Shown piece after piece: positions 1 to 37,578 of a stretch of 37,578 nucleotides of DNA. Location: the NCBI GenBank assembly GCA_904395845.1, contig CAJFOH010000109.1:1-37578 (forward strand), given 5' to 3'. The notes below the pieces were generated by a model, which was given only the letters and a program-made list of their open reading frames with translations, searched no databases and had not been told where the DNA came from. A program made the translations under genes and the position numbers. The DNA is from an uncultured Lachnospiraceae bacterium (GTDB taxonomy: Bacteria; Bacillota; Clostridia; Lachnospirales; Lachnospiraceae). Within the stretch, counting starts at the first letter, position 1. Every line of letters begins with the position of its first letter.

Positions 1-1
1 C

Positions 2-193
2 ATTGCTTGTAGTGTTATCAACTGTGAGTTTACATATTGTAATTTATTAGTTAACTATGGAGGGAAAATAATGATTGATAATGAAGTAAATGTCAATGAT
101 TTTAAGGAACAAATGGGATTATTTGATAATCAATCAAAAGAAACCAATTGTGTATTTAACGGATCTGCTAAATTTTCATATTGCTATAGATAA
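2..193 (+). CDS. C-terminal end of a small Cys-rich protein truncated by the window edge (possibly DUF1540-like)
   Basis: Frame 2 is open from the window start to TAA at 191-193: IACSVINCEFTYCNLLVNYGGKIMIDNEVNVNDFKEQMGLFDNQSKETNCVFNGSAKFSYCYR. The CSVxNC start resembles DUF1540 proteins. An internal ATG at 71 with GGAGGG upstream is an alternative start. Confidence 0.4.
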   Translation: MACSVINCEFTYCNLLVNYGGKIMIDNEVNVNDFKEQMGLFDNQSKETNCVFNGSAKFSYCYR

Positions 194-335
194 AACAGTA
201 ATTTAGTTCTAAGAAATTATTTCGTTGATAATAAACTACTAGATAACAGGTTGTTATTCCAGTAAAGGTTAATAAAACTTTTAAAACGGGTTGGCACATT
301 CGGGAATAGATAATTGATAAATAACTATCATATGG

Positions 336-377
336 ACAAGCCTTCTTATTTTTAGTATATAAAATAGGAAGGCTTGT
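336..377. other. Long hairpin (terminator-like but without a T-run)
   Basis: ACAAGCCTTCTTATTTT...AAAATAGGAAGGCTTGT inverted repeat with one mismatch. Confidence 0.45.
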
Positions 378-499
378 TGTGTATTTAGTATAGAAGATTA
401 TAATTATAGGTACCTATGAATATTACCTTTCTTACTGATGAAAAATATAAGAATGGAAAAGCAGAATGGAGGGAAAGAAGATAGAAAGGAGTAAAATCG

Positions 500-1219
500 A
501 TGGATATTTCAATATTTCATGTGCATACCTACCGATGTAGGCATGCCAGTGAAGAAACAGAACTAGAATATGTTCAAAAAGCTATAGAACTGGGAGCAAC
601 AGAAATTATATTTACAGACCATGCCCCTTTCCCTGAAAATCCATTTCACTTTCGAATGGATATGAACGAATTTGATGAGTATGTATCTGTTATAAATGAA
701 TTAAAAGAAAGATATAAAAACCGTATTCGTATTAAAGTGGGATTGGAAATCGAGTATATTCCAACTTATTTAGACTATTATAAATGGCTAAAGGATAGGT
801 TAGACATTTTACTATTAGGACAGCATTTTTCCTTATTGTCCAATGGGATATATACATTTGACATGGAAGACAAATCCAAAGAATACAAAGCATTGGCAGA
901 TGGAATGATAGAGGGTATGAAAACAGGATTATTCCAAGCAGCATCTCATCCAGATCAAATTTTTAGACGCATGAAAAAATGGAATGAAGAAATGGAAAAA
1001 ATTGCAATGGACATTAAAGAATGTGCTGTGGAAAATAACGTGACTTTAGAACAAAATATTAGCAATATGCAAGGGAAGAAAAGGCATGCCTACTGGAAAG
1101 AGTTTTGGGAAAATGTTCCTTATGGTTTAAAAACAGTCTATGGAGTAGATGCACATTCTGTGGAAGAAATGGAAACAAATGTTAAGAAACAGTTGGAATT
1201 AATGGGTAGTAAAAAATAA
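500..1219 (+). CDS. PHP-domain phosphoesterase, histidinol-phosphatase (HisJ/HisK) family
   Basis: HVHTYRCRHA, FTDHAPFP, GLEIEYIP, LLLGQHF and GVDAHS motifs of PHP phosphatases; AGAAAGGAG upstream of ATG. Confidence 0.8.
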   Translation: MDISIFHVHTYRCRHASEETELEYVQKAIELGATEIIFTDHAPFPENPFHFRMDMNEFDEYVSVINELKERYKNRIRIKVGLEIEYIPTYLDYYKWLKDRLDILLLGQHFSLLSNGIYTFDMEDKSKEYKALADGMIEGMKTGLFQAASHPDQIFRRMKKWNEEMEKIAMDIKECAVENNVTLEQNISNMQGKKRHAYWKEFWENVPYGLKTVYGVDAHSVEEMETNVKKQLELMGSKK

Positions 1220-1240
1220 AACGATTGTATAGAGGATATT

Positions 1241-1295
1241 AAGAGAATGACTAACAGTTATTAGTTAGCAATTATCTTAAATATTCTCTTTTTTT
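1241..1295 (+). terminator. Rho-independent terminator after the PHP gene
   Basis: AAGAGAAT...ATTCTCTT arms followed by a T-run. Confidence 0.6.
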
Positions 1296-1644
1296 GTGAA
1301 AAATCTTAGTTGAGGTAAGGATAAAAATTTATATGCACCCACAAAACCAAGAGAAAAAATGCTTATGATACAATTGGTTAAAGAAAATCAAAGCCCTATA
1401 AAATACTAGAAAGTAAGATGTTAAAAGTAGAATCTCACTTTTAGATGTATCAATACAGGTGAGAAAGAAATGATAAGAGCAAAGGTTGTAATTCATAAAC
1501 TTTTTATTCACAACTATCAACTTCTATGCTACATTTTATTTATAAAAAATGAATTTTAAGGGAAAAAATGGTTTGCAATTATTATAATCATAGCACTAGA
1601 TGGAAATGTATTGGAAGATAAAGATGTTATTAGATAGGAGTTTT

Positions 1645-1712
1645 TCTTCTATATTATTAAAGAAAAATAATAGGTAACTCTTCTATATTATTAAAGAAAA
1701 ATAATAGGTAAC
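1645..1712. repeat. Perfect 34-bp tandem duplication
   Basis: TCTTCTATATTATTAAAGAAAAATAATAGGTAAC at 1645-1678 and again at 1679-1712. Confidence 0.95.
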
Positions 1713-2258
1713 AATATATGAAACAAACGTTCCTAGCATTTTGTATCGCATATTATGATAGAAATGTTGGGATTTTTTAGATTGATAAAGAAAAAGAAAG
1801 GGGAAAAATAGAAAGATAAAAGAGGGTGTTAGTTGGATAATAATAAATAGATAATACATACAGATGAAAAAATATTCAGGAAGATACAAGAATTATAATA
1901 AGAGATACAATGGAAAAATTGAAATATAAAAAATAATTAGATTATTCAGATAGGATTGTAATGTATTGGATAAATATGAGGAAAATAGCATAATAAATAC
2001 ATAATAAACTAGGCAATTAATAAAGGAAATGATATAATTAAATTAGTTCTAAGGGATATAATTGTTGGTGTGTAAACCATTGATATCGACTATATCACAA
2101 AGAATATTGTATCGTATCTCTGGCGTATTTTTATAAAATAATAGATACTATGTCCCATATTGATATGAAATTTATGTGATAAACAACGTGTAATGTTATC
2201 AGTAGTAGCAATGAGATACTGTTTTAGTTTAGAATAAAAATGGGAGGCTTTAAGTAGA

Positions 2259-2498
2259 ATGACGAAAGTGGAAATAATAAAGAGTAGTAAGGAGTTAGAA
2301 TTTGCCATCTTTTGTATTGAAAATGTGGCACGTCTTTTGGGTAAAGATGGATTACAAGTTTATCGATTGCTAACAGAAGATAGTGATATTTTAAAGGGTT
2401 ATATCATCCCAGAATATGAAGTGCTTCACACACAAAGCAAAGAGTATATTGTAAATGAGATTGTGGAAGTGATGAAAGAAAGAGGGGTGTGTATATGA
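2259..2498 (+). CDS. DUF3791-like small protein
   Basis: SKELEFAIFCIENVA...YIIPEYEVLHTQSKEYIVNEIVEVMKERG matches the remembered DUF3791 pattern. Confidence 0.65.
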   Translation: MTKVEIIKSSKELEFAIFCIENVARLLGKDGLQVYRLLTEDSDILKGYIIPEYEVLHTQSKEYIVNEIVEVMKERGVCI

Positions 2499-2591
2499 TT
2501 TAGTTCGTCAGGGAATTTCGGATATGCATTGTATGAGTGATGAATATTTGACAGAGGAACTTATGATGGAATATGAGGAGAGAAAAATATG
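2490..2591 (+). pseudogene. Probable C-terminal remnant of a second DUF3791-type protein
   Basis: The frame overlapping the end of the 79-aa ORF encodes CVYDLVRQGISDMHCMSDEYLTEELMMEYEERKI* without its own credible start or N-terminal half. Confidence 0.5.
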
Positions 2592-3011
2592 ATTAATAAA
2601 GAGTATCAATTAATATCAAAGGAAAGATTGTTGGCACATTTAGATGATAAGGTGGTTTTAGAACCACCTTGCTATAAGGATGAAATATACACAATTTTTT
2701 ATTCATATAGCCATACAGGTTTTGAAAAAAGTGGTGAAAACCCCATAGAAAAATTAAAAAAAGATTTTCCAAAGATTAAGGAAGAAGATTTAGAAAAATT
2801 AATAGTATATTTTAAGGAAGTAACAGAGTATTGTCAGGACGTTTGTTGTGATTTTGAGGGACTATATCAGACGGTAATTATTCCTAAAACTGATGAAGCA
2901 AAAAGAAATGTACAGCTAGTAGTTGAGATATGCACAAGAAGATATCCTTGGCTTAAAAAAAGCTATATAGTAAATTTTTTAGAAAGAGTTTGTTGGTTAG
3001 CTAATCGTTAA
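2589..3011 (+). CDS. Hypothetical protein (140 aa)
   Basis: GAGGAGAG SD upstream of ATG; intact ORF; no family recognised. Confidence 0.6.
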   Translation: MINKEYQLISKERLLAHLDDKVVLEPPCYKDEIYTIFYSYSHTGFEKSGENPIEKLKKDFPKIKEEDLEKLIVYFKEVTEYCQDVCCDFEGLYQTVIIPKTDEAKRNVQLVVEICTRRYPWLKKSYIVNFLERVCWLANR

Positions 3012-3100
3012 TAAACAATCAAGAAAAATAGTGGATAGCGTAAAAAATATTTGAAAATAGTTTAGAAGTTATATTCCCCCCCCACGAAAGGAGCAACCCT

Positions 3101-3463
3101 ATGAAACTAAAAAATACCCTAATTGTAGTAAATGATATAGAAAAATCCATAGACTTCTACACCCAATTATTTGGCTTAAAGGTAATTCTCCATACAGAAG
3201 GAACGGTCATTCTAACAGAAGGTCTTGTTCTTCAGGAGATGAACTCATGGGAACAAGTAATCAACAAAGAATGTATTCCAAACCACAATATGAGCCTATT
3301 ATATTTTGAAGAAACCAACATAGAAGAATTTCAAAAAAAGTTAGAAAAATACTTAGAAAGGGTAGAATATGTAACACCGCTAACAACGTACCCATGGGGA
3401 AAGAAAGTGATTCGCTTTTACGATTTTGATGGTAATCTAATCGAAGTAGGAACACCAGTATAG
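3101..3463 (+). CDS. VOC/glyoxalase-fold protein
   Basis: NTLIVVNDIEKSIDFYTQLFGLKVILHTEG...YDFDGNLIEVGTPV is typical of VOC proteins; GAAAGGAG SD. Confidence 0.85.
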   Translation: MKLKNTLIVVNDIEKSIDFYTQLFGLKVILHTEGTVILTEGLVLQEMNSWEQVINKECIPNHNMSLLYFEETNIEEFQKKLEKYLERVEYVTPLTTYPWGKKVIRFYDFDGNLIEVGTPV

Positions 3464-3514
3464 CAGATAAACAAAAAACACACGAGTATGGTATCATCGT
3501 GTGTTTTTATGTTT

Positions 3515-4348
3515 TTATATTTGATTTCGTTTTCTCCATTCCATTGGAGCAATCCCCATAATATTCTTAAATGCACGAGTAAAATGAAATGGATTATTAT
3601 ATCCAACCAAATGTGCAATTTGTGTAATAGACGTATGAGTATTTCTAAGAAGTTCGCAAGCTTTATTAATACGATACTGAATTAAAAACTCTTGTGGACT
3701 TTTATGAGTACTACTTTTAAAAATCTTACTAAAATAACTACGATTTAAATTAAGATGTAGAGCCATATCTTCAACAGTAATTTCATTCATATAATTATTT
3801 TCTATAAAATCCACCGTTGATTGAATATAAAAATCAAGCAAATCATTTTTAGGAATTTTCCTTGCTGTTTTTGAACTACGAATGAGAGAAGCAAAGAAAA
3901 GGTAGGTATTTCCCATTACCTCAGCAGAAAGTAAATCAGGTTGTTCTACAATATCTCTTAAATAGGAAAATGCTTTTGTTGCTCCTTCTTGTGAAATCGG
4001 CTCATAAATAGGGTTAGATTGACTAAGACCTGCTTGATGTAAATATTCTTTTATCTTCATTCCATCAAATTCAATCCACATATATTCCCAAGGTTCCTTT
4101 CCATCAGCATAGTAATGAACCAAATGATTTGGTTCAATAAGAAATGCTTAGCCAGCATGAAGTTCATAGGTTAAATCTTGGTTACGATATTTTGTTTTAT
4201 ATGTTCCAGTTCCAGATAAGATACAATGAATTAAATAATGATCTCTCATACCAGGACCAAATGGGTGATAAGGTTCACATTGTTCATATCCATATTGATA
4301 AATTGTAATATCAAAATAGTCCTTATTTAGAAATAGGTAATTTTTCAT
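3515..4348 (-). pseudogene. AraC-family transcriptional regulator interrupted by an in-frame TAA
   Basis: ORFs 4148..4348 and 3515..4123 lie in the same frame (278 codons overall). Reading through the stop gives YELHAG*AFLIEPNHLVHYYADGKEPWEYMWIEF, then a normal AraC HTH (DMALHLNLNRSYFSKIFK...IAHLVGYNNPFHFTRAFKNIMGIAPMEWR). Confidence 0.8.
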
Positions 4349-4678
4349 AATATACCCCCTTTCATATTACATTTTTTTATAACTATATACCATAGTGTGT
4401 GGTAATGTCAATATAAAAGAAAAATACAACATATTGGTAGTTAATTAGTCAAATAAAACTATGTATAAGTTATAAAAAACTTGATAATATAAGTAATGTC
4501 AAAGTAAAAATAATTCGTATACGATTTATCTCTAAGTTATCTATTTGAAAAATATAACAACATTATGATAGGAATAAGAAAGGATATAAAAATATAAAGA
4601 AATGAAATCTATTATTCGGGGTTAGAAAGTAATACCATAAAATAGATGATTAGAATATGACATTAGGAGGACAGAACA

Positions 4679-6877
4679 ATGGCAATTATTGTTGATGAGA
4701 ACAAACAGTTATTTACAATACATACAAAAACATCTACTTATCAGATGAAAGTAAGTGAGTATGGACATCTGCTTCATATCTATTACGGAAATAAATTAGA
4801 ACATATGGACCTATCTTATTTAGTTCGTGGTGTAAACCGAGGGTTTTCAGGTACACCTTATGAAGCAAAAGAGGACAGACCATATTCTCTTGATACATAC
4901 CCACAAGAATATTCTACCTATGGAGTGGGGGATTATCGCTCCACTTGTCTTAGCGTGGAACATGAAGATGGAAGTCAGGCATTAGAGCTAATATATGAAT
5001 CTTATCAAATTTATGATGGGAAATATAAGCTAGAAGGTTTGCCAGCAGTATGGGCAAAGGAAACAGAAGCACAAACCCTCGAAATTACGTTAAAAGATAA
5101 GGCAACAGGAGTAAAAGTTCTATTATATTATGGTGTATTAGAATACCTAGATGTAATTACAAGGGCTTGTAAAATTTATAATGGAACAAGTACACCAATT
5201 TATCTAAATAAAGCATTGTCCTGCTGTGTTGATTTTCTACAAAATAAAATGGACCTTTTATCTTTCCATGGACGTCACGCAATGGAGAGAGTAATGCAAC
5301 GAAAAGAAATAGAACATGGCAAACTTTCCATTGGAAGTATTCGAGGGACATCTAGTCATCAACAAAATCCATTTGTCATTCTTTGCGATAACAATGCAGG
5401 AGAAACCTATGGAAACTGTTATGGAGCTTCTTTTGTATATAGTGGAAATTTCCTTGCAGAAGCAGAGGTAGACCAAATCAACCATACACGTTTTGTAATG
5501 GGCATACATCCAGAAGGATTTCGCTATTACCTAGAACCACAAGAGGAATTTGTTACACCGGAAGTAGTTTTTGTATATAGCAATTCCGGATTGGAACAAA
5601 TTTCGTTAAAGTATCATGATTTATATCGAAATCATTTAATCAGAAGTAAATTTGTTCATGAAAGAAAGCCAGTGCTATTAAACAATTGGGAAGCCACAGA
5701 ATTTCATTTTACTGAAGAAAAATTAGTTGAAATAGCAAAAGGTGGTAAGGAAATTGGCGTAGAATTATTTGTTATGGACGATGGTTGGTTTGGAAAAAGA
5801 GATTCTGATACCAGTGGATTAGGGGATTGGTTCTGCAATATGGAAAAGTTACCATCTGGGGTAGAAGGATTAGCAGAGAAAATCCATGGACTTGGAATGA
5901 AGTTTGGAATATGGATTGAACCAGAGATGATTAGTGAAGATAGTAACTTATATAGAAATCACCCAGAATGGTGTTTAAAAATTCCAAATCGTACTCCAAA
6001 TGTGGAACGTTATCAATTAGTACTTGATATGTCACGTCCAGATGTTAGAGAATATTTATATGATAGTATTTCCCAAATATTAGAAATCGCCAAGGTTGAT
6101 TATGTAAAATGGGATATGAATCGTAACTTATCTGATGTATGGTCACAATTGCTTCCAGCCAATCGTCAGGGAGAAGCTAGTCATAGATATGTGCTAGGTG
6201 TTTATGAATTAATGGAACGATTGATAACCAATTATCCAAATATTTTATGGGAAGGTTGTTCTGGTGGAGGTGGTAGATTTGATGCAGGCATTTTATATTA
6301 TATGCCACAAATCTGGTGTAGTGATGACACCGATGCCATTGAGCGAATTTCCATTCAATACGGAACATCATTTGCGTATCCAATTAGTTCCATAGGTTCC
6401 CATGTATCTGTTGTTCCAAATCAACAAACAGGAAGAACAACAACATTAGATACAAGAGCAACCGTTGCCATGTCAGGAACATTTGGATATGAAATGGATA
6501 TTAGAACGTTAAGTGAAGAAGAAAAAGAACGTTGCCGTCAACACATTGAGCAATTTAAAATGCATTATAATGTAATTCAATATGGAGATTATTATCGTTT
6601 AACTAATCCACTTACAGAGGAAATTGCAGCTTGGCAGTTTGTAGACAAGGAAGGAAAAGAGTCTTTCGTAAGTGTAGTAGGATTACATGTAAGGGCAAAT
6701 GCGCCATTTAATAGAATACTGCTTAGAGGACTAAATCCAACTTCTTATTATACCATTGATAATGGGGAGGAATTATATCTTGGAGATTGCTTAATGAAAG
6801 CTGGAATGAATCTACCAATCTTAATGGGGGATTATCCAAGTAAGAATTTCTATTTAAAAGAAGTAAGAAAAGGATAA
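4679..6877 (+). CDS. Alpha-galactosidase, GH36
   Basis: VMDDGWFGKRDSD, GIWIEPEMISEDSNLYRNHPEW, VKWDMNR (nucleophile) and CSGGGGRFD motifs; GGAGGACAGAACA SD. Confidence 0.95.
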   Translation: MAIIVDENKQLFTIHTKTSTYQMKVSEYGHLLHIYYGNKLEHMDLSYLVRGVNRGFSGTPYEAKEDRPYSLDTYPQEYSTYGVGDYRSTCLSVEHEDGSQALELIYESYQIYDGKYKLEGLPAVWAKETEAQTLEITLKDKATGVKVLLYYGVLEYLDVITRACKIYNGTSTPIYLNKALSCCVDFLQNKMDLLSFHGRHAMERVMQRKEIEHGKLSIGSIRGTSSHQQNPFVILCDNNAGETYGNCYGASFVYSGNFLAEAEVDQINHTRFVMGIHPEGFRYYLEPQEEFVTPEVVFVYSNSGLEQISLKYHDLYRNHLIRSKFVHERKPVLLNNWEATEFHFTEEKLVEIAKGGKEIGVELFVMDDGWFGKRDSDTSGLGDWFCNMEKLPSGVEGLAEKIHGLGMKFGIWIEPEMISEDSNLYRNHPEWCLKIPNRTPNVERYQLVLDMSRPDVREYLYDSISQILEIAKVDYVKWDMNRNLSDVWSQLLPANRQGEASHRYVLGVYELMERLITNYPNILWEGCSGGGGRFDAGILYYMPQIWCSDDTDAIERISIQYGTSFAYPISSIGSHVSVVPNQQTGRTTTLDTRATVAMSGTFGYEMDIRTLSEEEKERCRQHIEQFKMHYNVIQYGDYYRLTNPLTEEIAAWQFVDKEGKESFVSVVGLHVRANAPFNRILLRGLNPTSYYTIDNGEELYLGDCLMKAGMNLPILMGDYPSKNFYLKEVRKG

Positions 6878-6890
6878 GAGAACATTATGC

Positions 6891-6948
6891 AAAAGAGAGG
6901 AATTATCAATCATTCCAATATGGATGAAATCAGATTCCTCTCTTTTTT
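6891..6948 (+). terminator. Rho-independent terminator after the alpha-galactosidase (possibly bidirectional)
   Basis: AAAAGAGAGGAAT...ATTCCTCTCTTTTTT. Confidence 0.75.
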
Positions 6949-6972
6949 ATATTATATTAATGTATGAGATTG

Positions 6973-8382
6973 TTATTCCTCCCAACACTCCGCATGTTCA
7001 ATACCTACATCTTTTGCATGGAAAACTGGATTTTTTCCAGCTTTTAATTGCTTTTCATAATCTCTCAATACCTTAACTGCAATATTGCCAAGAAGAACAA
7101 TAGCAATAATATTTACAGTAGCCATAAGCCCCATTGTAATATCAGCAATGTTCCATGCCAATGAAAAATCTGCCTGTGCACCGAAAAATACAGCCACTAA
7201 ACAGGAAATTCGGAAAATAAATAACACTGTCTTATTATTTTTAATAAATAAAATATTAGACTCAGCATAATAGTAGTTTCCAATTACACTACTAAATGCA
7301 AAAGCAAGAATAGAGAATGTTAAAAAGTGAATTCCCCACTTACCAACATTTGCAGAAATTGCCTCTTGTACATATGGAATTCCATCTAATGTTCCTGCCA
7401 CACCTTCTACTCCTGAGAATAAAAGAATCATAGCAGTTGTTGTACAAATAAGGAATGTATCAATAAATACAGAAATAATTTGAACAAGTCCTTGTTTTAC
7501 AGGGTGACTTACACTAGCAGAGGCAGAGGCATTTGGAGCACTACCCATACCGGCTTCATTAGAAAATAAACCACGTTTAATACCAATGACAACTGCACTA
7601 CCTGCAAATCCACCAAAGATAGCTTTTGCATCAAATGCACCCTTAAAAATAATACCAAATATATGTGGTAATTCTGTAATATTAAAAACAACAACATAAA
7701 TTCCAATAAGAAGATAAGTAATCGCCATAATAGGCACGATAACAGAACTAATAAATCCAATTCGGTGAACACCACCAAAGATGATAAAAGCAGTTGCAAT
7801 AGCTAATAATAATCCAACAATCATTGGAAATATACTATCTTCATAATTTGGAATGTAATAGCTAAAAGCAGAAGAAATGTTAAAGGATTGTAGCCCATTA
7901 AATCCATAAGCAAAGCAAAGAATTAATAAAATAGAAAACAGAATACCCATCCAACGTTTTTTCAATGCCTTTTCCATATAATAGGAAGGACCACCTCTAA
8001 AATTTTCTCCATCTCTTACTTTATATACCTGTGCAAGAGTACTTTCAATAAAGGAAGATGCTCCTCCAAGTAATGCCATAATCCACATCCAAAATACTGC
8101 ACCAGGTCCACCAGTAGCAATAGCAGTAGCAATTCCTGCAATATTACCAGTTCCTACACGAGAAGCAGTGGATATCATCAGTGCTTGAAACGAAGATACT
8201 TCTTTTTCAGAATTGTCGCCTTGTGGTTTTTCACCAATTACTTTAAAAGCGTTCTTTAACAATCGAAGTTGTACAAATCGAGTACGAAATGTAAAGTAAA
8301 CATCTGCACCGATAAGAAGAAACAGTAACAAATAAGTGTACATAAAGTCATTCATTGACGTTAAAAAATCATTAAGTTTCAT
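6973..8382 (-). CDS. Alanine/glycine:cation symporter, AGCS family
   Basis: FQALMISTASRVGTGNIAGIATAIATGGPGAVFWMW, GIKRGLFSNEAGMGSAPNASASA and VIGNYYYAESN motifs. Confidence 0.93.
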   Translation of the reverse strand: MKLNDFLTSMNDFMYTYLLLFLLIGADVYFTFRTRFVQLRLLKNAFKVIGEKPQGDNSEKEVSSFQALMISTASRVGTGNIAGIATAIATGGPGAVFWMWIMALLGGASSFIESTLAQVYKVRDGENFRGGPSYYMEKALKKRWMGILFSILLILCFAYGFNGLQSFNISSAFSYYIPNYEDSIFPMIVGLLLAIATAFIIFGGVHRIGFISSVIVPIMAITYLLIGIYVVVFNITELPHIFGIIFKGAFDAKAIFGGFAGSAVVIGIKRGLFSNEAGMGSAPNASASASVSHPVKQGLVQIISVFIDTFLICTTTAMILLFSGVEGVAGTLDGIPYVQEAISANVGKWGIHFLTFSILAFAFSSVIGNYYYAESNILFIKNNKTVLFIFRISCLVAVFFGAQADFSLAWNIADITMGLMATVNIIAIVLLGNIAVKVLRDYEKQLKAGKNPVFHAKDVGIEHAECWEE

Positions 8383-8691
8383 TTATCTTCCTCCTTACAG
8401 TATTTAAGTTTTAAAATAAAAAATAATAAATAAAAGTTAATATCCATATTATTATAATAAAAAAAAGAGAAAAATCCTAGTAGAAATTTTATAATCCAAT
8501 AAAAATACAAATGCAAGAATGAAAAATAAGAAGAAATTTTAAACAAAGGATAAAAAAAGTTACAACATAGAAAAATAATGTAAAAGTATTGGATGATATA
8601 TTCCTAAAATTCCTATGTTGACAGTAGGTAAATTTTTTGATAGCCTTTTAAGGAATATTTAAGAAATATTTAAGAAGGAGAGAACGAATAA

Positions 8692-10290
8692 ATGAATAAG
8701 AAAGGGAACATAAGATTAGTAATTATAACTATAGCTATTTTGTTATTCGGTAGTATGGTGTATTTTGGATACAAAGAATTAGCATATATTCAAAGTGTCA
8801 AAGATACATTGGTGACACAATTAGGTCAAATAAATGAAACAAATACAAATATTCAAGAAAATCTCAATAATTTAAATAGTTTGGGGAATTTAAACCAATT
8901 AGAACAGTTAAATAAATTATCTGATGAACGTTTGTATCGTTCTTCAGTAAATGATTCCTTATCTAATATAGATTTGCAATTATTAATCAATAATTATGAT
9001 GTTGATGTGGATATGGCATATCAAGAAACAACAACTTATGCCAAATCATTGCATACAGATGTAGGAAATAAAATTCAATTAAAGCAACCACAAGATAGCA
9101 ATGTATATATCAACGGGGTACTATATGAGGGAGAATTTCTACTTGAATTAGGTACAATAAGTTCCTATAATGTAATTGAAATTTACATAGAAAAGGGAGA
9201 TGATTTTCGAAAAATTCTAATTCCTACCTTGCCAGAGGGCTTTCCAAGATATGAAATTGGAAGTTATGAAATGGAAGATTTATCAGGACATTATTATGGA
9301 GATTTTGCCATTAGTGGTAATTCCTTTATTTATAAAATGGATATGAGTGGTAATATTGTGTATTATTACAATTCAAAAATGGAAACAGGGGCGTTACATA
9401 ATTTTAAAAAGAATATGATTAATGATGAAGTAATCTATTCTTATTTTGAGCCAGTAGATAGCCAAAACAAACTATTAAACAATGGTATTATTTTGGGGGA
9501 AGTTGTATTAATGGACCAATCTTATGAGGAAATCAATCGATTGCAAATGATACCAACAAAGAAAGTTCCACAAGCAAAATATACAGAAAATCATGACTAT
9601 ATTATCTTAGATAAGGACCATTATGTATTAATTGGAGAGGTTTTTGCACCATTTTATATGGAAGATGGAACAGTAAAGCAAATGAGATGTCCATATATTC
9701 AAGAAATTAAGCAAGGGAAAGTTATTTTTGAATGGTTAAGTAAAGATTATCCAATTTTTGATACAAGTTATAGTGAATTAGGATATAATGACGAAGATTA
9801 TATGCATATTAATAGCATTGCAATTGACCCAAAGGATAATAATTTTGTTATATCCAATAGACATCAAGACTCCATTGTGAAAATCAATAGGAAAACAGGC
9901 GAGATTATCTGGATTTTAGGTGGAACAAATGATGAATTTGGTTTAACAGAAGAACAACAATTTTCAAGACAACACTGTGCTTACTTTGATTTTGATGGTA
10001 ACCTATTATTCTTTAATAATGACAACAATGTTGGTAGAACTAGCATTATAAATTTTGAGTTAAATGAAGAAGAATTAGCCATTGAAAACTATAAAAAATA
10101 CGAATTTGGGGAGAAGTTCTCACCATATTGTGGAAATGTTACGCAAATTAGTGATAACTTGTTGATAATTGGTTGGGGCGTGACCAACGGAAATTCAATT
10201 GCTAGCATTTATAATATGGAAACAGGAAAGATAGTTAATGAATTGTTAACTGATTATATGAGTACTTATCGTACATTTTATTTTGAATAA
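8692..10290 (+). CDS. Membrane-anchored arylsulfate sulfotransferase (ASST family)
   Basis: N-terminal TM segment, N-terminal ASST beta domain (IQLKQPQDSNVYINGVL), then DYMHINSIAIDPKDNNFVISNRHQDSIVKINRKTGEIIWILGG and FSRQHCAYFDFDGNLLFFNN. Confidence 0.85.
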   Translation: MNKKGNIRLVIITIAILLFGSMVYFGYKELAYIQSVKDTLVTQLGQINETNTNIQENLNNLNSLGNLNQLEQLNKLSDERLYRSSVNDSLSNIDLQLLINNYDVDVDMAYQETTTYAKSLHTDVGNKIQLKQPQDSNVYINGVLYEGEFLLELGTISSYNVIEIYIEKGDDFRKILIPTLPEGFPRYEIGSYEMEDLSGHYYGDFAISGNSFIYKMDMSGNIVYYYNSKMETGALHNFKKNMINDEVIYSYFEPVDSQNKLLNNGIILGEVVLMDQSYEEINRLQMIPTKKVPQAKYTENHDYIILDKDHYVLIGEVFAPFYMEDGTVKQMRCPYIQEIKQGKVIFEWLSKDYPIFDTSYSELGYNDEDYMHINSIAIDPKDNNFVISNRHQDSIVKINRKTGEIIWILGGTNDEFGLTEEQQFSRQHCAYFDFDGNLLFFNNDNNVGRTSIINFELNEEELAIENYKKYEFGEKFSPYCGNVTQISDNLLIIGWGVTNGNSIASIYNMETGKIVNELLTDYMSTYRTFYFE

Positions 10291-10305
10291 CCATATATTA
10301 TTATA

Positions 10306-10357
10306 TTTTTAATCATGAAATAATCATATATCAACTATTTTTTTAATCATGAAATAA
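10306..10357. repeat. Two copies of TTTTTAATCATGAAATAA
   Basis: Copies at 10306-10323 and 10340-10357. Confidence 0.8.
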
Positions 10358-10461
10358 CCTTGGTTCACTAGATATTGAGAAATTCAATTGCTAGTTAAGT
10401 AATTTAGAAGCTAGTGAAAAATAAGGGAAATAGTATAGTCATAGTTAGGAGAGTGTTTTAA

Positions 10462-11046
10462 ATGGGAATCGTAGAAAATTATCTTATCATAATAAATATA
10501 ATAGCCTTTTCATTAAGTGTTGTAGAATTTCTACTATATAAGAAGAAATCAAGTAAAAAAGAAAAAATACAAGTAATACTTAATGTAAGTATTTTACTTG
10601 GAGGGGCAGTTGGTGCAACTTTGGCATTTTTTATCTGGAATCGAAAAGGAAAGCAACTTTTTACCCAAATGGCTTATACAGGGGCAATGTTTGTAATCCA
10701 ATTGTTATTATATTTATTATGTTACCGTCCAAATAAAGTGTTGATTGAAAAATGGTTCGTTACCTTTTATCCAAGATATAAATTTTTCTTATTGTATGTA
10801 CTTATTATGTGTATTATTTCATTTATATTATTTGCTGTTGATAAGAAAAAAGCAATCAATGGACAGTGGAGAATACAAGAAAAGGTATTACTAGGAACTT
10901 CTTTCCTTGGTGGTGCAGCAGGTGGTCTATTAGCCATGCATTTGTTTCATCATAAAACACAAAAACCATATTTTTCCATTGGTGTACCTGCAATGTTAGT
11001 GCTACAAGTAATCGGCTTTTTCGCTATAACAATTATATTGTTATAG
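10462..11046 (+). CDS. Integral membrane protein with two DUF1294-like units
   Basis: Second half VDKKKAINGQWRIQEKVLLGTSFLGGAAGGLLAMHLFHHKTQKPYFSIGVP is DUF1294-like. The first half (KKEKIQVILNVSILLGGAVGATLAFFIWNRKGKQLF) has the same layout. Confidence 0.75.
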   Translation: MGIVENYLIIINIIAFSLSVVEFLLYKKKSSKKEKIQVILNVSILLGGAVGATLAFFIWNRKGKQLFTQMAYTGAMFVIQLLLYLLCYRPNKVLIEKWFVTFYPRYKFFLLYVLIMCIISFILFAVDKKKAINGQWRIQEKVLLGTSFLGGAAGGLLAMHLFHHKTQKPYFSIGVPAMLVLQVIGFFAITIILL

Positions 11047-11150
11047 AGTAGGAAATATCTTTTCTAACTGTTATTTTTATGGTATAGTATGAGAGAAAAA
11101 ATGAAAACTTAAGATAGTAAAAGCATATAAGAAAAAGGAAAGGAGTACGT

Positions 11151-11585
11151 ATGAAAAAATTTATTGAAGAATTTAAAGCATTTGCACTTCGTGGAAATGT
11201 AGTTGACATGGCAGTAGGGGTAATTATTGGTACTGCATTTTCTGGAATTGTAAAATCTCTTACTGACAATTTTATTAATCCAATTTTAAATTTTGTAACT
11301 GGGGCAGCACGCTACTCTTGGGCAGATATTGCAGGGTTTGCATCTTCCTTTGCATCAGCAGTTGTTAATTTCTTTATTATGGCATTTATTTTATTTTGTA
11401 TTTTAAAAATGATGAATAAGTTAATGTCCATTGGTGCAAAGAAGAAAGAAGAAATAAAAGAAGTTACAACAAAGACTTGCCAATACTGTATGAGTGAAAT
11501 TTCAATTAAGGCAACACGATGTCCACATTGTACTTCTATATTGGAGGAAGAAGAATTAGAGAATCATAACGAAAAAGAAACATAG
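11151..11585 (+). CDS. mscL: Large-conductance mechanosensitive channel with C-terminal zinc ribbon
   Basis: MKKFIEEFKAFALRGNVVDMAVGVIIGTAFSGIVKSLTDNFINP plus CQYCMSEISIKATRCPHCTSIL; AAAGGAG SD. Confidence 0.95.
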   Translation: MKKFIEEFKAFALRGNVVDMAVGVIIGTAFSGIVKSLTDNFINPILNFVTGAARYSWADIAGFASSFASAVVNFFIMAFILFCILKMMNKLMSIGAKKKEEIKEVTTKTCQYCMSEISIKATRCPHCTSILEEEELENHNEKET

Positions 11586-11613
11586 GAAGGCAAAACCTTT
11601 ACATTGTTTTAAC

Positions 11614-11642
11614 TTGTTTTTTATATCTTACTTTGATATACT
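11614..11642 (+). promoter_or_regulatory. Candidate sigma-A promoter upstream of kup
   Basis: TTGTTT-N17-TATACT. Confidence 0.45.
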
Positions 11643-11655
11643 GCACATATACGGC

Positions 11656-11681
11656 AAAAGGGCGGGTAATCCGCCTTTTTC
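11656..11681 (+). terminator. Rho-independent terminator/attenuator upstream of kup
   Basis: AAAAGGGCGG-GTAAT-CCGCCTTTTT, 10-bp stem including a GU pair. Confidence 0.8.
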
Positions 11682-11722
11682 TTATTAATAAAATGTTATT
11701 AATTTACAGGAGGTTACAGATA

Positions 11723-13735
11723 GTGGCTATGGGTGATTGTAAGAAGCATCACGAAATTCCAATTAGTGCAGGGGCAGCATTGATTGCACTAGGTGTTGTG
11801 TATGGAGATATAGGAACATCGCCAATGTATGTTATGAAATCAATTATTGCAGGCAATGGAGGAATCCTACACATTAATGATGAGCTAATTCTAGGGTCTT
11901 TGTCACTAATCATATGGACATTAACCTTACTTACAACAGTAAAGTATGTATTAATTGCTATGCAGGCAGACAATCATGGGGAAGGTGGAATCTTTGCACT
12001 ATACAGTCTAATTAAAAAGTGTGGAAAATATTTAATTATTCCTGCAATGATTGGTGGAGCGGCATTATTAGCAGATAGTGTGTTAACACCTGCTGTTACA
12101 GTTACAACTGCAATTGAGGGACTAAGAAGTGTTTCTCTACTTCATCATCTGTTAGGAGATGGACAAAGTACCATTGTATTTATTACACTGATTATTATTT
12201 CTATTTTATTTATGGTACAGAAGGCAGGAACTAGTATTATAGGGAAAGCCTTTGGACCATTTATGAGCATTTGGTTTTTATTCTTAGCAATTGCAGGATT
12301 ATATAACATTGTAGGCGATATCTCTGTATTTCGTGCATTGAATCCACTTCGAGGCATTAGAGTTTTAACTAGCCCTTCTAATTCTGTTGGAATTATGATT
12401 TTGGGAAGTGTTTTTTTAGCAACTACAGGAGCAGAGGCGTTATATTCTGATATGGGTCATGTTGGAAAAGGAAACATTTATTTAAGTTGGCCATTTGTAA
12501 AGATTTGCTTAATCCTAAATTATTTGGGGCAAGGTGCTTGGTTATTACAAAACCAAGGAAATCAGGCACTTATGAATATTGAAGATATGAACCCATTTTT
12601 TCAAATGTTACCAACTACTATGAGAATGGGAGCAGTTATTTTGAGTACAATTGCAGCAATTATTGCATCACAAGCATTAATTACAGGTTCATTTACCTTG
12701 GTATCTGAAGCAACAAGATTGGATTTAATGCCAAGAATGAAAATTACATATCCATCACAAACAAAAGGCCAAAGTTATATTCCTTTAGTGAATGGAACGT
12801 TATGGGTTGCCTGTATTGTAGTAGTGTTATATTTCCGTTCTAGCGCCAGATTAGAGTCTGCCTATGGATTAGCAATTACTATGACAATGTTAATGACAAC
12901 TGTGTTGCTATTTGTATATTTAAAGCAATTAAAAAAGAAAAAAGTATTGCCATTTATTTTTCTTCTATTTTTTGGAGGATTGGAAGGGTTCTTTTTCTTA
13001 TCAAGTTTAAGTAAATTTTCAAAAGGTGGCTATGTAGCTCTTTTATTAGCATTTGTGCTTTTAGGAATTATGATTATATGGCATCAGGCAACGGCAATCG
13101 AACGTTCCCAAAAATTGTTATTGCATATAAAAGATTACATTCCTATGTTAGAGGAATTAAAAAATGATGAAAAAATTCCATATATTACAGATAATCTTGT
13201 ATATATTATAAACGAACAAAAAGATGATGAAATAGAGCGAGATGTGTTATATTCTATTTTAAATAAAAATACAAAGAGAGCAGGAACTTATTGGTTTGTA
13301 AGTTTAATTGTAAGTGATAAACCATATGAACATGAATATACAGTAGATAGTTTTGGAACGGATTACATTTTTAGAGTAAGAATTACCTTAGGATTTAAAA
13401 TCAACCAGAGAGTAAATGTCTTTATTCGACAAATTGTTGGTGATTTAATGAATACAGGAGAGTTACCACCACAAAATCAAAAATATTCTATTTATCACAA
13501 TGATACAGAAATAGGAACATTTCGATTTTGTATGTTAAAGAAAATGCTTGTACCAGAAAGTGATATTGTTTCATGGAAACGTCTTATCATTTCTCTAAAG
13601 TACAAAATAAGAAAATTGGCAGGTTCACAAATTCAATGGTATGGATTGGAAAGTTCATCAGTAATTACAGAATATGTGCCTTTATTTTTAAAAGTGAAAA
13701 AAGCGGAATTGCTTATTAGGAAGCAAGAAAAATAA
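11723..13735 (+). CDS. kup: KUP/HAK potassium transporter
   Basis: ALGVVYGDIGTSPMYVMKS, ADNHGEGGIFALYSL, TGAEALYSDMGHVGKGNI. Start moved from 11633 to GTG 11723, preceded by AGGAGG at 11708. Confidence 0.93.
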   Translation: MAMGDCKKHHEIPISAGAALIALGVVYGDIGTSPMYVMKSIIAGNGGILHINDELILGSLSLIIWTLTLLTTVKYVLIAMQADNHGEGGIFALYSLIKKCGKYLIIPAMIGGAALLADSVLTPAVTVTTAIEGLRSVSLLHHLLGDGQSTIVFITLIIISILFMVQKAGTSIIGKAFGPFMSIWFLFLAIAGLYNIVGDISVFRALNPLRGIRVLTSPSNSVGIMILGSVFLATTGAEALYSDMGHVGKGNIYLSWPFVKICLILNYLGQGAWLLQNQGNQALMNIEDMNPFFQMLPTTMRMGAVILSTIAAIIASQALITGSFTLVSEATRLDLMPRMKITYPSQTKGQSYIPLVNGTLWVACIVVVLYFRSSARLESAYGLAITMTMLMTTVLLFVYLKQLKKKKVLPFIFLLFFGGLEGFFFLSSLSKFSKGGYVALLLAFVLLGIMIIWHQATAIERSQKLLLHIKDYIPMLEELKNDEKIPYITDNLVYIINEQKDDEIERDVLYSILNKNTKRAGTYWFVSLIVSDKPYEHEYTVDSFGTDYIFRVRITLGFKINQRVNVFIRQIVGDLMNTGELPPQNQKYSIYHNDTEIGTFRFCMLKKMLVPESDIVSWKRLIISLKYKIRKLAGSQIQWYGLESSSVITEYVPLFLKVKKAELLIRKQEK

Positions 13736-13752
13736 TAAATGAGAGGTAGATT

Positions 13753-15342
13753 ATGGAAAAAAAACAACTAATACTTCCTATCATAGCAATTATAATAGGT
13801 CTAATATTAGGTGTAATATTAACTTTAGTAGTAACAGACCATGTAAGTAAAAAACAACAAAATATATCACAAGAAGAAACAAAAAAAGAAACAGTAAACA
13901 ATGCAGAACAAGAATCTGTAAAACAAGATTCAGAAGAGTTGACAGAAGAAATACAATCAACAAGTGATAACGGTACACAAGAAGATACAAACAATACAGA
14001 AGATACAGTAGATGAAGATGAGAGCAAAGAAGATAATAACGAGGATAGTAGTTCTACTAATAGTAACACTAACAAAAATGAAAATGCTCAAAGCAACAAT
14101 CATCAAAAAGAAGAAACAAAACCTCAAGCAAATACCAGTAACCAACAGCAAAATATAGTTTCCACACAACCATCTAGCAATTCTACTTCCAATACATCAC
14201 AAGGGGAAACTATTGCAACATGGGATGCAGGTGCTGTCTAAGTTGGTGGAGATAAGGTAACTTATAAAAATAAAATATATAAGGCAAAGTGGTGGACACA
14301 AGGAGAAACTCCAGGGCAAGCAGATGTTTGGGAAGATACTGGAGAAACAAATTCAGTTTCTACCCCACCAAACACAGAGCCAGAAACAGCTCCACAAACA
14401 TCAACCAATAATAATGGAGGAGCAGTATCGAATAGTGGATTTAAAGTTGTTGGATATTATCCATCTTGGAAACCACAACAAAAGCATAAGCTTCAATACG
14501 ATGTATTAACCCATATTATTTATTCTTTGGCCATTCCAACGGCAGAAGGGGGGCTTCGCCCATTAGAAAATGCTGATACTGCAAAACAAATCATTCAGGA
14601 AGCTCATAATACAGGTAGAAAAGTATTATTGGCTATTGGTGGTTGGAGTTACAATGATACTCCATTAGAGAATGTTTTTGTATCTGCTACTAGCACAGAG
14701 GAGAAAAGAAATGCTTTTGTATCAGCAATTCTTACAATGTGTGACCAATATGGATTTGATGGAATAGATATGGACTGGGAGCATCCAAGGGTAGATGGAA
14801 CATCAGGAAAACAGTACGAAGCAGTTATGCTTTCCCTAGCAAACGAACTACATAATCGAGGCAAAATTTTAACGACTGCTGTTCTTAGTGGGGCAACTGC
14901 TGATGGAAATATCTATTATGATGCAAAAGCACATAGTGATGCCGTACTACAAGCAGTGGATTGGATTCATGTAATGGCATACGATGGTGGAGAAGGAAGT
15001 CGTCATTCCAGCTATGAATTTGCTGTTAATTCAGCAAAATATTGGAAAGAAACAAGAGGATTACCAGCAAGTAAAGTAGTTCTTGGTGTGCCATTTTATG
15101 CAAGACCAAGCTGGGCATCTTATGAGGATTTATTAGCTTCCAACCAAAATGCATGGAGCAAAGATACTATCACTTATAATGGAATGGAAGTTTGGTATAA
15201 TGGTGTGGATACTATACGAAAGAAAACCAGATATTCATTACAAAATTTAGGTGGTGTAATGATATGGGAATTAACACAAGATACTGTAAGAGGAGAACAC
15301 AGTTTATTAACGAATATAGGAAAAGAGATAACTGGACAGTAA
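13753..15342 (+). pseudogene. Membrane-anchored GH18 chitinase-like protein with CBM5/12 module, interrupted by in-frame TAA at 14239-14241
   Basis: One frame, 530 codons, with a single internal stop: TIATWDAGAV*VGGDKVTYKNKIYKAKWWTQGETPGQADVWEDTG, then GH18 FDGIDMDWEHP (DxxDxDxE). Uninterrupted otherwise. Confidence 0.85.
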
Positions 15343-15360
15343 AGACAAAAGGAGATATAT

Positions 15361-16173
15361 ATGGTAACTATAAAAAATCCACATTTTTCAGTAGCTCAAA
15401 TATGGAATTCAGGACAATGTTTTCGTATGAAACCATTAGAAAATGATACATACGAAATAGTGGTAGCAAGTCGCCATTTAAAAATACAGGAACAAGAGGG
15501 AAAAGAAACTATTTTTTATTGTACGGAGGAAGAATTTGAAACCTTTTGGAAAGGCTACTTTGATTTAGAAAACGATTATAACGTCTATATAGACAACATT
15601 GATAAAGAAGATGCTTACTTACAAAATGCAGTATCCTATGGAAAAGGAATTCGTATTTTACGACAAGACCTCTGGGAAATGATTATTTCATTTATTATTT
15701 CTCAACAAAATAATATTCGGCGTATTCGAATGATTATAGAAACACTTTGCCAAACATATGGAAATGAGTGTTACACAGAAGATAATCAAGTCTATTACAC
15801 CTTTCCAACTCCAGAAGCACTTTCTGTTGTATCAGAGGAGGAGCTTCGAAGTTGTAACTTAGGGTATCGAAGCAAATATATTGTAAAGGTTGCAAATACC
15901 ATTGCTAGTGGAGAAGTAGATTTAGACAAACTAAAGACTATGCCATATAAAGAGGCAAAAAATGAATTATTAAAACTATATGGAGTTGGAGAAAAAGTAG
16001 CTGATTGTATTTGCCTATTTGGGTTACATCATTTACAGGCCTTTCCAGTTGATACTCATATCAAACAAGTATTAGAGGAAAATTACAAAGATGGTTTTCC
16101 ATTTGACCGTTACAAAGGTTATGAAGGCGTAATTCAACAGTATATTTTTTATTATCATTATACAAAAAAATAA
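15361..16173 (+). CDS. ogg: 8-oxoguanine DNA glycosylase (OGG1-like, HhH-GPD)
   Basis: FSVAQIWNSGQCFRM, ISFIISQQNNIRRIRMIIETLC, YGVGEKVADCICLFGLHHLQAFPVDTHIKQVL. Confidence 0.9.
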   Translation: MVTIKNPHFSVAQIWNSGQCFRMKPLENDTYEIVVASRHLKIQEQEGKETIFYCTEEEFETFWKGYFDLENDYNVYIDNIDKEDAYLQNAVSYGKGIRILRQDLWEMIISFIISQQNNIRRIRMIIETLCQTYGNECYTEDNQVYYTFPTPEALSVVSEEELRSCNLGYRSKYIVKVANTIASGEVDLDKLKTMPYKEAKNELLKLYGVGEKVADCICLFGLHHLQAFPVDTHIKQVLEENYKDGFPFDRYKGYEGVIQQYIFYYHYTKK

Positions 16174-16213
16174 ATGACATTGAAATTGCTATAAATATCA
16201 ATTAATAGGTTTC

Positions 16214-16242
16214 TTGACAAAAAATAGAAAACTTCGTATAAT
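16214..16242 (+). promoter_or_regulatory. Sigma-A promoter
   Basis: Consensus TTGACA-N17-TATAAT. Confidence 0.85.
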
Positions 16243-16248
16243 ATACAC

Positions 16249-16371
16249 ATTGGCTCGGAGGGTGAATCATTCGAAGAAATGATTGGCTGGATAAGGCTCA
16301 GACTGAGATGTCTGTTTCTTATTCAGCCTTTTTTAAAGGCAAAATATAGAAGAAAAGACGGAGGGAGTAAG
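16249..16371 (+). promoter_or_regulatory. Structured 5' leader with hairpin and intrinsic terminator (candidate attenuator or riboswitch, unclassified)
   Basis: Hairpin AATCATT(16265-16271)/AATGATT(16278-16284). Terminator GGCTGGATAAG(16285-16295)/CTTATTCAGCC(16318-16328) with nested CAGAC/GTCTG, followed by T6 (16329-16334), between a consensus promoter and the ABC start. Confidence 0.7.
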
Positions 16372-18105
16372 ATGAAGTTAATTTTAAAACATTTAAAAAA
16401 TTATAAAGCCTTATTACTTTTAAATGTAATCTCTGTATTTGGATTTGCCTTAGTAGAATTGGGAATACCTACAGTAATAGCAGTAATGATTGACAAAGGT
16501 GTTGTTACAGGGGATAAAGGATATTTATTTCGAATGGGCGGTATTATCGCAATTATTTCTGTATTAGGTGCAGGAGGAACTATTTTACTAGGGTATTGTT
16601 GTGCAAGAATATCTACGCTAGTTACAAGAGATATTCGTTTGGAAGCATTTAAAAAAGTACAAAGTTTATCTCATGCAGAGATGAATCAATTAGGAGTATC
16701 ATCACTTATTACAAGAACCAATAATGATGCTTATCAAATTATGATGTTTCTAAATACAATTTTAAAAATGGCACTACTAACACCTGTTATGATAATTAGT
16801 AGCTATATTTTAATTATTCAAACATCGCTAAGTTTATCATTTATCGTATTAGCCACAGTACCATTAGTTGTTGGTGGAGTTATTATAGCAGCAAAAATAT
16901 CTTCCCCAATTAGTGAAAAGCAACAAATGTCACTAGACTCTATTAATCGAATTTTCAGAGAAAATTTAACTGGAATACGAGTAATACGTTCTTGTAACAA
17001 TAATGAATACGAAACCAGTCGTTTTGATACGGAAAATAAATTTTTTATGAAGCAGTCTAAAAAGTTATTTTGTTTAATGTCTACTACTGAGCCAATCTTT
17101 TTCTTACTAATGAATATGGCAGCAATTGCAATTTATTATGTATCTGCAAAAATGATTGATGCCAATACAATTCAAGTAGGAAGGGTAGTAGCATTTATGG
17201 ATTATTTATTCCATGCCATGCTTTCAGTTATGTTGTTTTGTATGGTATTTATGATGTATCCAAGAGCCAATGTATCTGCAAAACGTATTATGGAAGTATT
17301 AAATATGGAATCTAGTATTCAAAACAGTCCACAAGTCATTGAAGAAAATAAAAAAGAAAGTAGCATTGTATTTGATGATGTTACCTTTGCATACCCAGAT
17401 GGAGAAGAGGCTGTATTAAAACATATTTCTTTTGAGGCAAAAAAAGGAGAAACTGTTGCATTTATTGGTAGTACCGGTTCAGGAAAAAGTACACTAATTA
17501 ACTTAATTCCACGATTCTATGATGTAAATGCAGGAGCAATTCTCATTAATGGAGTTAATATTAAAGAGTATGATATTGAAATTCTTCGTAACAAAATTGG
17601 GTTTGTATCTCAAAAGGCAACTCTATTTCGTGGAACAATAGAAGAAAATATCCGCTTTGGAAAAGAAGATGCTACCATGGAAGAAATTATTCATGCGGCT
17701 AAGGTAGCTCAAGCCTATGATTTTATTATGGAAAAACCAGAAGGATTTAAAGAAATGATTGTAGAAGGTGCAACTAACCTTTCAGGAGGGCAAAAGCAAC
17801 GTCTTTCTATTGCAAGAGCATTGGTAAGAAAGCCAGAAATCTACATATATGATGATTCCTTTTCAGCACTTGACTTTAAAACGGACGCCACATTACGCCG
17901 TCAGTTAAAGAAAGAAGTAAAAGATTCCATTATGTTAATTGTAGCTCAACGCGTGTCCACAATTATGGACGCAACTCAAATTATTGTGTTAGATGAAGGA
18001 AAAGTAGTAGGAAAAGGAACACACAAAGAATTATTACAAAGTTGTCCAATTTACTATCAAATTGCAGCTTCACAATTAAGCGAGGAGGAAATGCAACATG
18101 AATAA
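16372..18105 (+). CDS. ABC exporter (permease-ATPase), degenerate-site subunit of a heterodimer
   Basis: Walker A GSTGSGKST; NLSGGQKQR; Walker B IYIYDDSFSALD (Asp in place of Glu); LIVAQRVST (Gln in place of the switch His). Start at ATG 16372 after GGAGGG. Confidence 0.92.
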   Translation: MKLILKHLKNYKALLLLNVISVFGFALVELGIPTVIAVMIDKGVVTGDKGYLFRMGGIIAIISVLGAGGTILLGYCCARISTLVTRDIRLEAFKKVQSLSHAEMNQLGVSSLITRTNNDAYQIMMFLNTILKMALLTPVMIISSYILIIQTSLSLSFIVLATVPLVVGGVIIAAKISSPISEKQQMSLDSINRIFRENLTGIRVIRSCNNNEYETSRFDTENKFFMKQSKKLFCLMSTTEPIFFLLMNMAAIAIYYVSAKMIDANTIQVGRVVAFMDYLFHAMLSVMLFCMVFMMYPRANVSAKRIMEVLNMESSIQNSPQVIEENKKESSIVFDDVTFAYPDGEEAVLKHISFEAKKGETVAFIGSTGSGKSTLINLIPRFYDVNAGAILINGVNIKEYDIEILRNKIGFVSQKATLFRGTIEENIRFGKEDATMEEIIHAAKVAQAYDFIMEKPEGFKEMIVEGATNLSGGQKQRLSIARALVRKPEIYIYDDSFSALDFKTDATLRRQLKKEVKDSIMLIVAQRVSTIMDATQIIVLDEGKVVGKGTHKELLQSCPIYYQIAASQLSEEEMQHE

Positions 18106-19879
18106 GAAGACAAGTCCAAAAGAGTGTATTGGTCAATTATTTCATTATGTAAAGCCATATCGCTTTAAGTTAATATTTGCACTAGCAATGGTAGTTGTAT
18201 CCAACTTAACATTGGCAATCAATCCAACCATTGAGGGCAGAATTACAACTCAACTTGCAAAAGATGCAACAGAAATAATAGCAGGTGTAACAGGAGCTCA
18301 TGTTCATTTTGGCATTGTTTTTCATATTATGGCATTGCTTGGAACTATGTATGTAATTAAAACAGCATCACAGCTTCTTACTGCATTTTTCCTTACAGAT
18401 GCTATCCAACAAACAATGCATGATATGAGAAATGCACTTCAAATGAAAATACAAAAATTGCCAGTAAAATACTTTGATAACCGTCCAGTTGGTGATGTAT
18501 TAAGTTGTGTAACCAATGACGTAGATACATTAAGCAATGCATTACAGCAAACATTAACAAAAGTATTTGATGCTATTTTAACTGTAATTTTTGTATTAAT
18601 AATGATGTTTCGTATTAATTGGGTAATGACAATTGTAGCAATGATTATTATCCCACTTGCAATCGCTATTACAAGAGCGTTTGTCAATCGTTCACAAAAG
18701 TTATTTGATAACCAACAAAAAATGGTTGGAGAAATGAATGGTACCATTACAGAATTATATACAGGATTTCGTGAAATTCAATTATTTAATAAGCAAGAAG
18801 ATTCCATTGACAAATTTATAGAAGTAAATAACAATATGTGTGAGGCAGCATTTAAGGCACAATTTATGTCTTCTTTAATTTCACCATGTGTTTCTCTTGT
18901 TACTTACATTACCATTGGTATTGTATCTGTAATTGGCTGTATTTTGGTGATAGGTGGAACGGTATCCATTGGTGGATTACAAGCATTTGTCCGTTATATT
19001 TGGGCAATTAATAATCCACTATCACAAGTATCACAGCTATCTGCACAAGTGCAAGCAGCTTTTTCTGCTATGGGACGTATTTTCACCTTGTTAAATGAAC
19101 AAGAGGAAGAACAAGAGGGTAGTGTACAAATTGATGAAGAACAAATTGAAGGTAGAGTAACATTTGAGCATGTTCAATTTGGCTATCACGATGATTTATT
19201 AATGAAAGATGTAAACTTTGAAGTAAAACCTGGACAAATGGTAGCCATTGTAGGACCAACTGGTGCAGGAAAAACAACATTAATGAATTTGCTTCTTCGT
19301 TTTTATGACGTAAAAGGTGGTTCGATTAAGATTGATGGTATTGACATTAGAGAGATGAATAGGGAAGATTTAAGAAAACTATTCTCTTTAGTATTACAAG
19401 ATACTTGGTTATTTAAAGGTAGCATTTATGACAATATTCACTATGGAAGATTAAATGCGAGAAAAGATGAGGTAATTGATGCTGCAAAGATGGCAAATGT
19501 ACATCATTTTATTCGTACCTTAACAAAAGGCTATGATTTTCCAATTAATGAAGAGGCCAATAATATTTCTCAAGGAGAAAAGCAATTATTAACTATTGCA
19601 AGAGCAATTTTGAAAAATCCTCATATTTTAATTTTAGATGAAGCAACATCTTCCGTAGATACTAGATTAGAACGTATGCTACAAGATGCTATGAAAAAAG
19701 TAATGGAAGGAAGAACTTCTTTTGTTATTGCTCATAGATTATCTACAATTAAAAATGCAGATTTAATTCTCGTTTTAAAAGATGGAGATATTATTGAACA
19801 AGGAACCCATGAATCCTTGTTAGCGAAAAAAGGAGCCTATGAAGCTCTATATAACTCACAATTTGCAAATAGTAATTAA
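18098..19879 (+). CDS. ABC exporter (permease-ATPase), canonical subunit
   Basis: GPTGAGKTT, ISQGEKQLLTIARA, LILDEATSSVD, VIAHRLSTI; overlaps the upstream gene. Confidence 0.93.
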   Translation: MNKKTSPKECIGQLFHYVKPYRFKLIFALAMVVVSNLTLAINPTIEGRITTQLAKDATEIIAGVTGAHVHFGIVFHIMALLGTMYVIKTASQLLTAFFLTDAIQQTMHDMRNALQMKIQKLPVKYFDNRPVGDVLSCVTNDVDTLSNALQQTLTKVFDAILTVIFVLIMMFRINWVMTIVAMIIIPLAIAITRAFVNRSQKLFDNQQKMVGEMNGTITELYTGFREIQLFNKQEDSIDKFIEVNNNMCEAAFKAQFMSSLISPCVSLVTYITIGIVSVIGCILVIGGTVSIGGLQAFVRYIWAINNPLSQVSQLSAQVQAAFSAMGRIFTLLNEQEEEQEGSVQIDEEQIEGRVTFEHVQFGYHDDLLMKDVNFEVKPGQMVAIVGPTGAGKTTLMNLLLRFYDVKGGSIKIDGIDIREMNREDLRKLFSLVLQDTWLFKGSIYDNIHYGRLNARKDEVIDAAKMANVHHFIRTLTKGYDFPINEEANNISQGEKQLLTIARAILKNPHILILDEATSSVDTRLERMLQDAMKKVMEGRTSFVIAHRLSTIKNADLILVLKDGDIIEQGTHESLLAKKGAYEALYNSQFANSN

Positions 19880-19883
19880 AAAA

Positions 19884-19930
19884 ATGACTTGAAACGTTAG
19901 AGATCATCTAATTGTTTCAAGTCGTTTTTT
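19884..19930 (+). terminator. Rho-independent terminator after the first ABC pair
   Basis: GACTTGAAAC...GTTTCAAGTC then GTTTTTT. Confidence 0.8.
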
Positions 19931-19975
19931 ATATTATGTAATATTTATAATAGAAATCATTGTTTTTTGGTATAT

Positions 19976-21232
19976 TTATTGTCGAATTTCTTCTACATTT
20001 TTACTTATGGTATGTTGGATTGGAACCCAAGTAACCTTTTTAAATAATGCTACAATAGCAATTGGTATATAGGTAAAAATAAAAATTGGGAAAGTAAATA
20101 AATATATAATTTTCTTAAAACTAGAGCAATGAATTTGTTCCCATTCTGTAATCGTTGTAATTGCACCAACTAAAAATAAAGACAAATATACACCAGCTAG
20201 TGTAGAAAATACTTCATAAATGGCAAGGTTTACAATATCAGGAGATTGCTCTACAATTCCATAACAAATAAAGAAAAAATTAAATAACAATGTAGATAGT
20301 GTAATTAAAGTTGCAGGAGCAATGGTCATTAACATATCAAAACATTGAAATCTATGTTCTTTGACACAACCTTTTACTAATTGCTTTCCATAGTTATAGA
20401 ATACTTGATAAAAACCTTTTGCCCAACGAAGACGTTGTAACCAAGAAACATGGAAATCAACTGGTTGCTCATCATATAATACAGCCTTTTCACAATATCC
20501 AATTTTATTACCTTGAATGGCATTATCAATAGAAAATTCAATATCTTCGGTTAAAAGGTGGTGTTTCCAACCATCATTTTGTGCAATAATTTTGCTAGAA
20601 ACTAAAAATCCAGTTCCTGAAATGGCACAACTTGTATTAAATAGCATACGAGAACCGTTTAAGTACTTAGACTCTCTTAAAAACCATAATGCATATCCAG
20701 CAGAAATCCAGTTGGAATCATAATTTTTTGAATTTCGATAACTAGTTAAAATATCATATCCACTATCAAAGGTGTGGTTCATTTCCATTAAGTAATTTTC
20801 ATCTAATAAGTTATCGGCATCAAAGACAATATAAGCATCATAAAACTCATATCCTTTTGATTTTTTAATATTTTTTAATGCATAATCAAGGGCATATCCT
20901 TTACCAACTTGCTCTTTATTAAAACGTTCAAATACAAATGCACCATGGGAACGAGCAATATCTGCAGTATTGTCAGTACAGTTGTCAGCTACTACATAAA
21001 TATCATAACAGTCTGATGGATAGGATTGATTGTTTAAACATTCTAGCAAACCACTAATTACCGAGTTTTCATTCCTTGCAGAAATTAAAATTGCGAATTT
21101 ATGAAAAGTTTCTGCTGTATGATCTTTTTGCTTTTTGATAAAGCGAATGAATACATAAACTGCTTGATAGAAATAACAACAGAAAAATAAAATCAAAATA
21201 ATAAAATTAAAAACACTAATAAACTTAATCAT
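19976..21232 (-). CDS. Membrane-associated glycosyltransferase family 2 (processive type)
   Basis: ISARNENSVISGLLECLNNQSYP, DADN, LLTEDIEFSI, QRLRWAKGFYQ (QxxRW) plus TM helices at both ends. Confidence 0.88.
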   Translation of the reverse strand: MIKFISVFNFIILILFFCCYFYQAVYVFIRFIKKQKDHTAETFHKFAILISARNENSVISGLLECLNNQSYPSDCYDIYVVADNCTDNTADIARSHGAFVFERFNKEQVGKGYALDYALKNIKKSKGYEFYDAYIVFDADNLLDENYLMEMNHTFDSGYDILTSYRNSKNYDSNWISAGYALWFLRESKYLNGSRMLFNTSCAISGTGFLVSSKIIAQNDGWKHHLLTEDIEFSIDNAIQGNKIGYCEKAVLYDEQPVDFHVSWLQRLRWAKGFYQVFYNYGKQLVKGCVKEHRFQCFDMLMTIAPATLITLSTLLFNFFFICYGIVEQSPDIVNLAIYEVFSTLAGVYLSLFLVGAITTITEWEQIHCSSFKKIIYLFTFPIFIFTYIPIAIVALFKKVTWVPIQHTISKNVEEIRQ

Positions 21233-21602
21233 TCTAGTCTCCTCTTTGTTATCAGATATAACGCTATCGCTATTATAAACTAATAAATATGTCTAAATTA
21301 TGTCCAAAAGTTAAAAAAAAGTTTACATTTTATTCAAACTCAATTGCCAGCATAGATTGTAATACAAAACAAGGAGAATTACAAGTGAAAAAACGAAAGA
21401 TTACAATTTTTATAAAAATATAAGAGATTTATAATTGAATGTATGAACGGAATTGTAAAATTATTCTAAGGAGTTAGGGAATCCTATTGCGTTATATTGT
21501 AGTTAATGTTAGTATAGTTCTATAAAATGATAGCAATCAAACTATTTTATATGAAGGTTATCAGACATAGGAACAAAAGAATTGGGATAGGAGAAAGAAA
21601 TT

Positions 21603-22073
21603 ATGAATGAAAATTATGTAACATTAACCATTGGAAAGCAAAAAAATATTGCACTTATTGCCCATGATGGAAAAAAAGCAGAGTTAATTCAATGGTGTGA
21701 AGAAAATAAAGAGATTTTAAAAAATCACTTTTTATGTGGGACAGGAACAACTGCCCGTATGATTACAGATAAGACAGGTTTACCAGTGCGTGGATATAAT
21801 AGTGGTCCATTAGGTGGCGACCAACAAATCGGAGCAAAGATTGTAGAGGGAAGAGTAGATGTAGCAATCTTTTTTTCTGACCCATTAACAGCACAACCAC
21901 ACGACCCAGATGTTAAGGCACTGATTCGTATTGCACAAGTATATGATATTCCAATTGCCAATAACAAAGCATCAGCAGACTTTATTATTCATTCCCCTTT
22001 AATGAATCAAGAATATAATCATAAAGTGATTAATTTTAAAAAGAACATTGAAGAAAGAGCAGAAACATTATAA
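21603..22073 (+). CDS. mgsA: Methylglyoxal synthase
   Basis: IALIAHDGKKAELIQW, GTGTTARMI, SGPLGGDQQIGAKI, FFSDPLTAQPHDPDVKALIRIA. Confidence 0.96.
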   Translation: MNENYVTLTIGKQKNIALIAHDGKKAELIQWCEENKEILKNHFLCGTGTTARMITDKTGLPVRGYNSGPLGGDQQIGAKIVEGRVDVAIFFSDPLTAQPHDPDVKALIRIAQVYDIPIANNKASADFIIHSPLMNQEYNHKVINFKKNIEERAETL

Positions 22074-22097
22074 GATAAAAATAATAAATGAGATTAC

Positions 22098-22135
22098 AAA
22101 GCAAGGGAGATGTTCTCTTGCTTTCTTTAATTAGT
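22098..22135 (+). terminator. Rho-independent terminator after mgsA
   Basis: AAAGCAAGGGAGATGTTCTCTTGCTTTCTTT. Confidence 0.65.
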
Positions 22136-22173
22136 AATTAAGTATTAGAGCAATGATTAAGAAGGAGATAATT

Positions 22174-23313
22174 ATGAAATGGATACATTTATCAGATTTA
22201 CATATTGGAAAACGAGTCAATGAAATATCAATGATAGACGACCAAAAATATATTTTACAAAATATTTTAGATATTATTGAGGAAAAACAAGTAGAAGGTG
22301 TCATATTAGCAGGGGATATTTATGACAAACCAATTCCATCAGCAGAAGCTGTTCAAGTGTTAGATGATTTTTTAAGTCAATTATCAAAACGAAACTTATC
22401 TACTTATATGATTAGTGGAAATCATGATTCTATGGAACGATTATCCTTTGCGTCTTCATTATTAAAAAACAGTCACGTTTATATTTCAAACGTATTTAAT
22501 GGAATCATTGAACCAATCATAACAAAAGATAACTATGGAGAAATTGCTATTTACTTACTACCATTTATCAAACCTGCAATGGTACGACCATTTTATGAAG
22601 AAGAAATACAATCTTATAATGATGCCATAGAAACTATTATGAAACATATAACAATAGAAAAAGAAAGAAGAAATATATTAGTAAGTCATCAATTTGTAAC
22701 AGGAGCCATTACTTGCGATTCAGAAGAAATTTCTGTTGGAGGAATGGATAATGTAGATAGTAGATTGTTTGAAGCCTTTGATTATGTGGCACTAGGGCAT
22801 ATTCATGGGGCACAGTCCATTGGCAGAGAAACTATACGATATTGTGGAACACCATTAAAATATTCATTTTCAGAAGAAAAGCATGTGAAAACGGCAACCA
22901 TTATAGATATGAAAGAAAAAGGAAATATAACCATTGAAGAAGTGCCTTTGATTCCAAAGCGAGATATGAGAACAATAAAAGGAAGCTATGAGTTTGTAAC
23001 AGCAAAGGAGCATTATAAAACTACCAATGTAGACGATTATATTCATATTACATTAACAGATGAAGAAGATATTGTAGATGTTATGGCAAAACTTCGGACA
23101 ATCTATCCAAATCTTATGAGTATTTCTTATGATAACAAACGAACAAGAGAAAATCAAAAGTTACAAAATGTTGAGAAAGCCAAAGAAAAGACACCAATCC
23201 AATTATTTGAAGAACTGTATCAAGTGCAAAATAATAGTACAATGAGTGAGGAGCAAATACAGTTTATCACAAAACTAATGGAAGATATTTGGGAACATGG
23301 AGGGGAAAATTAG
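22174..23313 (+). CDS. sbcD: Exonuclease SbcCD subunit D
   Basis: MKWIHLSDLHIGKRV, LAGDIYDKPIPS, SGNHDS, VALGHIHGAQ; start at 22174 after AGAAGGAGA. Confidence 0.95.
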   Translation: MKWIHLSDLHIGKRVNEISMIDDQKYILQNILDIIEEKQVEGVILAGDIYDKPIPSAEAVQVLDDFLSQLSKRNLSTYMISGNHDSMERLSFASSLLKNSHVYISNVFNGIIEPIITKDNYGEIAIYLLPFIKPAMVRPFYEEEIQSYNDAIETIMKHITIEKERRNILVSHQFVTGAITCDSEEISVGGMDNVDSRLFEAFDYVALGHIHGAQSIGRETIRYCGTPLKYSFSEEKHVKTATIIDMKEKGNITIEEVPLIPKRDMRTIKGSYEFVTAKEHYKTTNVDDYIHITLTDEEDIVDVMAKLRTIYPNLMSISYDNKRTRENQKLQNVEKAKEKTPIQLFEELYQVQNNSTMSEEQIQFITKLMEDIWEHGGEN

Positions 23314-26085
23314 ATGAAACCGATAAAATTAACATTATCTGGATTTGGTCCGTATGCAGATGTGGAAGTCATAGAATTTAATCAACTTGGAGAACAAGGT
23401 ATTTATTTAATTACTGGTGATACAGGTGCAGGAAAGACAACTATTTTTGATGGAATTATATTTGCTTTATATGGAGAAGCCAGCGGAACCATTCGTAGTG
23501 TAGATTCTTTAAGAAGTAAGTATGCAAAAAAAGATACAAAGACTTATGTAGAACTAGAATTTATGTATCGTGGAGAAACGTATCATATTTATAGAAATCC
23601 TGAGTATATGCGTCCAAGCAAACGAGGAGAAGGTTTTACAAAGGAGAGGGCAGAAGCTATATTAACCTTGCCAGATGGAAAAATAATACATAAATATACA
23701 GAAGTAACAAAGGAAGTAACACAAATTTTAGGGGTGAATCGAGCTCAGTTTGCTCAAATAGCAATGATAGCTCAAGGTGATTTTTTAAAGTTATTACTTG
23801 CAAAAACAGAGGAACGGAGTAAAATTTTTCGAGAAATATTTAAAACAAAACCTTATCAACAGTTGCAAGAACGATTAAAAATAGAAACAGGAAAATTAAA
23901 GGCAGAATATGAAGCATTAAAAAATAGCATTGCTCAATATATAGATGGTATTTTGTGTAAGGAAGATACAGACTTATATATGCTCATTCATCAAGAAAAG
24001 AAAGAAAATAGTCAAGTATTATTTGATGATATTGTACAAGGGTTAGAGCAGTTGATAAAAAAAGAGGAAGAAACTATTACGAAAGTATCAAAGGAAGTAG
24101 AGCAGTTAGAGGGGGAAATAACTCATATACACCAAGTCATTGGTAAAACAGAGCAAGAATTAAAACGAACAAAAGAAATTGAGCAAACAAAAATACTTTT
24201 AGGTGAGGCGGAAAGAAAACGAAAGGATATTAAGGAGGCGTTTGAAAAAGCAAGGGAGAAAGAGCCAATATTTCAAGCATTATCTGTTCAAATTACAAAA
24301 GAGTCAGAGCAGCTTAAGCAATACAAACAAGTAGATGACTTGTATCAGGCATTTTTGTACATGAAGCAAAAAGAAGAAAAAAGTAAAAAAGAATTGGAAT
24401 CCTTATCTACAAGTAGAGAGTTGTGCAAAAAAAGAATACAACAAATAAATCATGAATTAGAACGTATGGTAGGAATGGAAAAAGAGCAAGCCGATGCCAT
24501 GTATGAAGCAGATAATATAGAAAAAGAAGAAGCAGAGTTACAACAATTAATTCATAGTTATAAAAGCTATGTAGAAGAAGAAAAAAACTATGCAAAAGTA
24601 AAGGAAGAATACAAAAACATAAGACAATGTTTTATTCATGCAAAAAGTGAATATGAAGAAAAAGAAAGGGCATATAGAGATGGACAAGCAGGCTTATTAG
24701 CAAAAGATTTAAAAGAAGGAGTGGCTTGCCCTGTGTGTGGTTCTAAAAGTCATCCTAAGCTAGCAATCTTGCATGAAACACTGCCAACACAAGAAGAATT
24801 AAAAAGGGAAAAACAACAATTAGAGAAATATGATAAAGAAGATAGAGAAAAAAGTGAAGAAGCAGGGCGAGTGTATGGAGTGTTGGAAGAAAAAAGGAAG
24901 TTATTACAAACTCAAATAAAACAAATTCTTGGAGAATATGAAATTGAACAATTAAAAGAAAAGGGCAATGAAAAATATAAGCAAATACAAGGAAAAAAGG
25001 CAAAAATCAAAGAAAAGCTAGCTTATATAGATACACAAATAAGAAAGAAAGGAACACTAGAAAAGGAGTATAAAAAGTTACAAGCCTTGCAAGAGGATAG
25101 CCAAAAACAAATAGAAGAAAAACAAAGTCTGTTAGGAAAAGAAGAAGGGGAAAGAAACTTACTAGAACAACAGTACAAGGAAGAAAAAGAAAAATTGCCA
25201 TTTGATACAGAAGAAACTGCCATTGCATTTATTCAAGCATTGGAATTGGAAAAGGGAAAAATAGAACATCAGATACAACAGGCAACAAAAGATTATGAGT
25301 TACTTGATAGAACAATACATGAGTACCAATTGACAATTGAAACGTTAGAACATCAAAAAGAGGAGTTTCCATATGAATCCATAGAAGTGTTGTATGAAAA
25401 GGAAAATCATTTAACAAACAAAAAAGAAGGAAAAACAAAGGAAAAAGAACAATTACAAGTTCAATTACAAAATAACAAGCGATGTTATTTGGGGATAATG
25501 GAAAAGCAAGTTGTAATGAGAGAAGTTGAGAAAACCTATCAATCTGTAAAGGCATTATCAAATACTGCCAATGGAGCAGTACAAGGAAAAGATAAAATTA
25601 TGTTAGAAACTTATATTCAGATGTCATACTTTGACCAAGTGCTTGCACACGCCAATACAAGACTAATGGTTATTACCAGTGGTCAATATGAGTTAAAACG
25701 AAAGGAAGAAGCCAACAATCAACGAAGCCAAAGTGGACTAGAAATTGATGTAATTGACCATTACAATGGAACAACGAGAAGTGTTACTACCTTATCAGGA
25801 GGCGAGTCTTTCGTTGCTTCCTTAGCTCTAGCATTAGGACTTTCTGATGAAATTGAGCAAAGTGTAGGAGGAATCCAGTTAGATACTATGTTTATTGATG
25901 AAGGGTTTGGAACACTAAGTGAGGATATTTTAAACCAAGCAATGAAAGCACTTATGGGGTTAAGTCAGGGCAATCGTTTGGTAGGAATTATCTCTCATGT
26001 TTCTGAATTAAAAGAACGAGTGGAAAAGCAAATTATTGTTACAAAGGAAAAAGTTGGTGGAAGCCATATAAGAGTACAAGGATAA
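23314..26085 (+). CDS. sbcC: Exonuclease SbcCD subunit C (SMC-like ATPase)
   Basis: MKPIKLTLSGFGPYADVEVIEF, GDTGAGKTTIFDGI, coiled coils, CPVCGS zinc hook, TLSGGESFVASLALALGLSD, FIDEGFGTL. Confidence 0.96.
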   Translation: MKPIKLTLSGFGPYADVEVIEFNQLGEQGIYLITGDTGAGKTTIFDGIIFALYGEASGTIRSVDSLRSKYAKKDTKTYVELEFMYRGETYHIYRNPEYMRPSKRGEGFTKERAEAILTLPDGKIIHKYTEVTKEVTQILGVNRAQFAQIAMIAQGDFLKLLLAKTEERSKIFREIFKTKPYQQLQERLKIETGKLKAEYEALKNSIAQYIDGILCKEDTDLYMLIHQEKKENSQVLFDDIVQGLEQLIKKEEETITKVSKEVEQLEGEITHIHQVIGKTEQELKRTKEIEQTKILLGEAERKRKDIKEAFEKAREKEPIFQALSVQITKESEQLKQYKQVDDLYQAFLYMKQKEEKSKKELESLSTSRELCKKRIQQINHELERMVGMEKEQADAMYEADNIEKEEAELQQLIHSYKSYVEEEKNYAKVKEEYKNIRQCFIHAKSEYEEKERAYRDGQAGLLAKDLKEGVACPVCGSKSHPKLAILHETLPTQEELKREKQQLEKYDKEDREKSEEAGRVYGVLEEKRKLLQTQIKQILGEYEIEQLKEKGNEKYKQIQGKKAKIKEKLAYIDTQIRKKGTLEKEYKKLQALQEDSQKQIEEKQSLLGKEEGERNLLEQQYKEEKEKLPFDTEETAIAFIQALELEKGKIEHQIQQATKDYELLDRTIHEYQLTIETLEHQKEEFPYESIEVLYEKENHLTNKKEGKTKEKEQLQVQLQNNKRCYLGIMEKQVVMREVEKTYQSVKALSNTANGAVQGKDKIMLETYIQMSYFDQVLAHANTRLMVITSGQYELKRKEEANNQRSQSGLEIDVIDHYNGTTRSVTTLSGGESFVASLALALGLSDEIEQSVGGIQLDTMFIDEGFGTLSEDILNQAMKALMGLSQGNRLVGIISHVSELKERVEKQIIVTKEKVGGSHIRVQG

Positions 26086-26293
26086 GAATAATAAGGTAAG
26101 AGAACCATAGATAGAAAAATATATCTCTATTGCTTAGTAAGGTAGGTAATAATGTATAAAGAAGTTAGAAAATACAATTAGAAAAATAAACAAAAAGAAT
26201 GAAAAATATAATGTGTTTTTTGTAAGAAAATGTGAAATGAAAAAGATTTTAGAAAAGATACCTACCTTTTTAAGCCTTTTTTCGTAAGAAATT

Positions 26294-26322
26294 ACTTGAC
26301 TTATACCTATTCTCTATGTAAA
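26294..26322 (+). promoter_or_regulatory. Candidate sigma-A promoter upstream of marR
   Basis: TTGACT-N17-TAAAAT; coordinates approximate to 1-2 nt. Confidence 0.55.
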
Positions 26323-26372
26323 ATATCCAAGAATTAGTTTTATATCTAACAATTATAAGTATGGAGGGAATA

Positions 26373-26834
26373 GTGGTGAATCATAAAAGGTCAATCAATT
26401 TGGAAATAAGGAGATTGGCGACCAAGATTCGTAGAGAATTTGAGCATGGTCCTAATCGTGCCTATATTGATAGTGTCACAGGAGCAAATGGTTGGATTAT
26501 TGGTTACTTGGCATGCAATAAGGACAAAGATATTTTTCAGAAAGATGTGGAAGAAGAATTTTCCATTCGTCGTTCTACGGTTTCAAAAGTCGTAGGGTTA
26601 ATGGAACAAAAAGGGCTAATTATGAGAGAACCAGTAAGTTATGATGCACGTCTAAAAAAACTTGTCTTAACACAGAAAGCATGGGAACTTCATAAAATTG
26701 CTATTGAAGACTCAAAGTGTGTAGAGGAGTGTTTAATACAAGGGTTAAGTGAAGAAGAAATAGAACAACTATATGTTTTATTGGAAAAGATGAGTCATAA
26801 CTTAAAGGAAAAAAATAAATCCAATAAGTGTTAA
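26373..26834 (+). CDS. MarR-family transcriptional regulator
   Basis: QKDVEEEFSIRRSTVSKVVGLMEQKGLIMREPVSYDARLKKLVLT winged HTH. The listed ATG overlaps the GGAGGG SD, so GTG at 26373 or 26376 is likelier. Confidence 0.9.
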   Translation: MVNHKRSINLEIRRLATKIRREFEHGPNRAYIDSVTGANGWIIGYLACNKDKDIFQKDVEEEFSIRRSTVSKVVGLMEQKGLIMREPVSYDARLKKLVLTQKAWELHKIAIEDSKCVEECLIQGLSEEEIEQLYVLLEKMSHNLKEKNKSNKC

Positions 26835-26916
26835 ATATATCTATAAAAGATTTATATTTTGTTAGATGAAGAACGAATAAGATAGATGATAAGAAGAAGG
26901 ATAGGAGGAGAGCGTA

Positions 26917-28662
26917 ATGATAAAAAGGTTAGCTAGTTGTATTAGAGAGTATAAGAAAAGCTCCATTTTAGCACCTATTTTTATTGTCATGGAAGTAGTA
27001 ATGGAAGTTATCATTCCAATTTTAATGGCAAATTTAATTGATTATGGTATTGATGCTGGAAATATGGGATACATTTACAAAATGGGATTATTCCTAGTAT
27101 TTTCATCAGCAATCGCATTATTGTTTGGAGTATTATCTGGTAGGAGTGCAGCGGTTGCATCTGCAGGATTTGCAAAAAATTTAAGAAAAGATATGTATTA
27201 TAACGTACAAAACTTCTCTTTCTCAAATATTGATAAATTTTCTACGGCTAGTATTGTTACACGTCTTACTACCGACGTAACAAACGTACAAAATGCGTAT
27301 CAAATGATTATTCGATTGGCATTTCGTTGTCCTGTAATGTTAATTTTATCTGTTGTTATGGCATTAAAAATTAGTCCACAACTATCTTTAATCTATGCAG
27401 GTTGTATTCCAGTACTAGGATTTGGATTGTTTTTTATTATGTCAAAGGCCCATCCAATTTTTGAACGTGTATTTAAAAAATATGATAAGTTAAACAATGT
27501 AGTTCAAGAAAATCTTCATGGAATTCGTGTAGTAAAATCATTTGTTCGTGAAGAACGTGAAATTGAAAAATTTGATGCCATTTCAGAAGAAATCTACAAA
27601 GATTTTTCAAAGGCAGAAAAAATCTTATCCTTTAATGCACCAATTATGCAATTTTGTGCATATACTTGTATGATTGTCATTGCATGGTTTGGAGCAAGAA
27701 TGGTAATTGCTTCTGGTAACAATCCAGCTATTGGATTTACTACTGGACAATTAATGAGTTTAGTAACTTATACAATGCAAATTTTAATGAGTTTAATGAT
27801 GCTTTCCATGGTATTTGTTATGATTGTTATCTCAAGAGCATCAGCAGAACGTATTGTTGAATTATTAGATGAAACAAGTGATTTAACAAATGGAAACAAT
27901 CCTATTGAAGAAGTAAAAGATGGCTCTATTGAATTTAAGAATGTTCAATTTGGATATTCAAAAAATAAAGAAAAAAGATGTCTTAGAGATATTAATGTGT
28001 CTATTCAATCAGGAGAAACTGTTGGTATCATTGGTGGAACAGGTTCATCAAAAACAAGTTTTGTGCAATTAATTCCTAGACTTTATGATGTAGTAGAAGG
28101 AGAGCTTCTTGTTGGTGGAGTGAATGTAAAATTCTATGACCTTGAAGCACTTAGAAACCAAGTTGCTATGGTTCTTCAAAAAAATGTATTATTCTCTGGA
28201 ACAATTAAAGAAAACTTACGTTGGGGAAATGAACATGCAACAGACGAAGAGTTAATTCACGCATGTAAGTTAGCACAGGCACATGACTTTGTTACTTTAT
28301 TCCCAAAAGGATACGATACTTACATTGAACAAGGTGGTAGCAATGTATCTGGTGGACAAAAGCAAAGACTTTGTATTGCAAGAGCATTATTAAAGAAACC
28401 AAAAATCCTTATTTTAGATGACTCTACAAGTGCAGTAGATACAAAGACCGATGCACTTATTCGTAAAGCATTTTTAGAAGAAATTCCAGATACAACAAAG
28501 ATTATCATTGCACAACGTGTTTCTTCTATCCAAGATGCAGATAAAATAATCGTTCTTGATGAAGGTGAAATCAATGCAATCGGTACACATGAGCAGTTAC
28601 TAGAAACTTGTGAAATTTATCGAGAAGTTTATGAATCTCAAGTAAAGGCGGTGGCACAATGA
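26917..28662 (+). CDS. ABC exporter, degenerate-site subunit of a heterodimer
   Basis: Walker A GGTGSSKTS; NVSGGQKQRLCIARA; ILILDDSTSAVD; IIAQRVSSI. Confidence 0.93.
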   Translation: MIKRLASCIREYKKSSILAPIFIVMEVVMEVIIPILMANLIDYGIDAGNMGYIYKMGLFLVFSSAIALLFGVLSGRSAAVASAGFAKNLRKDMYYNVQNFSFSNIDKFSTASIVTRLTTDVTNVQNAYQMIIRLAFRCPVMLILSVVMALKISPQLSLIYAGCIPVLGFGLFFIMSKAHPIFERVFKKYDKLNNVVQENLHGIRVVKSFVREEREIEKFDAISEEIYKDFSKAEKILSFNAPIMQFCAYTCMIVIAWFGARMVIASGNNPAIGFTTGQLMSLVTYTMQILMSLMMLSMVFVMIVISRASAERIVELLDETSDLTNGNNPIEEVKDGSIEFKNVQFGYSKNKEKRCLRDINVSIQSGETVGIIGGTGSSKTSFVQLIPRLYDVVEGELLVGGVNVKFYDLEALRNQVAMVLQKNVLFSGTIKENLRWGNEHATDEELIHACKLAQAHDFVTLFPKGYDTYIEQGGSNVSGGQKQRLCIARALLKKPKILILDDSTSAVDTKTDALIRKAFLEEIPDTTKIIIAQRVSSIQDADKIIVLDEGEINAIGTHEQLLETCEIYREVYESQVKAVAQ

Positions 28663-30551
28663 GTAAACCAAAAAAGAAAGTAAATACACAGACAATCAAG
28701 CGATTGATGTCATATATTAGTAAATACAAAATTCGTTTTATTTTTGTATTAATCTGTATTGTAATTAGTTCTTTAGCAAGTGTGTCATCATCACTATTTT
28801 TACAAACATTAATTGATGATTATATTAGTCCGTTACTATTAGAAGCAACTCCAAACTTTAGTGGATTAGCAAGAGCCATATTTGCTATGATGGCAATTTA
28901 TGCATTAGGTATTTTTGCAACATTATTTTACAATCGTACTATGGTTGTAATTGCACAAGGTGTATTAAAGAAAATTCGTGATGAAATGTTTGCTCATATG
29001 CAAAAGTTACCAATTCGTTACTTTGATACCCATGCACATGGAGATATTATGAGCCATTATACTAACGATGCAGATACTTTGCGCCAAATGTTAGCACAAA
29101 GTATTCCACAAATGTTTGCTTCAGCAATTACAATTATCTCTGTAATTTTTGCTATGTTATCTCTTAGTGTTTGGATGACAGCTTTCGTATTATTTTTTGT
29201 ATTTTGTATGTTACAAGTTACAAAATTTATTGCTAGTAGAAGTGGAAAATACTTTATTAAACAACAAGTGTCTTTGGGAGAATTAAATGGTTTTATTGAA
29301 GAAATGATTCAAGGACAAAAGGTAGTAAAAGTATTCTGTCACGAAGAAAAGGCGAAAGAAGCATTTGATAAGAAAAATGAAGAATTATGTAAAAATGCTA
29401 CACAAGCAAATAACTTTGCAAATATTCTAATGCCTGTTATGGGAAATTTAGGTTATTTATTATATGTATGTGCAGCCATTGTTGGAGGAACATTAGCAAT
29501 TAGTGCAGTTCCAAATATTAGTTTAACTGGTAGTGGAGTTATTACTTTAGGTATGATTGCTTCTTTCTTACAATTAACAAGAAGCTTTATTATGCCAATT
29601 AGCCAAATTTCTCAACAATTAAACTCAGTAATTATGGCACTTGCAGGTGCTGGAAGAATTTTTGAGTTAATGGATGAAAAAGTAGAAGAAGATGATGGAT
29701 TTGTTACCTTAGTAAATGCTAAATTTGAAGGAGATACATTAGTAGAAACAAAGGAACGTACTGGAATTTGGGCATGGAAGTATCCAAATAAAGACGGAAG
29801 TGTTACTTATACTCAATTAAAAGGGGAAGTTCGTTTCTATGATGTAGACTTTGGTTACAATCCAGATAAGATTGTACTTCATGATATTACATTATATGCA
29901 GAACCAGGTCAGAAAGTAGCCTTTGTTGGTGCAACAGGTGCTGGTAAGACAACCATTACAAACTTAATTAACCGTTTCTATGATATTGCAGATGGTAAAA
30001 TTCAATATGATGGAATTAACATTAACGAAATCAAAAAAGATGATTTAAGAAGATCTTTAGGCGTTGTTCTTCAAGATGTTAATTTATTTACAGGAACAGT
30101 AATGGACAACATTCGTTATGGTAAGTTAGAGGCTACCGATGAAGAATGTATTGCAGCTGCAAAATTAACCAATGCTCATGGATTTATTTCTATGTTGCCA
30201 CAAGGGTATGACACAGTATTAGAAGGAGATGGAAGTGGATTATCTCAAGGACAAAGACAGTTAATTTCCATCGCTCGTGCTGCAGTAGCAAACCCACCAG
30301 TTATGATTTTAGATGAAGCTACTTCTTCGATTGATACTAGAACAGAAGCTATTGTTCAAAAAGGTATGGATAGCTTAATGGAGGGTAGAACAGTATTTGT
30401 TATTGCTCACCGTCTATCTACAGTAAGAAATTCCGATGTAATTATGGTATTAGAACTAGGTCATATTATTGAACGTGGTAACCATGAAAAGTTAATAGAA
30501 GAAAAAGGAAAATACTATCAATTATATACAGGTGCGTTTGAATTAGAATAA
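28659..30551 (+). CDS. ABC exporter, canonical subunit
   Basis: GATGAGKTT, LSQGQRQLISIARA, MILDEATSSID, VIAHRLSTV; ATGA overlap with the upstream gene. Confidence 0.94.
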   Translation: MSKPKKKVNTQTIKRLMSYISKYKIRFIFVLICIVISSLASVSSSLFLQTLIDDYISPLLLEATPNFSGLARAIFAMMAIYALGIFATLFYNRTMVVIAQGVLKKIRDEMFAHMQKLPIRYFDTHAHGDIMSHYTNDADTLRQMLAQSIPQMFASAITIISVIFAMLSLSVWMTAFVLFFVFCMLQVTKFIASRSGKYFIKQQVSLGELNGFIEEMIQGQKVVKVFCHEEKAKEAFDKKNEELCKNATQANNFANILMPVMGNLGYLLYVCAAIVGGTLAISAVPNISLTGSGVITLGMIASFLQLTRSFIMPISQISQQLNSVIMALAGAGRIFELMDEKVEEDDGFVTLVNAKFEGDTLVETKERTGIWAWKYPNKDGSVTYTQLKGEVRFYDVDFGYNPDKIVLHDITLYAEPGQKVAFVGATGAGKTTITNLINRFYDIADGKIQYDGININEIKKDDLRRSLGVVLQDVNLFTGTVMDNIRYGKLEATDEECIAAAKLTNAHGFISMLPQGYDTVLEGDGSGLSQGQRQLISIARAAVANPPVMILDEATSSIDTRTEAIVQKGMDSLMEGRTVFVIAHRLSTVRNSDVIMVLELGHIIERGNHEKLIEEKGKYYQLYTGAFELE

Positions 30552-30623
30552 AAACCATAAAAGGAATAACAATTATAGTATAAAAACCTAAACCTATAGA
30601 AATAAACATATTGATGATAGAAT

Positions 30624-30676
30624 AAAAGTCGACTTCTTTGTTGCATACAAGTAAACAAATAGAAGTCGACTTTTTT
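30624..30676. terminator. Bidirectional terminator between convergent ABC and asnB genes
   Basis: AAAAGTCGACTTCT ... AGAAGTCGACTTTTTT; 14-bp perfect arms. Confidence 0.85.
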
Positions 30677-30712
30677 ATAGTGAAAAGAAACGATAGATGA
30701 CAAGATATCTTC

Positions 30713-32560
30713 TTATGATAAGGAATATTTTTTCATCCAATAGTTTATTTGTAATAAATAGGCAATCATTTGAGGGGAAGCCATTAACTGACCGTACCAT
30801 GGGCGACCATAATCCGATGGGCTAGAAAGAAAGGTTTGTAGCTTTTTCTTGTCAATAATAGCATTTAACGGAGCATTCGTATCTGATAACTCATCTAATA
30901 ATCGATTACTAAGCAATCGTTCATAGTTTGGATCATAGGTTTTAGGGTATGGACTTTTCTTTCGATACAATACTTCATTTGGTAAGTAGGATTTTCCTAT
31001 TTCAACTAAAAGACTTTTTGTCTGACCATTGTAACACTTCATTTCCCAAGGAATACTAAATACGTATTCTAAAATACGTGGATCGGCAAAAGGAACTCTC
31101 GCTTCCAAACCAGAATACATACTTGTTCTATCCATACGATTTAAAAGGGTAGACATAAACCATCGAATATTAAGCCAAGAAATTTCTCTACGTTTTTTCT
31201 CAAGAGGAGTATCACCAGCAAGAGTTGGAGTCTCCTTTACCGAGTTATGATAAGCATTTATCACATAGTTATCAAGGTCGATTTCTTTTAAAAAGCTATC
31301 ATCAAAGCACATTTTTCTCATATCCATATCGTAACTCCAAGGGAAAAAATCGTCTTTCCACAATTCTTTCCTATGAAACCATGGGTATCCACCAAATATC
31401 TCATCAGCACATTCTCCAGTTAATGCAACAGAATGGGTGTTACTAACCTGAGAACAAAAATATAATAAGGAAGATTCAATATCAGCCATGCAAGGAACGT
31501 CTCTTGCATCAACAGCCTTATATAAATAATCTGCCTGAGTGATACTATCACACATTAAATAATGATGATAGGAGTGGATATGTTCTACCATAATATCTAC
31601 AAATGGACGGTCTTCAGAAGATTGGAAAGAGTTTGCTTTAAAGTTTTCCTTATTTCCTACAAAATCAAAAGAAAATGTAGAAAGTTGTTTTCCTTGCTCT
31701 AATAAATATTCTTGAGAAATAGCGGAAACTAAGCTACTATCTAATCCTCCAGATAAAAAGGTACAAACAGGAACATCAGATATCATCTGTCTGCGAATAC
31801 TATCACGAACAAGATAAGAAACATAATCTACCGTTTCCTTGTAGTTATCCTTATGTTCATGACTTTCTAATTTCCAGTAAATGTGAGAGCGTATCTTTGG
31901 TGTAGAAGATGTGTCTTTTGTAATGGATAAAAATTGTCCTGGTAATACTTCTTTCATATTGGCAAAAACACCATGACCTGGGGTTCTTGCAGGACCAAGA
32001 CCTAAGACTTCTGCCCAGCTAGAAGCATCTAGTTTTGGTGTGATTCCAAAGGCAAAGATACCTTTTGGTTCTGAGGCAAATACAAAATAGGAGTCATAAA
32101 TTTGATAAAACAAAGGTTTAATTCCTAAGTGGTCACGAACAAGATATAAAGTATCAATCCGTTCATCATAAATAGAAAAGGCAAAAATACCGTTTAACTC
32201 CTTAAAAAATTCAGTTCCAAAGGCAAGGTAACCATTTAGGATAACCTCTGTATCACTGGTTGTATCCCAAGAAAGAGAATAGGAGGATAATTGGCTACGC
32301 AACTCCTTTGTATTGTAAATTTCTCCGTTATAAGAAATTACAATAGAATAATCGCCAATTCGTTTTACCATTGGTTGTTTTCCTTTGGAAATATCAATAA
32401 TTGATAAACGGGTATGAGCAAGACCAATATGGTCGTTTAAATAAATATTGTCATCATCAGGACCACGATGAGTAAGTGTTTGTTTCATATTTAACAATGA
32501 ATAAAGTTGTTTCTCTTTGATTGAGTCCTCACAGCTATAAAATCCAGCAATTCCACACAT
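30713..32560 (-). CDS. asnB: Asparagine synthase (glutamine-hydrolysing)
   Basis: MCGIAGFYSCEDS, RGPDDDNIYL, SYNGEIYN, FLSGGLDSSLVSAIS, EARVPFADPRILEYVFSIPWEMK. Confidence 0.94.
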   Translation of the reverse strand: MCGIAGFYSCEDSIKEKQLYSLLNMKQTLTHRGPDDDNIYLNDHIGLAHTRLSIIDISKGKQPMVKRIGDYSIVISYNGEIYNTKELRSQLSSYSLSWDTTSDTEVILNGYLAFGTEFFKELNGIFAFSIYDERIDTLYLVRDHLGIKPLFYQIYDSYFVFASEPKGIFAFGITPKLDASSWAEVLGLGPARTPGHGVFANMKEVLPGQFLSITKDTSSTPKIRSHIYWKLESHEHKDNYKETVDYVSYLVRDSIRRQMISDVPVCTFLSGGLDSSLVSAISQEYLLEQGKQLSTFSFDFVGNKENFKANSFQSSEDRPFVDIMVEHIHSYHHYLMCDSITQADYLYKAVDARDVPCMADIESSLLYFCSQVSNTHSVALTGECADEIFGGYPWFHRKELWKDDFFPWSYDMDMRKMCFDDSFLKEIDLDNYVINAYHNSVKETPTLAGDTPLEKKRREISWLNIRWFMSTLLNRMDRTSMYSGLEARVPFADPRILEYVFSIPWEMKCYNGQTKSLLVEIGKSYLPNEVLYRKKSPYPKTYDPNYERLLSNRLLDELSDTNAPLNAIIDKKKLQTFLSSPSDYGRPWYGQLMASPQMIAYLLQINYWMKKYSLS

Positions 32561-32599
32561 AATATCTCCTATCTAAATATTATTTTTTTATTGTTGTAT

Positions 32600-33193
32600 T
32601 TAAGACAAAAAAGGTTGAATCAGAGGTTGAATTTGTTCTTTGTTTAGAGCAAAGGAAATGGTATCACATAGCAAATCGAAATGAGCTACCAAAGAATTAG
32701 GTTTTGCTTTGTAATCATCTTGACCAAAAGGAACAAAATAAATATTTTTTGTATTTAATAGGATACCAATATTTTTTAAATTCATTCCTAAGGCATCATT
32801 GGTGGATAAAGCAATGACAACAGGTCGATTATTTCGTAAATGAGATTTGGTTGCCATAAGTACAGGAGTATCAGTAATACCATTTGCAAGTTTGGCAAGT
32901 GTATTTCCAGTACAAGGTGCAATTACTAAAAGGTCTAAGAGTCCACTTGGACCAATAGGCTCTACTTCAGGAATTGTTTGCATGGGAGGATGACCACATA
33001 AGGTAGTTGCTTTTTGTATAAATTCCTCCGATGTGCCAAACTTTGTATCTAAGTTTGATGCCTGAAAGGAAAAAATAGGATACAAATTAGCACCAGTTTC
33101 TTTTAAATGAGAAAGGGTGTGAAACATACGTTCATAAGTACAAAAGGAACCAGTAAAGGCAATACCAATTGTTTTATTAGAAAAATTTTGCAT
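32600..33193 (-). CDS. dpaB: Dipicolinate synthase subunit B
   Basis: IGIAFTGSFCTYERMF, IGPSGLLDLLVIAPCTGNTLAKLANGITDTPVLMATKSHLRNNRPVVIALSTNDALG, YFVPFGQDD. Confidence 0.93.
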   Translation of the reverse strand: MQNFSNKTIGIAFTGSFCTYERMFHTLSHLKETGANLYPIFSFQASNLDTKFGTSEEFIQKATTLCGHPPMQTIPEVEPIGPSGLLDLLVIAPCTGNTLAKLANGITDTPVLMATKSHLRNNRPVVIALSTNDALGMNLKNIGILLNTKNIYFVPFGQDDYKAKPNSLVAHFDLLCDTISFALNKEQIQPLIQPFLS

Positions 33194-33217
33194 AAAAAAC
33201 CTCGCTTCTATATATTT

Positions 33218-34102
33218 TTATTTTAATATATGCGTTTCTATGATAGAGTGTATCAACTGACTGCAACTCATTGGAGAAAAACGGCTTGGAATACTAGATT
33301 CTAAAAAATAATAAATTCCATTGTCATGTAGTTGTTCCTTAGAAAAACCATAAGGATAGGAGGCAATATCAAAAATCCAGTTATAATTTGTTAACTTCTG
33401 TATTTGAGAGAAAGAAAATAAATGTTGTGGTATGGTATTAATAATAATCGGTGTGGAAGAAAAGTCTAAAAAATCATGGAAAGAGGAAATACACGTAAGT
33501 CCATTTTCAATGGCTTCATGAAAGCAGGTATGATTGTTTTCTACTACAGTAATGTTACAATGGAAAGTTTGTAGCATAGAGGCAATTTCTTTTCCACAAT
33601 TACCATATCCTAACAGTAGCACAGAGCAATGGAACAAGGTGAAGGGTAAAGTGGAAATTAAAATAGATAAAAGTCCTTCGCTTGTAAGTATTCCATTTTG
33701 TTTTAAAAATGTTTTCTGTTTTCCATATTCGAACAGTTGGATTTTCTCTGCCAAGCAAAAATTTTTCCACTGGGTTGGTAAGCTACCTGCAATAATGAAG
33801 TGTTGGTTGTTTATATATCTAGCAATATCTAATTGATTATAAATATCAGGTGAAATTACAGTTGGTAGCACAAGATACTTACATGTAGCACAGCCTTGTT
33901 TTAGGGAGGCAGGAATGGGAGTTTTTCTAGAAGAATTTGTAGAATTAGGATAGTAACTTGTAATAGATGGTGGTTTTAGTAATGGTTCAAAGCCGTCATA
34001 TATATATACTGTATGCCCATGTTGTAATAAAATATCAGCTAGAAAACTTTGTCTTATGTCATTACCAATGATAAAAAATGAATCAAAATCGTAAAGTGGC
34101 AT
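33218..34102 (-). CDS. dpaA: Dipicolinate synthase subunit A
   Basis: FIIGNDIRQSFLADIL, GILTSEGLLSILI, SVLLLGYGNCGKEIASML. Start revised to 34102 (MPLYDFDSF) after AGGAG; adjacent to dpaB. Confidence 0.9.
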   Translation of the reverse strand: MPLYDFDSFFIIGNDIRQSFLADILLQHGHTVYIYDGFEPLLKPPSITSYYPNSTNSSRKTPIPASLKQGCATCKYLVLPTVISPDIYNQLDIARYINNQHFIIAGSLPTQWKNFCLAEKIQLFEYGKQKTFLKQNGILTSEGLLSILISTLPFTLFHCSVLLLGYGNCGKEIASMLQTFHCNITVVENNHTCFHEAIENGLTCISSFHDFLDFSSTPIIINTIPQHLFSFSQIQKLTNYNWIFDIASYPYGFSKEQLHDNGIYYFLESSIPSRFSPMSCSQLIHSIIETHILK

Positions 34103-34195
34103 AATGAGTACTCCTATTACTGTGATGAATAAATAATTATATAAAGCAGTATATTTCAAAATGAAAAAAACTGTTACAAAAAATTAATAATTCTA

Positions 34196-34225
34196 TTGAC
34201 ATTTTACTAAATATAAGGTTATACT
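34196..34225 (+). promoter_or_regulatory. Sigma-A promoter
   Basis: TTGACA-N17-TTATAC(T). Confidence 0.75.
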
Positions 34226-34258
34226 ACACATAACAAATACTTGAGAAATTTTATAGCA

Positions 34259-34371
34259 GTTAAGAGGGAGTAGTAGAAATGTGTTGTCAACAGACTCGGT
34301 AACTCACTGTCGTTAAGGTAAGATAGGTGTAGCCTGGCATCACATACCCATGTGGTTACAAGACTTTTAAC
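34259..34371 (+). ncRNA. yybP-ykoY family (manganese) riboswitch aptamer
   Basis: GTTAAGAGGGAGTAGTAGAAATGTGTTGTCAACAGACTCGG...TCGTTAAGGTAAG...GCCTGGCATCACATACCCATGTGGTTACAAGACTTTTAAC resembles yybP-ykoY conserved loops (GGGAGTAG, CCTGGCATCACAT). P1 is GTTAAGAG(34259-34266)/CTTTTAAC(34364-34371). It precedes a P-type ATPase. Confidence 0.85.
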
Positions 34372-34407
34372 GTATCTAGTAATGTAGATACGTTAAAAGT
34401 CTTTTTT
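34362..34407 (+). terminator. Expression-platform terminator, 17-bp perfect stem
   Basis: GACTTTTAACGTATCTA-GTAATG-TAGATACGTTAAAAGTC-TTTTTT; its 5' arm overlaps the 3' strand of aptamer P1. Confidence 0.9.
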
Positions 34408-34573
34408 ATTTCTATAAGGAAAGTAGAAAAACAATAGTTGCAAAAGTTTTTATAAAAAGATTTTGTAAAATATTTCTGAACATGGAAATACTATGAAGTG
34501 CCACTTATACTTGTTATAAAGAGTGAAAAAAGTATGTTGTGTTTATGTACAAAAAAACATTAGGAGGAGAACC

Positions 34574-37171
34574 ATGAAACAGTATTTTAATCAAAGTGTA
34601 GAAGAAGTGTTTCAACAGATGAAAACATCAAAACGTGGTCTAGATACTCAGGAAGCAAAAAAACGATTAGAATCATATGGACCAAATGCACTACAAGAGG
34701 CAAAGCGAAAGGGTGTTATTGAAGTATTTTTAGAACAATTTATGGATTTACTTGTTATCATCCTTATTACAGCGGCAATTATTTCTATGTTATCAGGTAA
34801 CATTGAAAGTACAGTTGTAATTTTTGCAGTTATTATTTTAAATGCAATTTTAGGAACAGTACAACATTTTAAAGCAGAAAAATCATTGGATAGCCTAAAG
34901 GCATTGTCCTCACCATCAGCAAAAGTAATTCGTAATGGAAATAAGCTAGAAATTGATTCAAAAGATGTAGTTCCTGGTGATATTTTACTACTAGAAGCAG
35001 GAGATTTAGTTGTTGCAGATGGTAGAATTATGGAAAACTTTTCTTTACAAGTAAATGAAAGTTCATTAACAGGAGAATCGACCAATGTAGATAAAAATGA
35101 ACTAACTATTTCTGAGGAAAAAGTACCACTAGGAGATCAATACAATATGGTATTTTCCGGTTCTTTAGTTACTTATGGGCGTGCCACTGTAATTGTAACA
35201 GGAACAGGTATGAGCACAGAAATTGGTAAAATTGCTTCATTAATGAATGAAACAAAAGAAAAGAAAACACCACTTCAAGTAAGTTTAGATCAATTTAGTA
35301 GTCGATTAGCTATGATTATTTTAATCATTTGTGCAGTTGTTTTTGGTCTAAGTTTATACAGAGAGATGCCAATATTAGATTCTTTAATGTTTGCCGTAGC
35401 TTTAGCAGTAGCAGCTATTCCTGAAGCGTTAAGCTCTATTGTAACCATTGTACAAGCTATGGGAACACAAAAGATGGTAAAAGAAAATGCCATTATTAAA
35501 GAATTAAAAGCAGTAGAAAGTTTAGGGTGTGTGTCCGTCATTTGTTCGGATAAAACTGGTACATTAACACAAAATAAAATGACAGTACAACAAGTATATG
35601 TAGATGGAGAAACTATCTCATTTAAACATTTAGAAGCAAATAATAATGTACACAAATATTTATTGTATTCAGCAATTTTAGCAAATGATTCTACCATTGT
35701 AGATGGTAAGGGAATTGGTGATCCAACAGAAACAGCCTTAATTGAAATGGGGAATAAATTAGGAATTGAACAAGATTCCTTTAGAAATTCTATTCCAAGA
35801 ATTGGTGAAATCCCATTTGATTCTGACCGTAAATTAATGAGTACAAAACATATTATTGATAGTAAAGCCATTCTATTAACAAAGGGTGCATTGGACGTAA
35901 TTCTTGATCGTACTACAAGTATTTTAACAAGTAACGGTGTTCGTCCAATTACAGAGCAGGATAAAAATGAAATTTTGGAGCAAAACCAAATTTTCTCTGA
36001 AAATGGACTTCGTGTACTTTCTTTTGCATATCGTGAAATAGAAGAAAGTAAAAACATTGGCTTAGAAGATGAAACTAACTATACATTTATTGGTTTAATT
36101 TCAATGATGGATCCACCTCGTGAAGAGTCAAAAGAAGCGGTAGCAGATGCAAAACGTGCAGGAATTAAGCCAATTATGATTACTGGTGACCATAAAGTAA
36201 CTGCATCTGCCATTGCAAAGCAAATTGGTATTATGGAAGAATCTGACCTTGCAGTAACTGGTGTAGAACTAGATCAAATGGATGAAAAAACATTAGATGA
36301 AAAATTAGAACATATTTCTGTTTATGCAAGAGTTTCACCAGAGCATAAAATTAGAATTGTTGATGCATGGCAAAAGAAAGGCAATATTGTTGCTATGACA
36401 GGTGATGGTGTTAATGATGCTCCAGCTCTTAAAAAAGCAGATATTGGTATTGCAATGGGAATTACAGGAACAGAAGTATCTAAAGATGCTGCTTCTATGA
36501 TTTTATCAGATGATAATTTTGCAACCATTATTAAAGCTGTCACCAATGGTAGAAATGTATATCGAAATATTAAAAATGCCATTCATTTCTTATTATCTGG
36601 AAATATGGCAGGTATTTTAAGTGTATTATATACTTCTATTTTAGGATTGGCAGTACCTTTCTTACCAGTGCATTTATTATTTATTAACCTATTAACCGAT
36701 AGTTTACCAGCTATTGCTATTGGAATGGAGCCAGCAGATAAAGGAATTTTAAATCAAAAACCAAGAAATCCAAAAGAAAGTATTTTAACAAAAGATTTCT
36801 TATTTGCATTGTTTGTTCAAGGTGGGTTAATTGCAGTTTGTACATTAATTGCATATCATATTGGAGCAAACACTAAGATTGCAGGTATGGCAAGTACAAT
36901 GGCATTTTCAACACTAACATTAGCAAGATTATTCCATGGATTTAATTGCAGAACAGATAAATCTATTTTAACTGTTGGATTTAAGTCAAATATTTATAGT
37001 ATCTATGCCTTTTTTGCAGGAGTAGTTCTTTTATTAGCAGTTATTTTCATTCCACCACTACAAAGTTTATTTGAAATTTCTGCTATGACATGGGGACAAG
37101 TTGCTATGGTATTTGGTTTAGCAATTATTCCATCAATTATTATTCAAGTAGTAAAGAAAGTAAGAGAATAA
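34574..37171 (+). CDS. P-type cation-transporting ATPase (P2A/Ca2+-type; likely Mn2+/Ca2+ exporter)
   Basis: SLTGESTNVDK, AAIPEALSSIVTI, CSDKTGTLTQNKMT, MITGDHKVTA, MTGDGVNDAPALKKADIGIAMG. Start revised to ATG 34574 after TAGGAGGAGA. Confidence 0.93.
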   Translation: MKQYFNQSVEEVFQQMKTSKRGLDTQEAKKRLESYGPNALQEAKRKGVIEVFLEQFMDLLVIILITAAIISMLSGNIESTVVIFAVIILNAILGTVQHFKAEKSLDSLKALSSPSAKVIRNGNKLEIDSKDVVPGDILLLEAGDLVVADGRIMENFSLQVNESSLTGESTNVDKNELTISEEKVPLGDQYNMVFSGSLVTYGRATVIVTGTGMSTEIGKIASLMNETKEKKTPLQVSLDQFSSRLAMIILIICAVVFGLSLYREMPILDSLMFAVALAVAAIPEALSSIVTIVQAMGTQKMVKENAIIKELKAVESLGCVSVICSDKTGTLTQNKMTVQQVYVDGETISFKHLEANNNVHKYLLYSAILANDSTIVDGKGIGDPTETALIEMGNKLGIEQDSFRNSIPRIGEIPFDSDRKLMSTKHIIDSKAILLTKGALDVILDRTTSILTSNGVRPITEQDKNEILEQNQIFSENGLRVLSFAYREIEESKNIGLEDETNYTFIGLISMMDPPREESKEAVADAKRAGIKPIMITGDHKVTASAIAKQIGIMEESDLAVTGVELDQMDEKTLDEKLEHISVYARVSPEHKIRIVDAWQKKGNIVAMTGDGVNDAPALKKADIGIAMGITGTEVSKDAASMILSDDNFATIIKAVTNGRNVYRNIKNAIHFLLSGNMAGILSVLYTSILGLAVPFLPVHLLFINLLTDSLPAIAIGMEPADKGILNQKPRNPKESILTKDFLFALFVQGGLIAVCTLIAYHIGANTKIAGMASTMAFSTLTLARLFHGFNCRTDKSILTVGFKSNIYSIYAFFAGVVLLLAVIFIPPLQSLFEISAMTWGQVAMVFGLAIIPSIIIQVVKKVRE

Positions 37172-37193
37172 TATATAGGGTAAAAATTATATC

Positions 37194-37222
37194 TTGACAA
37201 ATGAACAAAAAATAAGTATGAT
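37194..37222 (+). promoter_or_regulatory. Sigma-A promoter upstream of the right-edge gene
   Basis: TTGACA-N17-TATGAT. Confidence 0.75.
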
Positions 37223-37224
37223 TT

Positions 37225-37257
37225 AATGGAAGTTAGTTTTTGCTAACTTCCATTTTT
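37225..37257 (+). promoter_or_regulatory. Palindrome overlapping the presumed transcription start (operator or mini-terminator)
   Basis: AATGGAAGTTAG-TTTTTG-CTAACTTCCATT followed by Ts. Confidence 0.65.
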
Positions 37258-37264
37258 AATGTGT

Positions 37265-37380
37265 TAGTACACGTTATGCATAGCAATGGATTATATACAA
37301 TGCATAATATGTTATGTATAATACACTATTCACAATATGCTATGTATTATATGCTATGCACTATGTGCTATGCATATATT
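37265..37380. repeat. Degenerate TATGCTATG/ATGCATA-type repeat tract
   Basis: Recurrent ATGCATAGCA, ATGCATAATATG, ATATGCTATGTATT, ATATGCTATGCA, TGTGCTATGCATAT. Confidence 0.7.
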
Positions 37381-37390
37381 TTTTACCTAT

Positions 37391-37410
37391 TAGTTAGCAA
37401 ACACTAACTA
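37391..37410. promoter_or_regulatory. Second AGTTAG-N6-CTAACT palindrome
   Basis: TAGTTAG-CAAACA-CTAACTA, same core and spacing as the palindrome at 37225-37257. Confidence 0.6.
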
Positions 37411-37453
37411 GAACAAAGAATATTAATAATGAATATATATTAGGAGGAATTAT

Positions 37454-37578
37454 ATGCAACAACAAGTAATAAGTAGTATATTTGGTTGGATATCAGTAGT
37501 ATTACTGTGTCTTTTACTGGCAGTAAAGCCACTAGGAAGATTAGAAAAGAATCATTTTATGGTGAAAACATTAAATAA
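37454..37578 (+). CDS. N-terminus of a membrane protein running off the window
   Basis: TAGGAGGAAT SD then MQQQVISSIFGWISVVLLCLLLAVKPLGRLEKNHFMVKTLN; hydrophobic first helix. Confidence 0.65.
   Translation, partial: MQQQVISSIFGWISVVLLCLLLAVKPLGRLEKNHFMVKTLN

Follow-up and report, generated by a model that had tools for sequence, protein, structure and literature searches.

A widespread structured leader of drug exporter genes with a candidate 5'-terminal pseudoknot next to its terminator

The window analysed here, a 37,578-nucleotide stretch of DNA from an uncultured Lachnospiraceae bacterium (contig CAJFOH010000109.1), carries ahead of a pair of ABC exporter genes a leader which, as far as sequence comparison tells, is a real, widespread and structured regulatory leader of drug exporters. 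The leader (16249-16334; this and all other leader features lie on the forward strand) comprises a hairpin P1, a terminator stem S2 capped by a hairpin P3, and a predicted pseudoknot S1. From sequence and modelled folds, the best-supported reading of its function is that of a ligand-binding ON switch, probably a 5'-terminal riboswitch embedded in the terminator, which would turn the exporter on. It may bind a small molecule directly, the binding may favour read-through, and the ligand may be a toxic compound. The RNA apparently represents a family of exporter leaders without a name so far.

The leader element is preceded by its own putative promoter, situated downstream of the stop codon of the upstream gene (16173) and composed of TTGACA (16214-16219), a 17-nt spacer and TATAAT (16237-16242). 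The first-pass annotation had already named it a consensus promoter; it agrees with the consensus at 12 of 12 positions, and no other such site was found in 4.2 kb; the expected transcript start is at about 16249. The -10 box ends 13 nt before the heptamer CGGAGGG (16256-16262). A promoter matching at least nine of the 12 consensus positions was found upstream in 122 of 160 family loci, as against 18 expected from shuffles; for 109 of these 122 the distance from the end of the -10 box to CGGAGGG is 12-14 nt. Since transcription usually starts 6-7 nt after the -10 box, this fixed distance would place the start of the family RNA 5-7 nt ahead of CGGAGGG, and the transcript is thus expected to open with the 5' strand of S1.

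The first ABC exporter subunit (ABC_membrane and ABC_tran domains by Pfam) is encoded from ATG 16372, which had already been recognised as the real start, in a frame running to 18105, and its partner gene (18098-19879, ABC exporter subunit 2 by Pfam), likewise on the forward strand, overlaps it. The ribosome-binding site of the first gene (16359-16365, followed by the ATG at 16372-16374) reads CGGAGGG and is thus identical to the heptamer at the core of the leader. A second ABC exporter pair (26917-28662 and 28659-30551) is located in the window after a MarR-like regulator (26361-26834). No copy of the RNA motif was found at this second locus (26361-30551), and the two pairs are therefore under different control. 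A SbcD/SbcC-like gene pair (22153-26085), recognised by eye, adjoins a methylglyoxal-synthase-like gene (21603-22073).

The two hairpins seen in the first pass, the first with arms AATCATT/AATGATT and the second a strong terminator, were both recovered, and comparison of homologous leaders showed that their stems are kept. Stem S2 consists of 11 bp formed by the 5' arm GGCTGGATAAG (16285-16295) and the 3' arm CTTATTCAGCC (16318-16328), with a nested hairpin CAGAC/GTCTG, and is followed by a tract of six U (16329-16334). Taken alone, the terminator has a predicted folding energy of -25.9 kcal/mol; in the comparison with dinucleotide shuffles its z is -6.8, and no shuffle was equally stable. The whole leader with the region up to 16375 (16249-16375) has z = -2.9. 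Hairpin P1 (16265-16284) has arms at 16265-16271 and 16278-16284 and the loop CGAAGA, and 4-6 of its pairs have changed on both sides among relatives. Five or six pairs have changed likewise in P3 (16298-16315; arms 16298-16303 and 16310-16315, loop TGAGAT), whose loop UGARAU is conserved within the leader type that includes the window. Altogether, both-sided changes were found at 11 of 23 pairs of P1, S2 and P3 in the alignment A2 of 28 leaders; none of 500 shuffles, which leave the relatedness among sequences in place, scored as high, and slid controls remained far below. P1 is missing or very short in members from Bacteroidota, and in two loci (L279:1385-1515 and L280:1486-1615) it holds an extra long hairpin of about 40 nt, which indicates that its length is free.

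The heptamer CGGAGGG would form the crossing loop of the pseudoknot and is a candidate ligand pocket; it is near-invariant. GGATAA of the S2 5' arm is conserved beyond the need for pairing, both in A2 and in matches selected by the covariance model. CGGAGGG, GGATAAG and TTRTCC were retained in most of 40 such model-selected matches; in another alignment, A3, their invariance is by construction, as the selection pattern fixes all three. The conservation of sequence in the crossing loop and the terminator stem supports a switch, because pairing alone would suffice in the stem. A loop-loop contact between UUCR and UGAR, involving nearly invariant bases, is possible in the type with conserved P1 and P3 loops. 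An antiterminator CGGA:UCCG, suggested by eye, was rejected as unsupported, UCCAGC being found in about a quarter of relatives.

The predicted pseudoknot S1 was overlooked in the first pass, as were the invariant heptamer and the usual MATE context; S1 and its modelled competition with S2 are new findings of this analysis. Here the first bases of the RNA (G16253, C16254, bulged T16255 and C16256) are predicted to pair just above the terminator 5' arm, with 16295-16297, so that G16295 is claimed by both S1 and S2 and can serve just one of them at a time. Four consecutive Watson-Crick S1 pairs can be formed in 99 of 116 relatives; the mean pairing run is 3.72, compared with 2.47 when the strands are shuffled, and none of 2000 shuffles reached it. 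In type A leaders S1 is CAUC:GAUG, and in type B it contains one bulged base, as in GC(U)C:GGC, AC(K)C:GGU or GGU(U)C:GACC. Among 49 type B sequences, cells with changes on both sides number 20, 10 and 8 for the three S1 pairs. The label A or B switches at least five times on the tree of MATE proteins, which argues for repeated re-pairing of S1 rather than one inherited change.

Folding predictions are consistent with a rivalry in time between the two helices. The minimum-energy fold of the nascent window RNA (16249-16317) contains S1 in the register GGCU:GGCU, and S1 is present in 98 of 116 predicted minimum-energy folds of RNAs lacking the terminator 3' arm, as compared with 35 when the 5' strand is shuffled. 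For the complete RNA, the S2 terminator wins in all 116 predicted folds and S1 appears in none, nested folding being unable to score a pseudoknotted full-length state that holds S1 and S2 together. The order in which the parts of the RNA emerge suggests that S1 forms first and S2 later, and a factor stabilising S1 would then favour read-through; experiments have established the same logic of competition in the guanidine-IV (PMC7736828, PMC11611296) and HMP-PP (PMC6478431) riboswitches. An H-type pseudoknot could also coexist with most of S2, in which case S1 might aid termination and not hinder it.

The family extends far beyond the window. With the leader alone as a BLAST query, 397 genomes from the taxonomic family of the window genome yielded matches in 28, which belong to 27 genera, and in other genera the matches were confined to the leader (part 9-90 of the 101-nt query) and did not include flanking coding DNA. 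The covariance model R1, built from 28 leaders, found the motif in 82 of the 397 genomes and 75 of 334 genera, i.e. in about one genome in five. Among 399 genomes sampled from the phylum, only five matched at a strict filter. When named genomes were scanned with a sequence pattern, at least 119 contigs from Bacillota, Bacteroidota and Spirochaetota were obtained. Among the matches listed are Lachnospiraceae, Oscillospiraceae, Clostridium, Butyricicoccus/Agathobaculum, Enterococcus, Ligilactobacillus, Lapidilactobacillus and Massilimicrobiota, the Bacteroidota Bacteroides, Phocaeicola, Parabacteroides, Paraprevotella, Alistipes and Muribaculaceae, and, from Spirochaetota, Brachyspira pilosicoli and one member of Spirochaetales. 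The plasmid collection yielded one match (L104, NZ_AP025290.1), located on a 382-kb plasmid of Treponema saccharophilum ahead of a MATE gene, which suggests horizontal spread of the motif; none was found in the phage collection. A second weak match in the genome of the window itself (G000:C238, E 0.008) was dismissed as a plain terminator.

The genes that follow the motif are predominantly exporters. Among 125 loci with a readable frame, the first gene encodes a MATE protein in 109, an ABC exporter in three, an MFS exporter in two and a singleton of another kind, annotated in part, in the remaining 11. The 109 MATE genes form one BLAST cluster, with Pfam MatE confirmed for two members spanning it, and in at least three more loci a MATE gene lies slightly further downstream. 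The MATE proteins are split into deep groups that share about 25% identity. MFS exporters follow the motif in L142, L215, L073 and L075. An ABC exporter of the same genus (L002) has the same leader and is 84% identical to the window protein, and those of L166 and L185, likewise a pair, belong to another lineage (29% identity). The first-pass view of the ABC pair as the controlled target holds in that the pair does follow the leader, but it was too narrow, as MATE genes are the usual neighbours; the recruitment of the family leader to the ABC pair is one among several. Since one type of leader precedes unrelated exporters, it can be supposed that one compound is sensed and several pumps remove it. 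In Ligilactobacillus saerimneri (L116) the motif precedes a gene for a B3/4-domain protein, not an exporter, and this outlier could be a hint to the ligand.

No family of Rfam 15 matched the window or its leader, either at the gathering threshold or at E ≤ 1, and none matched about 25 further motif loci. This negative result is weak, because the same scan, which did find a guanidine-I control, missed guanidine-IV. Text searches of the literature revealed no orphan RNA linked to MATE genes besides guanidine-IV and its variant Gd4v; the family may be listed in supplementary tables, which contain candidates by the thousand (e.g. PMC8040213). It is rather unlikely that the motif is already catalogued somewhere under another name. 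A close analogue in architecture besides guanidine-IV is the HMP-PP riboswitch (thiS motif), a small ON switch with a pseudoknot and an aptamer within the terminator (PMC6478431), the ON direction being a prediction for the present family. The HMP-PP riboswitch differs in preceding thiamin genes and not exporters, and there was no Rfam match to the present family, which speaks against this class if Rfam 15 includes it.

Several other explanations may be considered. A protein, a tRNA or a ribosome-related factor might bind CGGAGGG and the pseudoknot and thus set termination. Conserved unpaired purines are typical of protein sites too, and a regulator dedicated to the gene might be encoded at a distance from it; however, the motif is scattered over three phyla, and no regulator gene adjoins it in the loci read, the next gene being almost always an exporter, which makes such an effector unlikely. 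It is less probable still that the element simply terminates the upstream gene, or attenuates constitutively and receives no signal. A strong intrinsic terminator is indeed present, but the promoter lies between the upstream stop codon and the element, the structure accompanies exporters from one genome to the next, and the stem is conserved together with a 5' strand outside it.

Attenuation by ribosomes, as suggested in the first pass by comparison with the heterodimeric exporter BmrCD of Bacillus subtilis, would require GGAGGG to act as a Shine-Dalgarno sequence, so that ribosomes stalled or slowed at a leader frame would block the terminator, as in the BmrCD or erm type, and the switch would respond to antibiotics that act on ribosomes. 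GGAGGG matches the anti-Shine-Dalgarno sequence perfectly, BmrC/BmrD are controlled in this way (PMC4191407), and ATG 16279 of the window does open a frame, 608 aa long, that runs through the terminator into the ABC gene, as had been noted. Yet this ATG is part of P1 and is not conserved: among 116 relatives, 97 lack an ATG 3-13 nt past GGAGGG, 62 lack any of ATG, GTG and TTG there, and both the spacer length and the reading frame vary. The RNA is also expected to begin about 5-7 nt before CGGAGGG, leaving little 5' sequence, and in Bacteroidota members about 8-15 nt separate GGAGGG from the terminator. The BmrB/BmrCD leader is likewise under the control of a terminator and belongs to a heterodimeric ABC multidrug exporter, but BmrB needs a translated leader peptide (PMC4191407), and no conserved peptide is found here. 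A leader peptide was thus rejected, attenuation of this type is very unlikely, and GGAGGG is probably a structural element resembling a Shine-Dalgarno sequence by chance.

Guanidine-IV (GGAM-1, mepA motif) resembles the family closely, being a short 5' leader with a 5' hairpin and a terminator hairpin, enriched in the gut and found before MATE exporters, in which a pseudoknot competes with the terminator to give an ON switch (the direction of the switch here is a prediction). A 3' hairpin formed by the terminator is present in the window leader as well. The pseudoknot of guanidine-IV, however, joins two hairpin loops (ACCGRG and UAGGUCnUAG), and in the motif family the free 5' end would pair beside the terminator arm; the family core is CGGAGGG/GGAUAAG, and its MATE proteins are of a different lineage. 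In L. lactis, bases G62, U63, G66, U67, A71 and G72 of the second loop are needed for binding (PMC7736828). Guanidine-IV RNAs were found upstream of sugE in Lactobacillales and in one relative of the window genome; their loops are ACCGRG and CGUAGGUCCUAG, and one of them (L235) reproduces the L. lactis numbering. Both signature loops are absent from the motif family, the corresponding loops in the window being CGAAGA in P1 and UGAGAU. A first set of sugE genes, from Clostridia, had given guanidine-I RNAs only. A covariance model, R3, built from eight guanidine-IV RNAs recognises two others held out of its construction (L247 and L227) and finds matches in the phylum before sugE, PnuC-like genes and a separate MATE clade, as published; it gave no match at E ≤ 1 to the window and 16 motif loci, and R1 gave none at E ≤ 10 to the guanidine RNAs. 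Two genomes (G596 and G637) carry guanidine-IV and the motif separately. According to its published description, Gd4v shares almost all conserved bases with guanidine-IV and is found mostly ahead of transaminases (PMC9788692); judged by this description, neither trait appears to hold for the motif family, in which the conserved bases of guanidine-IV are absent. Among those first genes that were identified there was no sugE, PnuC or transaminase gene, and the 125 first genes include no cluster of the PRK07324-type transaminases known from the Gd4v context. With models cross-tested and real guanidine-IV RNAs upstream of sugE at hand, identity with guanidine-IV was rejected, and membership in guanidine-IV or Gd4v is highly improbable.

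Some further observations concern the guanidine RNAs themselves. Guanidine-IV RNAs of relatives of the window genome and of Lactobacillales (L047:785-866 and L304:1501-1577) were missed by Rfam 15. Others (L305, L306 and L301) lie before PnuC-like genes, and in L301 the RNA is followed by a small protein that looks by eye like an enzyme of the pyridoxamine-phosphate-oxidase type. CGGAGGG is also found in the 3' part of guanidine-I RNAs (L040-L046), e.g. within ACCACGGAGGGATAAAAGCC in L040. The heptamer is thus common to guanidine-I and the motif family, with no model match between them, and this is perhaps a coincidence.

Among the possibilities raised in the first pass, which had described an unclassified structured leader with an intrinsic terminator, a riboswitch of an unrecognised class fits best. 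One hallmark of riboswitches, a conserved and covarying 5' leader structure with an expression platform before functionally related but non-homologous genes, is present, and guanidine-IV (PMC7736828, PMC12186494) and HMP-PP (PMC6478431) provide validated examples of ON switches built into a terminator. The placement of the promoter, the four helices, the rivalry of S1 and S2 for G16295 and the three exporter superfamilies are all supported by sequence and comparison. Such a riboswitch may operate as follows. RNA polymerase would start about 5-7 nt before CGGAGGG and, once the terminator 5' arm and the next 3-4 bases are out, the first bases of the RNA would pair with them as S1 and enclose CGGAGGG, P1 and the terminator 5' arm in a loop. 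The toxic compound removed by the exporter would bind the pseudoknot and hold S1, the 11-bp terminator stem would remain incomplete in time, and the polymerase would continue into the exporter gene. When the compound is absent, the 3' arm would capture the 5' arm, S2 would be completed, and transcription would stop at the U tract.

The chances seem evenly divided that these leaders constitute an undescribed riboswitch class, abundant in gut and rumen bacteria, in which one common toxic compound controls at least three unrelated exporter superfamilies through an H-type pseudoknot at the 5' end that withholds the terminator arm. If true, this would add another terminator-embedded switch, simpler than guanidine-IV, with the free 5' end of the transcript as the sensor strand, and many 'multidrug' exporters of the MATE, ABC and MFS types could be assigned a shared substrate. 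If a small molecule is bound, the family would be an orphan riboswitch class pointing to a compound that gut bacteria regularly expel.
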